From contig JACBWW010000020.1 of assembly GCA_020086605.1 (NCBI GenBank), positions 12,770,898-12,834,897 on the forward strand: a stretch of 64,000 bases of DNA. Direction: 5' to 3'. The stretch comes from Lanius collurio. Its lineage: Eukaryota; Chordata; Aves; Passeriformes; Laniidae. Made by a program: the position numbers and the translations under genes. The notes beneath the pieces are model-generated. The model searched no databases, was not told the origin of the DNA, and saw nothing but the letters and a program-made list of their open reading frames with translations. This document shows positions 1 to 64,000 of the stretch, one piece after another. Numbering within the stretch: position 1 is the first letter of the stretch; each line of letters opens with the position of its first letter.

Positions 1-2617
1 TAAATTCAAATGATGGTAGTTTTAAAATGTGCACACAACTTTACATTTTGTGAGGAGCTTCTAGCGGCCATGGCTGCAGGCCTGATACAAAACTGAAATA
101 AGTCTAAATAAGTTATTATCTAGGTAATGAACTTGAATAACATTTTTAATCCTTCATTGATGTTACCATTTTGTAACCAGATTTGCTTTGTTCTTCCACA
201 CTATACATTAAAATAGGCACCTTCTCACCTTTTGAAAGAATATGATCATGAATGCAGTCCAACTCCTAGGATATATGATAACACTTTTTTTCAGTAAGTC
301 AAGCCGAGATAAGAACCCTGAGGCTTGCTGCACTGTCCAGATGTTGAGATTTCAGTAGAAGATGGGTGTTTCATCCTTGAAGTGATGTGAATTTTCCAGC
401 TAAAATGCAGCTCTGATGATGATAACGGTACACAAAAACCTCTCTGTGGTTGATCAGCACAAAGTTTATTCCACATGTAGGCCATATTTTAAAACTTAGG
501 GAAGGACTTATGTGTAGATGTGGGGTTCTGCTGTGTACTATAATGACTTCACTCAGTGGGATTTAAATTTGCATACATTATCCTATTATCATGCTTCTCC
601 CAAAGCTTTATTAGCTTGAGTGCAATATTGCCTGAATGTAGCTAGACTGCTTTCATAAATTAGTTGGTTCATGCAAAGCCAGTGCAAAAATAATTGAATT
701 TTGGAGCTTTTTTGGTTTTTCCCTAGCATATTTTTTCCATATTGGTGCTAGTATGTTTTTTATTACAGTCTGTGCTGACTAGTACTACATTTAGTCTTTT
801 ACTCCAGGAGATTCTCATCAGTGTATTATATATTAATCAGAATTATTAATCAGTAACTTGTTCCTGTATCAGTACACACCAGAATTTGTACATGGAAAAA
901 TGCAAATCATTTTATTCACTCCAGATGGGAGATGGATTGTAAGGGCAAAAACTGAGCAAGTACCAGAAATGAAAGCCTTGGCTAGTGTTTTTCCTTTTAT
1001 TTAAGCAAGCATCTTATACTGACTGCAGGGGAGAGGTGAGAGAATGGGAAAGTTGCTCAATGACAAAAAGTAGAAATCTCTTCATCCAAATCCTGCTTGG
1101 GTGAGGGTTAGCACAGTTTTCTCATAAATTGGCTATCTTCAGAAGTATCAAACTAACCCAATCTCACTCCCTTAGTCCCTGGCCTGATGGAGATTTAAGA
1201 CACCCATAACACCAAATACAGCCCCAGCCCTTTGGGGGCTTGATCCCTGGAAGCCATATTGATCTTTTTGTATCCCCTGCGACATGGGCTCCTGAGCTGA
1301 GCCCAGGGACAGAGCCACAGCGTGAAGGACGCCAGGCCCTGGTCAGTCAGTCCAGCAGGAGCTGCTGAGCAGAGGCAGCAATGCACTGGTGGTGCTTCAG
1401 GCAGGAGGGAAACAGTCTCTTACCAACATTTCTGTGTCTCTTGACACAGAGTGCCTGAAGACCTAGAATCGCTGATTCTAGTTGCAAGAGGATGTTGCCC
1501 ATAAGAATTGTTATTTGTTGTTTTATTGCAGTCTAGTAGTGCTATGCACAGCACCCTACAGGCACAAATTACAGACCTCACTCTGGTCATAAAGAATTGC
1601 AATCAAAATTTCAAAATATATTGGGCAGAAATCCAGCGTTAGATCCACCTTTCTTTAGAAAGAGTCTCTCTCTACCAAAGTGCCCTACCTCAATTCACCA
1701 TGAGCTAATCTCTCCCCACCCTGAATAACAGCACTAATTAAGAGAAGTTTTGGCTAATTGCAGTTCATACTGCCGCTTAGGTTGACCTAATTTGTGCTTG
1801 GCAGCCTCTGTAAGTGAAGAATAGGACACTGTGTTGCAGTAAACAACTCAATACAGGCAATATCTGGGCGGTCTAAAATAGACATTGGTAGCTCTTCAAA
1901 GTTAAAACCAAAAAAATGGTGTTTCTATGTTGGCTAATTTTATAAGCACTTTGTAGGGCGAAATTAAAGGATGTATTTGTTGCAGCACAAATATTGCCTG
2001 AGATGTGTGCAGAAAAGTGGTGAATCATTTCCTGTTTGCTGCATTGTTGCTTCATAGCTTTCTCCCATCGAGGGAGTGATGTTGCCCAAACAACCTACGA
2101 AGCACATCTGGGCGCTGCGTGTCACTCAGTGTCCCGGTCCCCTCTTGGCTGCGGGGGCTGTGCAGTGGCACGCGCGGTGCTCTGGGGCAGGCACAGGGAT
2201 GGGACTGCAAGGAGCTGGGCAGGGTCAGTGCCCCACCCAGCCTGGCCCTTTCCTGCAAACCTGCACAAGGCAGGTGACTCAGTGATGCAGATGTCTTGAG
2301 GAACCCCACTGTCTCTCTGATGCTGCAGATAATAAATGGTTAGAGGGAAGAGGGAGCCTTAAGTTCCTTTCGCGGCTTACCTGGTGTGTGGATTTCCACT
2401 GCAGTCCAATCCAGGGAACTTCAGCAGTCCTTGCACCACACAAAAGGCTGTTGAAGTTGAGCCAGGAATGTCACAATTGCAATAGCAAAGACCTAAGTCT
2501 GAAGGAGGGTCCTGACGTGTGTCTGCACTAATAAGCTACATGGAGTAAAGAAAGTGTCATGCTCAGAGTAGTTCACTGCTGGCTTTTCTGAAGTGCTGCT
2601 TGAAGATCACTGGCAGG
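1..2617. other. Unique sequence, no gene seen
   Basis: AT-rich unique sequence with a GC-richer patch around 2,090-2,290. The open frames there are short and overlap on both strands, as expected from base composition alone. I see no repeat family, RNA gene or splice-bounded exon that I can support. Confidence 0.5.
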
Positions 2618-3185
2618 TACACAGTCACAGAAACATTGGTTAAAAGAGGCCTGTGAAGGTCATCACCTCCAGCCTCTTTCTGGAAGCAGGACTACCACCA
2701 GTGCGGGTTGATAGGTCAGCTGTGACTTTGGTCAAGTCCTGTAAGCATGCAAGGACTGAGACTTCCTTGCCTTCCCAGACAACCTCTTCCAGTGCTGCAC
2801 TGTCCTCCTGGTAGAAATGGTTTTTGTAATGTCCAGTCCGAATCTCCAGTATGTGTCCATAGCTGCATGTTATATTGTCTGCCAGCTCAGACAGATTCAG
2901 TTTTCTCATGCTTCTGACACGTCAAAATCTTCACTGAAGGCAATATATATTTCATCTAGCCTGCTCCTCCCATTAGAATATACAGTCACTTCCTCACAGA
3001 CCACAGTCAGGTTTGATTTATCCTTGGTTTATCTTTCCATCTTTATGTAATTGGAAATGATCCCTGGGATTCATGCTCTCTGACCTTTCCAGGGCTGAGA
3101 CGAGCCTTACTTGTCTACAGTTCCTCTTCCCAGGTCCGCCTTCTTGCCTTGTCTATAGACAGATGTAACATTAGCCTTTTTCTAG
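2618..3185 (-). repeat. Degraded CR1 LINE fragment(s)
   Basis: On the plus strand, 2,640-2,890 reads like the reverse complement of an old CR1 3' region: 'ggtcatcacctccagcctc', then an equivalent of 'cccagacaacctcttccagtgctgcactgtcctcctgg', then an equivalent of 'aatgtccagtccgaatctcc'. On the minus strand at about 3,105-3,175 a frame reads KKANVT..VYRQGKK, which matches the CR1 reverse-transcriptase stretch around 'KKANVTPIFKKGKK'. In a complete CR1 these two parts lie much further apart. So this is either one internally deleted element or two adjacent fragments. It is heavily diverged and has no coding capacity. Confidence 0.6.
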
Positions 3186-6100
3186 TAAGAATAACAGCTT
3201 CCACTCCCCCAGTTTCACCATTGTTTTCATCTCAGCAGTTGTTTAGTAGCTTTTCCAAAAGCCTCTCACATGAATTGTGTTTTATACATGTTCTACAGAT
3301 TCCTGCCACTTCAAAATCATTCCTGACTGTTCCAGACACCAGTTTTCCCTTGGAGAACATACTATCCATGTCCTTTACTCCCTTCATTTTGAAGGAAGCT
3401 GCCTGGTTGGAACACAAGTTGAGAGCCATTGGAAGGAGGGATAGTTATGCAGGCAGAAAATTAACATAGACTGATGATAAACACTGGCTATCTTCTTTTC
3501 ACTGAATAGAGGTTAAAATTTTCAGCCTGTAAGATATGTTCCAAAACTTTATTATTTGCTCTTGTTACTTTACTGTAAGTGTCCTGTATTTTTTCTTCTT
3601 TTGGGAGGAATACAGACTGCTAATTGCTTTTGCAACCAGCTTGCCATAACATAATTTACACTTCTCTTTTGGGTATTAGTGACAGAGTTTCATGAAAGAA
3701 GCATTTTCTAAATTACAGAAATTAACTTAATGGCTATTAGGCTTTACTCAAGTTAAATTCTCTCCCTCAAAACATAGACTTTACTTAATATAATTAATGT
3801 TTTGGGCATGCCAAATGTGTATATATACATTATATAGCTGAGTGTAAAAATCCAGGAAACACTCCTTATATGACTTCACCATGCCCTTCATATATCACTA
3901 AATAATAAGGATGATAAACAAATGGAATATACAAATTTACATCACAGAAAGGTTTTTTAATATAACAAGTGTTTCCTTAGTCTCTTAAGTCACAAATGTG
4001 GCTCTTAAAATTTTTGCTTGCTGTACAGCTGATGTAAAACTTAGTCAAATGGTTGTTTCATTCCTATACTCCCTCTGATACCTGAAATCCATAAGTGAAA
4101 TGACAATATTAAATAAAAAAAAATGCAGAAGTGAACAAGGGCAATCAATTATATTTACCTAGGTTGTTTTAGCAACTAGACTTCCCTCTGACAATCATTA
4201 AATCAGTTAATGGAATTAAATTAATTGTTAGGGAAAGTCTGCCCTGTGCCTTGTATATTATCTCAATTTTTAGTATGTGCTATGCAAGTTAGCAAAAATT
4301 AACTGCCAGCTTTCACTGTTCATCCTTCAAAGCTAGTTTAGTCAAGTATGTAGTGTTCTCCTCTCTGGGCTCCCAGTCAGTTGCCCTGTCCTACACACAC
4401 GCTTTTTCCAAGGCACAAAACAGGAGATCATGCCAGAAGGAAAGCTGCCTGTGCAACATAATATGAGGAGACCCAAATATTTCTACAGTGCTGTAGAAGT
4501 TGCACATGCAGTATATGTTGCATGGACATGGGTGGATTAGGTATGGGGTACTTACTGGAATGTAAATGTTCTGTTTTATGCCTATTCAGCATCCCTGATG
4601 CACCCAACAGCCTATGCTCTGATGCAATAGTTGCAGCTCACTAGAAGTAAAAACAGCAATTGTACAAGAATAAAGATGAAACCAGAGAGACTGAACAGTG
4701 AATAGGAATTTCTGACAATCAGTACTGGGTGGGTGTGAGAGGGAAAGAGAGCATGAGCAAGTCAGAGCATCTCAGAGTCTGAATGTACTATCCCAGTTTT
4801 TCAGAGGCGTAGCTCATCGACGGCACCCATGCATCAACCCTGCTCTTCCTGTAATTTTGTCAGCTGTAATAAAGGGAGAAATTAAACATTTTGCTATCTC
4901 CAATCACTGTTTTCAGATAGTTCCTCTTGGGTTTCTACCCTGCTGGCTTCTTGCAAGGTTCACCATTTTCCTTTTCCCTATAGGAATGATGTCCTACTGT
5001 TATCCTGCTCCCTTTCAAGGTGATGTCAGGTGAGTGCACAGCATTCCCCATGGCAGAAGTCTTCCTTCCTTGCATTATGCAGGGTTCACTAAGTCACAGA
5101 CAATTACTCCACCTGATACTTGTCAACATGCAGGCACACAAGAATTTTTTACCTCCAAAACTATCTACTCAGCACCATCCTCTGCAGACTTTGCCCTCCT
5201 TTCAGCCTGTCTGGAAGGAATGAATGGGGTGGAAAGGAGACAACAAGCTCAGTTTCAAGCTGTGGCTTGAAGTTGCCAGAGTTAAGCTGGGAAGCTCTCC
5301 AGAAAGATATCTTGCACAGCTGGAGCCCTGGACTCGAGAAAGGCAGCTCTGAGACCCCCCTCTGAGCACCAAGAAAGACAGGCAGCCAGAGAACAGGTAC
5401 TTCAGAGCCTTTGTGTTACTTTAGCAGCAGTGAAAGGAGTAGAGCCCCTGTGAAACCCACAAAGCAGTGGCCAGGGTACAGCTAACAGCTTGCAGGACAT
5501 ACTCCATGGCCTGTATTAGGTGGCCACTCTGGCAACACTGAAACAGATCCACCACCTATGTCACCACTTGGACCCCGGCAACAGCAGAAAGGCAAAAGTC
5601 CAGAATTTACATTCCCCAAAAGAGTGAATATCTATTATTTTCCTATCACCTAAAACAGAACTAGCTGATTCGTGTTAATTACAGCTTAGATAAAATTAAT
5701 TTACAGGTAATTAACATGCTGCCTTTTGTATAGCAGCATATACAAGCATACAGCTTGGCATCCAACACTGACCTGACACACCCATAATGGTGGTATGAAG
5801 TCAGTGGATCTGTTTGAAGAGTGGTATATTGCTTGAATTAAGGGCACAAGGGCAGGGAAAGAGGCCATGCAAAATGTGACTCATTTACCTATAAATCAGA
5901 TTATGGTTGGGAAGATATTTATTTACTGATGTTGGGACACCATCAGTAAGAGAAGCAGCAAGAACAAGTGATGACAAGACTTCTGTATTCCCAGGAACTG
6001 TTAAGGTTTGGTATTGATACTCTGACACACAGGAATGAGCAAATTTGTTTTCAACAGCTTTTACTCCAGGTGATTAGATGGGGTGAGACAGGTTTGTTAC

Positions 6101-8320
6101 TAGTAAAGCATTTATCTCTCTTTTCAAAAACAGTACACAACATCTATGAGATGTAACTGATCAGACACACCCTCTAGGAGATACATCCTTCCTATTCTTG
6201 TAAGCCAGCAAAATCTATATTTTCATCTTAGACTAATCACATGAACCACGCTGGATGCTCAGAGCCAGCGTCTCACCACACATAAACCAAAGTAGCTCCT
6301 CTCAAGGCAGTGGAGTAGCACCAGCTGTGCTGTTTCAGATGAGATCTACAAACCTCCATGCCTGTGTTGGTCTGCCTATAGGAGCAACGTGAAGTTACCT
6401 GTTTACAGAAGTAGATCTTCAAAACATGTAGAAAACATATTGTGCAGAAAGTTTGCCCTTGTCAGGAATCATGAATCCAGGGGTCTCTGCATCAGGAGCA
6501 CTTCCTCAGTTAAGTGTAATGTATTGCACTTGAACATGGGCTTCCTTACCTAGAGCTCAGATATCTACACTAACATCTACATATACTCTTTTATGTATTA
6601 GAATGACTTTTAAGCAGTTACAAATAGAAGAACTATGAAACATATACTATGCTGTCTGTGAAACAGCTTTCCCTCCAAAAAAATTTGCCTTATAGGCAAT
6701 ATAAGCATTTTAAAATAGGAAATAATATTATATTATTGAAATTTAAAGTGTTTTACCATATTGACCTGGTCTTCCAATCAAATGTAACCAACAGACACAC
6801 AGATCAAAAGAATTGTCCTTTTTATATGTTAATAATTGTGCAGTTCCCAGAACAGTAGCACAGTTTATTGGAAACTCCCCAGCTCTGCTCTCCTTGAGTT
6901 CAGATCCAGAAAAAGGCAGAAATAAGTCACAAGTAAAATCCTTTTTTTCAGAGATTGGCACTGTACCTCTCAGGAAAGACACAGCCCATGGGATAGTACA
7001 CCAGGGAAGAGTTCAGGCCTACCTCCATACCTAGTTTTACGCTGAAGTTGCATCCACTAGCCCATAATAATTCCTCAGAGGATGAGAAGTTCATCTGCTG
7101 TAAACCACAAGGGTTTGCTGATCTAGGATCACAAAGCAACATTCTTTGACTAAGGATCTTGATGTCACTGAGCTTATTATTTAAAACTTTGAAAAGAGAA
7201 AAGCATGTCTCCACATGCTAATACACAGACATTTTTTAAATAGTATCCTCCCAAAACAAGCAAAGTAAACCAAGGCTGAAATTCTCAGATTTAGTTATTA
7301 TACTCTCTGATCTGTTTTTAATTTGTTTTCTGTTACCATTGATCTCTAACAACTTAGGTAATCGGTACATGTAAGCTACACAGTATTGTTATGGTTTGGT
7401 AAATGCAGATGACTTTATATGAGGAATATTGTTCATGTATCTTTTTCAGAGGCTGGCCTTGATTTCTTTGCTGCTTCTAGTCTACTGCAGACTGTCAAAA
7501 ACTGGCACTTCCCAAAGAGCTGCCATTATAAGAAAATGTAGCTGCCACTTTCCCCAGGTTTAGTCATGTGTCTGAATTTTGGAAAGGCATATGATGGAAG
7601 GAAGAAGTGAGGGAAATCGGATTATTTTGGTTTTGCTACTCTGATGTATCTAGTAATCAGGCATTTTATCAATCCTCCTTGCCAAAACCTAACTAGTACT
7701 TACATTTTGAAAGTATGTATTATATAACAAACCCCTATGATTTATTGGACCATAGATCATTTGCCTGGGAAACTGTAAGGACTGGAACATTAATCCTGCT
7801 AGGCATGGGCACAAAACCTCAGTTCTCCCACTTGAGCAGTGTGCAGGAAATCTCCTCTTGCTCAAGCTCCTGCCATGAGATGCAGAGTCCAGGCAGCAAG
7901 GGCCTTCCAAGCTGTGCTTCCCCACTGAGAATTTGTCCCCACAGGGCAGTGATGAAATGCAGTGCAGTGCAGTGCAGCCTGCCACTTCTCATAAATCTCA
8001 GAGACTCACACTCACAAGGGACACAAATACAAGTTTCTAGTCATAAAGGGACACATTTCTGGTAGCTCTGCACAGAGCACTGAACTTTCTTCTAAACAGT
8101 AGCAACTAAAAGGCAGTAAAATAATGACTGATAGAAGTGTTGCCTTTTTACAGCCAAAAGGCTGATAATAGTCATTAAAATGGTTCTCGAGATGTGAACT
8201 TCAGCCAGTAAGGGAAAACATTCAATAAGATCTTATAAAATAAATTATTTTGTTGGTTTAAATGTTTACACTATCATGGGAAACAAATAGTTTCACTAAA
8301 TCAGAGGCAGATTTGTAGTT
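3186..8320. other. Unique AT-rich sequence, no gene seen
   Basis: There are many short open frames on both strands but no recognisable domain. The only simple repeat of note is a pentamer (TGCAG) x4 at 7,958-7,979. AT-rich stretches occur near 3,780-4,000 and 6,650-6,760. Confidence 0.5.
7958..7979. repeat. (TGCAG)4 microsatellite
   Basis: Four near-perfect tandem copies of the pentamer TGCAG. It is a short pentanucleotide microsatellite of no evident function. Confidence 0.7.
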
Positions 8321-8892
8321 AGAATCTTATCGTAGAGTGGTTTGCATTGGAAGGGACCTTAAAGATCATCTAGTTCCTGTGACATGGGCGGGGACACCTT
8401 CCACTAGACCAGGTTGCTCAGAGACCCCCATCAACCTGGCCTTGAACATCCATAGCTTCTCTGGCCAACCTGTTTAAGTACATCACCACCCTCATAGTGA
8501 AGAATTTCTTCCTACTATCTAATCTAAACCTACTCTCTTTCATTTTAAAGGCCTTCCCCCTAGACCTACCACCGCATGCCCTTGTAAAAAGCCCCTCTCC
8601 AGCCTTCATGTAGGCCCCCTCTAAGTACCCAAAGGCTGCTAAAAGTCTCCCTGGAGCCTTCTCCAGGCTGAACAACCCTCACTCTCAGCCTTTCCTCTTA
8701 GGAGAGATGGCCTATCCTTCTCATCATCTTCATGGCTCACCTCCAGAGGTCCATTTTTGTTTATGCTTGGGTCCCCAGGCCTCAACACAGTACTTTGGGT
8801 GGGTTCTCATGAAAGTAGTGTAGAGGGGCAGAACCATCTTCCTCAACCTTCTGGTCATACTTCTTTTGATGCAGCCCAGAATACAGTTAGAA
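8321..8892 (-). repeat. CR1 LINE, 5'-truncated, 3' end portion
   Basis: The plus strand reads through the reverse complement of the avian CR1 3' end: 'tggaagggaccttaaagatcatctagttcc', 'gggacaccttccactagaccaggttgctcagag', 'catagtgaagaatttcttcctac', 'ccttgtaaaaagcccctctcc', 'ggctgaacaaccctcactctcagcc' and 'gtagaggggcagaaccatctt'. It ends at 'cttcttttgatgcagcccagaatacagttag', where similarity stops. The element is therefore inserted on the minus strand and 5'-truncated to about 570 bp, as most CR1 copies are. The 85-codon frame inside it is a by-product of the 3' region. The divergence is moderate, so it is younger than the CR1 remnant at 2.6 kb. Confidence 0.93.
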
Positions 8893-11184
8893 GGTACTCT
8901 GCATAAATACTGTGACCTTTCTTTGTACTAAATATATATCACACAGATATTTTAATAAGGACTGTGATGACAAAGCAAGAAGACAGCTTAGCTTCTCACA
9001 GAAAATCTTAGAAGTGCACAGCTCTTAACAAAAGCACGTTTGTGAGAGGAAGACATTTTGAATATTTCCATAACCCATGCATGAGAGAGGGGATACACAA
9101 GGCTGCTCAGGCCATGAATCTCATTTCAGTGCTTCCTTTTGAGACCAGCCCAATACCGGTATGCCTCATCCTGCAGCACCCAAAAGCAGGAGCAGTTCCT
9201 GGGTTGGGAGTTGGAGAGCTGGTAAAGGACAAAATTCACATCATCTGCACAAGCAACTTTACAAAAAAGCTAGAATATGGCTAGAGATAAGTAGGGTAAA
9301 TGAACACCATTAGACCTGGTTAGAGCATGTGATCCTTAATTACTTCTTCCAGAACACTTTGATGTCCCTACAGAGAGGTTATATGAAGTTCAAAATGACT
9401 TGCTAATAAGTAAGATTTTCAAAAGCATTTAAATAGTGAATGAGTTCCAGAGACTGCTAAGTTACATAGGTAGCTTTGAAAATTTCCCCTCAAGATAATA
9501 AATGTGTGTCCCACCATGTGCTAAAAAGCCTTTCTTCTGCAGTGGTACAGTATTACTTGCACACATTTTGTAGTCGTGTTTTTGTTCTCTGACTAACTGA
9601 AAGCATAGCCTCGGTGTATCACTGTGTATGTTGTGCAAGAGCACACTTGGAATTTGCATTCTTTAGATTACCAGACAATAAAAAACCCCTGAGATTGCAC
9701 AGATATGCACCACCCTTCATTAGAGGCAGTGATATTCTCTCCCACCCAGTCCTGCCCAACCAAGACAATATTGCACATACACATCCAGACAATGAGACTA
9801 CCACACCTTTTGCCTCTAATTAAAATTATTAAGTTGAGAAGGAAAGAAATGCATTTCAGTCTGTGCTGGTTAGCCAAATGTCTTGATAAAACTGAACATG
9901 TTCTGCTGCTGCCCACCATCTGTCCTTATAAATACTTTTTGAAAACACTGAACAGGAAAACAGATTTGTCATTACTGACTTCCACAATTTTATACTATGC
10001 CCTCAGTTTTTTCTTTATGCAGACCAATAGAAACTACAAAATAGGATAAATTTTTCTCCTATAAAAACAATTCTGCATTAGACACATTTCAGTAGAAAAT
10101 ATTCAAACCTAATGCATGTAGAAAGCTATGCAGAGCAATGAGGATGTCCTTTTGAGAACAGTATTTTGGGGCAATCTTGCTTCTCTTGTCTCAATCCATT
10201 CTTCACATATTCTCAGTTCTTTCAATGTTAGATAAGCTCTCATGGAAGCACTGTGACTCCCCGTCTTTGACATAGGTTACTTTTCATTGCTCTGCAGTCC
10301 TTCAGGCATCAAAACTATGTACATCTTCTCAGCTTTCCTTTGTTGCTGAAAATTCAGACATCTGCAAGAAAATATGCCTTTTCCATTACTGAGGTAAAGA
10401 AACCCTCCCAGACAACCATAGCATCTAGTCCTGCCACGATTCCCACCATTTTGCCCCTGATACAAAGACAAAATCCCAGCTGATGCAATATAGCAGCCCA
10501 GCCACTGATGAGTATGGGCTGCCAGGAAGGTCGGTGCTGTTTCTTATGCAGACTCCCCACTGAACTTTAAGTTCAGTCACCATCCCCAGGCTTCCAGCGA
10601 TCTGTTTTAACTACTGTGCCACGGGTGCCTTTCTTGAAAGCTTCACCTCATGTACAATATCATAGTCAACTGGTATTTGTAAGACAAAGGAAAATGGACT
10701 TTGCCTGAGGCCAGTGCTAATCTCTAGAGAAAAACAGGAATATCTCCTACTGCTGCAGGATCAATTGTGAGCTCTCTTTCCACAGATTATTGCAATTATT
10801 TCTTTTTTTTTTTTTCTCCAAACTACTCTTCTTTCTTATCACAGAAGCTCTTCCTAACAGACAAGTGGGAATTAGATGTTCATAAAATTCAACTTCACAA
10901 TAGCTGTGAATAAACAGTACCAGATACAAACATCCCATCACAAGATGAGAACTGGCTCACACAGGTGCAGATATTCAATTCCTCAGGGCTTGAGTTCAGG
11001 CAATACAGAAGCCCCACTTTCTTGGCAAATTTTGGTGAGATAAAGGCTGAGTGTGAAAATTTCTGGAATACCAGGACTGTTTAAGGAAAAGCTGCTCAGC
11101 TGATATTAAACCAGTTGAGGAGTGTTGGCTAATCCCATGGCATTCGTGGTCATGTGAGAGCAGGGCTACTGGGAAGGAGCAGTA
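8893..11184. other. Unique sequence, no gene seen
   Basis: AT-rich, with a T13 tract near 10,803-10,815. Short open frames occur on both strands without domains. No repeat family recognised. Confidence 0.5.
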
Positions 11185-11190
11185 CCTCCT
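11185..11190. repeat. Target-site duplication, left copy (CCTCCT)
   Basis: CCTCCT directly abuts the left edge of the solo LTR and recurs at its right edge (11,835-11,840). A 6-bp duplication is what retroviral integrases of the class II (ERVK/alpha/beta) type usually make. The sequence is low in complexity, so the exact length is uncertain by one base. Confidence 0.75.
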
Positions 11191-11485
11191 TAAAGTTATT
11201 AAGCTGACGGGGGGTTCTCCCAGCCCGGGCTGGATGGGGTCAGAGGCTCAGACCCAAGAAGCCGTAGCAGACCTGGAGAGGTGATCCCGTGAGGAACCGT
11301 CTCCCAGGGGGTTGTGGCTTCTCTCAGCCATCGGCCAGCAGTGCCTGCAGAGATGCCTGGCTCAGCAGCCATCAGCTCTCAGTGATTCAGCAGTGATTTC
11401 AGCTCTGCTCTGCAAGGCAGAACCCCCCTTGGCCAGGCCCGGATAGAGAGAGGAGAGGACTCTCTGGTGGTTCCGCAGAAGCAGC

Positions 11486-11491
11486 TTTATT
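11486..11491 (-). terminator. LTR polyadenylation signal AATAAA
   Basis: AATAAA on the minus strand, about 70 bases downstream of the TATA-like box of the solo LTR. It is conserved in the sister copy at 39,413-39,418. Confidence 0.75.
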
Positions 11492-11554
11492 CTTCCATCT
11501 TCCACGAAGGGGTGACCAGAGACGAATCCTCCAATGACTCACGGCAAAGGGGTC

Positions 11555-11562
11555 TCTTTTAT
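11555..11562 (-). promoter_or_regulatory. LTR TATA-like box
   Basis: CATAAAAG on the minus strand, in the same context as the sister LTR. It marks the U3 core promoter. Present activity is unknown. Confidence 0.65.
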
Positions 11563-11834
11563 GGGGGTACAGAGGTGGGCGTACAAGGGTAAGAAACCAA
11601 TGGGTACTAGGGTATTTTACATACAGTTTCCTAGAGGATCTTGGATCTATCTTTTCTAACTAAAAAGGCTCTTTTTTTCCCCAAGAGGGGCCTGCAGGGG
11701 GATTGTGTGACCTCCTTATCTCCAGGCCTCCCTGCCAGGGCAGGGGCCTGTCAGACCGCACGTCTGGAGATGTTGCAGTTCCCTTTATCTAAACAAGGGC
11801 TTCCTGCCAAGACAGGGGTTTGTCAGACCCTACA

Positions 11835-11840
11835 CCTCCT
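11835..11840. repeat. Target-site duplication, right copy (CCTCCT)
   Basis: Right-hand partner of the duplication at 11,185-11,190. It lies immediately after the LTR's TGTAGGG end. Confidence 0.75.
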
Positions 11841-14800
11841 CCTCAAGCTCTGCTTGCTGCCAGAAGAGAATAGAACAAGAATAGGACAGAAAGGTCTCTA
11901 ACACTAAATGCAAGAAGAGTGTGATTGTTTTGAAGTAGAGAAATACAAGGAGGTCACAAGGAATGGCAGCAGCAAGATTTAAAATTATAACAGATACATC
12001 TAAGAGGCTTCTAGACAAAGCATGCACAAGAAAAGGGCTTTTTTCAGTCTTCTATGAGTTAAATTCCATTTGCAAATTCTCTCTAGAAATTCCTTAGGAG
12101 TAGACTTTCCTCTGCAATTTCTAGTCCTGTCTATTTCAGGTTAGACAGAAGATATTGAGAAAGAGGTTCCTGATTCACTTACAGCCCAGCCTTTCTCAGG
12201 CTATTGACTCCCTCATATTCAAATCCAAAAACTTCTTTTGGGAAGTACAGATACATGAGTCTGAGGATGTTATTGTGTAAGGCAGAAAATTAGAATGGCT
12301 TCAAAAGTCAGAAACAAAATTTTGCATCATTGCCAAGGCTGTGTCGAGGACAGCCAAGGTGAGAACAATGAGGAAAGATGAGGATGAAAATAGTCATTTG
12401 GTTGTAACCGGGATTCATTTCTGTTTTCTCTCCTTATGTTGAAGTTCTGGAGGTTTTTCCCCCTCCCTTCCTCGTTCTCAATTACATTTAAATTACATAG
12501 TTAAGTGAATATTTTGAGCTATCCAAAGCCTTCTGGAGGCAATGGGAAGGAATTACACTGATTGCTAATATGTATTGAGTTAATCTATAGGTTAATATGA
12601 CATTTTTGGAAATGTAAGTGCATGAGATATTCCATATACTACTTCACACACTGCAGTTACTTTCCACTATACCTTGTTATTGCAGCATATGGCTGTCTCA
12701 GATGTTGTTGAAAGTTCACCGTTTACTCCCAAAAATCTCAGTAAGTAGACAGAAAACTTTATTTCAAAATTCAGGTGCGGGGAGGGGAAACAAAAACAAA
12801 ACCAAAAAACCTAACCCTTACCTTCTCAAATCCCTGAGATTCTGTAGTACAGAATGAGAGAAAAATGTATGTATTTGCTTGTTGTGAGAGGGAAGAAAAT
12901 CATAACATGCCTGCAATTACTGTCTAAGTGGAAAAAGAAGAAATTAATAGAGAAGAACTAATATTTTGAATGTGCAAAATTTTTCACAAGTTAAAAAAAG
13001 AAAATGAATACCCTACATGGTTCCTTTGGGGTCTTACAAAACAGTTTTTAAACCATCTTTCATCCATTTCTAACTAGAGCTGTGGTTCCAGCTTTCACAT
13101 AAGCAGTAATGCAACTGTTTTCTGAACTCCTGCATAACTTCTTTAAACTTTTCCTCCTTATTGCCTCTGAACACTCAACATTTCACTTTTTTTTTCAAAT
13201 GAGCGTCATTAAATACATGTGACTCATTAGCAATGATGGCTTAATTTGGGACAACATTGGTGGTTTACACTCCCAGCTTTCTGCCCTTGCTTCTTCTTGG
13301 TAGTTAGTTATTCCTTTTGCTTCAGGAGTAGCTCAGCAGCACATAAAACTCCTTCACAACTCAAGTTTGGAGGAAACCAGGATCCATTTCAATTTCCCCC
13401 AGGATACCTACCTCTAATTTATGGCAGCTCAGCAACTGCTCCTGAGCAGCCACAGCACCTCTGCAGTGGAGGCAAAAGCTGCTGAAAGAAGAGCATGGCA
13501 GTTTTCCTGGCTGAATTCAAGGGGGCAGGTGAGGTACATTAGCAAATGCCATGTGTTGCATTAAGGAAATTTGAGGAGTAATGAACTCAATGAAAACAAA
13601 ACAGAGCTTGGCAGCAATCTAAATATTTGGAGGGTGGGGGAAGGAGGAAGAGAAGGTGCTACAGGGCCACTAAGAGTTGGTTGATCATCATTCAGATCTG
13701 GAAAAAAATTCCAAAGGAGGAGTCCTCAGGGAGATACAAAATTAACCCTTGATAATATATTTATCATTTGTCACTGTTTTTAAGAAAGTCCAGGTAAAAC
13801 AAAAGGTATTACTGTTTTACCAGCCTTTGGCTCAAGGTATACTGGTTTTGAAATGGCTGGGGTCAGTACACAAAGAAAGCATCTGAGGATGTTTCACCAC
13901 AGCTTTCAACACACATTACTTGAAATTGATTCTCTCAAAGATCATGTCCACAAAAGTTCTCATTATCCTGTAGCAAAGTATAAAACAAAGCTATGGTCCT
14001 CTGGCTTTGTGACCTAAAAAATGAAGTGAAAGAAGACTGGTCTTCTGGACTTAAAGAATTAAATCCTGTCTTTACATGTAGGCCCCAAAGTATTATACAA
14101 ATGCAGAAGAAGGGAACATTCCTTGGAGATGTGGCTGATTTATTTTCCTAACCTGATGTATCATCAGCAGCCTAGATGTTACCCTTCGAAAGAATGCAAC
14201 CTTACAACATTTTACTTTGTATATCCATTTCCTATTTAAGAGCCTTTGTTTTCTTAAACTGATATTTGAACTATATTCAGCACTTATTTCCTGAGAAAAC
14301 TACTGTATATTGGTACAGGAAGCCTCACAGGTGACAGTTTAATTTAGAAAACAATAGCAGAATAACTTCTGCAAATACCACATTAAAAATTGATTCTCTA
14401 AAACAAAGCATGCACAGCTTTGCTTTTACTGCCAAAAAGGTATTTGCCTATCCTGTATTTCATTCTCGTTTTCCTGAGATAGTTTTCCTAGGAAGTTCTC
14501 GAGGTCAGCAAGTGAATGTGCATAGCCAGTCATGTGGAGTTGCTAAGAACACTTGGCAGTTGGCTTTAGGCTTCTGGTTCACCAGCACAAGTTTAAGTAG
14601 TCAGAGACAAGGAGGGGTGACAGTAGGTTCTGTTGTCAGATCTTCTGCTGGAGTAGCACTGTCTCTAAAACAGGGCTGATGTCTCCAGCGAACCGCTCAG
14701 GCCCAAACAACAGCTTTAAGCACCACAAAGGCTAATTTAACATTTTACACACAGTCAGTATGGGACGGCAGGTAAGGGCATTTGTAATTGTGTGTTATAT

Positions 14801-16919
14801 TAATATAGGGCTGGGTTTCTTTAAGGAGTTATAAAATTCTGGCTCAAGAAGAAAAAGGCACTACTAGAGACTGCATCTTTTAGTGCTGAATCATCTCAGA
14901 CAGAGAGTCTGAAGAAAAGATTGCTGTTGAGTGCTTGTATATATTGTAAGTTAGACCTGGTCTTCTTGTAAGTATAGAGCAGACACTAGATACCACAAAA
15001 AGTGAGTCAATGCTGCATGCCCTATAATCTGTTTTTTAATCCACTGCTGATAAATCCTGCAGAAAACTGCTAAAGCAAATACTAGCAAATTAGCCCATGT
15101 AAGAGAGAGGAAGAAAGAAACAGACTAGAAAGAAACAGTGTAGAAGCACAGCATGTTATTGCCATGAGGATTGTAACATCTTGCTCTCACCACCAGTTTC
15201 TAACTCCCAGCCACGTGTATATATAAGGTATGGGAGTTTTGGTCTGGTAATTTTTATATTCCTCGTAATCTCTGTTCCTTTGTGATTTTCACTTTGTTTT
15301 TGATATCATACCAATTACATCTTGTTCTTCAAAGTATCAGAAACTGGCGATAAAAATCATTTGGGAGTGAGCATTGGCAAACTCACCTGGCAGAGAAATT
15401 GGCTTTTAATCTTGCAGTGAAGGGGAGGAGAGAGCTGGTTGAGTACTCTGCAGTAGGTGAAGCTCTGCTGAGCCATAGGACAGCTGGAAAACTCCATGGC
15501 AGCAGAGATGTGAGATATGCCAGCTTCTGTCTGGATCTCCACAGTGTGTGCTTAGTAGGACAAGGTCCACTATAAAGCTGGGCTCTCACTCTCAAGTTCT
15601 TCCTCTCATGAGCAGCTCCACTGTTTTTAAGTTAATTATTTGCTGCTACTTCCACGAAGCCCTAGTTCTACATTTAACAGAGGCACATTCCCTGAAATTT
15701 TCTTCTGGTTTCCAGCGTATTTTAAGGGATAAAGCTTAGGAGACAAGAAGAAAATGCCTACACAGTCAGCTTTCCACTATTCATGTCACAGAGATGTATA
15801 ATCACGAATTACTTTAAATGGGAAGGTTAATGGAGAAGGACTAAAGTATTTTAATGGAAATTGATTGTTAGCTCAGACATAACAGTGTGCAAATGCATAA
15901 GCTGACAGGTTCAAAGGCAGCCAAACCCACTGCAGATCTCTCCAGCCCAGAAGCAGGGGGCTGAGGAACTCTTACATTGGCTGGTCCCAAGTGGTGCAGC
16001 CAGCCCTCAAAAGCTGCTCCTGTATAACACCACTTCTGTGGCAACAAAGAGCAGACATGAGTTTACTGGGGTTTGTTAGCTTGGGCTCAGTCAAGACCTT
16101 CCTGGACCAGTTGCAGCCCTACACCAGCCAGCTGGGGCACTCCTGAAACCACAATTCACTTACTAAATGACCAGGTAATCCATTCAGAGGTGCTGGAGCC
16201 GACTGATCACATTTACAGAATATTCAATGAGGAATCTCTACATGGATCACAGACAGACACGGTCCAGCATATCTTTTGTATCTTTACTTTATAGGAGAAA
16301 CTCCTTTTCCGCATTGCAGCCTGTGTGTTCCTTCTGTAATCTTTATAGAGGGAACTACACACACAGCTGGTGTACAACTGCTATCTACAAAGGACTCGTA
16401 TCTCAGTGCAAACAAAGCACAAAGAAATGGTTTAGCTATATAAAGTGACAACATAACAAACAGATTCTCTTTTTCTGCACATTCACTCCTGAGTATCTGC
16501 TTATATTTGGAAATATTTATAGTGTTGAGAATGATTTTAATTGTTCCACAGCATCTGCTTCTTTCAATAAAACATAATAGCTGGCCACACTCCATATGAT
16601 TCTTTACTCAAGTAATGTTGCAAATTTAAACAGGAATTGGGGAAACTGCAAGGGAACAAAGAGCATAAATAAAAATTCAGTGGCATATGAGAGAAAATTC
16701 AATGGCATATGATATAATTAGGCCCAAGCATTGCCAAATCCAACACATACTTAGAGGGCTGTTCCCCTAGACCAACAGCAGGATCTTGTACAAGCTAGCA
16801 AACCACAGTGTGCAGGGAAGATGAGGCACCTCAGAATGGCAATGCTGAGCAGGGAGTTACGTCAGTGAAAAACCCTGGCAAGGAGGCACCTAATTCCTGC
16901 CATTAGCTACTTAAGGTAG
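11841..16919. other. Unique AT-rich sequence, no gene seen
   Basis: No domain-bearing frame or RNA gene is seen. The only local structure is a 22-bp tandem duplication at 16,672-16,715. Confidence 0.5.
16672..16715. repeat. 22-bp tandem duplication
   Basis: Two adjacent copies, aaaattcagtggcatatgag(ag) and aaaattcaatggcatatgat(at), which differ at three positions. A minor local slippage product. Confidence 0.7.
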
Positions 16920-17214
16920 GGCAGTGCCAGACTTTCCTCAGAGGTGCACAGTGGAAGGACAATGACAATCAACACAAGTTGCAGCAAAGGAAATTCTGTC
17001 TAGATATGAGGACAAAAATGTCCACAATGAGACTAATCCAACATAGGAAAAGGTCTCCCAATGAGGTTGTGGAGTCTCAATTCTTGCAGATATTCAAAGC
17101 TCAGCTTCACGTGGCCCTGAGAAACTTGCTGTACTTGAAAATAGTTTGAGGAAGAGGTTGGATTGGATGACACCCAGCAGTCTCTTCTGACCTACATTAT
17201 CCTGTGTTTCTGTG
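16920..17214 (+). repeat. CR1 LINE tail, plus strand
   Basis: It matches the CR1 3' end in sense orientation. It begins around 'gccagactttcctcagaggtgcacagtgg', continues with 'aggaaattctgtctagatatgaggac', 'aatgaggttgtggagtctcaattcttgcagatattcaaa' and 'gaggttggattggatgacacccagcagtctcttctgacctac', and ends at 'cctgtgtttctgtg'. The copy is old and 5'-truncated. Confidence 0.87.
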
Positions 17215-20200
17215 GACCCCCGTCCAGAGCCTGGGATGCTCATGGGGAAATGCAGTTAGAAATATATGTTTATTTGGAACCATCTCCAAGAAGTCGCTCC
17301 CAAAGAAAAGTCCTGTAGCCATCTCCTTGAAAAGGAAAAAGCCAGAATAGCAGTTTAATATTCATGACAGTAGTGATGCCAGTACCAAGTACTATATGAT
17401 ATTCTGCTGCCTAAAGCACTTGCCCAAGAAATGGCTACCCTTAGTGACCTGAGTGGGTCCAAACATGTACAGGGTAGCCATTGAGAAATAAGGATTCTGA
17501 AGAAGGGCTCAGGGACATGAAGGAGCCTAGGCCTATGGTGAAAGGTTAATGTCTCCTTCCAATAAATAATGTCTCTGATCTTCACATTTGGTTGTGGAAT
17601 GTCTTTTGCATGGGCTCAGCTCGAGAAACAGCCAGGGAGATGAGAATATGCCAGGCTTTATTTCCTTCCCAGCTCTGCTTTAGCCCCTGGGCTGCAGTCA
17701 CACTGCCCCTGGTTGCTCCCTTCCTGGCCCTTTGACTCATGTATAATTTATTCTGACAAGATCCAGCTTCTACAACAATCTCCAAGCTTCTTCCCCTCCC
17801 ACAGTTGTGTTGCTTATTAGGCTGCTCTCTTGGGAAATGCACACTTGAGCTTCTCCAGACTGAGTAAGATTTAATACTGAGGTTCCCCTGGGCAGGCACC
17901 CTTAACCACCGTGTGCCATCCCCATTACCTCCTCTATCATAACCAGGGCCTATTTTCAAAGAGTTTGGTCCTTGCTGAGTTCTTCAGGCAGCCAAAGGCC
18001 ATCCGTGGGCGTTAGGTGTGCTCTGGGAACAGGGAATGGGATGGGCCCCGAGGGAGTGGGGCTGAGAGCTGCCAGTTTCCTGTATCCCGCCCTTCCCAGC
18101 ACCCAGACATAGAGCCATGTGGGCTGTGGTGCTTCTGGCCAAGCAGTGAAGCAGAGCTGGAGATGCCCAGGCCATGTCAGGACCTCCCTGTGAGCGCAGG
18201 CAGCCCCAGCCTTTGGGAGCAGATGCACAAAGTCTCCTTGGATTTCTGCTTTAGAGACAGGTGGCTGCCCACCATGGCCTGACACAGTCCGTTTACACAC
18301 CTTCAGCTTCTTTGGACCTCGATGCTCACATCCAGTGCTCTGCTTGAATCACGTTCTGGGCATCATGCCACGATCTCAAATGCTCTGTAATCCATTTCTT
18401 CTCTCTCCTGCTAAACCCTGTTGCCTACTATCCTTTCTGTCCTGCCATGGTGCCCTCTGCCCGGGCTGTCCATACACTTTTTTCAGTGGCCACTTTCTCT
18501 CCAGTACAGCTCCTCAGAAGACTGACCTGCCTGGGAATGGCAGGACACACTCTGGTTGTGTGGCCAGAGGTGGTCCTGGCACTCCAATTGTTAAAGTAGC
18601 CCACAAGACCCACAGACTGCTTCAGAGGGACCCCCAGGGACTGATCCCTGAAACTAATAGAAATAACTTCAGGTCTAGACTGAGAAAAAAAATCCAGCCC
18701 CTACCAGCTTCTGAGCCCTTACTTTCTCTACAGCTCAGCCTTTGTCTTCTGCCATACCATGTGCTATCATTTATTTTTTATTATTTTCCACTTATTCCAA
18801 TAGAGCATTACTATAATCCCATGGCAAAAGTAGCATGGACCAAATGTGCCAACTAAGTTCTTTGTGACCACGTTTAAGTATTAAAATGGTTTTTAGTTTG
18901 TTTCTTCAGAGATTAAAATAATGTCTTTCAAACTACTATTCCGTCAGAAATATGCTAGGACATATATTTGCAGACTAAACCTCTTGCTTTTGCACTTTGG
19001 AAGGCACATGTAGCATTGGTCTTACAGCATCCCCATCCAAGTTTCTTTTGTGGAACTCACAAATCCTTCCATCCTTAACACTTGCATTACAGCAAAGCAA
19101 GGAATGAGTCAGAATCTAAATCTAGGAAATTACCTAATTCCCTTGCCACAGAACATGATGTGTGCCTACTTCTTCAATTACTTTGTCTGCTACTCTTCTT
19201 GACAAAACTGATATTGCTTTGGAAACATTTTGACTTAAAAAAAAAATCAGAAAACAAATTCATTTAAATGAAAATCACACCCAGACTCCTACTTCACAGT
19301 TTCTCATTTTGGGGTCTCATTTAAAAAAGCATCCTTAATTCCCATGTGCTTTTCCTGTTCTTTCTCAGTGATGAGCTCTTAATGGTACAAAGTGTACCTT
19401 GAGTAGTACTCTTTTACTGATGAAGGCCAGGAGATGACAGTCTTCTGTACTCTATCCTATGAGACTCCAACTTGAAATTACAAGAACAGAGTAAAAACTC
19501 AATTTTCCTCTTTTGAAATGGCACAGTATCCATTAATGGGAAGTAGCACAATTCAGAGAAACTTCAGGATGAAACAGAAGGGCTGGAACACTCCAGATGA
19601 TGGCAGGAACCTATCATACAGGTACTGGAGGGGGTGACACAGGGACATCCAGATAGGGTTACCCAGAGACAACAGCAGTAACAATGCTGGCACACAGCCA
19701 GAGATAACAAACCTACTTATCCCATTACAGAGCAAGTTATGTTTTTCTCTCCAGGGCTCAGCGATCTGGCTGGATTTACCACCTTGGGCTTAATGCTGGT
19801 GATGCCAGACATGAGTGTACCCACTCTGCAGTCCTGGTACTGGGAAAGCAACAGGCACCCAAGGGGGCTCTGCAGGTAACCAGCCAAAGTCCAGCATGGC
19901 TCCTTAAGGTAAAGGCTTTACTATAAGCAGGGTTAAAAACAAGAGGGTGGGAAAGACTGGGACAGTGGGGAAAATAGGAAGGAGGGAGGAACAGAATCAC
20001 CTCATTTAATGCTGGTAAGCTCACTTTAGGTGTGCTGCTTAATTTTGCCATCAGACTCTGCAACACAACTGCTGAGACCCCTCTGCCAGAGTGGAGCTGG
20101 CTCTGCAAACAGTGGATCTGTGCCTATGTGACATTCCTCCTAAACCTGTAAGTGCTGCTAATCCCCAGCTGGCTCTGCTGTCCAGTAGAATAAAGCCCCA

Positions 20201-23200
20201 AAATACCAGCAGGTACTGAATGTCAACAGGCCTGGCAATTTATGCTGCACAGATAGTGGGATAACCATCTAGCAGAGAAGCATCAGGATCAACTACAAAT
20301 GGGATACTTTTAAAAGCCTCAAAAAACCCAAGTCTCAAGGGCTTTCATATTAACCTGGGAAGCTACATTATGTTTTCTGTGTGTTTATGACTGGCACTAT
20401 TTTCCACTCATTGGACTTCCTATGTCTGTCACACACAGAGACACATTGGTTTAACTTGCGTGTTGGTACTCACACCTGGCCTTGATTATTAGTAGATCAA
20501 TGGCAGAGCTCCCTCTAGGCTTTATAAGAGATCTGACCCCCTCTTTCCCTTGGGAACAAACAGTGTGGTGTCCCCATCCCTCCAGTGCCAGGCCTTGGAG
20601 CTTAGCCTCGAGAAGTGTCTTTGAAGCTCCAGATGTATGCTCAACCCATCCCATAGGCATAATCTGAGAAAACCCTTGTGTAAACTTGGTCTCAGCCTTA
20701 ACTGTGCTATGTGGTAAAGCATTTTCCTGCCTCAAAACAATTTCACTCAGGTATCTGAAATTACAATGCCCTTCTCAAAGTACAATTGTCCTGTCCATCT
20801 TCTCACATAAATCCTTAAACTGCACACAAAGCAGGAGAGTGGCCAAGCCAGGACAGAATCCCATAGCAGAGACACCACTACAATCTACCTCGTGCACTGC
20901 TAAAACACTCATAACTTCTTAAAACAAACGTCAAATGGCAGACTAAGATGGAAGAATACATTGAATATATTGTTTTTACTCTACATGCTTAGCAAATTCC
21001 ATTGGAAGAGTATACACCATGAATTAGTTATATATTACTACCATAGCTCTGGTCTGCCTACCACCAGTTGTCAAAATACACTAATATACTTCCTTTAATT
21101 CTGAAACATTCTCCATTGAAGAAAATGGAAATTTTCCCATTGCTTTGACTCTGTAAAATGCCTTCTGAATGAAAACCATATAACTGTTACAGCTATTTAA
21201 TAAGTAACAATCATATACAATTATATGTTTATGTATTGTATGTTTTGTATGTTTATAGCTATTCAGTAATAACTAGATACTTATGTAATGTAGTTAACTA
21301 CAAAGATAAACAACAGTTATAGCTCACTTTAGCATGAAAAGGAGCGTTAAAATTTTACTGCATTGATTTAACTTTTGCTAGTGGATTTGCTGGAATGATT
21401 TACATGCACTGCCTGTCTCTTCTCTTAGCTGTGCTCAGAAATTAAGTGCAGGCTGAGTAACACAGGGATTAACACATGGGATTTAACCAATCTGAGTGTT
21501 ATGCCCTGTCTTGAACAGGAGGCAAGGAGCCAAAGGTGTGTTGCTAATCCAGACTGTTTCAGTGCTGAGGTCCATTTCTTCATGCTATGCAAGCACTGAA
21601 GTGATCTTCAGAGCACAAGCAATTCAGCCTCTCCACTGGAGCAGAATCCAGAATCCATGTGTGACAGATACTGGTCTAATCAATTCTTACAAACCCCCAG
21701 TGAAGGCGATCAGCAACACAGCCTGCCTAGTGCTTAACCACTAGATAATATTTTTTTCATATATAATTTATATCTTCTTCTCTGCAAATTAGACTCTTGT
21801 TTAATACAAATCCCTGTGGGCATGTTAAACATTTAGTTACTCACTGATCTCTTTAAAACAACCTTTAAGCAGTACCAATGTTTTTCCTCTTCACAACATC
21901 TTATGCTGATTTACACTAACTGAGCAGCTGGCCTACAGTTTTAAAAGACCTGTTTTGCCAGCATCAGGCACTTCAGGGGACTGATGACAGCAAATCAAGA
22001 TTTATGGGTTTTTGTTCTAGTGTTTTGTGATTTTAATGTGCTTATTTTGATAGAGACAGTAAGTAATTTTGAGCCTACTGCTCTGATGGTGGCCTGTACA
22101 AACTAAGGATGAATTGATTGTCTCCTCCAAGGATAGACAGCAAGATGGGTTTTGCACTCTCAGAAAATATACCAGGTCATTTTTCTATTATGTTCTCAGT
22201 TTTGCTCCCTCTAACAGAGTTAAATTCACCTTAAAAACAAGGGAGGGAGAAAGAGAATTAGAACTTTGTTTTCTCCTAAATAACTTTCAGCAGAAGGTGG
22301 TTGAAGTTTTTAGCATCATACAACAGGATTTTTAAGACAAGATGTCAAGTGAGATATTTTGCTTTCAAGAATGGTCTACTCTCTTTCTTAGAGAGGCTTG
22401 GTGCATTTATTTTATGTAATTGGTTAATCTGTATGAAATTCCTGCAACCATTCTTGGTTTGGCATGGAAAGGGACTGCTCTAGTCCATGAGACAATGAAA
22501 AAAATGCCAAACCCACTAGTATCAGCTTGGAAATCAACACTCCTAGGAATTCTGTTCACAGAGAAAACATCAGCTAGTTATAGTGTCTTCACAAAGGCTT
22601 AGAGATTTATCTTGAACTCATTACCTGAAATGACTCAAGACTGGATGGCCTAGATAATTGAGTGAAAGTTGTGTGAACCAGATTAGGATCCACCCCACGT
22701 CCTGACTCTTGCCATAATTTGGCCTATATGGGATATAATAATATTTCTGGACCTCACAGGGAAGAGGAAGATGAGAAAAACTACAGGAGAGTGGAAATGC
22801 AAAAAGAACCTGAAAATAGCAGAAAATAGCATCAGAATAAGATCCTTTTGATATACTAAGAATTTCAAAGGACAAAAGAAAATGGGCTGTTCCCTTCTGG
22901 CCTGGCATGGCTTGTCCTGAAAAGAGTAAGCCTCGCTGCCTTTCTAGGCACTGCTATATGGAACTGATTTTGAGGCAAGCACAAGGAGTAATTTGTAAGA
23001 AAACAGTTTTCTAAGTTTTAACAGAGAACTTGCCACTGGTTGCTGTGTGGGTGATGACAGCATGAAGCTGACTGACAAAGAAGCTGACAAGAGAAGAGTG
23101 CAAAGACGAGAAGTCTAAGAAGCTGGTCCCTGAGTTGGTGCTAACCTAAGAGAGTTAAATGGAGCAGATTTTTCTTGGACTGCCTGGGCAGATCATTTGC

Positions 23201-26200
23201 CTAGGAATCAAAGAGTGAGAAGAATAATCCAATAAAATAGGTTTATTTTCTAGGTATTGTAATGAAAAAGGCAGGAATGTTTTGCTTAGGGATAAACCAA
23301 AATAATATGTGGAAGACAAATCTGAAAGTAGACAACCAGTACTTGATTTTTCTTTGAATCAGATGTGCCAGCCTGAGACTGGAAATAGTCTCTAAAATCA
23401 GGGTGAACTTCTATGAACATTCAATTCTTCTTGCAGATACACTGTTCTTCAAACTATGTTCAGGGTTACAGCCAGCACTCAGGGTGTCAGTGCAACACAG
23501 AAGCTCGAAGACAACAGCTGAAGACATAGATCAAGTGCTAAGAAAGCTTTGTGGGAATTTGTGGCCTGAGAGTAATGGAAGAACCAAACAGTAAAGCAAA
23601 CAATAAAACTTGTACTGGAGGAGATTTAAGAGGAAGGGAAATGCACTTGATGAGTATCAGGTTGATAATGAGGGATTTTGTTGAAACTGGAATTGAGCTG
23701 GAATTGAAGGCCATACCAGGATGAAGGAGGGGCAGAGGGAAGCCTAATTAGTGAGATGAGGTCTCTGGATGAAAAGTCACCGAGAGGAAGAGGGGGAGGA
23801 GAGCCAGAAGGTAAGGCAGGGGATTGCTAAGGCTGGGCAATATCAGCTGTGATGCACGTACAGTAGGAAGAAAAGTCAGAGGGAAGGTATGAAACAAAAC
23901 GACAAAAGGGAGGGGAAGGGCACAGCTATTGAGTGAGGAACCATCAGTTTTTAGCTTTTTTTTTTTCTATACAGTTCAGCTTCCCTCCTGTGTAGAAGAA
24001 TTTATCCTGAAATTTATCCTCAGTGTTTCATGTCACTGTGGCTCAATTTGTGATATTTTTTCACAAACAACAACTTTGGTAAATGCTCCCTAACGCGGTT
24101 CTGTCCTGTGATTACTGAAGTCCTTCACAACATGGACTGGTAAAAGCCAGCTAACTGCTGTGCAAGCAGGGTGGAGTCAGCAAGCAATGTTGTTATTGAG
24201 TGGCAACTCACAATGTGGAGCTCTTGAAAATTACTCATGTTTTAGTAGTGTAACTATGTTACTTTTCCTGATACTAAATGCCCACTGACATGCCAAATTT
24301 ATTGCAGATGATAAACAAGTTTGTGGCCAATTTCTGAACTGGCACAGAAAAGAATTTAAAAATGAAAGTGTATAAACTTTGTCATTATAACTGTGTAAAT
24401 TACATTCCTGATCCCATCAGATGCCTCCCCTCCTGGTTACAGGCTCCCAGCTTCCAGGTCTTCTGTCACAGAGCCCCATGACTCTCCCAGTCTCCACTTC
24501 CGTGTGTTTACATGTAACTATCTCACAGTCCTGACTAAACTTCAGTTCTTCTGCCTCCACCAGCATAGCGGTGTCCATCAGCAAACAGCCTGGCTAAAGC
24601 AGAGTCTAATCTAAAAAAAAGGCAAGGCAGTGAAAAAGGCCCCACTACAAAAGAGTTATCTATATAAGTTTGTCTGTCCCTCTAAGGCTGACTGTGATGG
24701 CTGCTTCTCTGGATTCCAGAACCTCTCCCCACATTGTCCCGTGCCCAGTGGCAGCTCCTGACTGCCACTGTTCCCTCTCGGGAACAACGTCTTAACTGTC
24801 TGCTGATCTCTCGATTTGCAACTATCAAAACCAGCAAAGAAAAGCCTGGAGCTTTTCACTGAGCAGAACATAGGATGTTCAAATAGAGCGTCTTTTCAAT
24901 GCCTGCTGAGATAGTGTCGTCTGCAAAGTCACTGTACAGACTGACAAGTTTTGGTCTTCCAATACTCTCATTTAATTACACCAATGCTGGCTAGTCAGGA
25001 AGCATTCTCCCTTCTAGAAGTCAAACAGATTAGCTTCATTTTCAAGGGTACATTTAAATTGCAGAAAACAAGATGCAGAGATCCCCAAGCTAGCCCTGAG
25101 CTGATTTGGTAAGTCCACATAGCACAGCCAAGTACTGTGCAGATATGCCAAGTGGGACTGCAAGGCAGAATAATCGTGTTCAGCCGGCACAGCACTCAGG
25201 GCTACATCACGTCTGGTTCAGTGCTGGCCTGCAGGGAGCCTTTGCACTGTTTCCCAGCTCTTCAAGCTGTGGGAGTAAATTGTACTGCACCAGCATAGAC
25301 ACCTTTGTGCACACCCTAAATTGCTGATCAGAGTCTTAGATTATTAAATGGCAACTCCACTCCATCCCAACCTCTCTCTTGTAATCACTAAGAAGTCATC
25401 ATGCAGTATGATCTGTTTGACCTCTATTTGGTTACACTTCTCATGTGAGACACTGCCAATCTCTTAACCTCTACTTCTGTGCATTAATTTTTCTAAGCCT
25501 AAAGAGCCAGTCTTGCAACACTAACCCACCAATATCTGCATTTAACCTGACCTCTTCCCTCCTTCCTTCCAACATATCTCAAAACCTTTTTAAGAAACAG
25601 TTACCAAAAAAGAAATATTTTATTCAGATAAAATTAAAAGCTGGTACTAGACATGAATGAGTAACAGCTTTGGCAGAAACCTAGATTAGTAGCCCTAAAT
25701 TCAAGAAACCATTCCTTCTAGCAGGTCCTAGCAGAGCAAGGAACAGGAAACATGAGAAAAATTGCCATCTTGCAAAGTTTTTGCAGTACTGACTGAGTTC
25801 TTGAAAAGAAGCCAGCAATCCATCCTATCCACTTGTAAATGTTCTGCAGCCACTCTCTTAATAACTCAAGGATGATGGATGAGTGTAAGGTTGGGCAGCT
25901 TTGTTTGATAGCCTAGGGGAGAGAGAGGGAGGGAGAGAAACAAGTATCAGCAAATAGATTGTGCAACAGACAAATAAAAAGAATTACACAATACACTATA
26001 TTTTAAATAAGTCTTCTGGAATGTTGTCATTTTCAGCAATTGTTGTTGCTTAGAATAATTCATCAGCTAATGCTACCAATAATTTAATTTCAAGAGAGAC
26101 AAATAGGTCCGAAGCGTTGCCCCCAATAGTGCTTAAAAGTTTGTGTCAACAATACAGAACACTATTTACAACATGTTACATTTTCTAAAAAGAGATAGTC

Positions 26201-26316
26201 CCTTTATTTCAGCCTCCTATTCCCTTTGGAGCTTTAGCAGCAATTCAGGAAAATGGGCTCAAACATGAGGTGGAGGGGAGTCTTGAGGTCTTCCCATACC
26301 TTAGAGACAGTCTGGA
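17215..26316. other. Unique sequence, no gene seen
   Basis: Mostly AT-rich, with a moderately GC-rich part around 17,600-18,650. That part has longer open frames on both strands, the longest about 173 codons on the plus strand at 18,335-18,856. None shows a domain, a signal peptide of quality or a credible start context, and I treat them as chance. AT-rich runs occur near 20,990-21,330. Confidence 0.45.
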
Positions 26317-26352
26317 GTCACTTTTGTTAATTGTTTCATTCTGTGATTTTTC
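26317..26352. repeat. 36-bp dispersed repeat, copy 1
   Basis: gtcacttttgttaattgttt followed by cattctgtga and a T-run. It recurs with few changes at 27,687-27,722 in the same orientation. I cannot assign it to a known family. Confidence 0.65.
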
Positions 26353-27654
26353 AAACCCCTAAGAGACACAGAGCAAAATATTTTGTGCCCCAAATTTTCA
26401 TAACAAGTAAGTGAGAAACACAGACACTACTGTCAGTAGGCTTAAACTCGATAGAAATGGGGACTGTCCCTCTGCTTGGTAAATGCTGATATTGTGAAGA
26501 TTGTGAAAGTTCATTTAAATCTGTTATGAATCCTTCTAGTAAATATTAATAAATTACTTTCTGCTTGAAGACAAGGACCTAAAATTTCTTTCTTTTCCTT
26601 CAACTCTTGCAACTTCTGATTTGTCCTTCTTTCTACTCCTTCTCCTTGAACTGAAACATATTCCTCATTTTATGATGACCAGAGCACAACATGCAAATAA
26701 TGAAAACAACTCTAGTATTAACTGAGGTTATGGAAGCATGCATTTTGGAATTAGGAATGTGTGGAAGAAGTATGGGAATCATAATGATCTCAGATCTACT
26801 ACATATATGCAAACCAGCAGAAGTGTGCACAAAGATTATTGTCCTGTATGGTAAAGCACAGACCGCTGGTTTTGTCAAACAAACCTCCAGTGGGAAGGTG
26901 AGCACCTACAAGTGCTTTTGATGTTTGGGCTGGGCTCAGTGTTTCACATAATTAATACTCTTTTTTTAAAACCAGCAAACATTGTATTCATGTTTTGATG
27001 AAAGAGCAACACAATAGCATAGGCAAAGGGTCCTAGAACACACACTTAATAAAATCAACATCAAAATGCCTCTTGACCTCAGCTGTAACATCAGCAGCCT
27101 CTGTGTATGAGAATAGATGTCTGAAGTTGATTTGCAGTGAAGAGAAGTTTCTGATAAATGGAGGAAAACATTTTTTGAAGGGCTTGTAGCTTGTCCAGCT
27201 AATGGTAGAAGCACACTATTGGCTAAGTCAGTCTTTTAATCTGGTAGCAGCTCTGAACTCCTGACTGACATTATTCACACAGAGCAGCTTCTGCAGAGAA
27301 TGTCTGCCAGACTCTCTCTCCAAGAAAACTCCACCTGGTATAGGTGGCTATGAATGAATCTGACCTGTCCCCTACTCTCTGCCTTGGTCATCCATGACAT
27401 TTCAAGCACAGTTCAGGCTCTTTACTTTTGAGACCCTTCACGGCCACTAAAAAAGATCCCAGCGAGTTGCAGAGTGAAGACTACAATCAGTTTCAGTGTA
27501 GTCTCTCACACGCAGTCCTCTGAGGTACAGAAATCACTGTGGTAAGAAAAAGCTATCTGGGGCAGAAGCAGAACTTATTTTTAGAGCTCTGAATCTGAAG
27601 AATGAACTTCCAATAAGCTGAAGACCACCACAGAACTTCCTGTTCCAGCCATAT
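26353..27654. other. Unique sequence between repeat copies, no gene seen
   Basis: AT-rich sequence containing short frames on both strands (for example around 26,633-26,921) that mirror each other and show no domain. Confidence 0.5.
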
Positions 27655-27751
27655 TTGGCCTTGTCTTTCTAGCAATAATGAAAAGTGTCACTTTTGTTAA
27701 TTGTTTAATTCTGTGACTTTTTGACCTCGTCTTTTTAACAATAATAAAGAG
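27655..27751. repeat. Nested repeat: two 31-bp units around the 36-bp repeat
   Basis: A 31-bp unit at 27,655-27,685 (ttggccttgtctttctagca...) and a second at 27,721-27,751 (ttgacctcgtctttttaaca...) agree at about 25 of 31 bases. The differences are almost all transitions. They bracket the second copy of the 36-bp sequence also seen at 26,317. The arrangement suggests an old tandem array or the remains of an unrecognised mobile element. Confidence 0.6.
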
Positions 27752-29191
27752 AAAATTGGTGGTATCCCACCAGGAGAGACTGCTGCAGAAGATGCACCAC
27801 CACTGCAAAGCACACTGCCAAGGCTCATTGGAAGATCAGGCTGTATGTGTGAACAGCAAATACCCTGAAGGGGCCAATAAGAATATGCAAATATCCTTTA
27901 AATCTACAGATTTTGAAAAAGTACAATGCTGTCTCTCCTGGAGACTTCCAGCTAATGTGCTATTTCTGCTGTTCACCATCTTCAGTTACCCATGAGAGAA
28001 ATCAATGTTGGTTGAGGAAGGACTGAAAAAGTTATCAACACATTTGTCCCACTTGAAGGACACTTTTTATAACAGTGACAGATAAAACAATTTATATTAT
28101 AGTGCATTGGGCACACCTAAATGACAACTATTTTTACTCTTATTTTTTCCATCTGTGCAGCTCAGGAGTAGAGGGCAAGACTCACATCTACTTTTTGGGG
28201 TATGGAAGCTGGAAGGATTAGACGAAATGTTGTCAGACAAGCACCTTAATACATATCCATATGCCTTCTGCTAAATACCCAATCAAAGGCTCTGTGAATT
28301 TGAGTCTAGAAGGCTGGGATTCCTCAGTCCAATAGCATGTTTAATTAATTCCTCATTACCATAATATTGAATATTATAGCATCAAGTAATCCAGTAACTA
28401 CAATTTTCCTTTTCAAATGTGGAGTTCATTGGTGCAGTTGACAGCAAAACAACCCTGAGATTTCTCAAAAGCAAAATAACTTGCATTTATGTATTTATTT
28501 GTAAATGTATTTCTGAAAAACATCATATGAACTGTATTTAGTAAGATCCTTACAGAGCTTTTACTACCTCAGCATTAAATACAGAGAATCCTACTTGAGC
28601 GGTAATAATGTCATCTCTTTCTTTCTAAGGAAGCCTGTTTGACTTGACAAAACATGTATTGTCAAATGCATGGCAGGCACAGATGACTTGGGAGATAACA
28701 CAGCACAAGTAGTCATAAGGTCTAAAACTCAGAGAACTACCAGAAATTCCCATACAACTTTTATTTCTATGCCATATTTCTTGCAAATTTGTTCTTTCAA
28801 TATATTAATATTTATGAAAATGCCAAAATCATGAGAATAACTTTACATTTGCAAATGCTTTTTTTTTTTGGCTTCTACATCATCTTTCCACTCAATTTTC
28901 TTTGACAACTGTAGCTAGTGTAAGATGGCTATTGTGTATATGAATATGTAGTGATTTCTGTTTCTTGGGGACTTCTAACATAATCAAAAATAAATAATAA
29001 TAATTAATATCTACCTGTCAGATATGGCATCTTCCATGAAGAACTAAAATCAAAATCATAACTTCCAAGGGAGTTTGCCAGAAGTAAAATAAAATCTAGA
29101 AATACGCTCATCTGTAACCAGGCCAACTTACTTCATAACACTTCTTGTAAAAGCAGGAATCACATAATGTTCCCTGGGTAATTCTGTGATG
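27752..29191. other. Unique AT-rich sequence, no gene seen
   Basis: AT-rich, with a T run near 28,858-28,869. No repeat family or exon recognised. Confidence 0.5.
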
Positions 29192-29197
29192 GCCAAC
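29192..29197. repeat. Target-site duplication, left copy (GCCAAC)
   Basis: GCCAAC immediately precedes the LTR start TGTGGAG. An identical copy follows the LTR end at 29,493-29,498. It is a clean 6-bp target duplication. Confidence 0.9.
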
Positions 29198-29492
29198 TGT
29201 GGAGATACCTCCCTGCCGAGAGGTCCTGGGGGAGGGGACCCTGGATGAACAGGGTTTGTCCCTGCTCCCTGCTCATATGTGCCTGGATGCCGTGTCCGAT
29301 TGGTTGGTGGGGGTTCCCAGGCTGGGGGAAAAGAGCTCGGGGTCCCATGGCTCAAAAAGGATCACCAGCAGGCCCCCATGCCATGCGGCCGGGAGAAATA
29401 AACATCTCTGAACCAACCCAATATCGTTCCATACTTCATTTCTACACATCTCACGGTACAATACTTGTGGAGAGAATTCCCTGTTAGCAACA
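29198..29492 (+). mobile_element. Solo LTR (family B), plus strand
   Basis: A 295-bp LTR running from TGTGGAGATACC to ...TTAGCAACA, with canonical TG...CA ends and perfect GCCAAC duplications on both sides. It is related to the 282-bp 3' LTR of the Y-box element at 43,697-43,978: both begin TGTGGAG(A/G)T(A/G)CCTC, share a 'gaccctg' and 'tgtccctg' U3 segment, 'gggtcccatg', 'ccatgcgg', 'aataaa...catctctgaa', and a U5 end of the type 'atacttgt...attccc'. They are clearly different subfamilies. The 6-bp duplication fits a class II (ERVK-like) integrase. There is no adjoining internal sequence. Confidence 0.9.
29397..29402 (+). terminator. LTR polyadenylation signal AATAAA
   Basis: AATAAA in the R region of the solo LTR, at the place where the related LTR at 43.7 kb also carries it (…GGAGGAATAAATCATCTCTGA). 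Confidence 0.7.
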
Positions 29493-29498
29493 GCCAAC
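29493..29498. repeat. Target-site duplication, right copy (GCCAAC)
   Basis: Right-hand partner of the duplication at 29,192-29,197. Confidence 0.9.
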
Positions 29499-32400
29499 TT
29501 GCTAAATGCAAATGTTGCAAAAAGCCTTGCAAACAATTAGGATTAATTCATAGCTCCCAGTAATACTGACTATACTTCATGGGGCAGGTCTGGCAAACCC
29601 CTTCATGTCGGTCCTGAAGGGACACCTTGCTGCATCCTCGGAGTGCATTAGGGCAAGCCCTGGAGATCACCATCTCCCTTAGCGCTGGTTTACTGGAGGA
29701 AACCCACAAAGCAGTCAGAAAGGGAGAGGCAGCAGGTCCCTGTGGAGCACAGCCAGTCTTCAGTAAGCTACACACAGCTACACAGTAGTTAATCCCACAG
29801 GAGCAGGATGAACCAAATCAGCAGTTCTCAGGACAATGCTATGATTTGGGTTTAGCAAGGAAAGTGCTGATGACAGAGACATAACAGAATCATCTATCAT
29901 AACCCAAATAAAGAACTACATGGGGTTTTTTCTTTAGGGTCTGGGGGTTTTTTTCAATATATCAGCATGCATACAGAAAGGATGGATTGTTTGGAAATGG
30001 TTTAATTTCTCAAAAGGGATAGAGATCCCAGAAGTTTTTATTCCTTCAGCTGATGCTGATAGACAATCCTGGATGCTCAGTACCTTTCAAAATAAGGTCA
30101 CAGATATGAGATAGATTAGAGCCTAATTTTCAGTTATCTTTTAAAAAAAGGATCTGGGTTACAGTCTTGAGAAGTAGAATACTTGTAAGAAGTTTGTATT
30201 GTCTTTCTGCTCCACATAATAGAGTGGCATGTGGTATTTTCTGTAGGTGCACACATTCACTTTACATCCAATCTGAAATCAGCATGTTCAGATCGTATAA
30301 TACTCAGCCATGTTGCTGCCCTCTTTGAATGAGTTTAGGCAATTATACCCAGGTCCATGGATGTATTTAGGTGCCTGATGACCAATAGAATCAGCAGGAG
30401 CTGGGTGTTTAATTATCTTCACATAGCCAGGACAGAATGGTGGAAAACAGCCTGTTTCTAAAACTATCAAGGGCATGCCATAACCAGTGACTGCTGTGAA
30501 CAGCAAGGCTGGGACCCTGGTCAGTAGTGCTGCAAGGCACACTGTGAATGCAGCTAGGACAAAAGGACACCCCTCACTTGTTAGGATCCCCTCCTAGAAG
30601 CCAACACAGCCACAGCTCTCAGTCTCCATAGGACATTCACAAAAGCAAACCTGCACCAGCATGTACCCAGAGGAGCCTCACCACACCCAAACACACAAGG
30701 GCAGCTGTGCACACCACCCAGCTGTATCACAGAGCCTGTTCTTCTCCATTACCACATGGGATCAGGCCCTGCTTCTGCTTGAAGTTGCCCATGTGCTTGT
30801 ATGGGCCTGTACTTCACCAATGTTCAGATGCAAACCTGTGCATGAATTATTCAAAGGCATCTGTAAAATTAATTTTGAAAACTGTAAAATACTGATCTGA
30901 TGACAGGCTGGTCATATCTTCCATGGTTTCATTACCTCAAATGAATGTGAAGAATCAGGAAATGTTTTGGTTTAGTTTCTCATTGAACTACTGAAAAAGA
31001 AATGTATTCTTCCTGATGCTTCACCTGTGAACAATCAGGTCTGCAGGCAGCACTTCTGCCATCTCCCTGAGTCATGGAAGGGCAGACACCAGCCAAGGGG
31101 GGCAACACTTGGGCACTGCCCCTGATATGGCCAACAGAGCTGCCCTCTGGCATTGGTACTTGGATCAGCCTGAGTGCATTTCTCATTTGAGTCCCCGTTC
31201 TGCCACTGCCGAGTTAACAAGGTTTGTAATGGAGCATGTTCAGACTTCCAACACATTAGGAATAATGCTAATGATATTATATGTTTTGTCTGCATTACAG
31301 TCTGGTGCTTAGAAAATAAACATCTTGGCTTTGTCTCAATGTTTATCTTCAGTAAATACCTCAGCTTTGTCTCAACAATTATCTCTCCACAGCAGACCAT
31401 TATCCAGTAGCAACATATAATTAATTTAACAGTACTGTTTAAAATATATCCTCTTTGTGCTGCAGAGAAAGGAGTTGTATGTGGAAATGTCACGGGCCTC
31501 ATGTATTCTTGGAATTAAAACAGAAATTAAGTCATTCAAGCTATTTTTTATCTTCTCAGCTTTTGTTTTCCTATTTCTTGTTTTGCACAATACAAGCTCT
31601 CTCTGGCTGGTGAGGAGATTGCAGTTGGAGAACTCTGGAAGGCTTCCAGGCAAAGCATATTTTAGGGCAGTCCTATGCCAGGGGCTATTGCACGTGATAG
31701 TAACAGATAAAGGTCCAGCATATCACCTGAATCTACTTCAAACTGATGAGAGGGCTTTAGGAACAGGTGGGCGTTGGGTTTCTTTGTATCTTCTAAGGAA
31801 AAGGTGTGAGAAGCTCCTGGTGATAATTGTTGAATATTAACATCGTGTTGATGTTTAAATCCGATTGCATGCAAGCCAGCAAGACACCTAGAAATTAGCA
31901 GGGTATTTAAAGGAAAAAAAATTTCTCAGTAATTGTGGGAGTGTAGGAGCACTGTGGGGGGAAACTCTGCCATGACTACAGTGCTCTGTGCAAGCGGCCC
32001 TGGCAGCAGCATCCGGGAGAAAACAGCTCTCTATCACGCATCAGTCTTTTTGCTGTCTACATTCTGTACTGAGCTAGCACTTAGCAAATAGGGTGGAGGA
32101 TCTATTCTCCTGTGCATCTACAAGTCCAGAGAAACTCTGTTAAGGTTGCAGAAGTAAATGAGATCACAACCTGGCTTGTGTTCATGAACACTTAAACTTC
32201 AGCAAAGATCTGAAATAGTAGGACCTCTCTGAGGTAAAAGGTTGCAGTGATGAAAAGAGGCTGAAGAGGAATGAATGGAAAAACTGAACAAGTAGATCCC
32301 TAGTGTGGATGGAAACAGTACTTGAAGTCTGCAGTCAAAATCACTATGGCTAGATCCAATAAAGGATACAGGTGTCTGGGGTGGGGGGTGGGAAAGAAGG

Positions 32401-35290
32401 AGGAATGCTCAAACTGAGACACTTGCAACCAAGCCTGGTATTTCCCAAACTCATCTGGTACCTCACTATCAAACCTCAGCATTCCTGGGCTTCTGTGCAG
32501 CCCATACTCACCACCATCTCACACGTGCTGATCTCTCAGTACCTATTTCATGCTTACAGCAGAGTGGCAACTCCAGACTAGGAATCCTAGCACTAAGGTC
32601 TCATGAAGGGCTCAGTCTAGTCAATGCACTCTGAGTACACCTCAGCATTGAATTTCATGCAGAACACACACACAGGGTCCTGTGCCTTGTAGGGGAGTCC
32701 AATATCTTCTACACAAACCAGCAGTTCACTTCTATCAGCTTTGGGACTTAATGCTGGTGGCACAACCCACATGAGCAGACAGCATCCCCTGAAGCAAAAA
32801 GCTGTCTCCACCCTTATCCATCATCAGGCACCAGTGCTGCAGCCAGAGCTGGGGAGATGTGGATGGAGGTTGCTCTCTAGTCTGCATTACAGCAGCATGA
32901 GGAGGTTTCATGCAGTAATTTAGAAAGGCTCCTTACAGGAACAGCTCTAGGGATACTCTCCACCTCTTCCAGGAACAATCAGATGACAATGCCACCTGGG
33001 CTGGCATTAACCTACAAGCCACTGGTGTAGCTGGTCAGGCCCAGCAAATTTGGCACTTGCTCATTCATTGGGAAAGACAAGCTAGAGGTTTCTACAGAGC
33101 TCTGTTATCCCTGCTATGTGGACAAAATTAAAGTAAATTTAAGATATGTGATTCAGCCTTGTGCTTCAGGAGCACTGGTGGGACAGGGGAGTCTTTGTTT
33201 CTGTTCCTCTTAAGTATTTTATCCGATATGAAGTGCTTGGATAATTCAGTGAGCAAGGATGCACCCACATGAAATGATGAAGCAGTCAATAAAGAAGAAA
33301 TCAGGTCCCTGAGTAGGAGCAATGTGACATGCTTGGAAAATTGCACACAGGCAACAAATTTTTGATACGAACTTCAGTATAACCAAAAGTAAAGTCATTC
33401 ATTACAGGGCAAATCTTTCAGGTCATACTCACAGGTTAATGGAGCTCTTAGAAGCAGTGAACCTGCAGGGAGGCCAGGGCAGATAACCCAAAAGGAGGAA
33501 ATGTTTGCTTCAACAAAAGTAATCCTTGTGTGTATGAACCTGGGAATTCTGGATGCTATGGACAAAGTCTGTGACTGGTCTCAGTTTAAAAGTGTTCTGG
33601 CCTCACATGTACAAGTCAAGAGGTTTCAGATGAGAGTTCACTGAATGACTGACAACTGTAAAATGTGTCTTACAGCAAGAATTTCCAAAAGTTGAAGCTC
33701 TTCAGTAGAGCAAAGGCAAAGGCTCATATAGGTGTAATTTAGGAGTACCTGTATTTGAAGCAAAACTTTGGAGTGGGTTCTCACACACATCTGTCTAGAT
33801 AATCTGCCTTAGAAATAAGGCATGTGGTTTCAGCAGAGAAGAGAAATTACTGCTGGAACAATCTACATGGAGCAGAGGGTAGATTCTTCATCACTGTGCA
33901 TAATTTAATTAAACTTGGTTGGTTTATACGAAGAAGATCAGTAGTTCGAACAGGAACAAATGCAGAGAAACCCTTTGATCCATGTTATGCAGAAGGACAA
34001 GTGAGATGATTAATTCTGGATATCAGTCAATGAAAAGTAGGTCATGCCACACTCTGCTGCCCCTTCACTCTTCATCCCTCAGCACCAGGTCTGTGAGCAG
34101 TGGCAGCCAAGTGAAGCATCTCCAGCATTGCCTTCCTCCACCCTGAGATGAGGAATCCAGGACCAGCAGGAGTGGGAGAGAGAGACAGGCAAGAAGATTT
34201 CAGTGCAGGAACAGAGCTTGGAAATTCAGGAATTAATACCATGTTTTCCTTGGGTTGCATAACTCAATTGTTGAGCAAGAGAAGAGCGCAGATGTGGGCT
34301 GGTAGGATCTAGAATAAATTAATTAGAAATTAAGAGTCTGAGAGCCAGCTGGAAACTTCCTACGAGGCCAGAGAGAGTTCTTACAGAAGAGGGTATCACT
34401 CTGTGTCCATCTAAATGAACTGGCAACACACACTGTCTGCCTTTCTCTCTTACACATACAAGAAAAAAAAAAAGAAACATAGACTATTTTGAAATACATC
34501 ATGATATTAAAATCATTCCCATGATTAGGACAGTGCAGAGTTTTCTTCGCTTCTGGGGTTTAGAGTCCTATGTGAGATCCAAATCCTACAAGGCAGGCAG
34601 CGATCCCCTCTGACCAACCTTGAGTGTGTTGTCTCATGACTTTGTGAATGCATCCATCAAGGATGTTGCAGTGACCTCTCTTGGTAAACTCTGTGTGTGT
34701 CTGTGTGTTTCTTCTCAAGCTACTCTTGGCATGATATCTTCCAGGAGATACAGAAGCAAAATGAGTTCCAAACCAGTGCTAGCTGCCTAGAAGGAAGTCA
34801 GAATATTACCTACTCCTTACAAATAGTAAAAAAAAAAATACTCTGCCTGTTTTCACAGCGTTAACACAGCACAAGCATAACAGTTCAGCCAACAAAATTT
34901 GTCAAAAAGCCAGTCCAGATTAAACAAAATATTTTATCCCTGAGTACTCAAATCTCCTGCTTCGTTAAAGAATAGCACTTCATTAGAGTCGTCTTCAGTG
35001 CATTAGTCTCCTTTGACAATGGTATTACAAATCCCAGCACAAAATTAAAATACAACCCCACACAAGCTGTGAAAGCTCATGCCTGCATTTGCTCACTTCT
35101 CTGACCTCCCAGTTGTTCATCCTGGGCACAAGATGTATTCCAGCCATTTGAATTTGCACTCCAGGCTTTATCAAACTATTCTCACCATCCCCACCCTGAC
35201 CTGGGGGAAGTACTGTCTTCAGGACATTCTGCAAGTCACCAGTAGTGTTGCAACGGGACAGGTTGTTGATGGACAGGTAGATAAAGAATC
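29499..35290. other. Unique sequence, no gene seen
   Basis: AT-rich with GC-richer islands around 31,030-31,200. The longest frames (about 155 codons on the minus strand at 31,035-31,502, 127 on the plus strand at 31,457-31,840) carry no motif and overlap other open frames. Short A-runs occur at 34,460-34,475 and 34,828-34,840. No repeat family recognised. Confidence 0.45.
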
Positions 35291-35470
35291 TAGACCATTC
35301 TCCCATCTAGATAAAGAGAAGCTTTAGAAAGGACAAGGAAGCACTGGCACATGCTGCCTACAGCACTAGTGGAATCTTTAAGAACTGGTTTGACTGGCGT
35401 CTGTCAGGATGCAGGACATAGGCTCAGTTTATTCTGCCTTCCAACACTGTATTTCTGAATCTAGGCTGAA
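35291..35470 (+). repeat. Ancient CR1-type LINE tail
   Basis: The stretch 'gaagcactggcacatgctgcctacagc', 'gtggaatctttaagaactggtttgactggcgtctgtcaggatg', 'ggacataggctcagtttattctgcctt' and 'ccaacactgtatttctgaat' follows the plan of the older CR1/L3 3' end: a 'one-sided' helix-coding tail, 'gtcagg', 'cctgcct', then an imperfect terminal octamer. It is strongly diverged. Confidence 0.6.
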
Positions 35471-36024
35471 ATTCTGCTCCTGATGAGCTGTTGGGAGTAT
35501 CTGCCTGTTCCCTGCAACTTGGGAAACTGAGGAGACACACTTTGGCAACAGGCATTGAGGAAGGGGATTGCAAGTCATGTTAATCACCGTAGAAGAACCG
35601 TGATTAACTGTTGATTAAGGGGTTGACCCTTATCTACCACTATCCAAGTACTACAGTCATTGGTATTAACTGACATTTGAATCTTCAAACCCCAAAATGA
35701 GCAACAGCTTCCAGACTTTTATGACTTGCATTATTTTTAGCTGCTTACACAGTCCTCGTGATTGATCTGCGTGGAGCAGCTCTGCTGCAAGCCCCGAGGG
35801 AGGGGAGAGGAAGGGGTTCATGGAGACACATATTTCCATGGGTGATAAGCTCGCATCTGTTTTGAACCGTAAAATGGAAGCTCGTTGTGAAATCCTGTCG
35901 GAGCATACCTTTTAAATGCCAAACAAGCACAGCATCAGCAGCACATAAAGAAATATTTGAAAGGCCCTGGCGGGAAGCCAAGAGAACGTGGCTTAATGTT
36001 TCACCTAACCTCACCCCCTCGCTG
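35471..36024. other. Sequence upstream of the CpG island, no gene seen
   Basis: AT-rich to moderate GC. It contains a perfect 9-bp inverted repeat with TAAT cores (listed separately) and a third TTGATTAAGG motif just downstream of it. No exon supported. Confidence 0.45.
35579..35608. promoter_or_regulatory. Inverted repeat GTTAATCAC / GTGATTAAC
   Basis: GTTAATCAC at 35,579-35,587 and its exact reverse complement GTGATTAAC at 35,600-35,608, with a 12-base spacer. Each arm contains an HNF1/homeodomain-like TTAAT core, and a further TTGATTAAGG follows at 35,611-35,620. This could be a composite homeodomain binding site. The evidence is motif-level only. Confidence 0.35.
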
Positions 36025-36330
36025 GCTGGCTGTGCCCCGGCAGCCTCGCCTGTGTGACGTGAGCCTCCGAGCTCCGGCAGGCAGCTGCTCCCTGACTGCC
36101 TGCACTGTCTGCCCTGCTGGCAGCAGGACAAGGGAAACAAGGAGGCCAAAGCATAAAGCAGCAGAGCTCGGGAGCGGCGTGGCCAGGAAGACAGCGGAGC
36201 CTCCCCCCCGGCGGGGCTGGAGCGCGGCCTCTCCCGGGGCACCACCCGCGGAGCCACCCGCGCCCCGGCCGGGCCGCGCCGCGCCCTCCGGGAGGGGCCC
36301 AGCGCCGGGCAGACGCAAAATGCGGCCCTT
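36025..36330. promoter_or_regulatory. Orphan CpG island, possible promoter
   Basis: From about 36,025, and densely from 36,165 to 36,325, the sequence turns strikingly GC-rich, with roughly 23 CpGs in about 160 bases in the core. The surrounding tens of kilobases are AT-rich and CpG-poor. A CRE-like TGACGTGA lies at 36,055-36,062. In birds such an unmethylated-type island usually marks a promoter, so an unrecognised first exon or a non-coding transcript could start here. Long frames across it on both strands (for example 35,957-36,520 plus and 35,745-36,257 minus) are the usual result of GC-richness and show no domain. Confidence 0.6.
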
Positions 36331-39057
36331 TCACATCAGGCTGCCCTCACTGGGGGAGCGGTGTGGGAAAACTTGTCAGGCTGTGCCTTTCCTTTGGAAA
36401 AACTCACTTTCACTCCCCAGCCTCCAGTCTCCTGTCCTTTACATGCACCTAGAAATTTGCCTCCTCTTTCACACTCCTAAATACCTTCTCTTTAGCACAG
36501 AACCGTTTATTTTTCAATAAGCTGTATTAAAAGTAATTATCCAGAGGCCTGTATTCCTATGTCCTTACTGTGTAAAATTAGTACCCACCCCAGATACAAA
36601 AACCTGCAGAACGTCTGCTATAGTTCTGTTGCTATCACTGGCTGGCAGCTCAAGTTGAAAATAGAGCTCACAAGCATGATATGCCAAGAGAAACATTCTG
36701 TATGCAGGAATTTGGACTTACTGGATGTGAACAATGTTAATTCTTGTTTGATTGTACTCACCTCAATTCAAGTGAGATTTTTAGAATTGTCCTTTTACCT
36801 GCCTTAAAGTGTAAACTGTGGTTAAAGGGGGAGTAGAGGCACAAAGCTTTCAAAAGGATTTAGAGAAAACCCTCTTTGTGTAGCATCAACTCAAGTGACA
36901 AAGGTATTTCAGATCCTAAATAAAGAGAAGCAAGACTTTTTTTTGCTAGGTGCTGACCAAAAGCTTGGAGTTTAAGCCATAAATCACCAGCAATATGGTC
37001 TCATGACATAAGCGGGAACATAGTGGCAAAGCAGTTGCTGAATGGCAGCAAAACAGAAGTACAGATCAGAGACTGGTAGGAGACTAAAACCAAATGTGAT
37101 TCTTCTTGCAAAGAACGTATGAACTGACAGGAAGAAAAAGATCTAAAAATTAATACACGGTTTGGCCAAAACCAGATACAGAATTAAAATCAACTTAATT
37201 TTGTAAGGCTTGGATTTGTTTGTTTATTTGCTTAATAGATTTCTTTTTGATACAGCTGTTTTTCATTTTGGTTAGTTTCATTTTGAGGCAAAAGTGACGA
37301 AACCCCACAAGAAGGGAAGTTCTTGTGGTTTTTCAGGGGCATCCAGAAGCAGAGTAATGGAAAACCAACAATAGACAGGAAGGACTGGAAAGTGTGTGAG
37401 ACTTTTCCCAAACTCTGCCTAGTTCTGCAGACTGATGGTATATCATAACATACAGACTTTTCTTTGGGTTATAGAGGCTGCATACAGACCTTGTGTAGGC
37501 ACAGGGAGATGTTGTGATAAATTCCTAGAGAATGCCAAAGCTGACTTGCCTTTGGAAGTACAGTGATCCATCTCTTTCAAACCTCCCTCCTTGTGCTCCT
37601 TCCAAGGTCTCCAGTCTTTGTGCTCCAACAGCCATAGGACTGTTCTTGTGTTCAACCAGAAGGGCTGGAGACAAGTGTCTGTGCTCTCTTCCCTGCTTGA
37701 GCACCTGTATCATGTGAGGAACTGCATGGCTTTAACATTCCTCAGAGGTTGTATTAGCATTGGGTAAGTTTGGGCCAATCTCCCAAACACTGTAGAACCA
37801 CCATTTTTAAAAATTCCTCTTCTCAATAAAAAATCATGAGTGCCAGAGAAGGCACATTGCTCTAGATGGTGTTTTACTTCAGCTGCTTCTCTTTGTGTTA
37901 TCACAGGTACTTCCTGTAGCAAAAATATGCATAGGTGAGTCTATCAGTCTGTCTACTGAAAATATGTTAAATTTATTTTACAGGCTAATCAACACAGACT
38001 TTTGAACACAGTCTAAACTCATTTCATCCAACCACTCTGCACATGCAAAAAGAAAACAGAATGAACTCTGAACCTTGGACTGGCTATGCCCAGTCAGGAC
38101 CACTCAGTGCATCAGTCATCAGCAACAGAAAAGGAGAAAAAATGTTCAGGAACTCACCCCTGTCCCATTTCCAGGCACATACAGAACAGGCAGGACATGA
38201 CAAAAAGGCAATGTGTAGAGAATAGCTTTTACTCTGAGAATAAAATTCCACATTTTTTCCCATGCAGATTATGGAAATGTTTTGAGTAATGGATGAAAAT
38301 TACTCTTCTCCCCTGCTCCCACCCACCCAAGTACAGTTGAACCATCAGTTTCATTGAGCATGCATATTCCTTCTGCCTGTGATGCACATAACCTGCCACC
38401 ACTCAGGTATGGCACTGCCTTGTGATCTGTAATGTGTAAGCAGAGATGCAGGAGAAGCTCTTGCCTTTGCTTCACAGAATTAGGACTGATTTGCCTGCAG
38501 TTGTAAAGTTCAGACAGAATTCAGCCTATAAAGCAATGACTAAAAGTTTAACCATATTTTTTGCTATCATTAACATTCATCAAATAGGTACTGACCAGAT
38601 CTTCAGCTTGCTAAAGTCACCTTACCTTTAGATCTTTGAGAAGATGTTCGCCACTTGCTCTGTCTCTGGGCTGAAACCTGTAAGTGTGAAATGGATTTGA
38701 TTCTGGAGTTGTCCAGAGTCTAATGGCATCCAACCTTGCTTGTTTCCCCACCCAGCAGCAGAGAACATGGAGGTGTGTGTGCACCACAGGAAGGATGTGC
38801 ATGGGATGTGTGCTAGCTGGGGTGCATGCAGGAGCCCAAGGGTTGCCACAGGGAGCTCAGCACATCCCTTGGGGACACCTCTCTTGTCCCACCACCCACA
38901 GAACACTACTAAATACAGTGGGGACATGTTTCTGTGTCACATTGAAACTCCTCAGAACTCTCTTTCCAGCTGTCATATGCAAGAAAGCCTCTTTCTTATA
39001 CCACTCTTACAAAAACAAAACAATAGGACAAATATACAAATATAAAAATAAAACAAT
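36331..39057. other. Unique sequence, no gene seen
   Basis: AT-rich, with short frames on both strands. Just before the LTR there are A-rich, partly repeated motifs (aaacaatagga twice, 39,020-39,061). No gene or repeat family recognised. Confidence 0.5.
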
Positions 39058-39063
39058 AGGATA
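39058..39063. repeat. Target-site duplication, left copy (AGGATA)
   Basis: AGGATA immediately precedes the LTR start TGTAGGG and is found again right after the LTR at 39,707-39,712. Confidence 0.8.
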
Positions 39064-39069
39064 TGTAGG

Positions 39070-39173
39070 GTCTGACAAGCCCCTGTCCTGGCAGGAAGCC
39101 CTTGTTTAGATAAAGAGAACTGCAGCATCTCCAGACGTGGTGTCTGACAAGCCCCTGCCCTGGCAGGGAGGCC
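39070..39173 (+). repeat. U3 direct repeat pair in the LTR
   Basis: Unit 1 (39,070-39,100) and unit 2 (39,142-39,173) both read gtctgacaagcccctg(t/c) followed by cctggcagg. They lie 72 bases apart, start to start. The same pair is kept in the sister LTR at 11 kb. Repeated U3 segments often act as enhancers in retroviruses, so this is an inferred enhancer duplication. Confidence 0.6.
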
Positions 39174-39340
39174 TGGAGATAAGGAGGTCACACAATCCCC
39201 CTGCAGGCCCCTCTTGGGGAAACAACGAGCCTTTTGGGTTACGGCGAGAAAAGACAGACCCAAGATCCTCTAGGAAACTGTATGTAAAATACCCTAGTAC
39301 CCATTGGTTTCTTACCCCTGCACGCCCACCTCTGTACCCC

Positions 39341-39348
39341 CATAAAAG
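39341..39348 (+). promoter_or_regulatory. LTR TATA-like box CATAAAAG
   Basis: Lies about 65-70 bases upstream of AATAAA and downstream of an inverted CCAAT box, as in retroviral U3 promoters. Confidence 0.65.
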
Positions 39349-39412
39349 AGACCCCTCTGCCCTGAGTCGGCGGAGGATCCATCTCTGGTCACCCCTTTGC
39401 GGAAGATGGAAG

Positions 39413-39418
39413 AATAAA
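39413..39418 (+). terminator. LTR polyadenylation signal AATAAA
   Basis: Canonical AATAAA, conserved in the sister copy. Confidence 0.75.
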
Positions 39419-39706
39419 GCTGCTTCTGCGGAACCACCAGCCGAGTTCTCTCCTCTCTCTGTCTGGGCCTGGCCAGGGGAGTTTGCCTTGCAGAGCAGAG
39501 CTGAAATCACTGCTGAATCACTGAGAGCTGATGGCTGCTGAGCCAGGCACCTCTGCAGGCACCACTGGCCGAGGGCTGAGAGAAGCCACGACCCCCTGGG
39601 AGACGGTTCCTCACGGATCTGTGGGTCTGCTACGGCTTCTTGGGTCTGAGCCTCAGACCCCGACCAGCCTCGGCTAGGAGAACACCCCCCGAGCATTAAA
39701 AACTTT

Positions 39707-39712
39707 AGGATA
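39707..39712. repeat. Target-site duplication, right copy (AGGATA)
   Basis: Right-hand partner of the duplication at 39,058-39,063. Confidence 0.8.
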
Positions 39713-40925
39713 AATCTTACTTTCCTTTATGCTGAAATCTGAGATGGCACTGGTGTTTTCAGGAGGGGAGCTTACATTTCTACATCTTTCCACTTCCAGA
39801 AGAAAACTATTTTGTCTTACTTAAGTAGGGAGCAGAGAATCCCAGATGTGTCTGAAGCTATGTGATTAGTCAGTAGCTGATGTGCAATACCATGAGAGGA
39901 AAATCTGTGGAGGGGTTAAAAAGTAAAAAATAACTTGGGAAGGAGGGGTAGGAGGGGGGATGGGCATAAAATATGATATTTTATTTCATTCCATTAATGG
40001 TTTGAAAAATAAGTGTGATTTAATGCAACCTTAAATTACTTCATTTTAAAAGGCTTAAAATATATAATTTCTAAAAGAGTTATTTTATTTAGTTAGTTAT
40101 TTTAACAATTTAAAAAGTATTTTTTATGGCTGTTCACTGAATTCAGTAAAACATTCTCAGTATTTTCAAATCAGTCAAATCAGAACTGCATTTGGGTCTT
40201 ACTACATAAATCTGAAAAAAATCACATGAAGCTGTAAAAAGAAATCCAATTTTTTGGGGGGATTAAAAAGCAGAAGTGTTTTATTTTTGTGGATATCATC
40301 AAGTTTTATACTCCTTTATTGTTCTTACATCAAAGGACTAAAAGATTTCATTTTATTATGTTTTGGTAGACCTTTCATATCCCTCTTTACTTTTCACTTT
40401 ACAAATTGAACCCCCAATCATCTCTGAGTTATTTCAGAATATTTCTGGAAGTTGTGACAATGAAATTACTAGGAATTTTTTAATCAATACAATTGAATAT
40501 ATTTTGCCTTTTAATCAGTCATTCATTTCCTAGATTACTTGCTCGGCTTAGGTATTCAGCAAGCATTTTTAAGAGAAACAATTGTTTCCTAAAGTTTCAA
40601 TACCCTGTTCCATCTGCTATGGATGGAAAAACTCAAGAACATGATTTCTGAGACCACCCAAAAAGTCATGGAGAAAAAGAAAAGGAAGACTAGAATTGTG
40701 AACCTTCTTGTTGTTTTTGTATTGTGAGCTTTATTTGTACAGCTCAGAATCCAGCCATCTGAGGAGTTTACTGTGCTGTCATGAAAAAAATATTTGTACC
40801 ACAGCGCAATATGTTTCCATGTTCCTAAGCAAAGTTTAAGGCTATATTTCTTCCTCTGTGGATTTAATGGTCTGCCAGAAGTGTAAGGATACAACTTCAA
40901 AAAAAAAAAAGTTTATGCATTTAGT
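39713..40925. other. Unique AT-rich sequence, no gene seen
   Basis: Strongly AT-rich, for example 39,960-40,140, with no recognisable element. Confidence 0.55.
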
Positions 40926-41072
40926 TGACCCTGAGATGAGCTCAGTTGGTTTGAGCAGGGTGCTGATAACACCAAGGTTGTGGGCCCTATCTCAGTATGA
41001 GCCATTCAGTTAAGAGTTGGACTTGATGATCCTTGTGGGTCCCTTTCAACTCAGAATATTTTATTATCTTAG
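40926..41072 (+). repeat. tRNA-Ile-derived SINE with CR1-type tail (TguSINE1-like)
   Basis: The head, 'gatgagctcagttggtttgagcagggtgctgataacaccaaggttgtgggccctatctcagtatgagcca', follows cytosolic tRNA-Ile: A box GCTCAGTTGGT, anticodon arm GGTGCT-GAT-AACACC (ancestral AAT), and a decayed B box. The tail, 'gagttggacttgatgatccttgtgggtccctttcaactcagaatattttattatct', is the CR1 3' end, so mobilisation by CR1 machinery is implied. This head-tail combination is the songbird SINE known as TguSINE1. The acceptor stem does not pair and the B box is mutated, so it is not a functional tRNA gene. It is the best taxonomic marker in the window. Confidence 0.88.
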
Positions 41073-43696
41073 TGCCATATTTTAGCTTTTGGTACACATT
41101 TGTTTCAACTCTCTTTTGTTTTAAGTCAATGTACTAAACATTTTTTCTGCACAGGTTACAAATGAACAGCTGGTTAAATGATGTATTTAATTACCTTCAG
41201 TAGAATTGTCGTCTTTCCTATTATCTGGTCCCAAGTGACACTGGACATTTTAGTCTACTGAAGAGTTCCCTGTCTTTATCAAGCCAGACTCCAGGCACGC
41301 TTTTCAGCAGAGAATAATTAAAAAGGGAGGACTCCCTGCAAAGGAACCACAATTTATCAGTATAAAACCTACAGTAAATTAAAACAGTTTTCTCTGAGTC
41401 ATTTTAGCTATCAGAGGAGCTTCCACAACATTTTGTCATGCTAAGATACGTTCCTAATTAATCATTGCATGCACATGCACATGCCCCTGCACTTGATCAA
41501 ATAAATAGTTCTCGACAGCTACATCCTCATGCACCCTTTGCTCCCCAAACTTATAAGCCTTTCACAGGATGTTTAGACAGGAGGAAAGAGTGCAGGACAC
41601 CAGCACAACAGTGCTTACTAGAGTCTGGGGGCAATTTGATTCTGCTTTTCAAAATATTTCTCATATCCACTGCTTTGTACTACAGTTATGACAGAAAAGG
41701 AGAAAGCCCAGCAAAAAGAAGGAAATAAGACAGGGGTGACTGCAATTACAGGTAGTAAAAAAACCCAGGTGATAGTTGCATCCCATTCTTCTCCAGGGAA
41801 AGAAGGCAGTATGAAGAGTGACCCTGCCCTTTTGGAGACTTTGAACTTTCTGTAACTTTACAGGTGTTAGAGGAAATCTAGATGAGTAGAAACTCTTCCA
41901 GTCTCAGTCCCAATCAGGTTGTTTGGCCAGTGGAGATTTTCTTTAGAAGAGGAAGAGATACACTCAACATAGATATGAATAGGACAAGAGCTGTATGCTA
42001 CACCAATTTTGGATTATATTCTTTTGCAATGAATCCGCAGGAAATTCTTTGAGGCCTTGAACCACAAAGTACACTCTTTGTACTCTAAGTACACTCTAAA
42101 GACCTCTGCTCTTTAGTTGGGAAGTGCCTCTTCACTGATGCAGAATCAAACACTGGGTGTCTGGGCAGTCACCTTCCCCACCACCCTCCCCCCCCAAAAA
42201 AGCTGCTTTTCCTGCAATGTACAGCCTGAAACTGAGCCCTACTTGTGCCTGCAGTTCTCCCTTACATCTGCAGATCACAGTTGCACTGCAAAATTCAGGT
42301 CCACAATTGCTTCTTCTAAGGATAAGCTTCTGCTCAAGGGCCATAAACTCTGTGTGTTGAAATATTTCTGTGGCCTGATCTCTATCATCTAGCATATGAG
42401 AGATCAGCTGTACTATAACCCAATGGCACTAATTGTATGGTGAGCCTTTTCTGTTGATTTTGTCTTATTCTGTATCTGCAGATACAAAATTAATCTGCTT
42501 TGCACTATATGTGTCCTGATGGCTGCAGTGCTGGCTGGTATCTCGAGTGGGGACCTGGAGGCCAGGGACAACAGGCACAGGACAAGCATCCTGGGCAAGT
42601 GATGCAGATATGGAAAGTGTAGCCAGTAGTTACAGAATAAGAATAAAATCATGTGTAATTCAGTTTCTATACATAGCAGTGTGCAGGGACAATGGCTCTC
42701 TTTTTGGGACATACGTATCACCTGCAGAAATGAGCTACAGGGGATGGGGAGCACAGGTTGGGCAAGAGACAGGAGCATTGCCAGAGTTACAGTTCTGGTC
42801 CCTGCCATCTGGTATGCCTCCACTTGGTCTCAGTGCAAGAGTGCATCCATGCCCTTCCATCAGCATTGGTACCCTTACAGCAACTGGGTCCAAAGAGGCG
42901 CCTCCCCAAACTTCAGGAACTTAAGCAAGACCAAGCACCAGCTTGAGCAGTAAATTTCCAAAGCTCATCAAGAGCCCATCAGTTCACACAACTTTTAATA
43001 CAAACATTGCTCTGTAGAACTGAATCAAGCAAAGACATAATTTTCTCTCATTTGTGACTTCTAAAATGTCATGTAAGTTTGAAAAAGCTATTTTAAGTTC
43101 TGGCAAATTAAGAACACAATCAATCACAGAAAATCAGTCTGGAAGCTTTGTTATGACAAAATGCTTTTGGCTAATGAAAATATTTCAGCTAGAGTCTGAC
43201 TCCCTTAAACATTTTGAATACTTTAGATTAAAGTGAATTCTGAAGTAAAATAATGGTGAATCAAAGGTACTGAAAAACAAATCAAAGGGACAATTTAGTT
43301 TTTAACAAAGTACTTTATTAAACATTTCTATATTACACAAATGTTCTGCAAAATTTCTATGCGTTTGTGAATTGATTCATGGTTGCTACAGCAGCTTTCT
43401 CCACTTAAACAGAGCTTTTTTCTTCATTTTCATTCATTCAGTCACTGAGAGTTAAAACTACAGATAATGAACCAGGAAAGTCTGAGAACATGACTATTGA
43501 AAGATTGAAAAAATAGTTTTGGATAACCTTGTGTTTTCTTTCCTTTCTTCTACTTTGTTCCACAGGAAAAGGCTTTTGTGAGAGCAACTCTCAGCTGTTC
43601 TGGTTCAGGGGAGTTTGATGATTATTTTTGGTTTCAGTTTGCTAAGCATTAGGACTCCTCTCGTATTATTCTATTCTGAAATGATTTGAACAACGT
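41073..43696. other. Unique sequence, no gene seen
   Basis: Open frames on both strands around 42,117-42,950 overlap in several phases and carry no motif. The left flank of the LTR element (43,690-43,696) reads 'gaacaacgt'. No repeat family recognised apart from short simple repeats. Confidence 0.45.
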
Positions 43697-43787
43697 TGTA
43701 GTGAGGGGAATCCTTACAACAAGTATAAGACAGCAATGAACTTGGAAGGAAAGATGAAGTGATATTTTTGTAGATATTCAGAGATGA

Positions 43788-43793
43788 TTTATT
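43788..43793 (-). terminator. 3' LTR polyadenylation signal AATAAA
   Basis: AATAAA on the minus strand in the context GGAGGAATAAATCATCTCTG. It is the signal expected to end the element's transcript. Confidence 0.75.
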
Positions 43794-43847
43794 CCTCCAG
43801 CCGCATGGCTGGAGTTCCCAGGCAGACCCAGTCATGGGACCCTCTCT

Positions 43848-43855
43848 CTTTTATG
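43848..43855 (-). promoter_or_regulatory. 3' LTR TATA-like box
   Basis: CATAAAAG on the minus strand. Only the 3' LTR keeps it. The 5' copy is lost, so the element can no longer be transcribed from its own 5' end. Confidence 0.65.
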
Positions 43856-43978
43856 GGCCCCAGGCCCAACAAATCAGGAACAGGTATGGGGCACACGTGA
43901 CATGGGAGTGGGGACAGGGACAGACCCGTGCCCTGCAGGGTCCCTCCCCTGGGGATTTCAGGGAGAGGCACCTCCACA

Positions 43979-43998
43979 ATTCACCCTTTCTTATTAAA
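43979..43998 (-). other. Putative polypurine tract
   Basis: The minus strand reads TAAGAAAGGGTGAAT just before the LTR start. The A/G-rich core lies where plus-strand DNA synthesis would be primed. The tract is short and interrupted near the LTR, so the call is tentative. Confidence 0.45.
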
Positions 43999-44194
43999 TA
44001 AAATACCATTGGAAACAGTTGGATAAACAACAAAACAATTTCAAAGGCAAGGAAGCCACTATCTTGAGTCCCCAAATGTCCAAACAGATTCTCTTTGGAG
44101 CATCAGAAGGGAGACAGGACTTGAGCACACTCCAGATGGAAACTGAGGAAGGGATTTTCCTTTTTGTACCTGTCGGAATCTTAGAAAATGACAG

Positions 44195-44936
44195 TTAATT
44201 TCTTCCCTCCCTCCTTCTCATCCCCCCCATCGGCATTGCAAAGGGATTAATGGCAAATGGAAAAGTATGGTTTTGTGAGGAGAACCAGAAAGGGAGATTT
44301 GGGCTGGGCATATATGGGGGATAAAGGGGCATGGGATAAAAGGGGAAGGTGGGATAGGAGAAAGGATAGGGATTATGGGGATATTGTCCAGCATATCTAC
44401 TGCCTTGGACAGGGACACCCCCAGGGCCTGTAACACAGGAGGCCTGTGGGCCCTTCCATCCTTGCACAGTTTTAAATTCAACTCTTTCTCCTTCTTCTGA
44501 GCTTGGAACAACACCTTTGGGGTTCTTTTTTACAATAGCAGATTTATGGACAAAAATACTTTCTCCAGTATCCTTTTTCAACAAGAAACTGTAATTTTTC
44601 TTTACATTATACCATTTTACATTTCCAAAACCCTAGCTGCGATAACTTTTTATTTTTCCTAGTTCGTTTGTTCTTGCTTTCACTTTTGGTTTTTCTCGCT
44701 CTCTTGCCAGAGCTGCCGCAGCCGGGACCGCTGGGGCTGGTGCCACCAGCGCGTTCCTGTCGCGGGGTCTGGACTCCTCGGGATCGCATGTGGGGCCGCG
44801 CAGGTCCAGTCTGGCTGTGCTGCTGCACTCCACCACTGTCGGCTGCTCCGCCTTTGGCCACCTCTGCTCCACTGCTTGGCGCTGTGCTCGCTTCCCCACT
44901 GAAGCTCCGTGTGACTGCTCCATGCTTTCCGGGCAT
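44195..44936 (-). pseudogene. Captured Y-box (YBX-type) cold-shock domain protein, broken
   Basis: The minus-strand frame to the stop at 44,195 contains a cold-shock domain. Visible are V-K-W-Y-N-V, then DTGESIFVHKSAI (RNP2-like, about 44,535-44,560), a G-E-x-V-E-F strand, and the Y-box hallmark VTGPGGVPVQGSRYA (about 44,390-44,433). YBX proteins use this domain to bind single-stranded RNA and DNA. An ATG at 44,936 opens an Ala/Pro/Gly/Arg-rich N-terminal part ending in a basic cluster, as YBX proteins have before the domain. The RNP1 glycine is replaced (NYSFL instead of NGYGF). Two single-base frameshifts break the frame, near 44,647-44,652 (A-run) and near 44,625. The C-terminal tail is not the basic/acidic YBX tail but a Pro/Tyr/Phe-rich stretch (about 44,230-44,390) of unknown origin. 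There are no introns. It lies between retroviral ends on the same strand. I am confident of the domain family, not of which YBX gene was the parent. Confidence 0.83.
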
Positions 44937-45253
44937 TCGTGCAGCTGCACGGCCACGCCCTGTGAGGCCGTGTTCGCGTGTGCGTGGCTTCGTATCGCCG
45001 GCACTGCCGCTGCTGCTGCTGCTGTCGGCTGTGTGGCCGTTGGCTAGTGTGGTTCCCCTCTCACCCCCACGCCGCTCCGGCTCTGCTCAGCATGGCTCAC
45101 TGTGGTTGCCATAGCGACTGCCACAATCACCTCTGCCTTTCTCGGCTCAGGGCTCGGCGCAGGGCGGCCATCACCAGGTCGCGCCTCTGCTGCTGCCACT
45201 CTCATTGCCGCCCTCATCGCTGTCCTTGCCGCTTGCACCTCTGCTCTCATGGC
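44937..45253 (-). other. GC-rich Ala/Arg-coding low-complexity segment within the element
   Basis: GC- and GCN-rich sequence with (GCA/GCT)n runs, for example around 45,005-45,030. On the minus strand a 69-codon frame from an ATG (45,250 to 45,044) is Ala/Arg-rich. Whether it was a separate frame, a 5' UTR of the captured mRNA, or part of its N-terminal coding region in another phase cannot be decided here. Its composition resembles the GC-rich 5' ends of YBX transcripts and differs from the AT-rich first frame of the element. Confidence 0.45.
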
Positions 45254-45930
45254 TCACTTTTTGCATTTTTCAGCAGCTATTTGTACTATCTGTCCTTCTT
45301 TATTCACTGTAAGGATACCTCGGAGACCCCTAGGAATGCACTCTCGCATCCAGCGTCTCCGTTGTCGCTCTCTCGCCCGCTGTCGCTCGGGAGTGCACTC
45401 CGATACAGGGATGGGGTCTGCTCTATGGTTTGTGCTTTTAGGGGGGCTGGGCGCCTCCACCGCAGGCACCTCAGCCACAGGCACCTCTGTGTTACTGGGA
45501 CTGAGTATGTGCTTTATGAGAGCATCTTCAATTGCAAAAGATGCTAGGATCAATTTTACTACCATTCTACTTCTTGACTGGATCATCATCAACTCATCGA
45601 TTTCTTTACAAAAATTGTCCCCTCTAGTCACAGGAAAACCAGCATCAAAAATTAGGTCCGAGTGACATAAAAGAAATTTTTGAAAAGCCAGTTAAAGAAG
45701 TGTTCTAAATGTCCTGGGTCCAGTTTTGCATTTTGTTGCACTAGAATTTCTTTCACTTCCAAGTACATTTTTCTCTGTGGCTCAGATAGCCACAACTCCT
45801 CTGATTTCTCCATCTGGTCAGAAAGTACAGCCAAACCCAAGACAATAAGAAAGTTCAATTGCTCGCAACTCACATCGGTGTACTCTGGACCTTTAGAAAT
45901 TGTTTTCAGGGATCGAATGTCCACACAGCT
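45254..45930 (-). pseudogene. Unrecognised reading frame in gag position of the LTR element, frameshifted
   Basis: The first frame begins just inside the 5' LTR/PBS without a visible ATG and runs to a stop at 45,652. It is rich in Leu and Glu and looks helical. A second phase stays open from about 45,665 to a stop at 45,254, so one frameshift around 45,655-45,670 splits what was probably one protein of over 200 residues. The C-terminal half has a Pro/Val-rich linker followed by a strongly basic cluster (R-rich, around 45,340-45,390). I see no zinc knuckle (CCHC), no major-homology-region motif and no late-domain motif that I would trust. Position and basic region suggest a Gag matrix-like or RNA-binding role. 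That is inference, and the family is not recognised. Confidence 0.5.
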
Positions 45931-45936
45931 CCACCA
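45919..45936 (-). other. Primer-binding site-like sequence (tRNA-Ala-like)
   Basis: On the minus strand TGGTGGAGCTGTGTGGAC begins six bases after the 5' LTR end. Its first eight bases complement the ...CTCCACCA 3' end typical of tRNA-Ala. After that the match is poor, either from decay or because another tRNA was used. Its position right after the LTR is correct for a PBS. Confidence 0.5.
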
Positions 45937-45941
45937 TTTGT

Positions 45942-46052
45942 TGTAATGGGGAATCCTTACAACAAGTATGAGACAGCGATGAACAATGGAAGGAAAGACG
46001 AAGCGATATTTCTGTAGATGTTCAGGAATGATTTATTCCTCCAGCCACATGG
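45942..46052 (-). mobile_element. Partial 5' LTR (R-U5 part only)
   Basis: On the minus strand it begins ...CCATGTGGCTGGAGGAATAAATCATTCC and ends ...GGATTCCCCATTACA. It matches the last ~110 bases of the 3' LTR. Upstream similarity stops abruptly at 46,052, so U3, the TATA box and the start of R are missing. AATAAA is kept (46,032-46,037). The cause is a deletion or a truncated insertion. Confidence 0.82.
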
Positions 46053-47174
46053 GAACAAGTCAAAGTGATTTTCATAACACTGAATTTGGGACTGAAATTA
46101 TGTGACTTGTAATAATGTCAACCTTTTCTTAAACTGAAGGTGTCTTTCAGAACCATAATGGAAACAAGCAGTATCTCAAAAGAATGGATCAATGGATCCC
46201 TATGGGCATGATTCTGATTTCACAGATAACAATGGAAATCAGAGGCAGGAAAAACATTGGTGATATTAGTGTTAAATAACTGTAAGTAAAAGCAAAACTA
46301 ATTTCTATATTTTCAGATTAACAAATATGCACATTAAGAATTTTCTTCCTTTAGGAGTACTATCTTACTTTAGCAGTAGTCATCTTACTTTAAATGTAGC
46401 AAGACTGATTACAGAGGAAGGTCAGGAGCTGGAATTTTACAGTTATTTTTGTATTTTATGCAAATTTTCTTTCTAGCAGTTGCTGTTTGGTATCTACTTG
46501 ATTTGTTAAAAGCAAACAGAGAAAAATAATTAAATACCTAATAATGATTCAGAAGTTGAATAAAAACAAAATACAAATTTGCTAAAGCTAAACAGGAGGG
46601 GGGGGAAAGCATATTAATATGTGCACAAAACATCAAGATGGAAAGAGCCGTTCTAAGCCATTACATTGCCCTCATAAAGAATCTCTGAACAGGCACACTT
46701 TACTGTTCATCTGGAGGGAAAAACCCCTGAACAGAGAAATTACAACTAAAAGTGTACCATTTTAAATACAGCAGGTGCATGCACAAAGTATGCAAAAATG
46801 TTCTATCTGCTGGGCCTGATGCCATTATTTCTTGTCTTCTAGGAACCAGTCCTTTCATTGAATCAGGATGACTGTGGGTTTTGTATACCTTCATTGATCA
46901 AATAAATTGAATAGAAACCACTCCACTAGAAGGTAAACATCATTTGAGTTAAGGGGTGTGCTAGCAAAAAGTAGGAGAAATCATCCCTACAACACAGTTC
47001 CAATTTTCTATCTTTTCCAGCAATGTTTCCCCAAATCAATATTATTAGCACATATTAATGAAGTGATTTTTTAAACAGTCTTATATCACATGATTTTTTT
47101 CAGAAATTGCTTAATATGACCTTGGCTTGGCTTGATTTGGTTTATTTCTGCTTCTGTGGGATTTTTGGAGGGTT

Positions 47175-47262
47175 GGTTTGTTTGTTTGTTTGTTTGATTT
47201 GGTTCAGGTGTTTTGTGGTTATTTTCTTTTTTGCTTTGGTTTTGGTTGGTTGGTTGGTTTTT
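47175..47262. repeat. (GTTT)n and (GGTT)n simple repeats
   Basis: About five GTTT units at 47,175-47,196 and four GGTT units at about 47,242-47,260, set in a T/G-rich stretch. Confidence 0.8.
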
Positions 47263-49328
47263 TGCAAGTGAGCATTTTGTGATGAAAATAATAAATCTGA
47301 TCTTGATTTTCTGTTGTCCCACTGGGCTTTATTCCCTACTGTATTCTGTGTAACTGGAGATTTATGCAACTAAGCAGTTTGCATTTAGAAGTGGTAGGTA
47401 GGTTTTGAGCATACAGCCGTGAAAAATGAGTCCAGGAAAGTGTGGTTATTATATGCATATAGTGAGAGAATGATTTGAAAATGTTTTAGAAAATCTGATA
47501 TACCAAGAACAACTACTGCTTTCTCCCAGCTGCCTTACATTAGTGCATCTGAAAAGCAGGTACTAAGAATGTAGCAAAATTACTTAAATCAGTGACCAGG
47601 GGTATCTGCGGCTCTTGCAGATCTGGGTATAGGTGTAGATGGGTCAAAATGCCAGTTGGTAAGAGTCAAGGAGGAAAGATTTTGGCAAAGTTTCAGCTCA
47701 TTATCACAGCATAGTGACTTTGGAGGGTGCCAGAGTTGCAGCTTGTAGTATTTGCACAAATATCCCTCTCTGCTTTTGTCTTTGTTGTTGCTTACATATG
47801 TGTCAGCTGGATAGTAAAAGCACACTTTCAAATTTTATACTAGAAACATATTCCTCATATTTCATTATTCTGTTTTTGGGCTGGGGTTTTTTTGTGAATG
47901 TGATTCTTGCCTGAAAATTTTCATTCTCAGTACAAAGCACAGCAACTTACTAAGGATCAAACATCCTAGCCCTCAGATAAACATACTTTCAATGAAGAAG
48001 CAGCACTGTGAAGTCCACTTCTTATGTGTCTCTCTCCCTCTACTCACACCAAAAATAACAAATGGGAGTACTGGGTCAGAAATTAAGGTTTTACAGAAGT
48101 ACTACTTCAACAAGCTCTAGCCATGGCAACATGCACATACAGGGATAAGAGAAAGATAAGGGTTTCCTCAAATATTGTTTGGCTCTTAGAAATGTGGAAA
48201 AAGAGATAAAAAATATTTTGCCAGAATCAGGGAGGGAGAAGCACTAAGCTCACAATTCCAGGTATTCAGTGCTTGTAGGGAGGAATAGATGAGACCCCCT
48301 TCCTGCCAGCGTGGGAGAGCAGGTTTATGTTTCTGCTAATTTATCTGAAAGGAGAGGATATGCTTCGTATAAAGGTTTGGGAGGTAGAGCTGGCATGGTT
48401 TATCTGGACACCAAGGTGACAATCACAGTATGAAGAAAAATGGCATAACTGGAAGTAAAATAATGCCTGTAATGCAGAGTGGTTGTCAAGAAAGAGCCAG
48501 GTTATTGGGAGGTAAGAGCATGTTAGCAAATGAAACCAGGAAGGTATTGGAGATGCTGACAGAGAGGAGCAGTCCTGGGAAGTATATCTTGGAGGCTAGA
48601 ATCTGGATTTTATGACTTTTTAGAAAAACAGAGTGACTAGGTGAAACAATGGAAATGGGAGTATGGAAAGGGCCTGTCAATTATATTCCATTTTAAATAG
48701 ACATTTACTTATACCAAATAGTGGTAGATGGCTGCAGCCGACATTCCAATATCCCCCAAAGCATTTTTTATCTATAGAAGTGCACAATGAAGTCTATTTA
48801 ATGTGGCCTTCATTTCAAATTGAGCAGATTAATTTAATAGGCTGCAGCCTTTTGTCAAAGGACAAAGACAGGGAGCTGTGTAAAGCTGAATATGAAATAC
48901 TCAGGAGTCTACTTCTAGCCGGTACTTAAGGCTCTATTTTACAGTCATGGACTTTGGAGGAAATGCTGTACATAAAAAAAAAATAAAGAGCAGAAGGTGC
49001 TTTTCCCATATAGTCTATTACTTCCTGCAATTCATGAGAACTCTTTCCTTGTGCATAAAGGTCACCTTTCATTTATGTACATATCTGTTTGGTTTGATGA
49101 AAAGGGTATCCTGAAAACATATTAAAAATATGAAAGGAAATGTAAAATTAGGGGTAAAAGAGTGTGTCTCATGGCAGGACATCTATAAACAATGACTATT
49201 AAAGAGAGTTGGCAATTGAAACTCTTCCATACAGAAATATCCTCATGGTATTACTGATCACAGATTCATGTTACCACATAGAGACTATAAATTACAGGCC
49301 AACACTGCTCACTGCTGTTTGAATGGCC

Positions 49329-49350
49329 AAAAAAAAAAAAAAAAAAAAAA
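49329..49350. repeat. A22 homopolymer
   Basis: An uninterrupted run of 22 A. It could be the 3' tail of a retroposed sequence, but the bases to its left (for example around 49,260-49,328) match no family I recognise. Confidence 0.8.
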
Positions 49351-51253
49351 GAGGATGTGAAGAGATTTGAAATTTTGCAGAATAGTGCTGTAACAGAGGG
49401 ACAACCAAAAGGAGAACCAACAACCCACAAACAAGGGAGAAAACAAGGGAGCAAAGAGAGACTCATTTAAATTATTGGATGCATTTTTCATGTCCCCATA
49501 ACTTTTCTTTGCATAATTCCTTAGGCAGACCCAAGATCCCAGATGACCCCAGCAGGACCCAGCAGATGACTGGGTAGGATGATGGTGGTGTCCCTGTAAC
49601 CTAAATGTGTGAGATGAAAGCAATCAGGGAGAGGGCATGAGTTGGGATCAACATCATGCTCACCACAGGGAATTTGATGGGTCTACCTGGAGTGCACAGC
49701 AGTGAGAAGCCTGCACTGGCCAGCAGTGGGTACCCCACCTCTGGCAGCAGCAGCCAGCTGCAGAATGACTGCCTGCCCTGGAGGGGCCATGGGCAGCACT
49801 ATTTTTTTTTTTTGACCGTAAATAAATGATGGTGTTCTCACTTCGATGACACCTCTTTAGCAAACTTTCCCCCCATCCTTGCTCTGTGAGGGAAATACAT
49901 GATTGAAAGCATGGTTAGTGGAATTCATAAGCCCTTTATAAACACTAGCAAAGTATTATATTTGCAACCTCTCCTTGCAAATATTAAAAAAAACTTGATT
50001 AAAATATGGCTTAAAAGTAAACCTTCATCAGCTCATTTCCATCACTGTTGCTAAATGTTCCCATGACTTGTGAACAAAATTCTGTATCAAGTTGATCAGC
50101 ACTGAGATGCTGCCACTGGAGCTGCAGAGCCCTGGTCTTGGCTGTCTTCTCATGCCCAGTGCACCCACAGGTGTGAGGGTTCTCTCCTTGATTTGAAGAG
50201 TACACAAAACTAAAACGTTGTTCAAATCCACCCCGCTTGCAACCACTTTCCAGAAGATCTTGAACACTAAGAAATATTTTGCATAGTAGTGAACATCATG
50301 GTGATCATCAGGAACTGGGGCAGGGCTGGGGTGATGCCAGTGAGGGACCTGGCAGAGCAGGAAGAGCTATGAAGGGGAACAGATGCTGCAGTTGGTCAGA
50401 ACTGTGCAGAGCAGGACTCCTGGGGGTGGAGGGAGGGACAAAGCACGAGTGGGTGGTGGGTGAGCAGCTCTCCAGCACCTCAGGAGGCTGTGGCAGTGTG
50501 GATGTGCAAAGGTGAGATTGCCCAAGGAAAACAAGTTAGGAAAGTAGTGTAAACCAGCAAGACCTTTAAAATCAAGATTAATATCAAGCCTATATATTTT
50601 AGAAAGTGCTGTGAGCATGAGATTTCTTCAGTTGCAGTGGTAGGGAGTGGACGTGGAAAAGCGTTCAGCTATTCCTATAGACAAAGGTACTAAGACCAGG
50701 CAGCTGAAAGGGATCTGCATAGCAGAAGGATATCGGGGTGTGTCAGCAACAGGAGCAGAAGGACAATGCAGAGCTGCAACTCCCTTCCGCCCCTGCCCCC
50801 TCTGCCAGACATCCGGATTCCAGGCGCAAAAGGGCAAAGCCTTTTTTTTCTCTTGAATAGCTTTTTGGGACTCTAGGAGGCTGCCCTGGAGACTGCCAAA
50901 GCCCTGCCACCGCCCAAACAAGCTGCTAGCTCTAGCTTCAATTAATTATACACTTGGTGGTAACTGTAGCAGAACTGGAACCAGACGTGGTAGTAAAATA
51001 TCTCGAGCCTATTTCCATTTCCCACCCCCCCCCTCGCCTGTTATTTCCCTAGAGCAACTGATTTGTCACTTGCAGGTAGAAGAGCCATGGCTCTGCTGTC
51101 AGGGGGATGTATTTCTAGTGTAATGATGCATGACAGACATGTAATGATTCATGACGTGTGTCCTGGCTGCATTTTTTCCCTCCTCTTGCTTTTTCTTAAT
51201 GCATTTTCAAGTAAAGGTTTTTTTCATTAAAAAAAAAACCTCCAGTGGAATTT

Positions 51254-51298
51254 AAACAAACAAACAAACAACAACCCAAAAAAAAAAAAAAAAAAAAA
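51254..51298. repeat. (AAAC)n followed by A21
   Basis: Four AAAC units (51,254-51,270) and then a run of 21 A (51,278-51,298). A simple repeat. Confidence 0.8.
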
Positions 51299-52846
51299 CC
51301 TAATACTCAGTTTCCTGTTCAGGAGATTCCCCAAACAAGCAAACATGCAGTACTTCTCTATGGCATATGTGTATGCTTGGATTTCCAACCTCCTGGACAC
51401 TGGACAACAGCATGGTATGCAAAATCTTTGCCTGGAAACCATAATATTATTATATTATTCAATATTATTAATATATTATTAATTAGTACTACTCAAAGTC
51501 TTGCAGAGATCATCACGTCCTGATGTAATAACAGGGGAATAAAACCACAAAGCAATACCATGTAATGTTTTTTCTTTACTTCATGAAGCATTTGGATAAT
51601 AAAAACTATGTATGCCTTTCTATTTGCTACATTTTAAATAACCATTCAGCATTGCTTATATTTTTCAGTTCATTTAAATAAGTTTTATGAGTTCCTGTTG
51701 TGGTGGGATATTTTTATTGCTGTTATCACATATGTGATTGTCTTCAGGGTGCAGAATTCCATAAGGAAAACGTCTTTTGAAAATGGGTTTTGGCTGGCCG
51801 GTTGACAGGTGCTTGGTAGACAGGTACTTAGACTGCCATGGTCCAGTGTTTTCCCTGGGCTTTGTGTAAGGTCTACACACCCATGGTCAGTCCACCTTCC
51901 CCTTGGCTGCACAGCCCTGGCTGGGGGAGGCTGCAGTATCCTCAGGAGGGGGGTGTATGCCTATGGACATCTCGGCAAAGGGGGCACCTTGCAGACATGC
52001 CAAGAAGCCCATTTCATCCCCTGCTGTGAGAAAAGACAGTTTTCACAGTTTTCTAACATGGTAAAAAAAAGTCACATGTTTGATTAACCATGACTTCATA
52101 GTTACTAGCAACAGAGAACTCTAAGAAAACTGGAGGAGGTATAGAAGGAAAGCTAGAGAATAATAAATTGAAACCCTTTTAAAAAAACTCCTGTGAGCTG
52201 GGACTAAATGGCAAGTCCCAAATTCCACTAAAGTTATTAAGTGTGGGGTGCAGGGGGAGTTAAGAAGCCTGTCTGTCCTGCTGGAAGGAAGCATTTACTT
52301 AAGAGAAATCTATTCTTTTTCATTCCCATTTGTACTGGGCTGTGGCCTGAATCCAAGTCAGGGACCAGTCCTCAGAAGGGAATTAAAAAGCAGAGCCAAT
52401 AACTAAGTGCCAGATTAATTCTGCCAGTTCTGCAAGCATGCCACCAGCTATAGTTGGGTGAAAACATCCAGCACACCAGCACACTTGCAGCATCCAAGCC
52501 AGTGGAGATATCAGGCCCAGTAAAACAGGGTGTGTTATTAAACAAGACTTGGAATTACCTTAAGCTCAATCAGACTGTGCGAACCAGAGCTGCAGTAAGA
52601 GGACGGGGTCACTGTGTGCCCTCTGAAAGGGCTTCAGTTTGACCTCACTATTTTCACAGGATGCTTGAAGATCAGTAAGACCAACAAATCCAGTAAAGAG
52701 AAAAACAAGTCTCCCTAGCTCAGAATAAGGACAGTCTCTGCAATTGTCCGTTTATGGGTTTTTTGTTTGTAGAACCCCATTGGACAAAACATTGGATCCC
52801 TAATTCTGATTTTATGATCTTAATTCAGGACTATTTGCTGAAAATT

Positions 52847-52879
52847 ACAGGTCTAAACATTCTGATAATTTAGACCTGT
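52847..52879. repeat. Perfect 11-bp inverted repeat (hairpin)
   Basis: ACAGGTCTAAA (52,847-52,857) and its exact reverse complement TTTAGACCTGT (52,869-52,879), separated by an 11-base loop. In RNA it would form a short stem-loop; as DNA it is a two-fold symmetric site. No run of T follows that would suggest a pol III terminator. Confidence 0.7.
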
Positions 52880-55800
52880 GGTATGCAAAGATGCTTTAAA
52901 ATCTTGGTTTATTTTGTTTTCTCCAATAGAAAATTAACTTCAGATAATAATCCTATTATTAGGGTGGGGGTTTTTTTGTTTTGGTGCTTGGTTTTTTTTT
53001 TTTCCCTAAAACCTCATTGCCTCTGATGGAAGATTTTGTTCCTCCAGAATTTCTTCTCACTCAGAACCAAAATATCCCACATTTTGTAACCACAAACAGA
53101 ACAGCAAAGCTGAGCACTGCAATTTCCAACCTCTTTGTCCCGCATTACCCACAGACACAAGGGAAGCCTGGAGAAAAAGAGATCGCAAATTTGGCTGCTC
53201 CCCTAAAGCACTTCAACTTGCATTTCCTATCTTCCCAAGTGGCCAATTCCCAAATGGTCAAACGGGTCACACAAAGGAAACTGAGTACTAAAATAAGTTT
53301 CCAATCTAACATAGCTCTGTACCTTGTGAAAACACATTCCACAGACAGACTAGTCACAGCAGAGGGAACAATGTCTTGTTAAATGTTTTAAAAGCATATC
53401 AACTTCCAAGGTTCCCAGTGGGAAAACTGTGCCTAAACCTTTAATATTATTCCATGTATTGGCATAATTCACTGCTGAATTTTGTCTGCAAAATTTTTCA
53501 GAAAATCTCATGGGCATGAACATCTGTAAATTATTTTTTAATACAAGATATGCCTGGATTGATCCTAGCTGAGGGGTTCCTCAGCAGTGGCCTAGACACA
53601 CAGAGCCAAGAGCTGCTGGGAAAGGGCAACAAGTGGGCAAGTAACCTCAAAGCACAGTTCACACCTGGGAATTTCAAAGAAAGATGGAGGCTTCTCCTCA
53701 GGGACTTTCACTCCCTTTCATGTGCAACTGCTGGTGAGCAAAGAAATAAATAATGCACTCAGTGGAAGATGTTGTCTTCTGAGCTACCCTAATCAGCTGT
53801 GGCCACATGTTCTCTGTGTCCTGGGAGCTGCTGAGACCTGTGGAGCCCTGCAGGGCATGCCTTGGAAAGAGCAGAGATGAGTTAAAGTGCAGGTCCCCAA
53901 GGACCAAGGCACACCCCCCTGTAATCCAGCCCCTGTACTCTGTCACACATATTCTACCTCTGCCAATGCTGCGTTTTTAACTCCACTCAATTTTCTTACT
54001 GAAATCCCCTTTCTAAATCAAAAAAACCTGTGTCCCTTGGTACCCATATGAATACCCATCTTCACAGGCTTGGAAAAGTTCTGCTGCCACTATCACATTG
54101 CAGCAAACTGCCTCTCTCTTTGATCCAGCATCCCATTAAAAAAGAGCTTGTTGGTCACCTCACTCTGCAAGTTTTCTTGTTACCTTTCCTTGTAGGCTTT
54201 CTGCTGCCTCAGCCAGGACCTCTTTTCTCCTGGCCGTCTCTGAGTGCAAGATAGGAGAAAAAGACACATATTTTTTTTCATCTAAACAACAAACACAAGA
54301 AAAAAATTATGATGTCTGCTTGCCACAGGGCTATTCAGTGTTGTAACTGTCAAGCTTAAATTTAATCTTATTTTCAATTGTAACATGATATTCTGCCTAG
54401 TTCTCATATTTAGAAGCCAACTAGCAACTACTGGACCAAAAGAAAGCTATAAGCTTTATGGCTCTGGCATAAATGGCTAACATTTGGGGAGTATAAGACC
54501 GGCTGTAGTTACTAAAATTAATTTTATTTTTGCTCTTTTCTCTCTTGGTTGCTATCTCCGCATTCTCTCTATTCTCTCTATATATATCCTTCTAGATCTT
54601 CCTCTTAATTCCCCTTCTCATATTTTAATTTTTGTTCTGGATTATTTTTTCTGAAGTTAAAAAATATCAGGGATCTGCAAGTATTTTCGTTTATAAAGGT
54701 CACACAATTGTTTGCACTAGACTACAGCTGTAAAATGAGACAAGTTGTGTTCATCTAACACCAGCAGCAGAAGATAACAGATAAGAATGTGCACAAGTGG
54801 AGCCTGGGCACCCTCCCAGGTGGGCTGTGCACACCCATCCTTGGCCACTAGCTGCCATCTGTTCCACCTAGGATACCTGCACGATTAATGCAGGGTTTGG
54901 GGATAACTTAAAGTCCTCCAAAACACCAGGCTGTGGAGCCTAATCCACAGTTTAGTTTTATTTTACCTGTCTTTTTAGGCAGTCTTTTCTTGTTCCAGAC
55001 CAGTTCAGTGACATCACCTGCATCCTCTTATGGTTGTTATTTCAGCTGCTCTGTTTTCCATGCGAATTTCCACTTAATACTCTGCTCCTGACTGTCAAGG
55101 TTTCCATAAAATTACACAAGTAACTGGCCAGTGACCCCAGCTCTCACAGAAATTACTTTCTTAAATAAATTTAGTGGGATGCAATGCCTCTAAACTCTCC
55201 AAAGATTCAAAGGAAGGAAGAACCTAATTTTTACAAAAATAAGGCATACTGGGTAGATCAAGGAATCTGTTCATCACTCCCATTCATGAGTAATGAGCTG
55301 AATATTAACAGCAGGGGCTTCAGGGACGTTTTAGGTTTGCATGCTGGTGGAAGAGTAACTCCTCTTTCTTTCTGGAGTAATGAATTTTTAATTCAAAATG
55401 CAACTGCTCATGGTGGGGAGACTTAATAGCTTGGTATATTGAATATTCACCTGGGATACATATATCATGGGGTTTAGTTCCTTCCATAAACAAGGAGAAA
55501 TATTTTAATGTGGTAAAACAAGAAGTTCAGTCTGGGCCTTTACTCTCTCAAAAGAGGACTCCAAACACTAGCATAGCATTTGCAAGACTTCACAACCTTT
55601 GCAAAACAAGCAAAACAGAAATTCACAGACCATTCTGTATTCAACTAGTCTTTGGTGGTTAGAAGCTGAGCGGAGTTGCAGAAAAAGAATATAAAGTTTT
55701 ATAGAACAATTGTTTTACAAACTGAGGATTTTACTGTTAGCTACAAACATTTTAATTAAAAATGCTGGCAATTCCTGCCAACTCCCAGCTACAACTTCAG

Positions 55801-56886
55801 TCAGGCACTAGCAACAGCTGAAGCCAGTAAGGATTTCACAGGCCATTTTCAGATGTGCCTCACCTGCATGGAGCATCACCAGCCTACCTAGCCAGCAGAG
55901 AATACAACTGCAGCTGAAATACCCTCTCCTATGCAGCAATAATGAATATCATTCCAGGAAGTCCAAAAAGATTGATAAGTGAAAATGTAAAATAGAGAGG
56001 GAAAACTATAAAAGACATCACCAAACAAAGCAGAGCCATAAGGGCTCAATTGCTATTAATCTTTCTATAACTATGATCACAATAATAAACAACAATGAAG
56101 TACTGGACCATTAAATGAATCAGCAAAATTTGTGAAGTCCGGTTTTACTGATGCACTTAATTTCTTTGTAACTTTTCTATAATAATGTCAAGGATGAAAA
56201 ATAAAAAGTTTAGTAATTCTGAATGGAGAGCTGAAGTTTCTTCCTTCCAGCCTGAGAGAGACAAAAATGGGATAGGCTGATCTCTGCCCAGCTCAGCCGT
56301 GCAATGTTAATGGTTAGGTACATGTATGCAAATGCCTGCACTGTCAAAACTGCCACCCCTGCTCTGTCAAACCTACCAAGAGCTCCACTTCCTGCAAATA
56401 ATGACTGCTCACAGTCCGGAAGAGCACGGGCACTTGTGCTTCACCACGAACTCTAGGCTGTTTCTGTGCATTTGAGGTATTCCTGGCTTAAAGAGCTTTA
56501 GTCGACAGGTCCAGACCAGTAGAACAACTTTTTACTGCCCAGTTTCACTTGACAAATAATCAATAGTGAATTCTCAGTGTGAAAAGTCTATGATCAGTTT
56601 TTGGTTTAAAACTCTTTCTTCTGAGATGCCTCAAAATACTGCTAATTTAAACAATGGTAGAAATCCAGATAATTTTACAAAGTATCTGGAAGCAGAGAAA
56701 AAAAAAATATCCTAGAGTAAGTAACTCACGTGCTAATGCAATTTCAGACACATTTTGGAAAATAATTTTAAAATCTCACTGTAGCGTAAAACCTAAAATC
56801 TGCAGCAGGGCGACATAGAGAAGAGATATAAACCCCCTCTGCAGAAACATTATCCAGCAGAAATCCACATTTACAAACTGACTTAC
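52880..56886. other. Unique AT-rich sequence, no gene seen
   Basis: The region contains T-rich tracts (52,970-53,005) and a CT/TA-rich stretch (54,560-54,590). Frames such as 52,981-53,382 on the plus strand are uninformative. No repeat family recognised. Confidence 0.45.
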
Positions 56887-56999
56887 AGGCAGTCGCACAA
56901 GGGAGCTGGGGTTCACATCTCTCAGTACATTTCTGTTCAGCTGAGGCTTTCTCACAGACATCAGCTGCACTGCAATTGGCTTTGAAGTCCTGTGCACAC
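56887..56999 (-). other. Candidate internal exon (113 bp) with splice signals
   Basis: On the minus strand a pyrimidine-rich tract and TATGCAG end at 57,000. A 113-base segment open in two phases follows, and then a consensus donor, CCT|GTAAGT (donor G at 56,886). One phase encodes a Cys-rich peptide with seven or eight cysteines; the other encodes a basic peptide. Neither matches a family I know. The signals are good but a single exon by eye is weak evidence. It could be a non-coding-RNA exon, a decayed exon or chance. Confidence 0.25.
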
Positions 57000-59429
57000 C
57001 TGCATAGATTACAAAGAAGGGAAGGCAGGTCCCTCCACACCCAAAATGTAAATTAACAATGCAACATGTCAAGTTAAGATATGCCCTCCGGCGCCTTGTT
57101 TTAAAGTCAGACCAATGGCTAAAAATCTCCTGATACACTTAACCCCTTCCCTGGAATTCACACCCAGTTTTCAGTCTCCTGAAAGAAGAAACAAATTTAT
57201 AGGAGTTCCGTGGGGGTGTTTTATAAAATGTATCAGTTCAAACCTGGGCCGTCTGTTTTAATCCAAAACAGGAACTGAATTTTTTTCTGCACAAAACAGA
57301 AGAAGGTTACCACTGTACTGATTTGGCTTTTGCAGAGTGCTTTGCACAGCTAGCTTTGGCTTGTGAATATGTCACAGGCTGAAGAGAGCCAGGCTTTGCC
57401 TATTTTGTCTCTCACTCCTGGAAGAATCCCTTTCTGTGGGTAGGTCATGGCAATTACTGTCCTATATTTTGCCAAAACCCTTCAGGAGGTTCTGCTTTTC
57501 CACCAGAGAAGTGTGTCACCAGCAACTACAGCTTTGAAAAGGACTTTTAACTGAAGCAAGAACAAGTATACTCACCCAAACTGGAAGACTTCCTAGTCTT
57601 ACTGTACTCTTCTTCCTTATTTCCTCAACTTTGTCATGGTGGCTCACACTCATCATGTCCCATCACTTCAGACCTAATTGGAGGTGACAACTAATTCCTG
57701 TCCCATCTGTAATATTAGCCTTCTCCTGACCTAACCTCTCTTGACCCTATCTCATCTCACAGATCCTACAGCTGTGGGGAACAAGCATGTGGGAATAAAG
57801 GACCCTGCTGACCTCCTTGACATGATTTCTGTAGGGAAGAGCCCAGTGCCTGCTGCAACCCCATGCTCCAGCACTACTTTAGTTGACAAGTTTGCACACA
57901 AGCAGACGTACAGGCACAGAGCTGAGGTACTGAGGGGCTGCTGGGGCTGGGCAAGGGTGCCTCTCACCTCGTGTTAGCCACCAGTGCAAGGCCAAGCACG
58001 CGCCCGCTGACACAAAGGCACAGGACATCAGGGACTTGGTGCAGCCATCTCCGTGTCTCCCACCTGCGCTTCCAGGGAAATCGTGCAGCCCGCCCTGGTC
58101 TGTGGTGCTCCCTGGTGGATCACAACACCCTCCACCCTGAAGGTGAGAGGCTGGAGGCATTTAGGTTGGGCTGCCGTTCTATGGGGCAGACCTGGTGGTC
58201 CAAACCCTCCTTGTCCCAGAGGTGGTAACACCGAAGAGTAGCACTGAACCAGAGAGGGACCAGACTGCTCTTCATACCCTGAAGCATCAGAAGTCAGTGA
58301 TGATTTCTGCACCCAGGTGTTGGTTCTTAGAGCAAGACCTAACGTAATAAGAAAGTGATAAGAAAGATTGCCCAGGTGTGCAGCTGTACTACTGGAAAAC
58401 CATGCTCATCTGCCTCCTGACAATGACATGGGATTCAACTGCCAGGGGCTAGAAGGCTCTTCATTTGAGACAAGTGCAGATTTAAGCCAAGAACTGCATC
58501 CTATATGGTAAAATATGCTTTTCAAATCTTAATTGAAATTTCCACATTTGGATATTCTTTGACTGTATGGTTTTGGGGGAAAAATAAATAAAATAATGGA
58601 CTTTATTTTATATGCCTTTTTCTGCCTCACAAACACATCTTCTACCTTGTCACAAGCCCACAAGGAAGGGATCCAACCATGTTTTCCAGAAAGTAGGAAC
58701 AATCTAATGAAATTCAAAGAGCTGGTTTTCAGAAGTTTCTGCTCTCAGTTGAAAACAACTCTAGTTCTGATAAACACTGGTTCTTCATGTGTCTGTTTCA
58801 GGTGGTTTAGTTGAAGTATCTAACTCCAAGCACTTTGGTACATATCCTTATCTGCATCAAAAGGATCTAAATATACTAGGTGACAAGCAAAAAAGGAAGA
58901 AAAAAAAATATTAGGGAATGGCAACCACCAGCTCTATTAAAGAATGAGAAGAGAAAAAAAGAGACAGAAATAGGATGCAGTTTCTTCAGGTGGAAGCTGA
59001 ACTGTGTCTTTCATTCAAAGATAATCAGACAACAAAAGCAAACCATCAGATTGCCCAATGAGTGTATGAAATGGAATAAGGAAAAAACAGAGCTGATTAA
59101 CAGGAGGGATGTAAAGAATGACCACTGCAAAGCAACGGTCATTGCTTTTAAGAGGATCTTGAATTCCAGGGTGCTTCTCCATTCACAGAACTCTGAATTC
59201 AGGTGTAGATTTTTTTGTTTGATTGCTCTCCTACAGTTATTCAGCTAAGTTAACAGGAGCAGTCAATGTTGTAAGACACTTTAGTACCCCAGAACATTAT
59301 TAATGCTGGGAAGCAGATTATGTAGGGGAATATGATCAGAATGTTTTCAAAAAATGAGACAACTGAGCAGCCCCCTCAATTCATATCTAAGGTGATATTC
59401 CAGGCACTCCCTGTCTCCTCTCTCCTATT

Positions 59430-59446
59430 AAAAAAAAAAAAAAAAA
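59430..59446. repeat. A17 homopolymer
   Basis: Uninterrupted run of 17 A. Confidence 0.8.
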
Positions 59447-59843
59447 TCAGTTTCCATTTTTAAAATGTACACAAAGAATGCAAAGGTGAACACAGAACAC
59501 AAACACTCCACCACCCCTAAGGAAATCACAAATAACAAGAGACTAACAAGATCTTATGCCCTGAGTGTGAGATCAAAAGGAAAAGGTATCGAGAAGTCAG
59601 CAAGCCAAGGACTTGTTGCTTGCTGCCCAATAAATTTCTAAAGACTCAGACAACAAAGTATCCCAAAATCTTCCTCTAGGAGGCCAGGATGAGGAATGGC
59701 ATTCCAGATGGTTCAGGTGGATTGAAGCTATCAGTTGTCCTTCATGGGGTGTTAAGTGGATGTTTAGGGTTTTTATTGAGCACACCTTAAACTCAACAAC
59801 AAATTAAAAAGGGTGTGCACATTAGATTCAAAATAAACTGCAA

Positions 59844-59859
59844 GATGGATGGATGGATA
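59844..59859. repeat. (GATG)n microsatellite
   Basis: gatggatggatggata: almost four tetramer units. Confidence 0.75.
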
Positions 59860-60974
59860 TTAAGAACAAAACAGAATTAAAGCAATCAGCAGTGCCCAAA
59901 TGCTCTTCATGGTTAAAAAATTACTTCTAGAAAACATGCCAAATGATGCCAGTACCTGACTTTAACCACTTTATTCTCCCTGCTTCCTGCTCTGCTTTTT
60001 ACTTTTATCTCAAGATCCCTCTATCATCAGCATCTTAAGAATCCAAATCTCTCAATTCCCTCAATGAGAGAATAGAGTACATTAGCCATAATAAGCAGAA
60101 CACTGAAATGACTGCCCTGGTATTGGTTTTCTCATGTTAGCAACATAGGGAATGCAACCCACACATAAAAATTGATTACTTTCATTTCAAAGGAAAGGGC
60201 AACTAATCTCAAAAGTGACTGAAAATAGCACTAGGGAGTGTCTTGCTTACTGTAACTCACTGAATTCACACCACTTTGGCTTAGCTGGAAGAGAAACAAA
60301 GACCCCTGAAAGTATAAAGGAATTTGAACTTTTGAGAGGAACAGCAATAAGTTCTCCCCTGAGCTACTCTTAAGGGCAGAGTACCTATACACTCAGTAGA
60401 GGGGTACCTCATTAATTCTGTAAAATATTGATACATAAACTGAGCAAAATGTAATTATTTTTCTTGAAGGCCATTGCAAGTAGAGGCTTGGAGTTCCCAT
60501 TGCCATGAGTTCCCTTCAAATATGTAATGAATATAACTGACATGTTATCTCAGAGGTACAAAATCAATACATTTTTATAAAACCATGGTTCAGAGGAAGA
60601 GATGCTACCCTGATTGTTTTGGCTCCAATGGGCTCCTAAACCTCCTCACTTCTGTTTCCACTCCTCAACCAAATTTCCACCCCTTCTCACACTTTCAGAT
60701 ATAAACTCCAGTGTTTTAAAAACCTTTCCTATTACACAGACACTGAGAAACCAATTGGCAGATGCCCTCCTTGTCCTACAAACATCTCTAAAGTGTGTTT
60801 TGGTCACTGAATAAATCTCATTCACCTGCCTCCAGAAAACTAATTTCTGCCACCATTCTGACACTCAGTAGCTTAGCAGTGGGCACCCACATCCCTTCCT
60901 TCACATTTGAACAAAATTACCTTCCCAATCTTCTTGTTTTTCTCTGAGCCTGTCTGACAGGGTTGTTGTAGAGT

Positions 60975-61125
60975 TAATATTGCAGGGTTTGGTACTGCTT
61001 ATCAATACTGCAGAGGTGCCCAGGTGCCCTGGCAAAGATCAGGACTTAATGGGACAAAGACTGTACAAACAGTAAGGAACAGTGCCTGCCTGCAAATCCT
61101 GAAATCTAAATACACAGTGCAAGGG
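60975..61125 (+). repeat. Ancient amniote interspersed repeat (MIR/L2/CR1-like relic)
   Basis: The stretch 'gagttaatattgcag', 'gcagaggtgcccag', 'agatcaggactt', 'gactgtacaaacagtaaggaacagtgcctgcctgcaaatcctgaaatctaaatacaca' follows an old element common in reptiles and birds, with the phrase 'ctgtacaaacac..agtaagagacagtccctgcc..gagcttacaatctaaataga'. It is strongly diverged, so the family name is uncertain. Confidence 0.45.
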
Positions 61126-64000
61126 AAGGTAGAGCTCCCATTTCCCTCTGACACGTGGGAGGGGGTGTCACCTCCCTCTGACCACTCCCTCCCCTCCCAT
61201 CCAGCACTAACAATGAAGTTCTGCCCCATGGGGCTTTCCTGCGAGAACCCCCATCTCCCCTGGCAAGGAGAAATCCCACATTCCTTGGGGATCTCCCTTG
61301 ACACACCTGTGAGTTTCTTGCTGCACAGCTTCTGTACTTATGAAGGGCTGTCCCCTGCCCACATCATACACACAGCCCCCACCAACTGCTGCAGCCCATG
61401 TACACACACAGACACACAGGCATGGCATTCTGCCTAGCCCTAGGAAAACTCAGTGCTGCCCACTTGGGCAGCAAAATTTCCTTACATACTACACCCCAGC
61501 CTGAAACTGCATCTGCACCCAGGTCTCCCAGCACCTGCTTCTCAAAGGCATCCACAGTGGCTTTTTCTCTCACTGTAATATGATCTGATTCACACTCAGA
61601 GTTGTGTGACGTGACGCACACCCTTGAATTCACCCATGTTATATTTAACAGTGGAAACAGTCCAGTATCCTCAGGCCCACATGTGGGATGCAGCAGTGAG
61701 TTTCCTTGTGTTGGTTGTGGTGATGGCACCACACTGCTCGAGGTCACCACTCAAGCTTGGCCTCACAAGTGACTCCCTCTTCAAGGCCGAATAAACTCTC
61801 TATTTCTATCTGCATACCACCTAACTCTGGCCACTGCTATAATGGCAGACAGCCTTTAAATTAGTCTAGTAAATTCAGGGGGAAAAAGTAGGGATATATA
61901 TGAAGTGACTGATGAAGAAAACCAGCAGAGCATTTACCTCTGGATCCTTGATGGTACTCATGAGTCACGAGAGCATGCTCACATCAGTAGCTCTGAAGAC
62001 AAGAGAAAGCAAACATTAAATTGACAAATAATTAAGGTTAGCCAAGCATAACTTAAGAATTTATTTCCAGAGGATAAAACCATGATTGCTGGCAAGTTGA
62101 GATGTCCTGAAGGATAAAAAACTACATTAATTTAACCCCCACACTGCTATAACACTTCCTCTGGGACTTCTCAGATGGAATGAGCTCTGTAGACCATGTG
62201 TTACAAACCTAACACTTCAGGAAGCGTTCAGACTGACTGCACTTTCTTTGCACAAAAGATCTGTGGATGTTCAATAGATCTGGAAGCTCTGGAACATGTC
62301 TGGCTTACCATGCATGCTCAATTTTGTTGAAAAACATGAGTGAGCAGGGCAAATCTAGAATCCAGGACACTTCAGACTTATCTGAAGACTAGAGATTCAC
62401 ACAAGCAGAACAATATTCTCTGAATTCCACAGGACTTTCAGGCTGGCTGTGCACATACCAGGTAGCTAATCTTTGCATGTGCTGTAGAAACAGTGCAGGT
62501 TTCCAAATTTATGTCAGCTCAGGCAAGGATCGCTCACGCCGTCACTGAGCAGGGCTTCCCATTGGCTGGAGCCCCTGGCGCTCCGAGGCTCAGTATCGGA
62601 GCATATCTGCAAGGAAAATGGGGCATTGTCAGGAGCACTCAGATCTGAGGGGGGTCTGTGTTGGCCCCATGGCAACAACAAGGGCTTGCTCCTCTCCTCT
62701 TCACCTCTGACATACATATGCTTTCTTCTTCAGACAGCCTGTGCCTGGTGTCAGTGTCCTGAAGGTTGCGCTTGTTTGTACTAGCGCAGATGGGAGGAGC
62801 CCATGCAATGCTAATGATATGCTGTAGGTACCTGTTAAGCCATTTTACAGACACTTGTGAGCCTTTATAGTTTAAAGGGACAAGTGCAGTGAGTTACATG
62901 TAAATGAGGTCTGGCTTAGTGTCACAGCATCTATAAAGGACTGAAGTGAGTCAAATAAACCAGGGAGCCCTTTTGTTCTCTGCATTACTGCAGGCAAAGC
63001 AGAGGCTGGAGTCGCCGCTGGTGGGAAACAGGAGTTTGTTAGCACAGCCAGAGGCACAGCCAGAGACACTGCCCTAAAGAAGAGTGTACCTGCCAGGAAC
63101 AGGGTGTAGCAGAACCCTCTCCCTGCCAAACCCTAGCCAGCAGGTTGGGATTGGCACTGAAGGGGATGCCAGCAGCAGTCCTGGAGGTAGGGAAAAGCTG
63201 CATACAAGCTCTCCCATCCCAAATCCCTAGAGCCAGTTTCCCACCCAGCATCACTGCCTGCTACTCAGAGGATGAACCCAAGAAGAAACGTGATGAAGGG
63301 AAAACCAAGAAAAGGTGAAAATGGCTAGGGAAGTCAAGCTCGTACCTATGGCCAAGTTCCCGGAGCTATGCAGTTTGCTAGGAGGTAACACTTGTGATAC
63401 CACAGCTTCAATCCATGAACAAATAAAGTGGTATTATTTTGCCCACTGCAGTGCAACTTCAGTTATGATGCTTAAAGAAGGCAAAAGCCTGGCAGGATTT
63501 TTAAAAGGACCTGAAACTGCCTTGAACAATGAGGGATCCAGAGTTGCCTTCTTGTACATTCATCTCACAAGACCTCGGTGATGGAGACAATGAAGGATTT
63601 TTTTCCAAAAGGCTGGTATTTTTGTGAGTCTGTTCTTCCAAATTCTTCCATCTTTCTACATTAGTATTAGCCATATCTGAAAACCAACACCAGAAACTGA
63701 ACTAGAAATGATATTTCTTCTCTATTAGTCTGGATGCTGATCTGAGGGGGTAGAGGGGCTGATGCAACTGAACAGAGATCTGAGATTTTTAACTCCACTG
63801 ACTTTCATGAAGATATTCCTGATTTGCACATACAATGTGCTTGGTCACCTCTTGGTAAAGTTTTGTTTTCACAAACACCACCTTGCCACAGCTAGCAGTA
63901 ATTGCTGAGGATAGTTCCTACAGTGGAGTTGGTGTCTGTTGGAGCAAATTGCTGGTTCCCCCTTCAGATGGTCATTCCTGATCATCAGGAAAAAGTCATT
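61126..64000. other. Unique sequence, no gene seen
   Basis: Moderately GC-rich around 61,130-61,440 and 62,520-62,720. The latter holds an inverted CCAAT box (CCATTGG at 62,559-62,565) and an RFX-like half site (CCATGGCAAC at 62,667-62,676), which is weak evidence for a regulatory element. An ATG frame of 50 codons at 63,166-63,318 ends in a Glu/Asp/Lys-rich tail but has no known relative. No gene called. Confidence 0.4.

What the first reader, a model, noticed from the sequence alone, without database searches (positions are those of the whole stretch)
43697..46052. Endogenous retroviral element that captured a Y-box cold-shock gene
LTR, PBS-like site, gag-position frame, an intronless YBX-type cold-shock domain, purine tract and LTR all lie on one strand within 2.4 kb, with no pol. 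Seen directly: the LTR pair, the CSD signature (FVHKSAI, VTGPGGVPVQGS) and the shared orientation. Known: retroviruses can transduce host mRNAs, and Y-box proteins bind RNA. Inferred: the element acquired a Y-box mRNA, perhaps to help package or protect its own RNA or to drive cell growth. I do not know of a described Y-box-transducing avian ERV.
Basis: partly seen in the sequence, partly recalled or inferred. Interest (0 to 1): 0.88.

Follow-up and report, generated by a model that had tools for sequence, protein, structure and literature searches.

The report
Retroelement family carrying captured Y-box domain
A short virus-like jumping element, present in many copies across this genome, carries an intron-free copy of a cellular RNA-binding (Y-box cold-shock) domain joined to its own protein, and likely uses it to handle and spread its own RNA.

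Summary
The window element (minus strand, 43694-46052) is one decayed copy of a multi-copy LTR family. Of 36 measurable copies, 24 have exact, all-different 6-bp target duplications; cross-paired flanks gave 0 of 1,260. A cold-shock profile search of the genome had 1,214 candidates; all 150 scored passed the cut-off. The domain is Y-box type and intronless, while the host's own YBX1 has introns inside it, so a spliced Y-box-type mRNA was captured. In 13 places it shares one uninterrupted 504-509 aa frame with an orphan gag-position domain. The copies (about 2.1-2.8 kb) leave no room for pol. The cold-shock domain evolves under constraint (dN/dS 0.40 in frame, 0.97 and 1.08 out of frame). The 5' cassette comes in two versions on the same 3' half. 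Best reading: a helper-dependent retroelement whose captured domain does nucleocapsid-like work; RNA binding, helper and packaging are inferred. The helper search never got an answer. No listed paper describes such an element.

The parts
45939..46052 (-). 5' LTR remnant (last ~114 bp of an LTR of about 285-300 bp; its 5' part is missing)
   Evidence: fuller copies continue ~170 bp further
45927..45936 (-). PBS-like site TGGTGGAG.. two bases after the LTR end
   Evidence: same 8 bases in 32 of 40 copies; tRNA identity (Ala?) recalled, not tested
45652..45813 (-). orphan gag-position N-terminal domain, first part (starts MEKSEELW)
   Evidence: type A version
45254..45631 (-). rest of the N-terminal domain and start of the linker, in another frame in this decayed copy
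44660..45253 (-). linker region; Gly/Arg/Ala/Pro-rich and basic in the open frames of other copies
   Evidence: composition measured in three other copies
44419..44637 (-). Y-box-type cold-shock domain, intronless, frame-broken in this copy
44195..44418 (-). Pro/Phe/Tyr-rich C-terminal tail and stop
43979..43992 (-). purine tract next to the 3' LTR
43694..43978 (-). 3' LTR (TGTGGAGG...CTACAACG)

Best explanation
This is one decayed copy of a large family of short LTR retroelements that carry, between their LTRs and in intact copies in one open frame with a gag-position domain, an intron-free Y-box cold-shock domain, which likely binds the element's own RNA so that a helper retrovirus would package and copy it. 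Shown: LTRs, 6-bp duplications, many copies, intronless Y-box-type domain, one-frame fusion in 13 places, constraint on the domain's protein sequence, two 5' cassettes on one 3' half. Inferred: (1) an ancestral element took up a spliced Y-box mRNA by template switching and joined it downstream of its first gag-like domain; (2) the protein (N-domain, basic linker, cold-shock domain, aromatic/proline tail) coats the element RNA as a nucleocapsid substitute, through the conserved aromatic/His RNA-binding residues; (3) the N-domain targets that complex to assembly sites of a helper provirus, whose Gag, reverse transcriptase and integrase act in trans.
For: Copies and mobility: 40 candidates scored: the window, 13 others aligned over nearly the whole element, 26 over its 3' 51-64%; same order of parts in the 40 loci, with the exceptions named in the full report; a direct LTR-like pair in 61 of 70 loci; 24 of 36 exact distinct 6-bp duplications, 30 of 36 at 5/6 or better; control 0 and 9 of 1,260. 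Abundance: (1,214 and 1,243 first-look candidates; 150 of 150 scored matched in each). Of the 30 cold-shock loci fetched, 28 have other element parts beside the domain. Y-box origin: zebrafish YB-1 E 2.3e-31; YBX2 E 1.2e-34 with an older copy. Spliced-mRNA origin: (host YBX1 is interrupted after residues 37 and 67 of the domain query; the elements are continuous there). One-frame fusion: (13 places with the same uninterrupted 504-509 aa frame in both searches; 15 places of 499-509 aa among 150). Constraint: (cold-shock domain 0.40 in frame against 0.97/1.08 out of frame, 63 copies; copies chosen by DNA likeness only 0.43 against 0.85/0.92, 36 copies; N-domain 0.38 against 0.69/1.04, 19 copies). 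RNA-contact residues (roles recalled): W 59/63, F 63/63, F 63/63, H 62/63. Net charge of linker +19 to +27 and of cold-shock domain +7 to +8, no CX2CX4HX4C knuckle, in the three frames measured. [quoted passage not shown] YB-1 depletion lowers HIV-1 virion output through viral RNA metabolism (PMC6040738 abstract).
Against: No helper was found: the searches for LTR-sharing and capsid-carrying proviruses did not complete. The N-terminal domain matches no known Gag matrix, so 'gag' rests on position alone. The tail shows no clear constraint (0.74 against 0.71/0.98). One noncoding control frame reached 0.52, so the ratios are noisy, and pairwise counts re-use shared branches. L041-L070 were picked by cold-shock score, which favours conserved domains. 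135 of the 150 best N-domain matches lack an uninterrupted 499-509 aa frame. Two of 30 fetched cold-shock loci (L049, L056) show the domain without other recognised element parts. Y-box domains bind RNA with little specificity (recalled), so self-RNA preference would need cis-preference. No expression data.
Confidence: 0.6

Rival explanations
1. The captured domain works on the host rather than on the element RNA: a Y-box mimic that changes masking, translation or small-RNA silencing of transcripts in germ cells, and so lets the element (and its helper) be expressed.
For: Y-box proteins are general mRNA-masking factors (recalled); constraint on the domain fits this as well as RNA packaging; the domain has drifted a good deal from the host's.
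Against: The fusion to a gag-position domain in one frame and the basic linker are better explained by an assembly or RNA-coating role. No expression data either way.
Confidence: 0.2
2. Passenger: the captured Y-box segment does nothing and spread because the LTRs and leader are good templates for a helper; the open frame is a relic.
For: Many copies are decayed: of 40 copies chosen by DNA likeness 4 have no ungapped domain and 10 of the other 36 have a stop in it; 135 of 150 N-domain matches lack the full frame. Non-autonomous LTR elements without any gene spread well (recalled).
Against: In-frame dN/dS well below both other frames for cold-shock and N-domain; 13 long open fusions; RNA-contact residues kept.
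Confidence: 0.15
3. Host-used gene family: some copies have become host genes and host selection keeps the frame open.
For: Several copies keep about 505 aa open.
Against: Where the LTR pair could be read, long open frames sit in young copies: seven loci of that subfamily have LTR pairs 0.017-0.069 apart, three of them in 504-509 aa frames, which explains openness without host use.
Confidence: 0.04
4. Independent YBX processed pseudogene that happens to lie inside or beside an ERV.
For: The domain is intronless.
Against: Same junctions in the mapped copies at different sites; no run of 8 or more A or T around the window element.
Confidence: 0.01

Closest known systems
Crocodilian ERVs that captured KIT-ligand (CrocERV29) and nectin3 (CrocERV31) mRNAs (PMC4299795; abstract and passages seen)
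   Same: ERV lineages that took up a host mRNA, carry it in several copies, with purifying selection reported on the captured frame
   Different: KIT-ligand was added without loss of an ERV domain and nectin3 stands in place of env, both extracellular-type proteins; here an RNA-binding domain is fused to a gag-position domain in an element too short for pol
Transducing (oncogene-carrying) retroviruses such as the acute avian leukosis/sarcoma viruses (recalled)
   Same: Intronless host gene between LTRs, often fused to gag, replication-defective and helper-dependent
   Different: Those arise singly and are short-lived; this is a germline family with several subfamilies
Retroviral use of host YB-1: MMTV (PMC4486188, passages) and HIV-1 (PMC6040738, abstract and outline)
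   Same: Y-box protein joined to retroviral RNA and Gag function
   Different: There the host protein is borrowed in trans; here the domain is encoded by the element
Non-autonomous LTR elements (e.g. ART-CH of chicken, TRIM/LARD; recalled)
   Same: Short, paired LTRs, no pol, helper-dependent by inference
   Different: Those are not known to me to carry a captured RNA-binding gene

Membership tests
LTR retroelement / ERV | Paired LTRs with TG...CA ends | tested here: met
   61 of 70 loci with a direct LTR-like pair; TG/CA ends in most of the 36 copies
LTR retroelement / ERV | Fixed-length target-site duplication | tested here: met
   24 of 36 exact 6-bp, all distinct; control 0 of 1,260. Window copy itself not testable (5' LTR truncated)
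LTR retroelement / ERV | PBS complementary to a tRNA next to the 5' LTR | tested here: inconclusive
   TGGTGGAG in place in 32 of 40 copies; resemblance to tRNA-Ala recalled only
LTR retroelement / ERV | Polypurine tract next to the 3' LTR | tested here: met
   AAGAAAGGG in 36 of 40 copies
Class II (ERVK/beta-like) endogenous retrovirus | 6-bp duplication | tested here: met
   ERV2 = 6 bp as stated in PMC6523648 (passage)
Class II (ERVK/beta-like) endogenous retrovirus | gag-pro-pol with class II reverse transcriptase | tested here: not met
   LTR-to-LTR spans of 2.08-2.80 kb in L001-L040 and 2.30-2.33 kb in seven young loci leave no room for pol; no retroviral Pfam match in the four window frames scanned. 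Not filed as a class II ERV, only as class-II-like in its duplications
Class II (ERVK/beta-like) endogenous retrovirus | Gag matrix homology of the N-terminal domain | tested here: not met
   No Gag family in Pfam (19 members scanned) and no significant PDB profile match (best E 0.21)
Non-autonomous LTR element with a helper | Autonomous helper sharing LTR/leader | not tested
   Searches with the LTR, Gag_p24 (PF00607) and RT (PF00078) stayed unanswered (calls listed in Tried and rejected)
Retroelement with captured host mRNA | Captured segment lacks the introns of the host gene | tested here: met
   Host YBX1 domain split at residues 37/38 and 67/68 of the query; continuous in the elements
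Retroelement with captured host mRNA | Same junctions in copies at different sites | tested here: met
YBX processed pseudogene | Own poly(A) tail and target duplication around the YBX segment alone | tested here: not met
   No run of 8 or more A/T in 43001-46800; duplications lie outside the LTRs
Y-box protein | Y-box-type cold-shock domain with RNA-contact W/F/F/H | tested here: met
   (residue roles recalled)
Y-box protein | C-terminal alternating basic and acidic islands | tested here: not met
   Tail is 64 aa, 19-23% Pro, 19-23% aromatic in three frames. The protein is filed as carrying a Y-box domain, not as a Y-box protein

The most novel reading that the evidence does not exclude
A retroelement lineage has replaced the retroviral nucleocapsid by a captured host cold-shock domain: its only protein (orphan N-domain, basic linker, Y-box cold-shock domain, aromatic tail; no capsid, no zinc knuckle, no enzymes) coats and delivers its own RNA to helper particles, and this design has persisted through several subfamilies, swapped its 5' module, and reached a thousand or more candidate copies.
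Probability: 0.45. Interest if true: 0.92.

Novelty: new variant of a known kind. Interest (0 to 1): 0.82.

Why it matters
Gene capture by retroviruses is usually seen as a rare, short-lived accident that makes oncogenic or env-replacing variants. Here a captured RNA-binding domain was kept under constraint while the element multiplied and diversified in a germline. If the nucleocapsid-substitute reading is right, it shows that a retroelement's RNA handling can be rebuilt from a host mRNA-packaging protein, turns the known trans dependence of retroviruses on YB-1 into an encoded function, and gives a natural series of about 1,200 candidate loci in which the change can be followed. It also warns genome annotators that open 'Y-box-like' genes in such genomes may be transposable elements.

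Tried and rejected
Rejected: lone processed pseudogene. Rejected as over-reach: naming the donor paralogue. The older copy L041 scores best with YBX2 (123 against 118 and 116 bits) and shares VKGSRYAPNR, but at the columns that separate YBX1 from YBX2 most elements agree with YBX1 at 6, 44 and 74 and with YBX2 at 85 and 88, and no bird YBX2 or YBX3 sequence was at hand. A tree of 49 stop-free element domains with the two YBX domains splits elements from YBX at 100/100, but two outgroup rows and 90 columns cannot prove a single capture.

Led nowhere: protein database search (one hit of 45% identity among 5 candidates); viral contig search with the N-domain alignment (none); profile search of the N-domain against PDB and Pfam (best E 0.21 and 0.054, not significant). 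IQ-TREE's codon model gave a tree but no omega in the lines read, so only Nei-Gojobori counts are used. Grouping pairs by dS gave falling ratios, but the grouping itself produces part of such a trend, so it is not used as evidence. Open frames alone were not taken as evidence, since moderately young copies would often stay open by chance. Rows dropped before counts: of 70 loci, 7 cold-shock domains (2 gapped, 5 partial), 19 tails and 51 N-domains had no ungapped full match to the L061 type, 34 of 70 loci lacked two complete readable LTR ends, and for L024 and L030, which have three LTRs, the pair was chosen by hand.

Not answered: searches for proviruses sharing the LTR, for Gag_p24 (PF00607) and for RT (PF00078, asked once).
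Full report
WHAT IS IN THE WINDOW. On the minus strand, in element order: 5' LTR remnant 45939-46052, PBS-like TGGTGGAG at 45936, a gag-position frame (45813 down to about 45254, in two frames in this copy), a GC-rich linker (45253-44660), a Y-box-type cold-shock domain (44637-44419), a tail ending at 44195, a purine tract (43992-43979) and the 3' LTR 43978-43694. PF00313 matches at E 9.8e-15. The window copy is broken in the N-terminal domain and in the cold-shock domain, and its 5' LTR lacks about 170 bp, so its own target duplication cannot be read. The LTR remnants differ by K2P 0.108 over 112 columns; with an assumed (recalled) 2-3e-9 changes per site and year this is roughly 18-27 million years.

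IT IS A FAMILY. The window lies in a 1.097-Gb assembly. Of the 40 candidates scored, the window and 13 others align over nearly the whole element (13 at 86-87%), and 26 over its 3' 51-64% (LTR, tail, cold-shock domain, linker) at 85-88%. Part-by-part mapping of these 40 loci shows one order of parts, with exceptions: L028 and L039 show no 5' LTR, in L032 the upstream LTR is inverted, L024 and L030 have an extra LTR, L039 and L040 lack or break part of the linker. A direct LTR-like pair was found in 61 of 70 loci (the nine misses are L028, L032, L039, L046, L049, L050, L056, L068, L069; the pairing in L042 is doubtful). In 36 loci with both LTR ends readable, 24 have identical 6-bp flanks, all different from each other, and 30 match in at least 5 of 6; flanks paired between copies match 6/6 in 0 and at least 5/6 in 9 of 1,260. 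The elements therefore moved as units. A genome scan with PF00313 had 1,214 first-look candidates, of which 150 were scored and 150 passed the cut-off; the N-domain gave 1,243 candidates and 150 of 150 scored matches. The candidates are not confirmed copies. Of the 30 loci fetched, 28 have other element parts next to the domain; L049 and L056 show the domain alone.

THE PROTEIN. Many copies hold long open frames. In 13 places the cold-shock search and the N-domain search report the same uninterrupted frame of 504-509 aa; alone lists 15 of 499-509 aa among its 150 matches. In the three such frames measured the layout is N-domain 112 aa, linker 239-243 aa (net charge +19 to +27, rich in Gly, Arg, Ala, Pro), cold-shock domain 90 aa (+7 to +8), tail 64 aa (19-23% Pro, 19-23% aromatic), with no zinc knuckle of the CX2CX4HX4C form. 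The N-domain has two versions, types A and B, 33-38% identical in protein, with no Gag family in Pfam and no significant PDB match. Calling it 'gag' rests on its place as first frame after the leader.

TWO 5' MODULES. In four A/B pairs compared, the LTR and 12-40 bases of leader match at 84-91%, then about 700 bases do not match, then linker to 3' LTR matches at 85-87%. On the cold-shock tree types A and B are mixed: the labels need 9 and 10 changes against shuffled means of 10.8 and 16.5 (few columns, weak support). The seven young loci have a B-type N-domain and an LTR only 73-76% like the window's where aligned. I read this as module exchange by template switching (inference).

ORIGIN OF THE DOMAIN. 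The best PDB matches are Y-box proteins: YB-1 E 2.3e-31 and YBX2 2.2e-30 for a young copy; YBX2 1.2e-34 and YB-1 3.5e-33 for an older copy. The host YBX1 gene was located by its C-terminal exons on contig C64. In 3,251 bases of it three exact pieces of the domain lie apart: residues 26-37, 38-67 and 68 onward of the YB-1 query; residues 1-25 were not found in that stretch. The elements run through both points without a break, so the source was a spliced mRNA. Forty-nine of 49 stop-free element domains share Pro at column 52 where YBX has Arg, and 47-48 share Gln 66, Pro 71 and Gln 72, which fits one capture and later diversification. Which Y-box gene was the donor stays open.

SELECTION. Nei-Gojobori ratios: cold-shock domain 0.40 in frame against 0.97 and 1.08 in the other two frames (63 copies); 0.43 against 0.85 and 0.92 in the 36 copies chosen by overall DNA likeness to the window; N-domain 0.38 against 0.69 and 1.04 (19 copies, not chosen by this domain); tail 0.74 against 0.71 and 0.98 (51 copies, no clear signal); controls from the region before the 3' LTR 0.85, 0.52, 0.96 (57 copies) and from the LTR 0.74, 0.93, 0.67 (48 copies). 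Grouped by dS the cold-shock ratio is 0.52, 0.30, 0.33, 0.35, 0.26 from closest to deepest pairs, the N-domain 0.53 to 0.19, the tail 0.90 to 0.39 unevenly; the grouping itself makes part of this trend. Limits: pairwise counts share branches; L041-L070 were selected by cold-shock score. RNA-contact residues (roles recalled from YB-1) are kept in 59, 63, 63 and 62 of 63 ungapped domains.

HOW IT MAY WORK. Elements of about 2.1-2.8 kb leave no room for pol, so reverse transcriptase and integrase must come from elsewhere (inference). [quoted passage not shown] YB-1 depletion lowers HIV-1 virion production through viral RNA metabolism (PMC6040738 abstract). An element that carries its own Y-box domain on a basic, gag-position protein could coat and deliver its RNA to helper particles. 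RNA binding, helper and packaging are untested. A host-directed role or a passenger role remain possible, at lower odds.

WHAT IS KNOWN. Crocodilian ERVs captured KIT-ligand and nectin3 mRNAs, with purifying selection reported (PMC4299795, abstract and passages). The term 'cold shock' occurs in neither of two papers on songbird LTR elements (PMC6523648; PMC11009239), and 'YBX' not in the second; it was not sought in the first. Library searches listed no title or abstract start that describes a Y-box or cold-shock-carrying ERV; most lists were capped (10-20 shown of up to 2,966), the library holds only openly licensed PubMed Central papers, and repeat libraries such as Repbase and Dfam were not available, so this is not proof of absence.

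VERDICT. Observation confirmed, interpretation supported and extended. Membership: a non-autonomous LTR retroelement with captured host mRNA (helper not tested); class-II-like by its 6-bp duplications, but not filed as a class II ERV because gag-pol was tested and not seen.

Noticed in passing
window 11187-11840 and 39058-39710: Two dispersed repeat copies in opposite orientation, four blocks of 82-94% complementarity, about 650 bp in all; a second repeat family, not identified.
   Followed up: no
window 29380-29412: 34-column match, 88% like part of the element's LTR in inverted orientation (E 8.5e-4); possibly a tiny LTR remnant or chance.
   Followed up: no
L030:4084-4369 and L024:1148-1442 (turned to the element's sense): L030: a solo LTR beyond a complete copy, with its own 6-bp duplication CCCTGC. 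L024: an extra LTR between the 5' LTR and the linker. Both point to nested insertion or LTR recombination.
   Followed up: partly
G000:C9:29183383-29183565: Weak match (49%, E 9e-5) to the YBX1 C-terminal half besides the YBX1 locus on C64; may be YBX3 or YBX2.
   Followed up: no
L043, L044, L046, L047, L050, L051, L063: Older subfamily, one group on the tree, with a cold-shock domain closer to YBX (for example GFITRWDTREDVFVHQTAI in L043) and a different Pro-rich tail; would show intermediate steps of the capture.
   Followed up: partly
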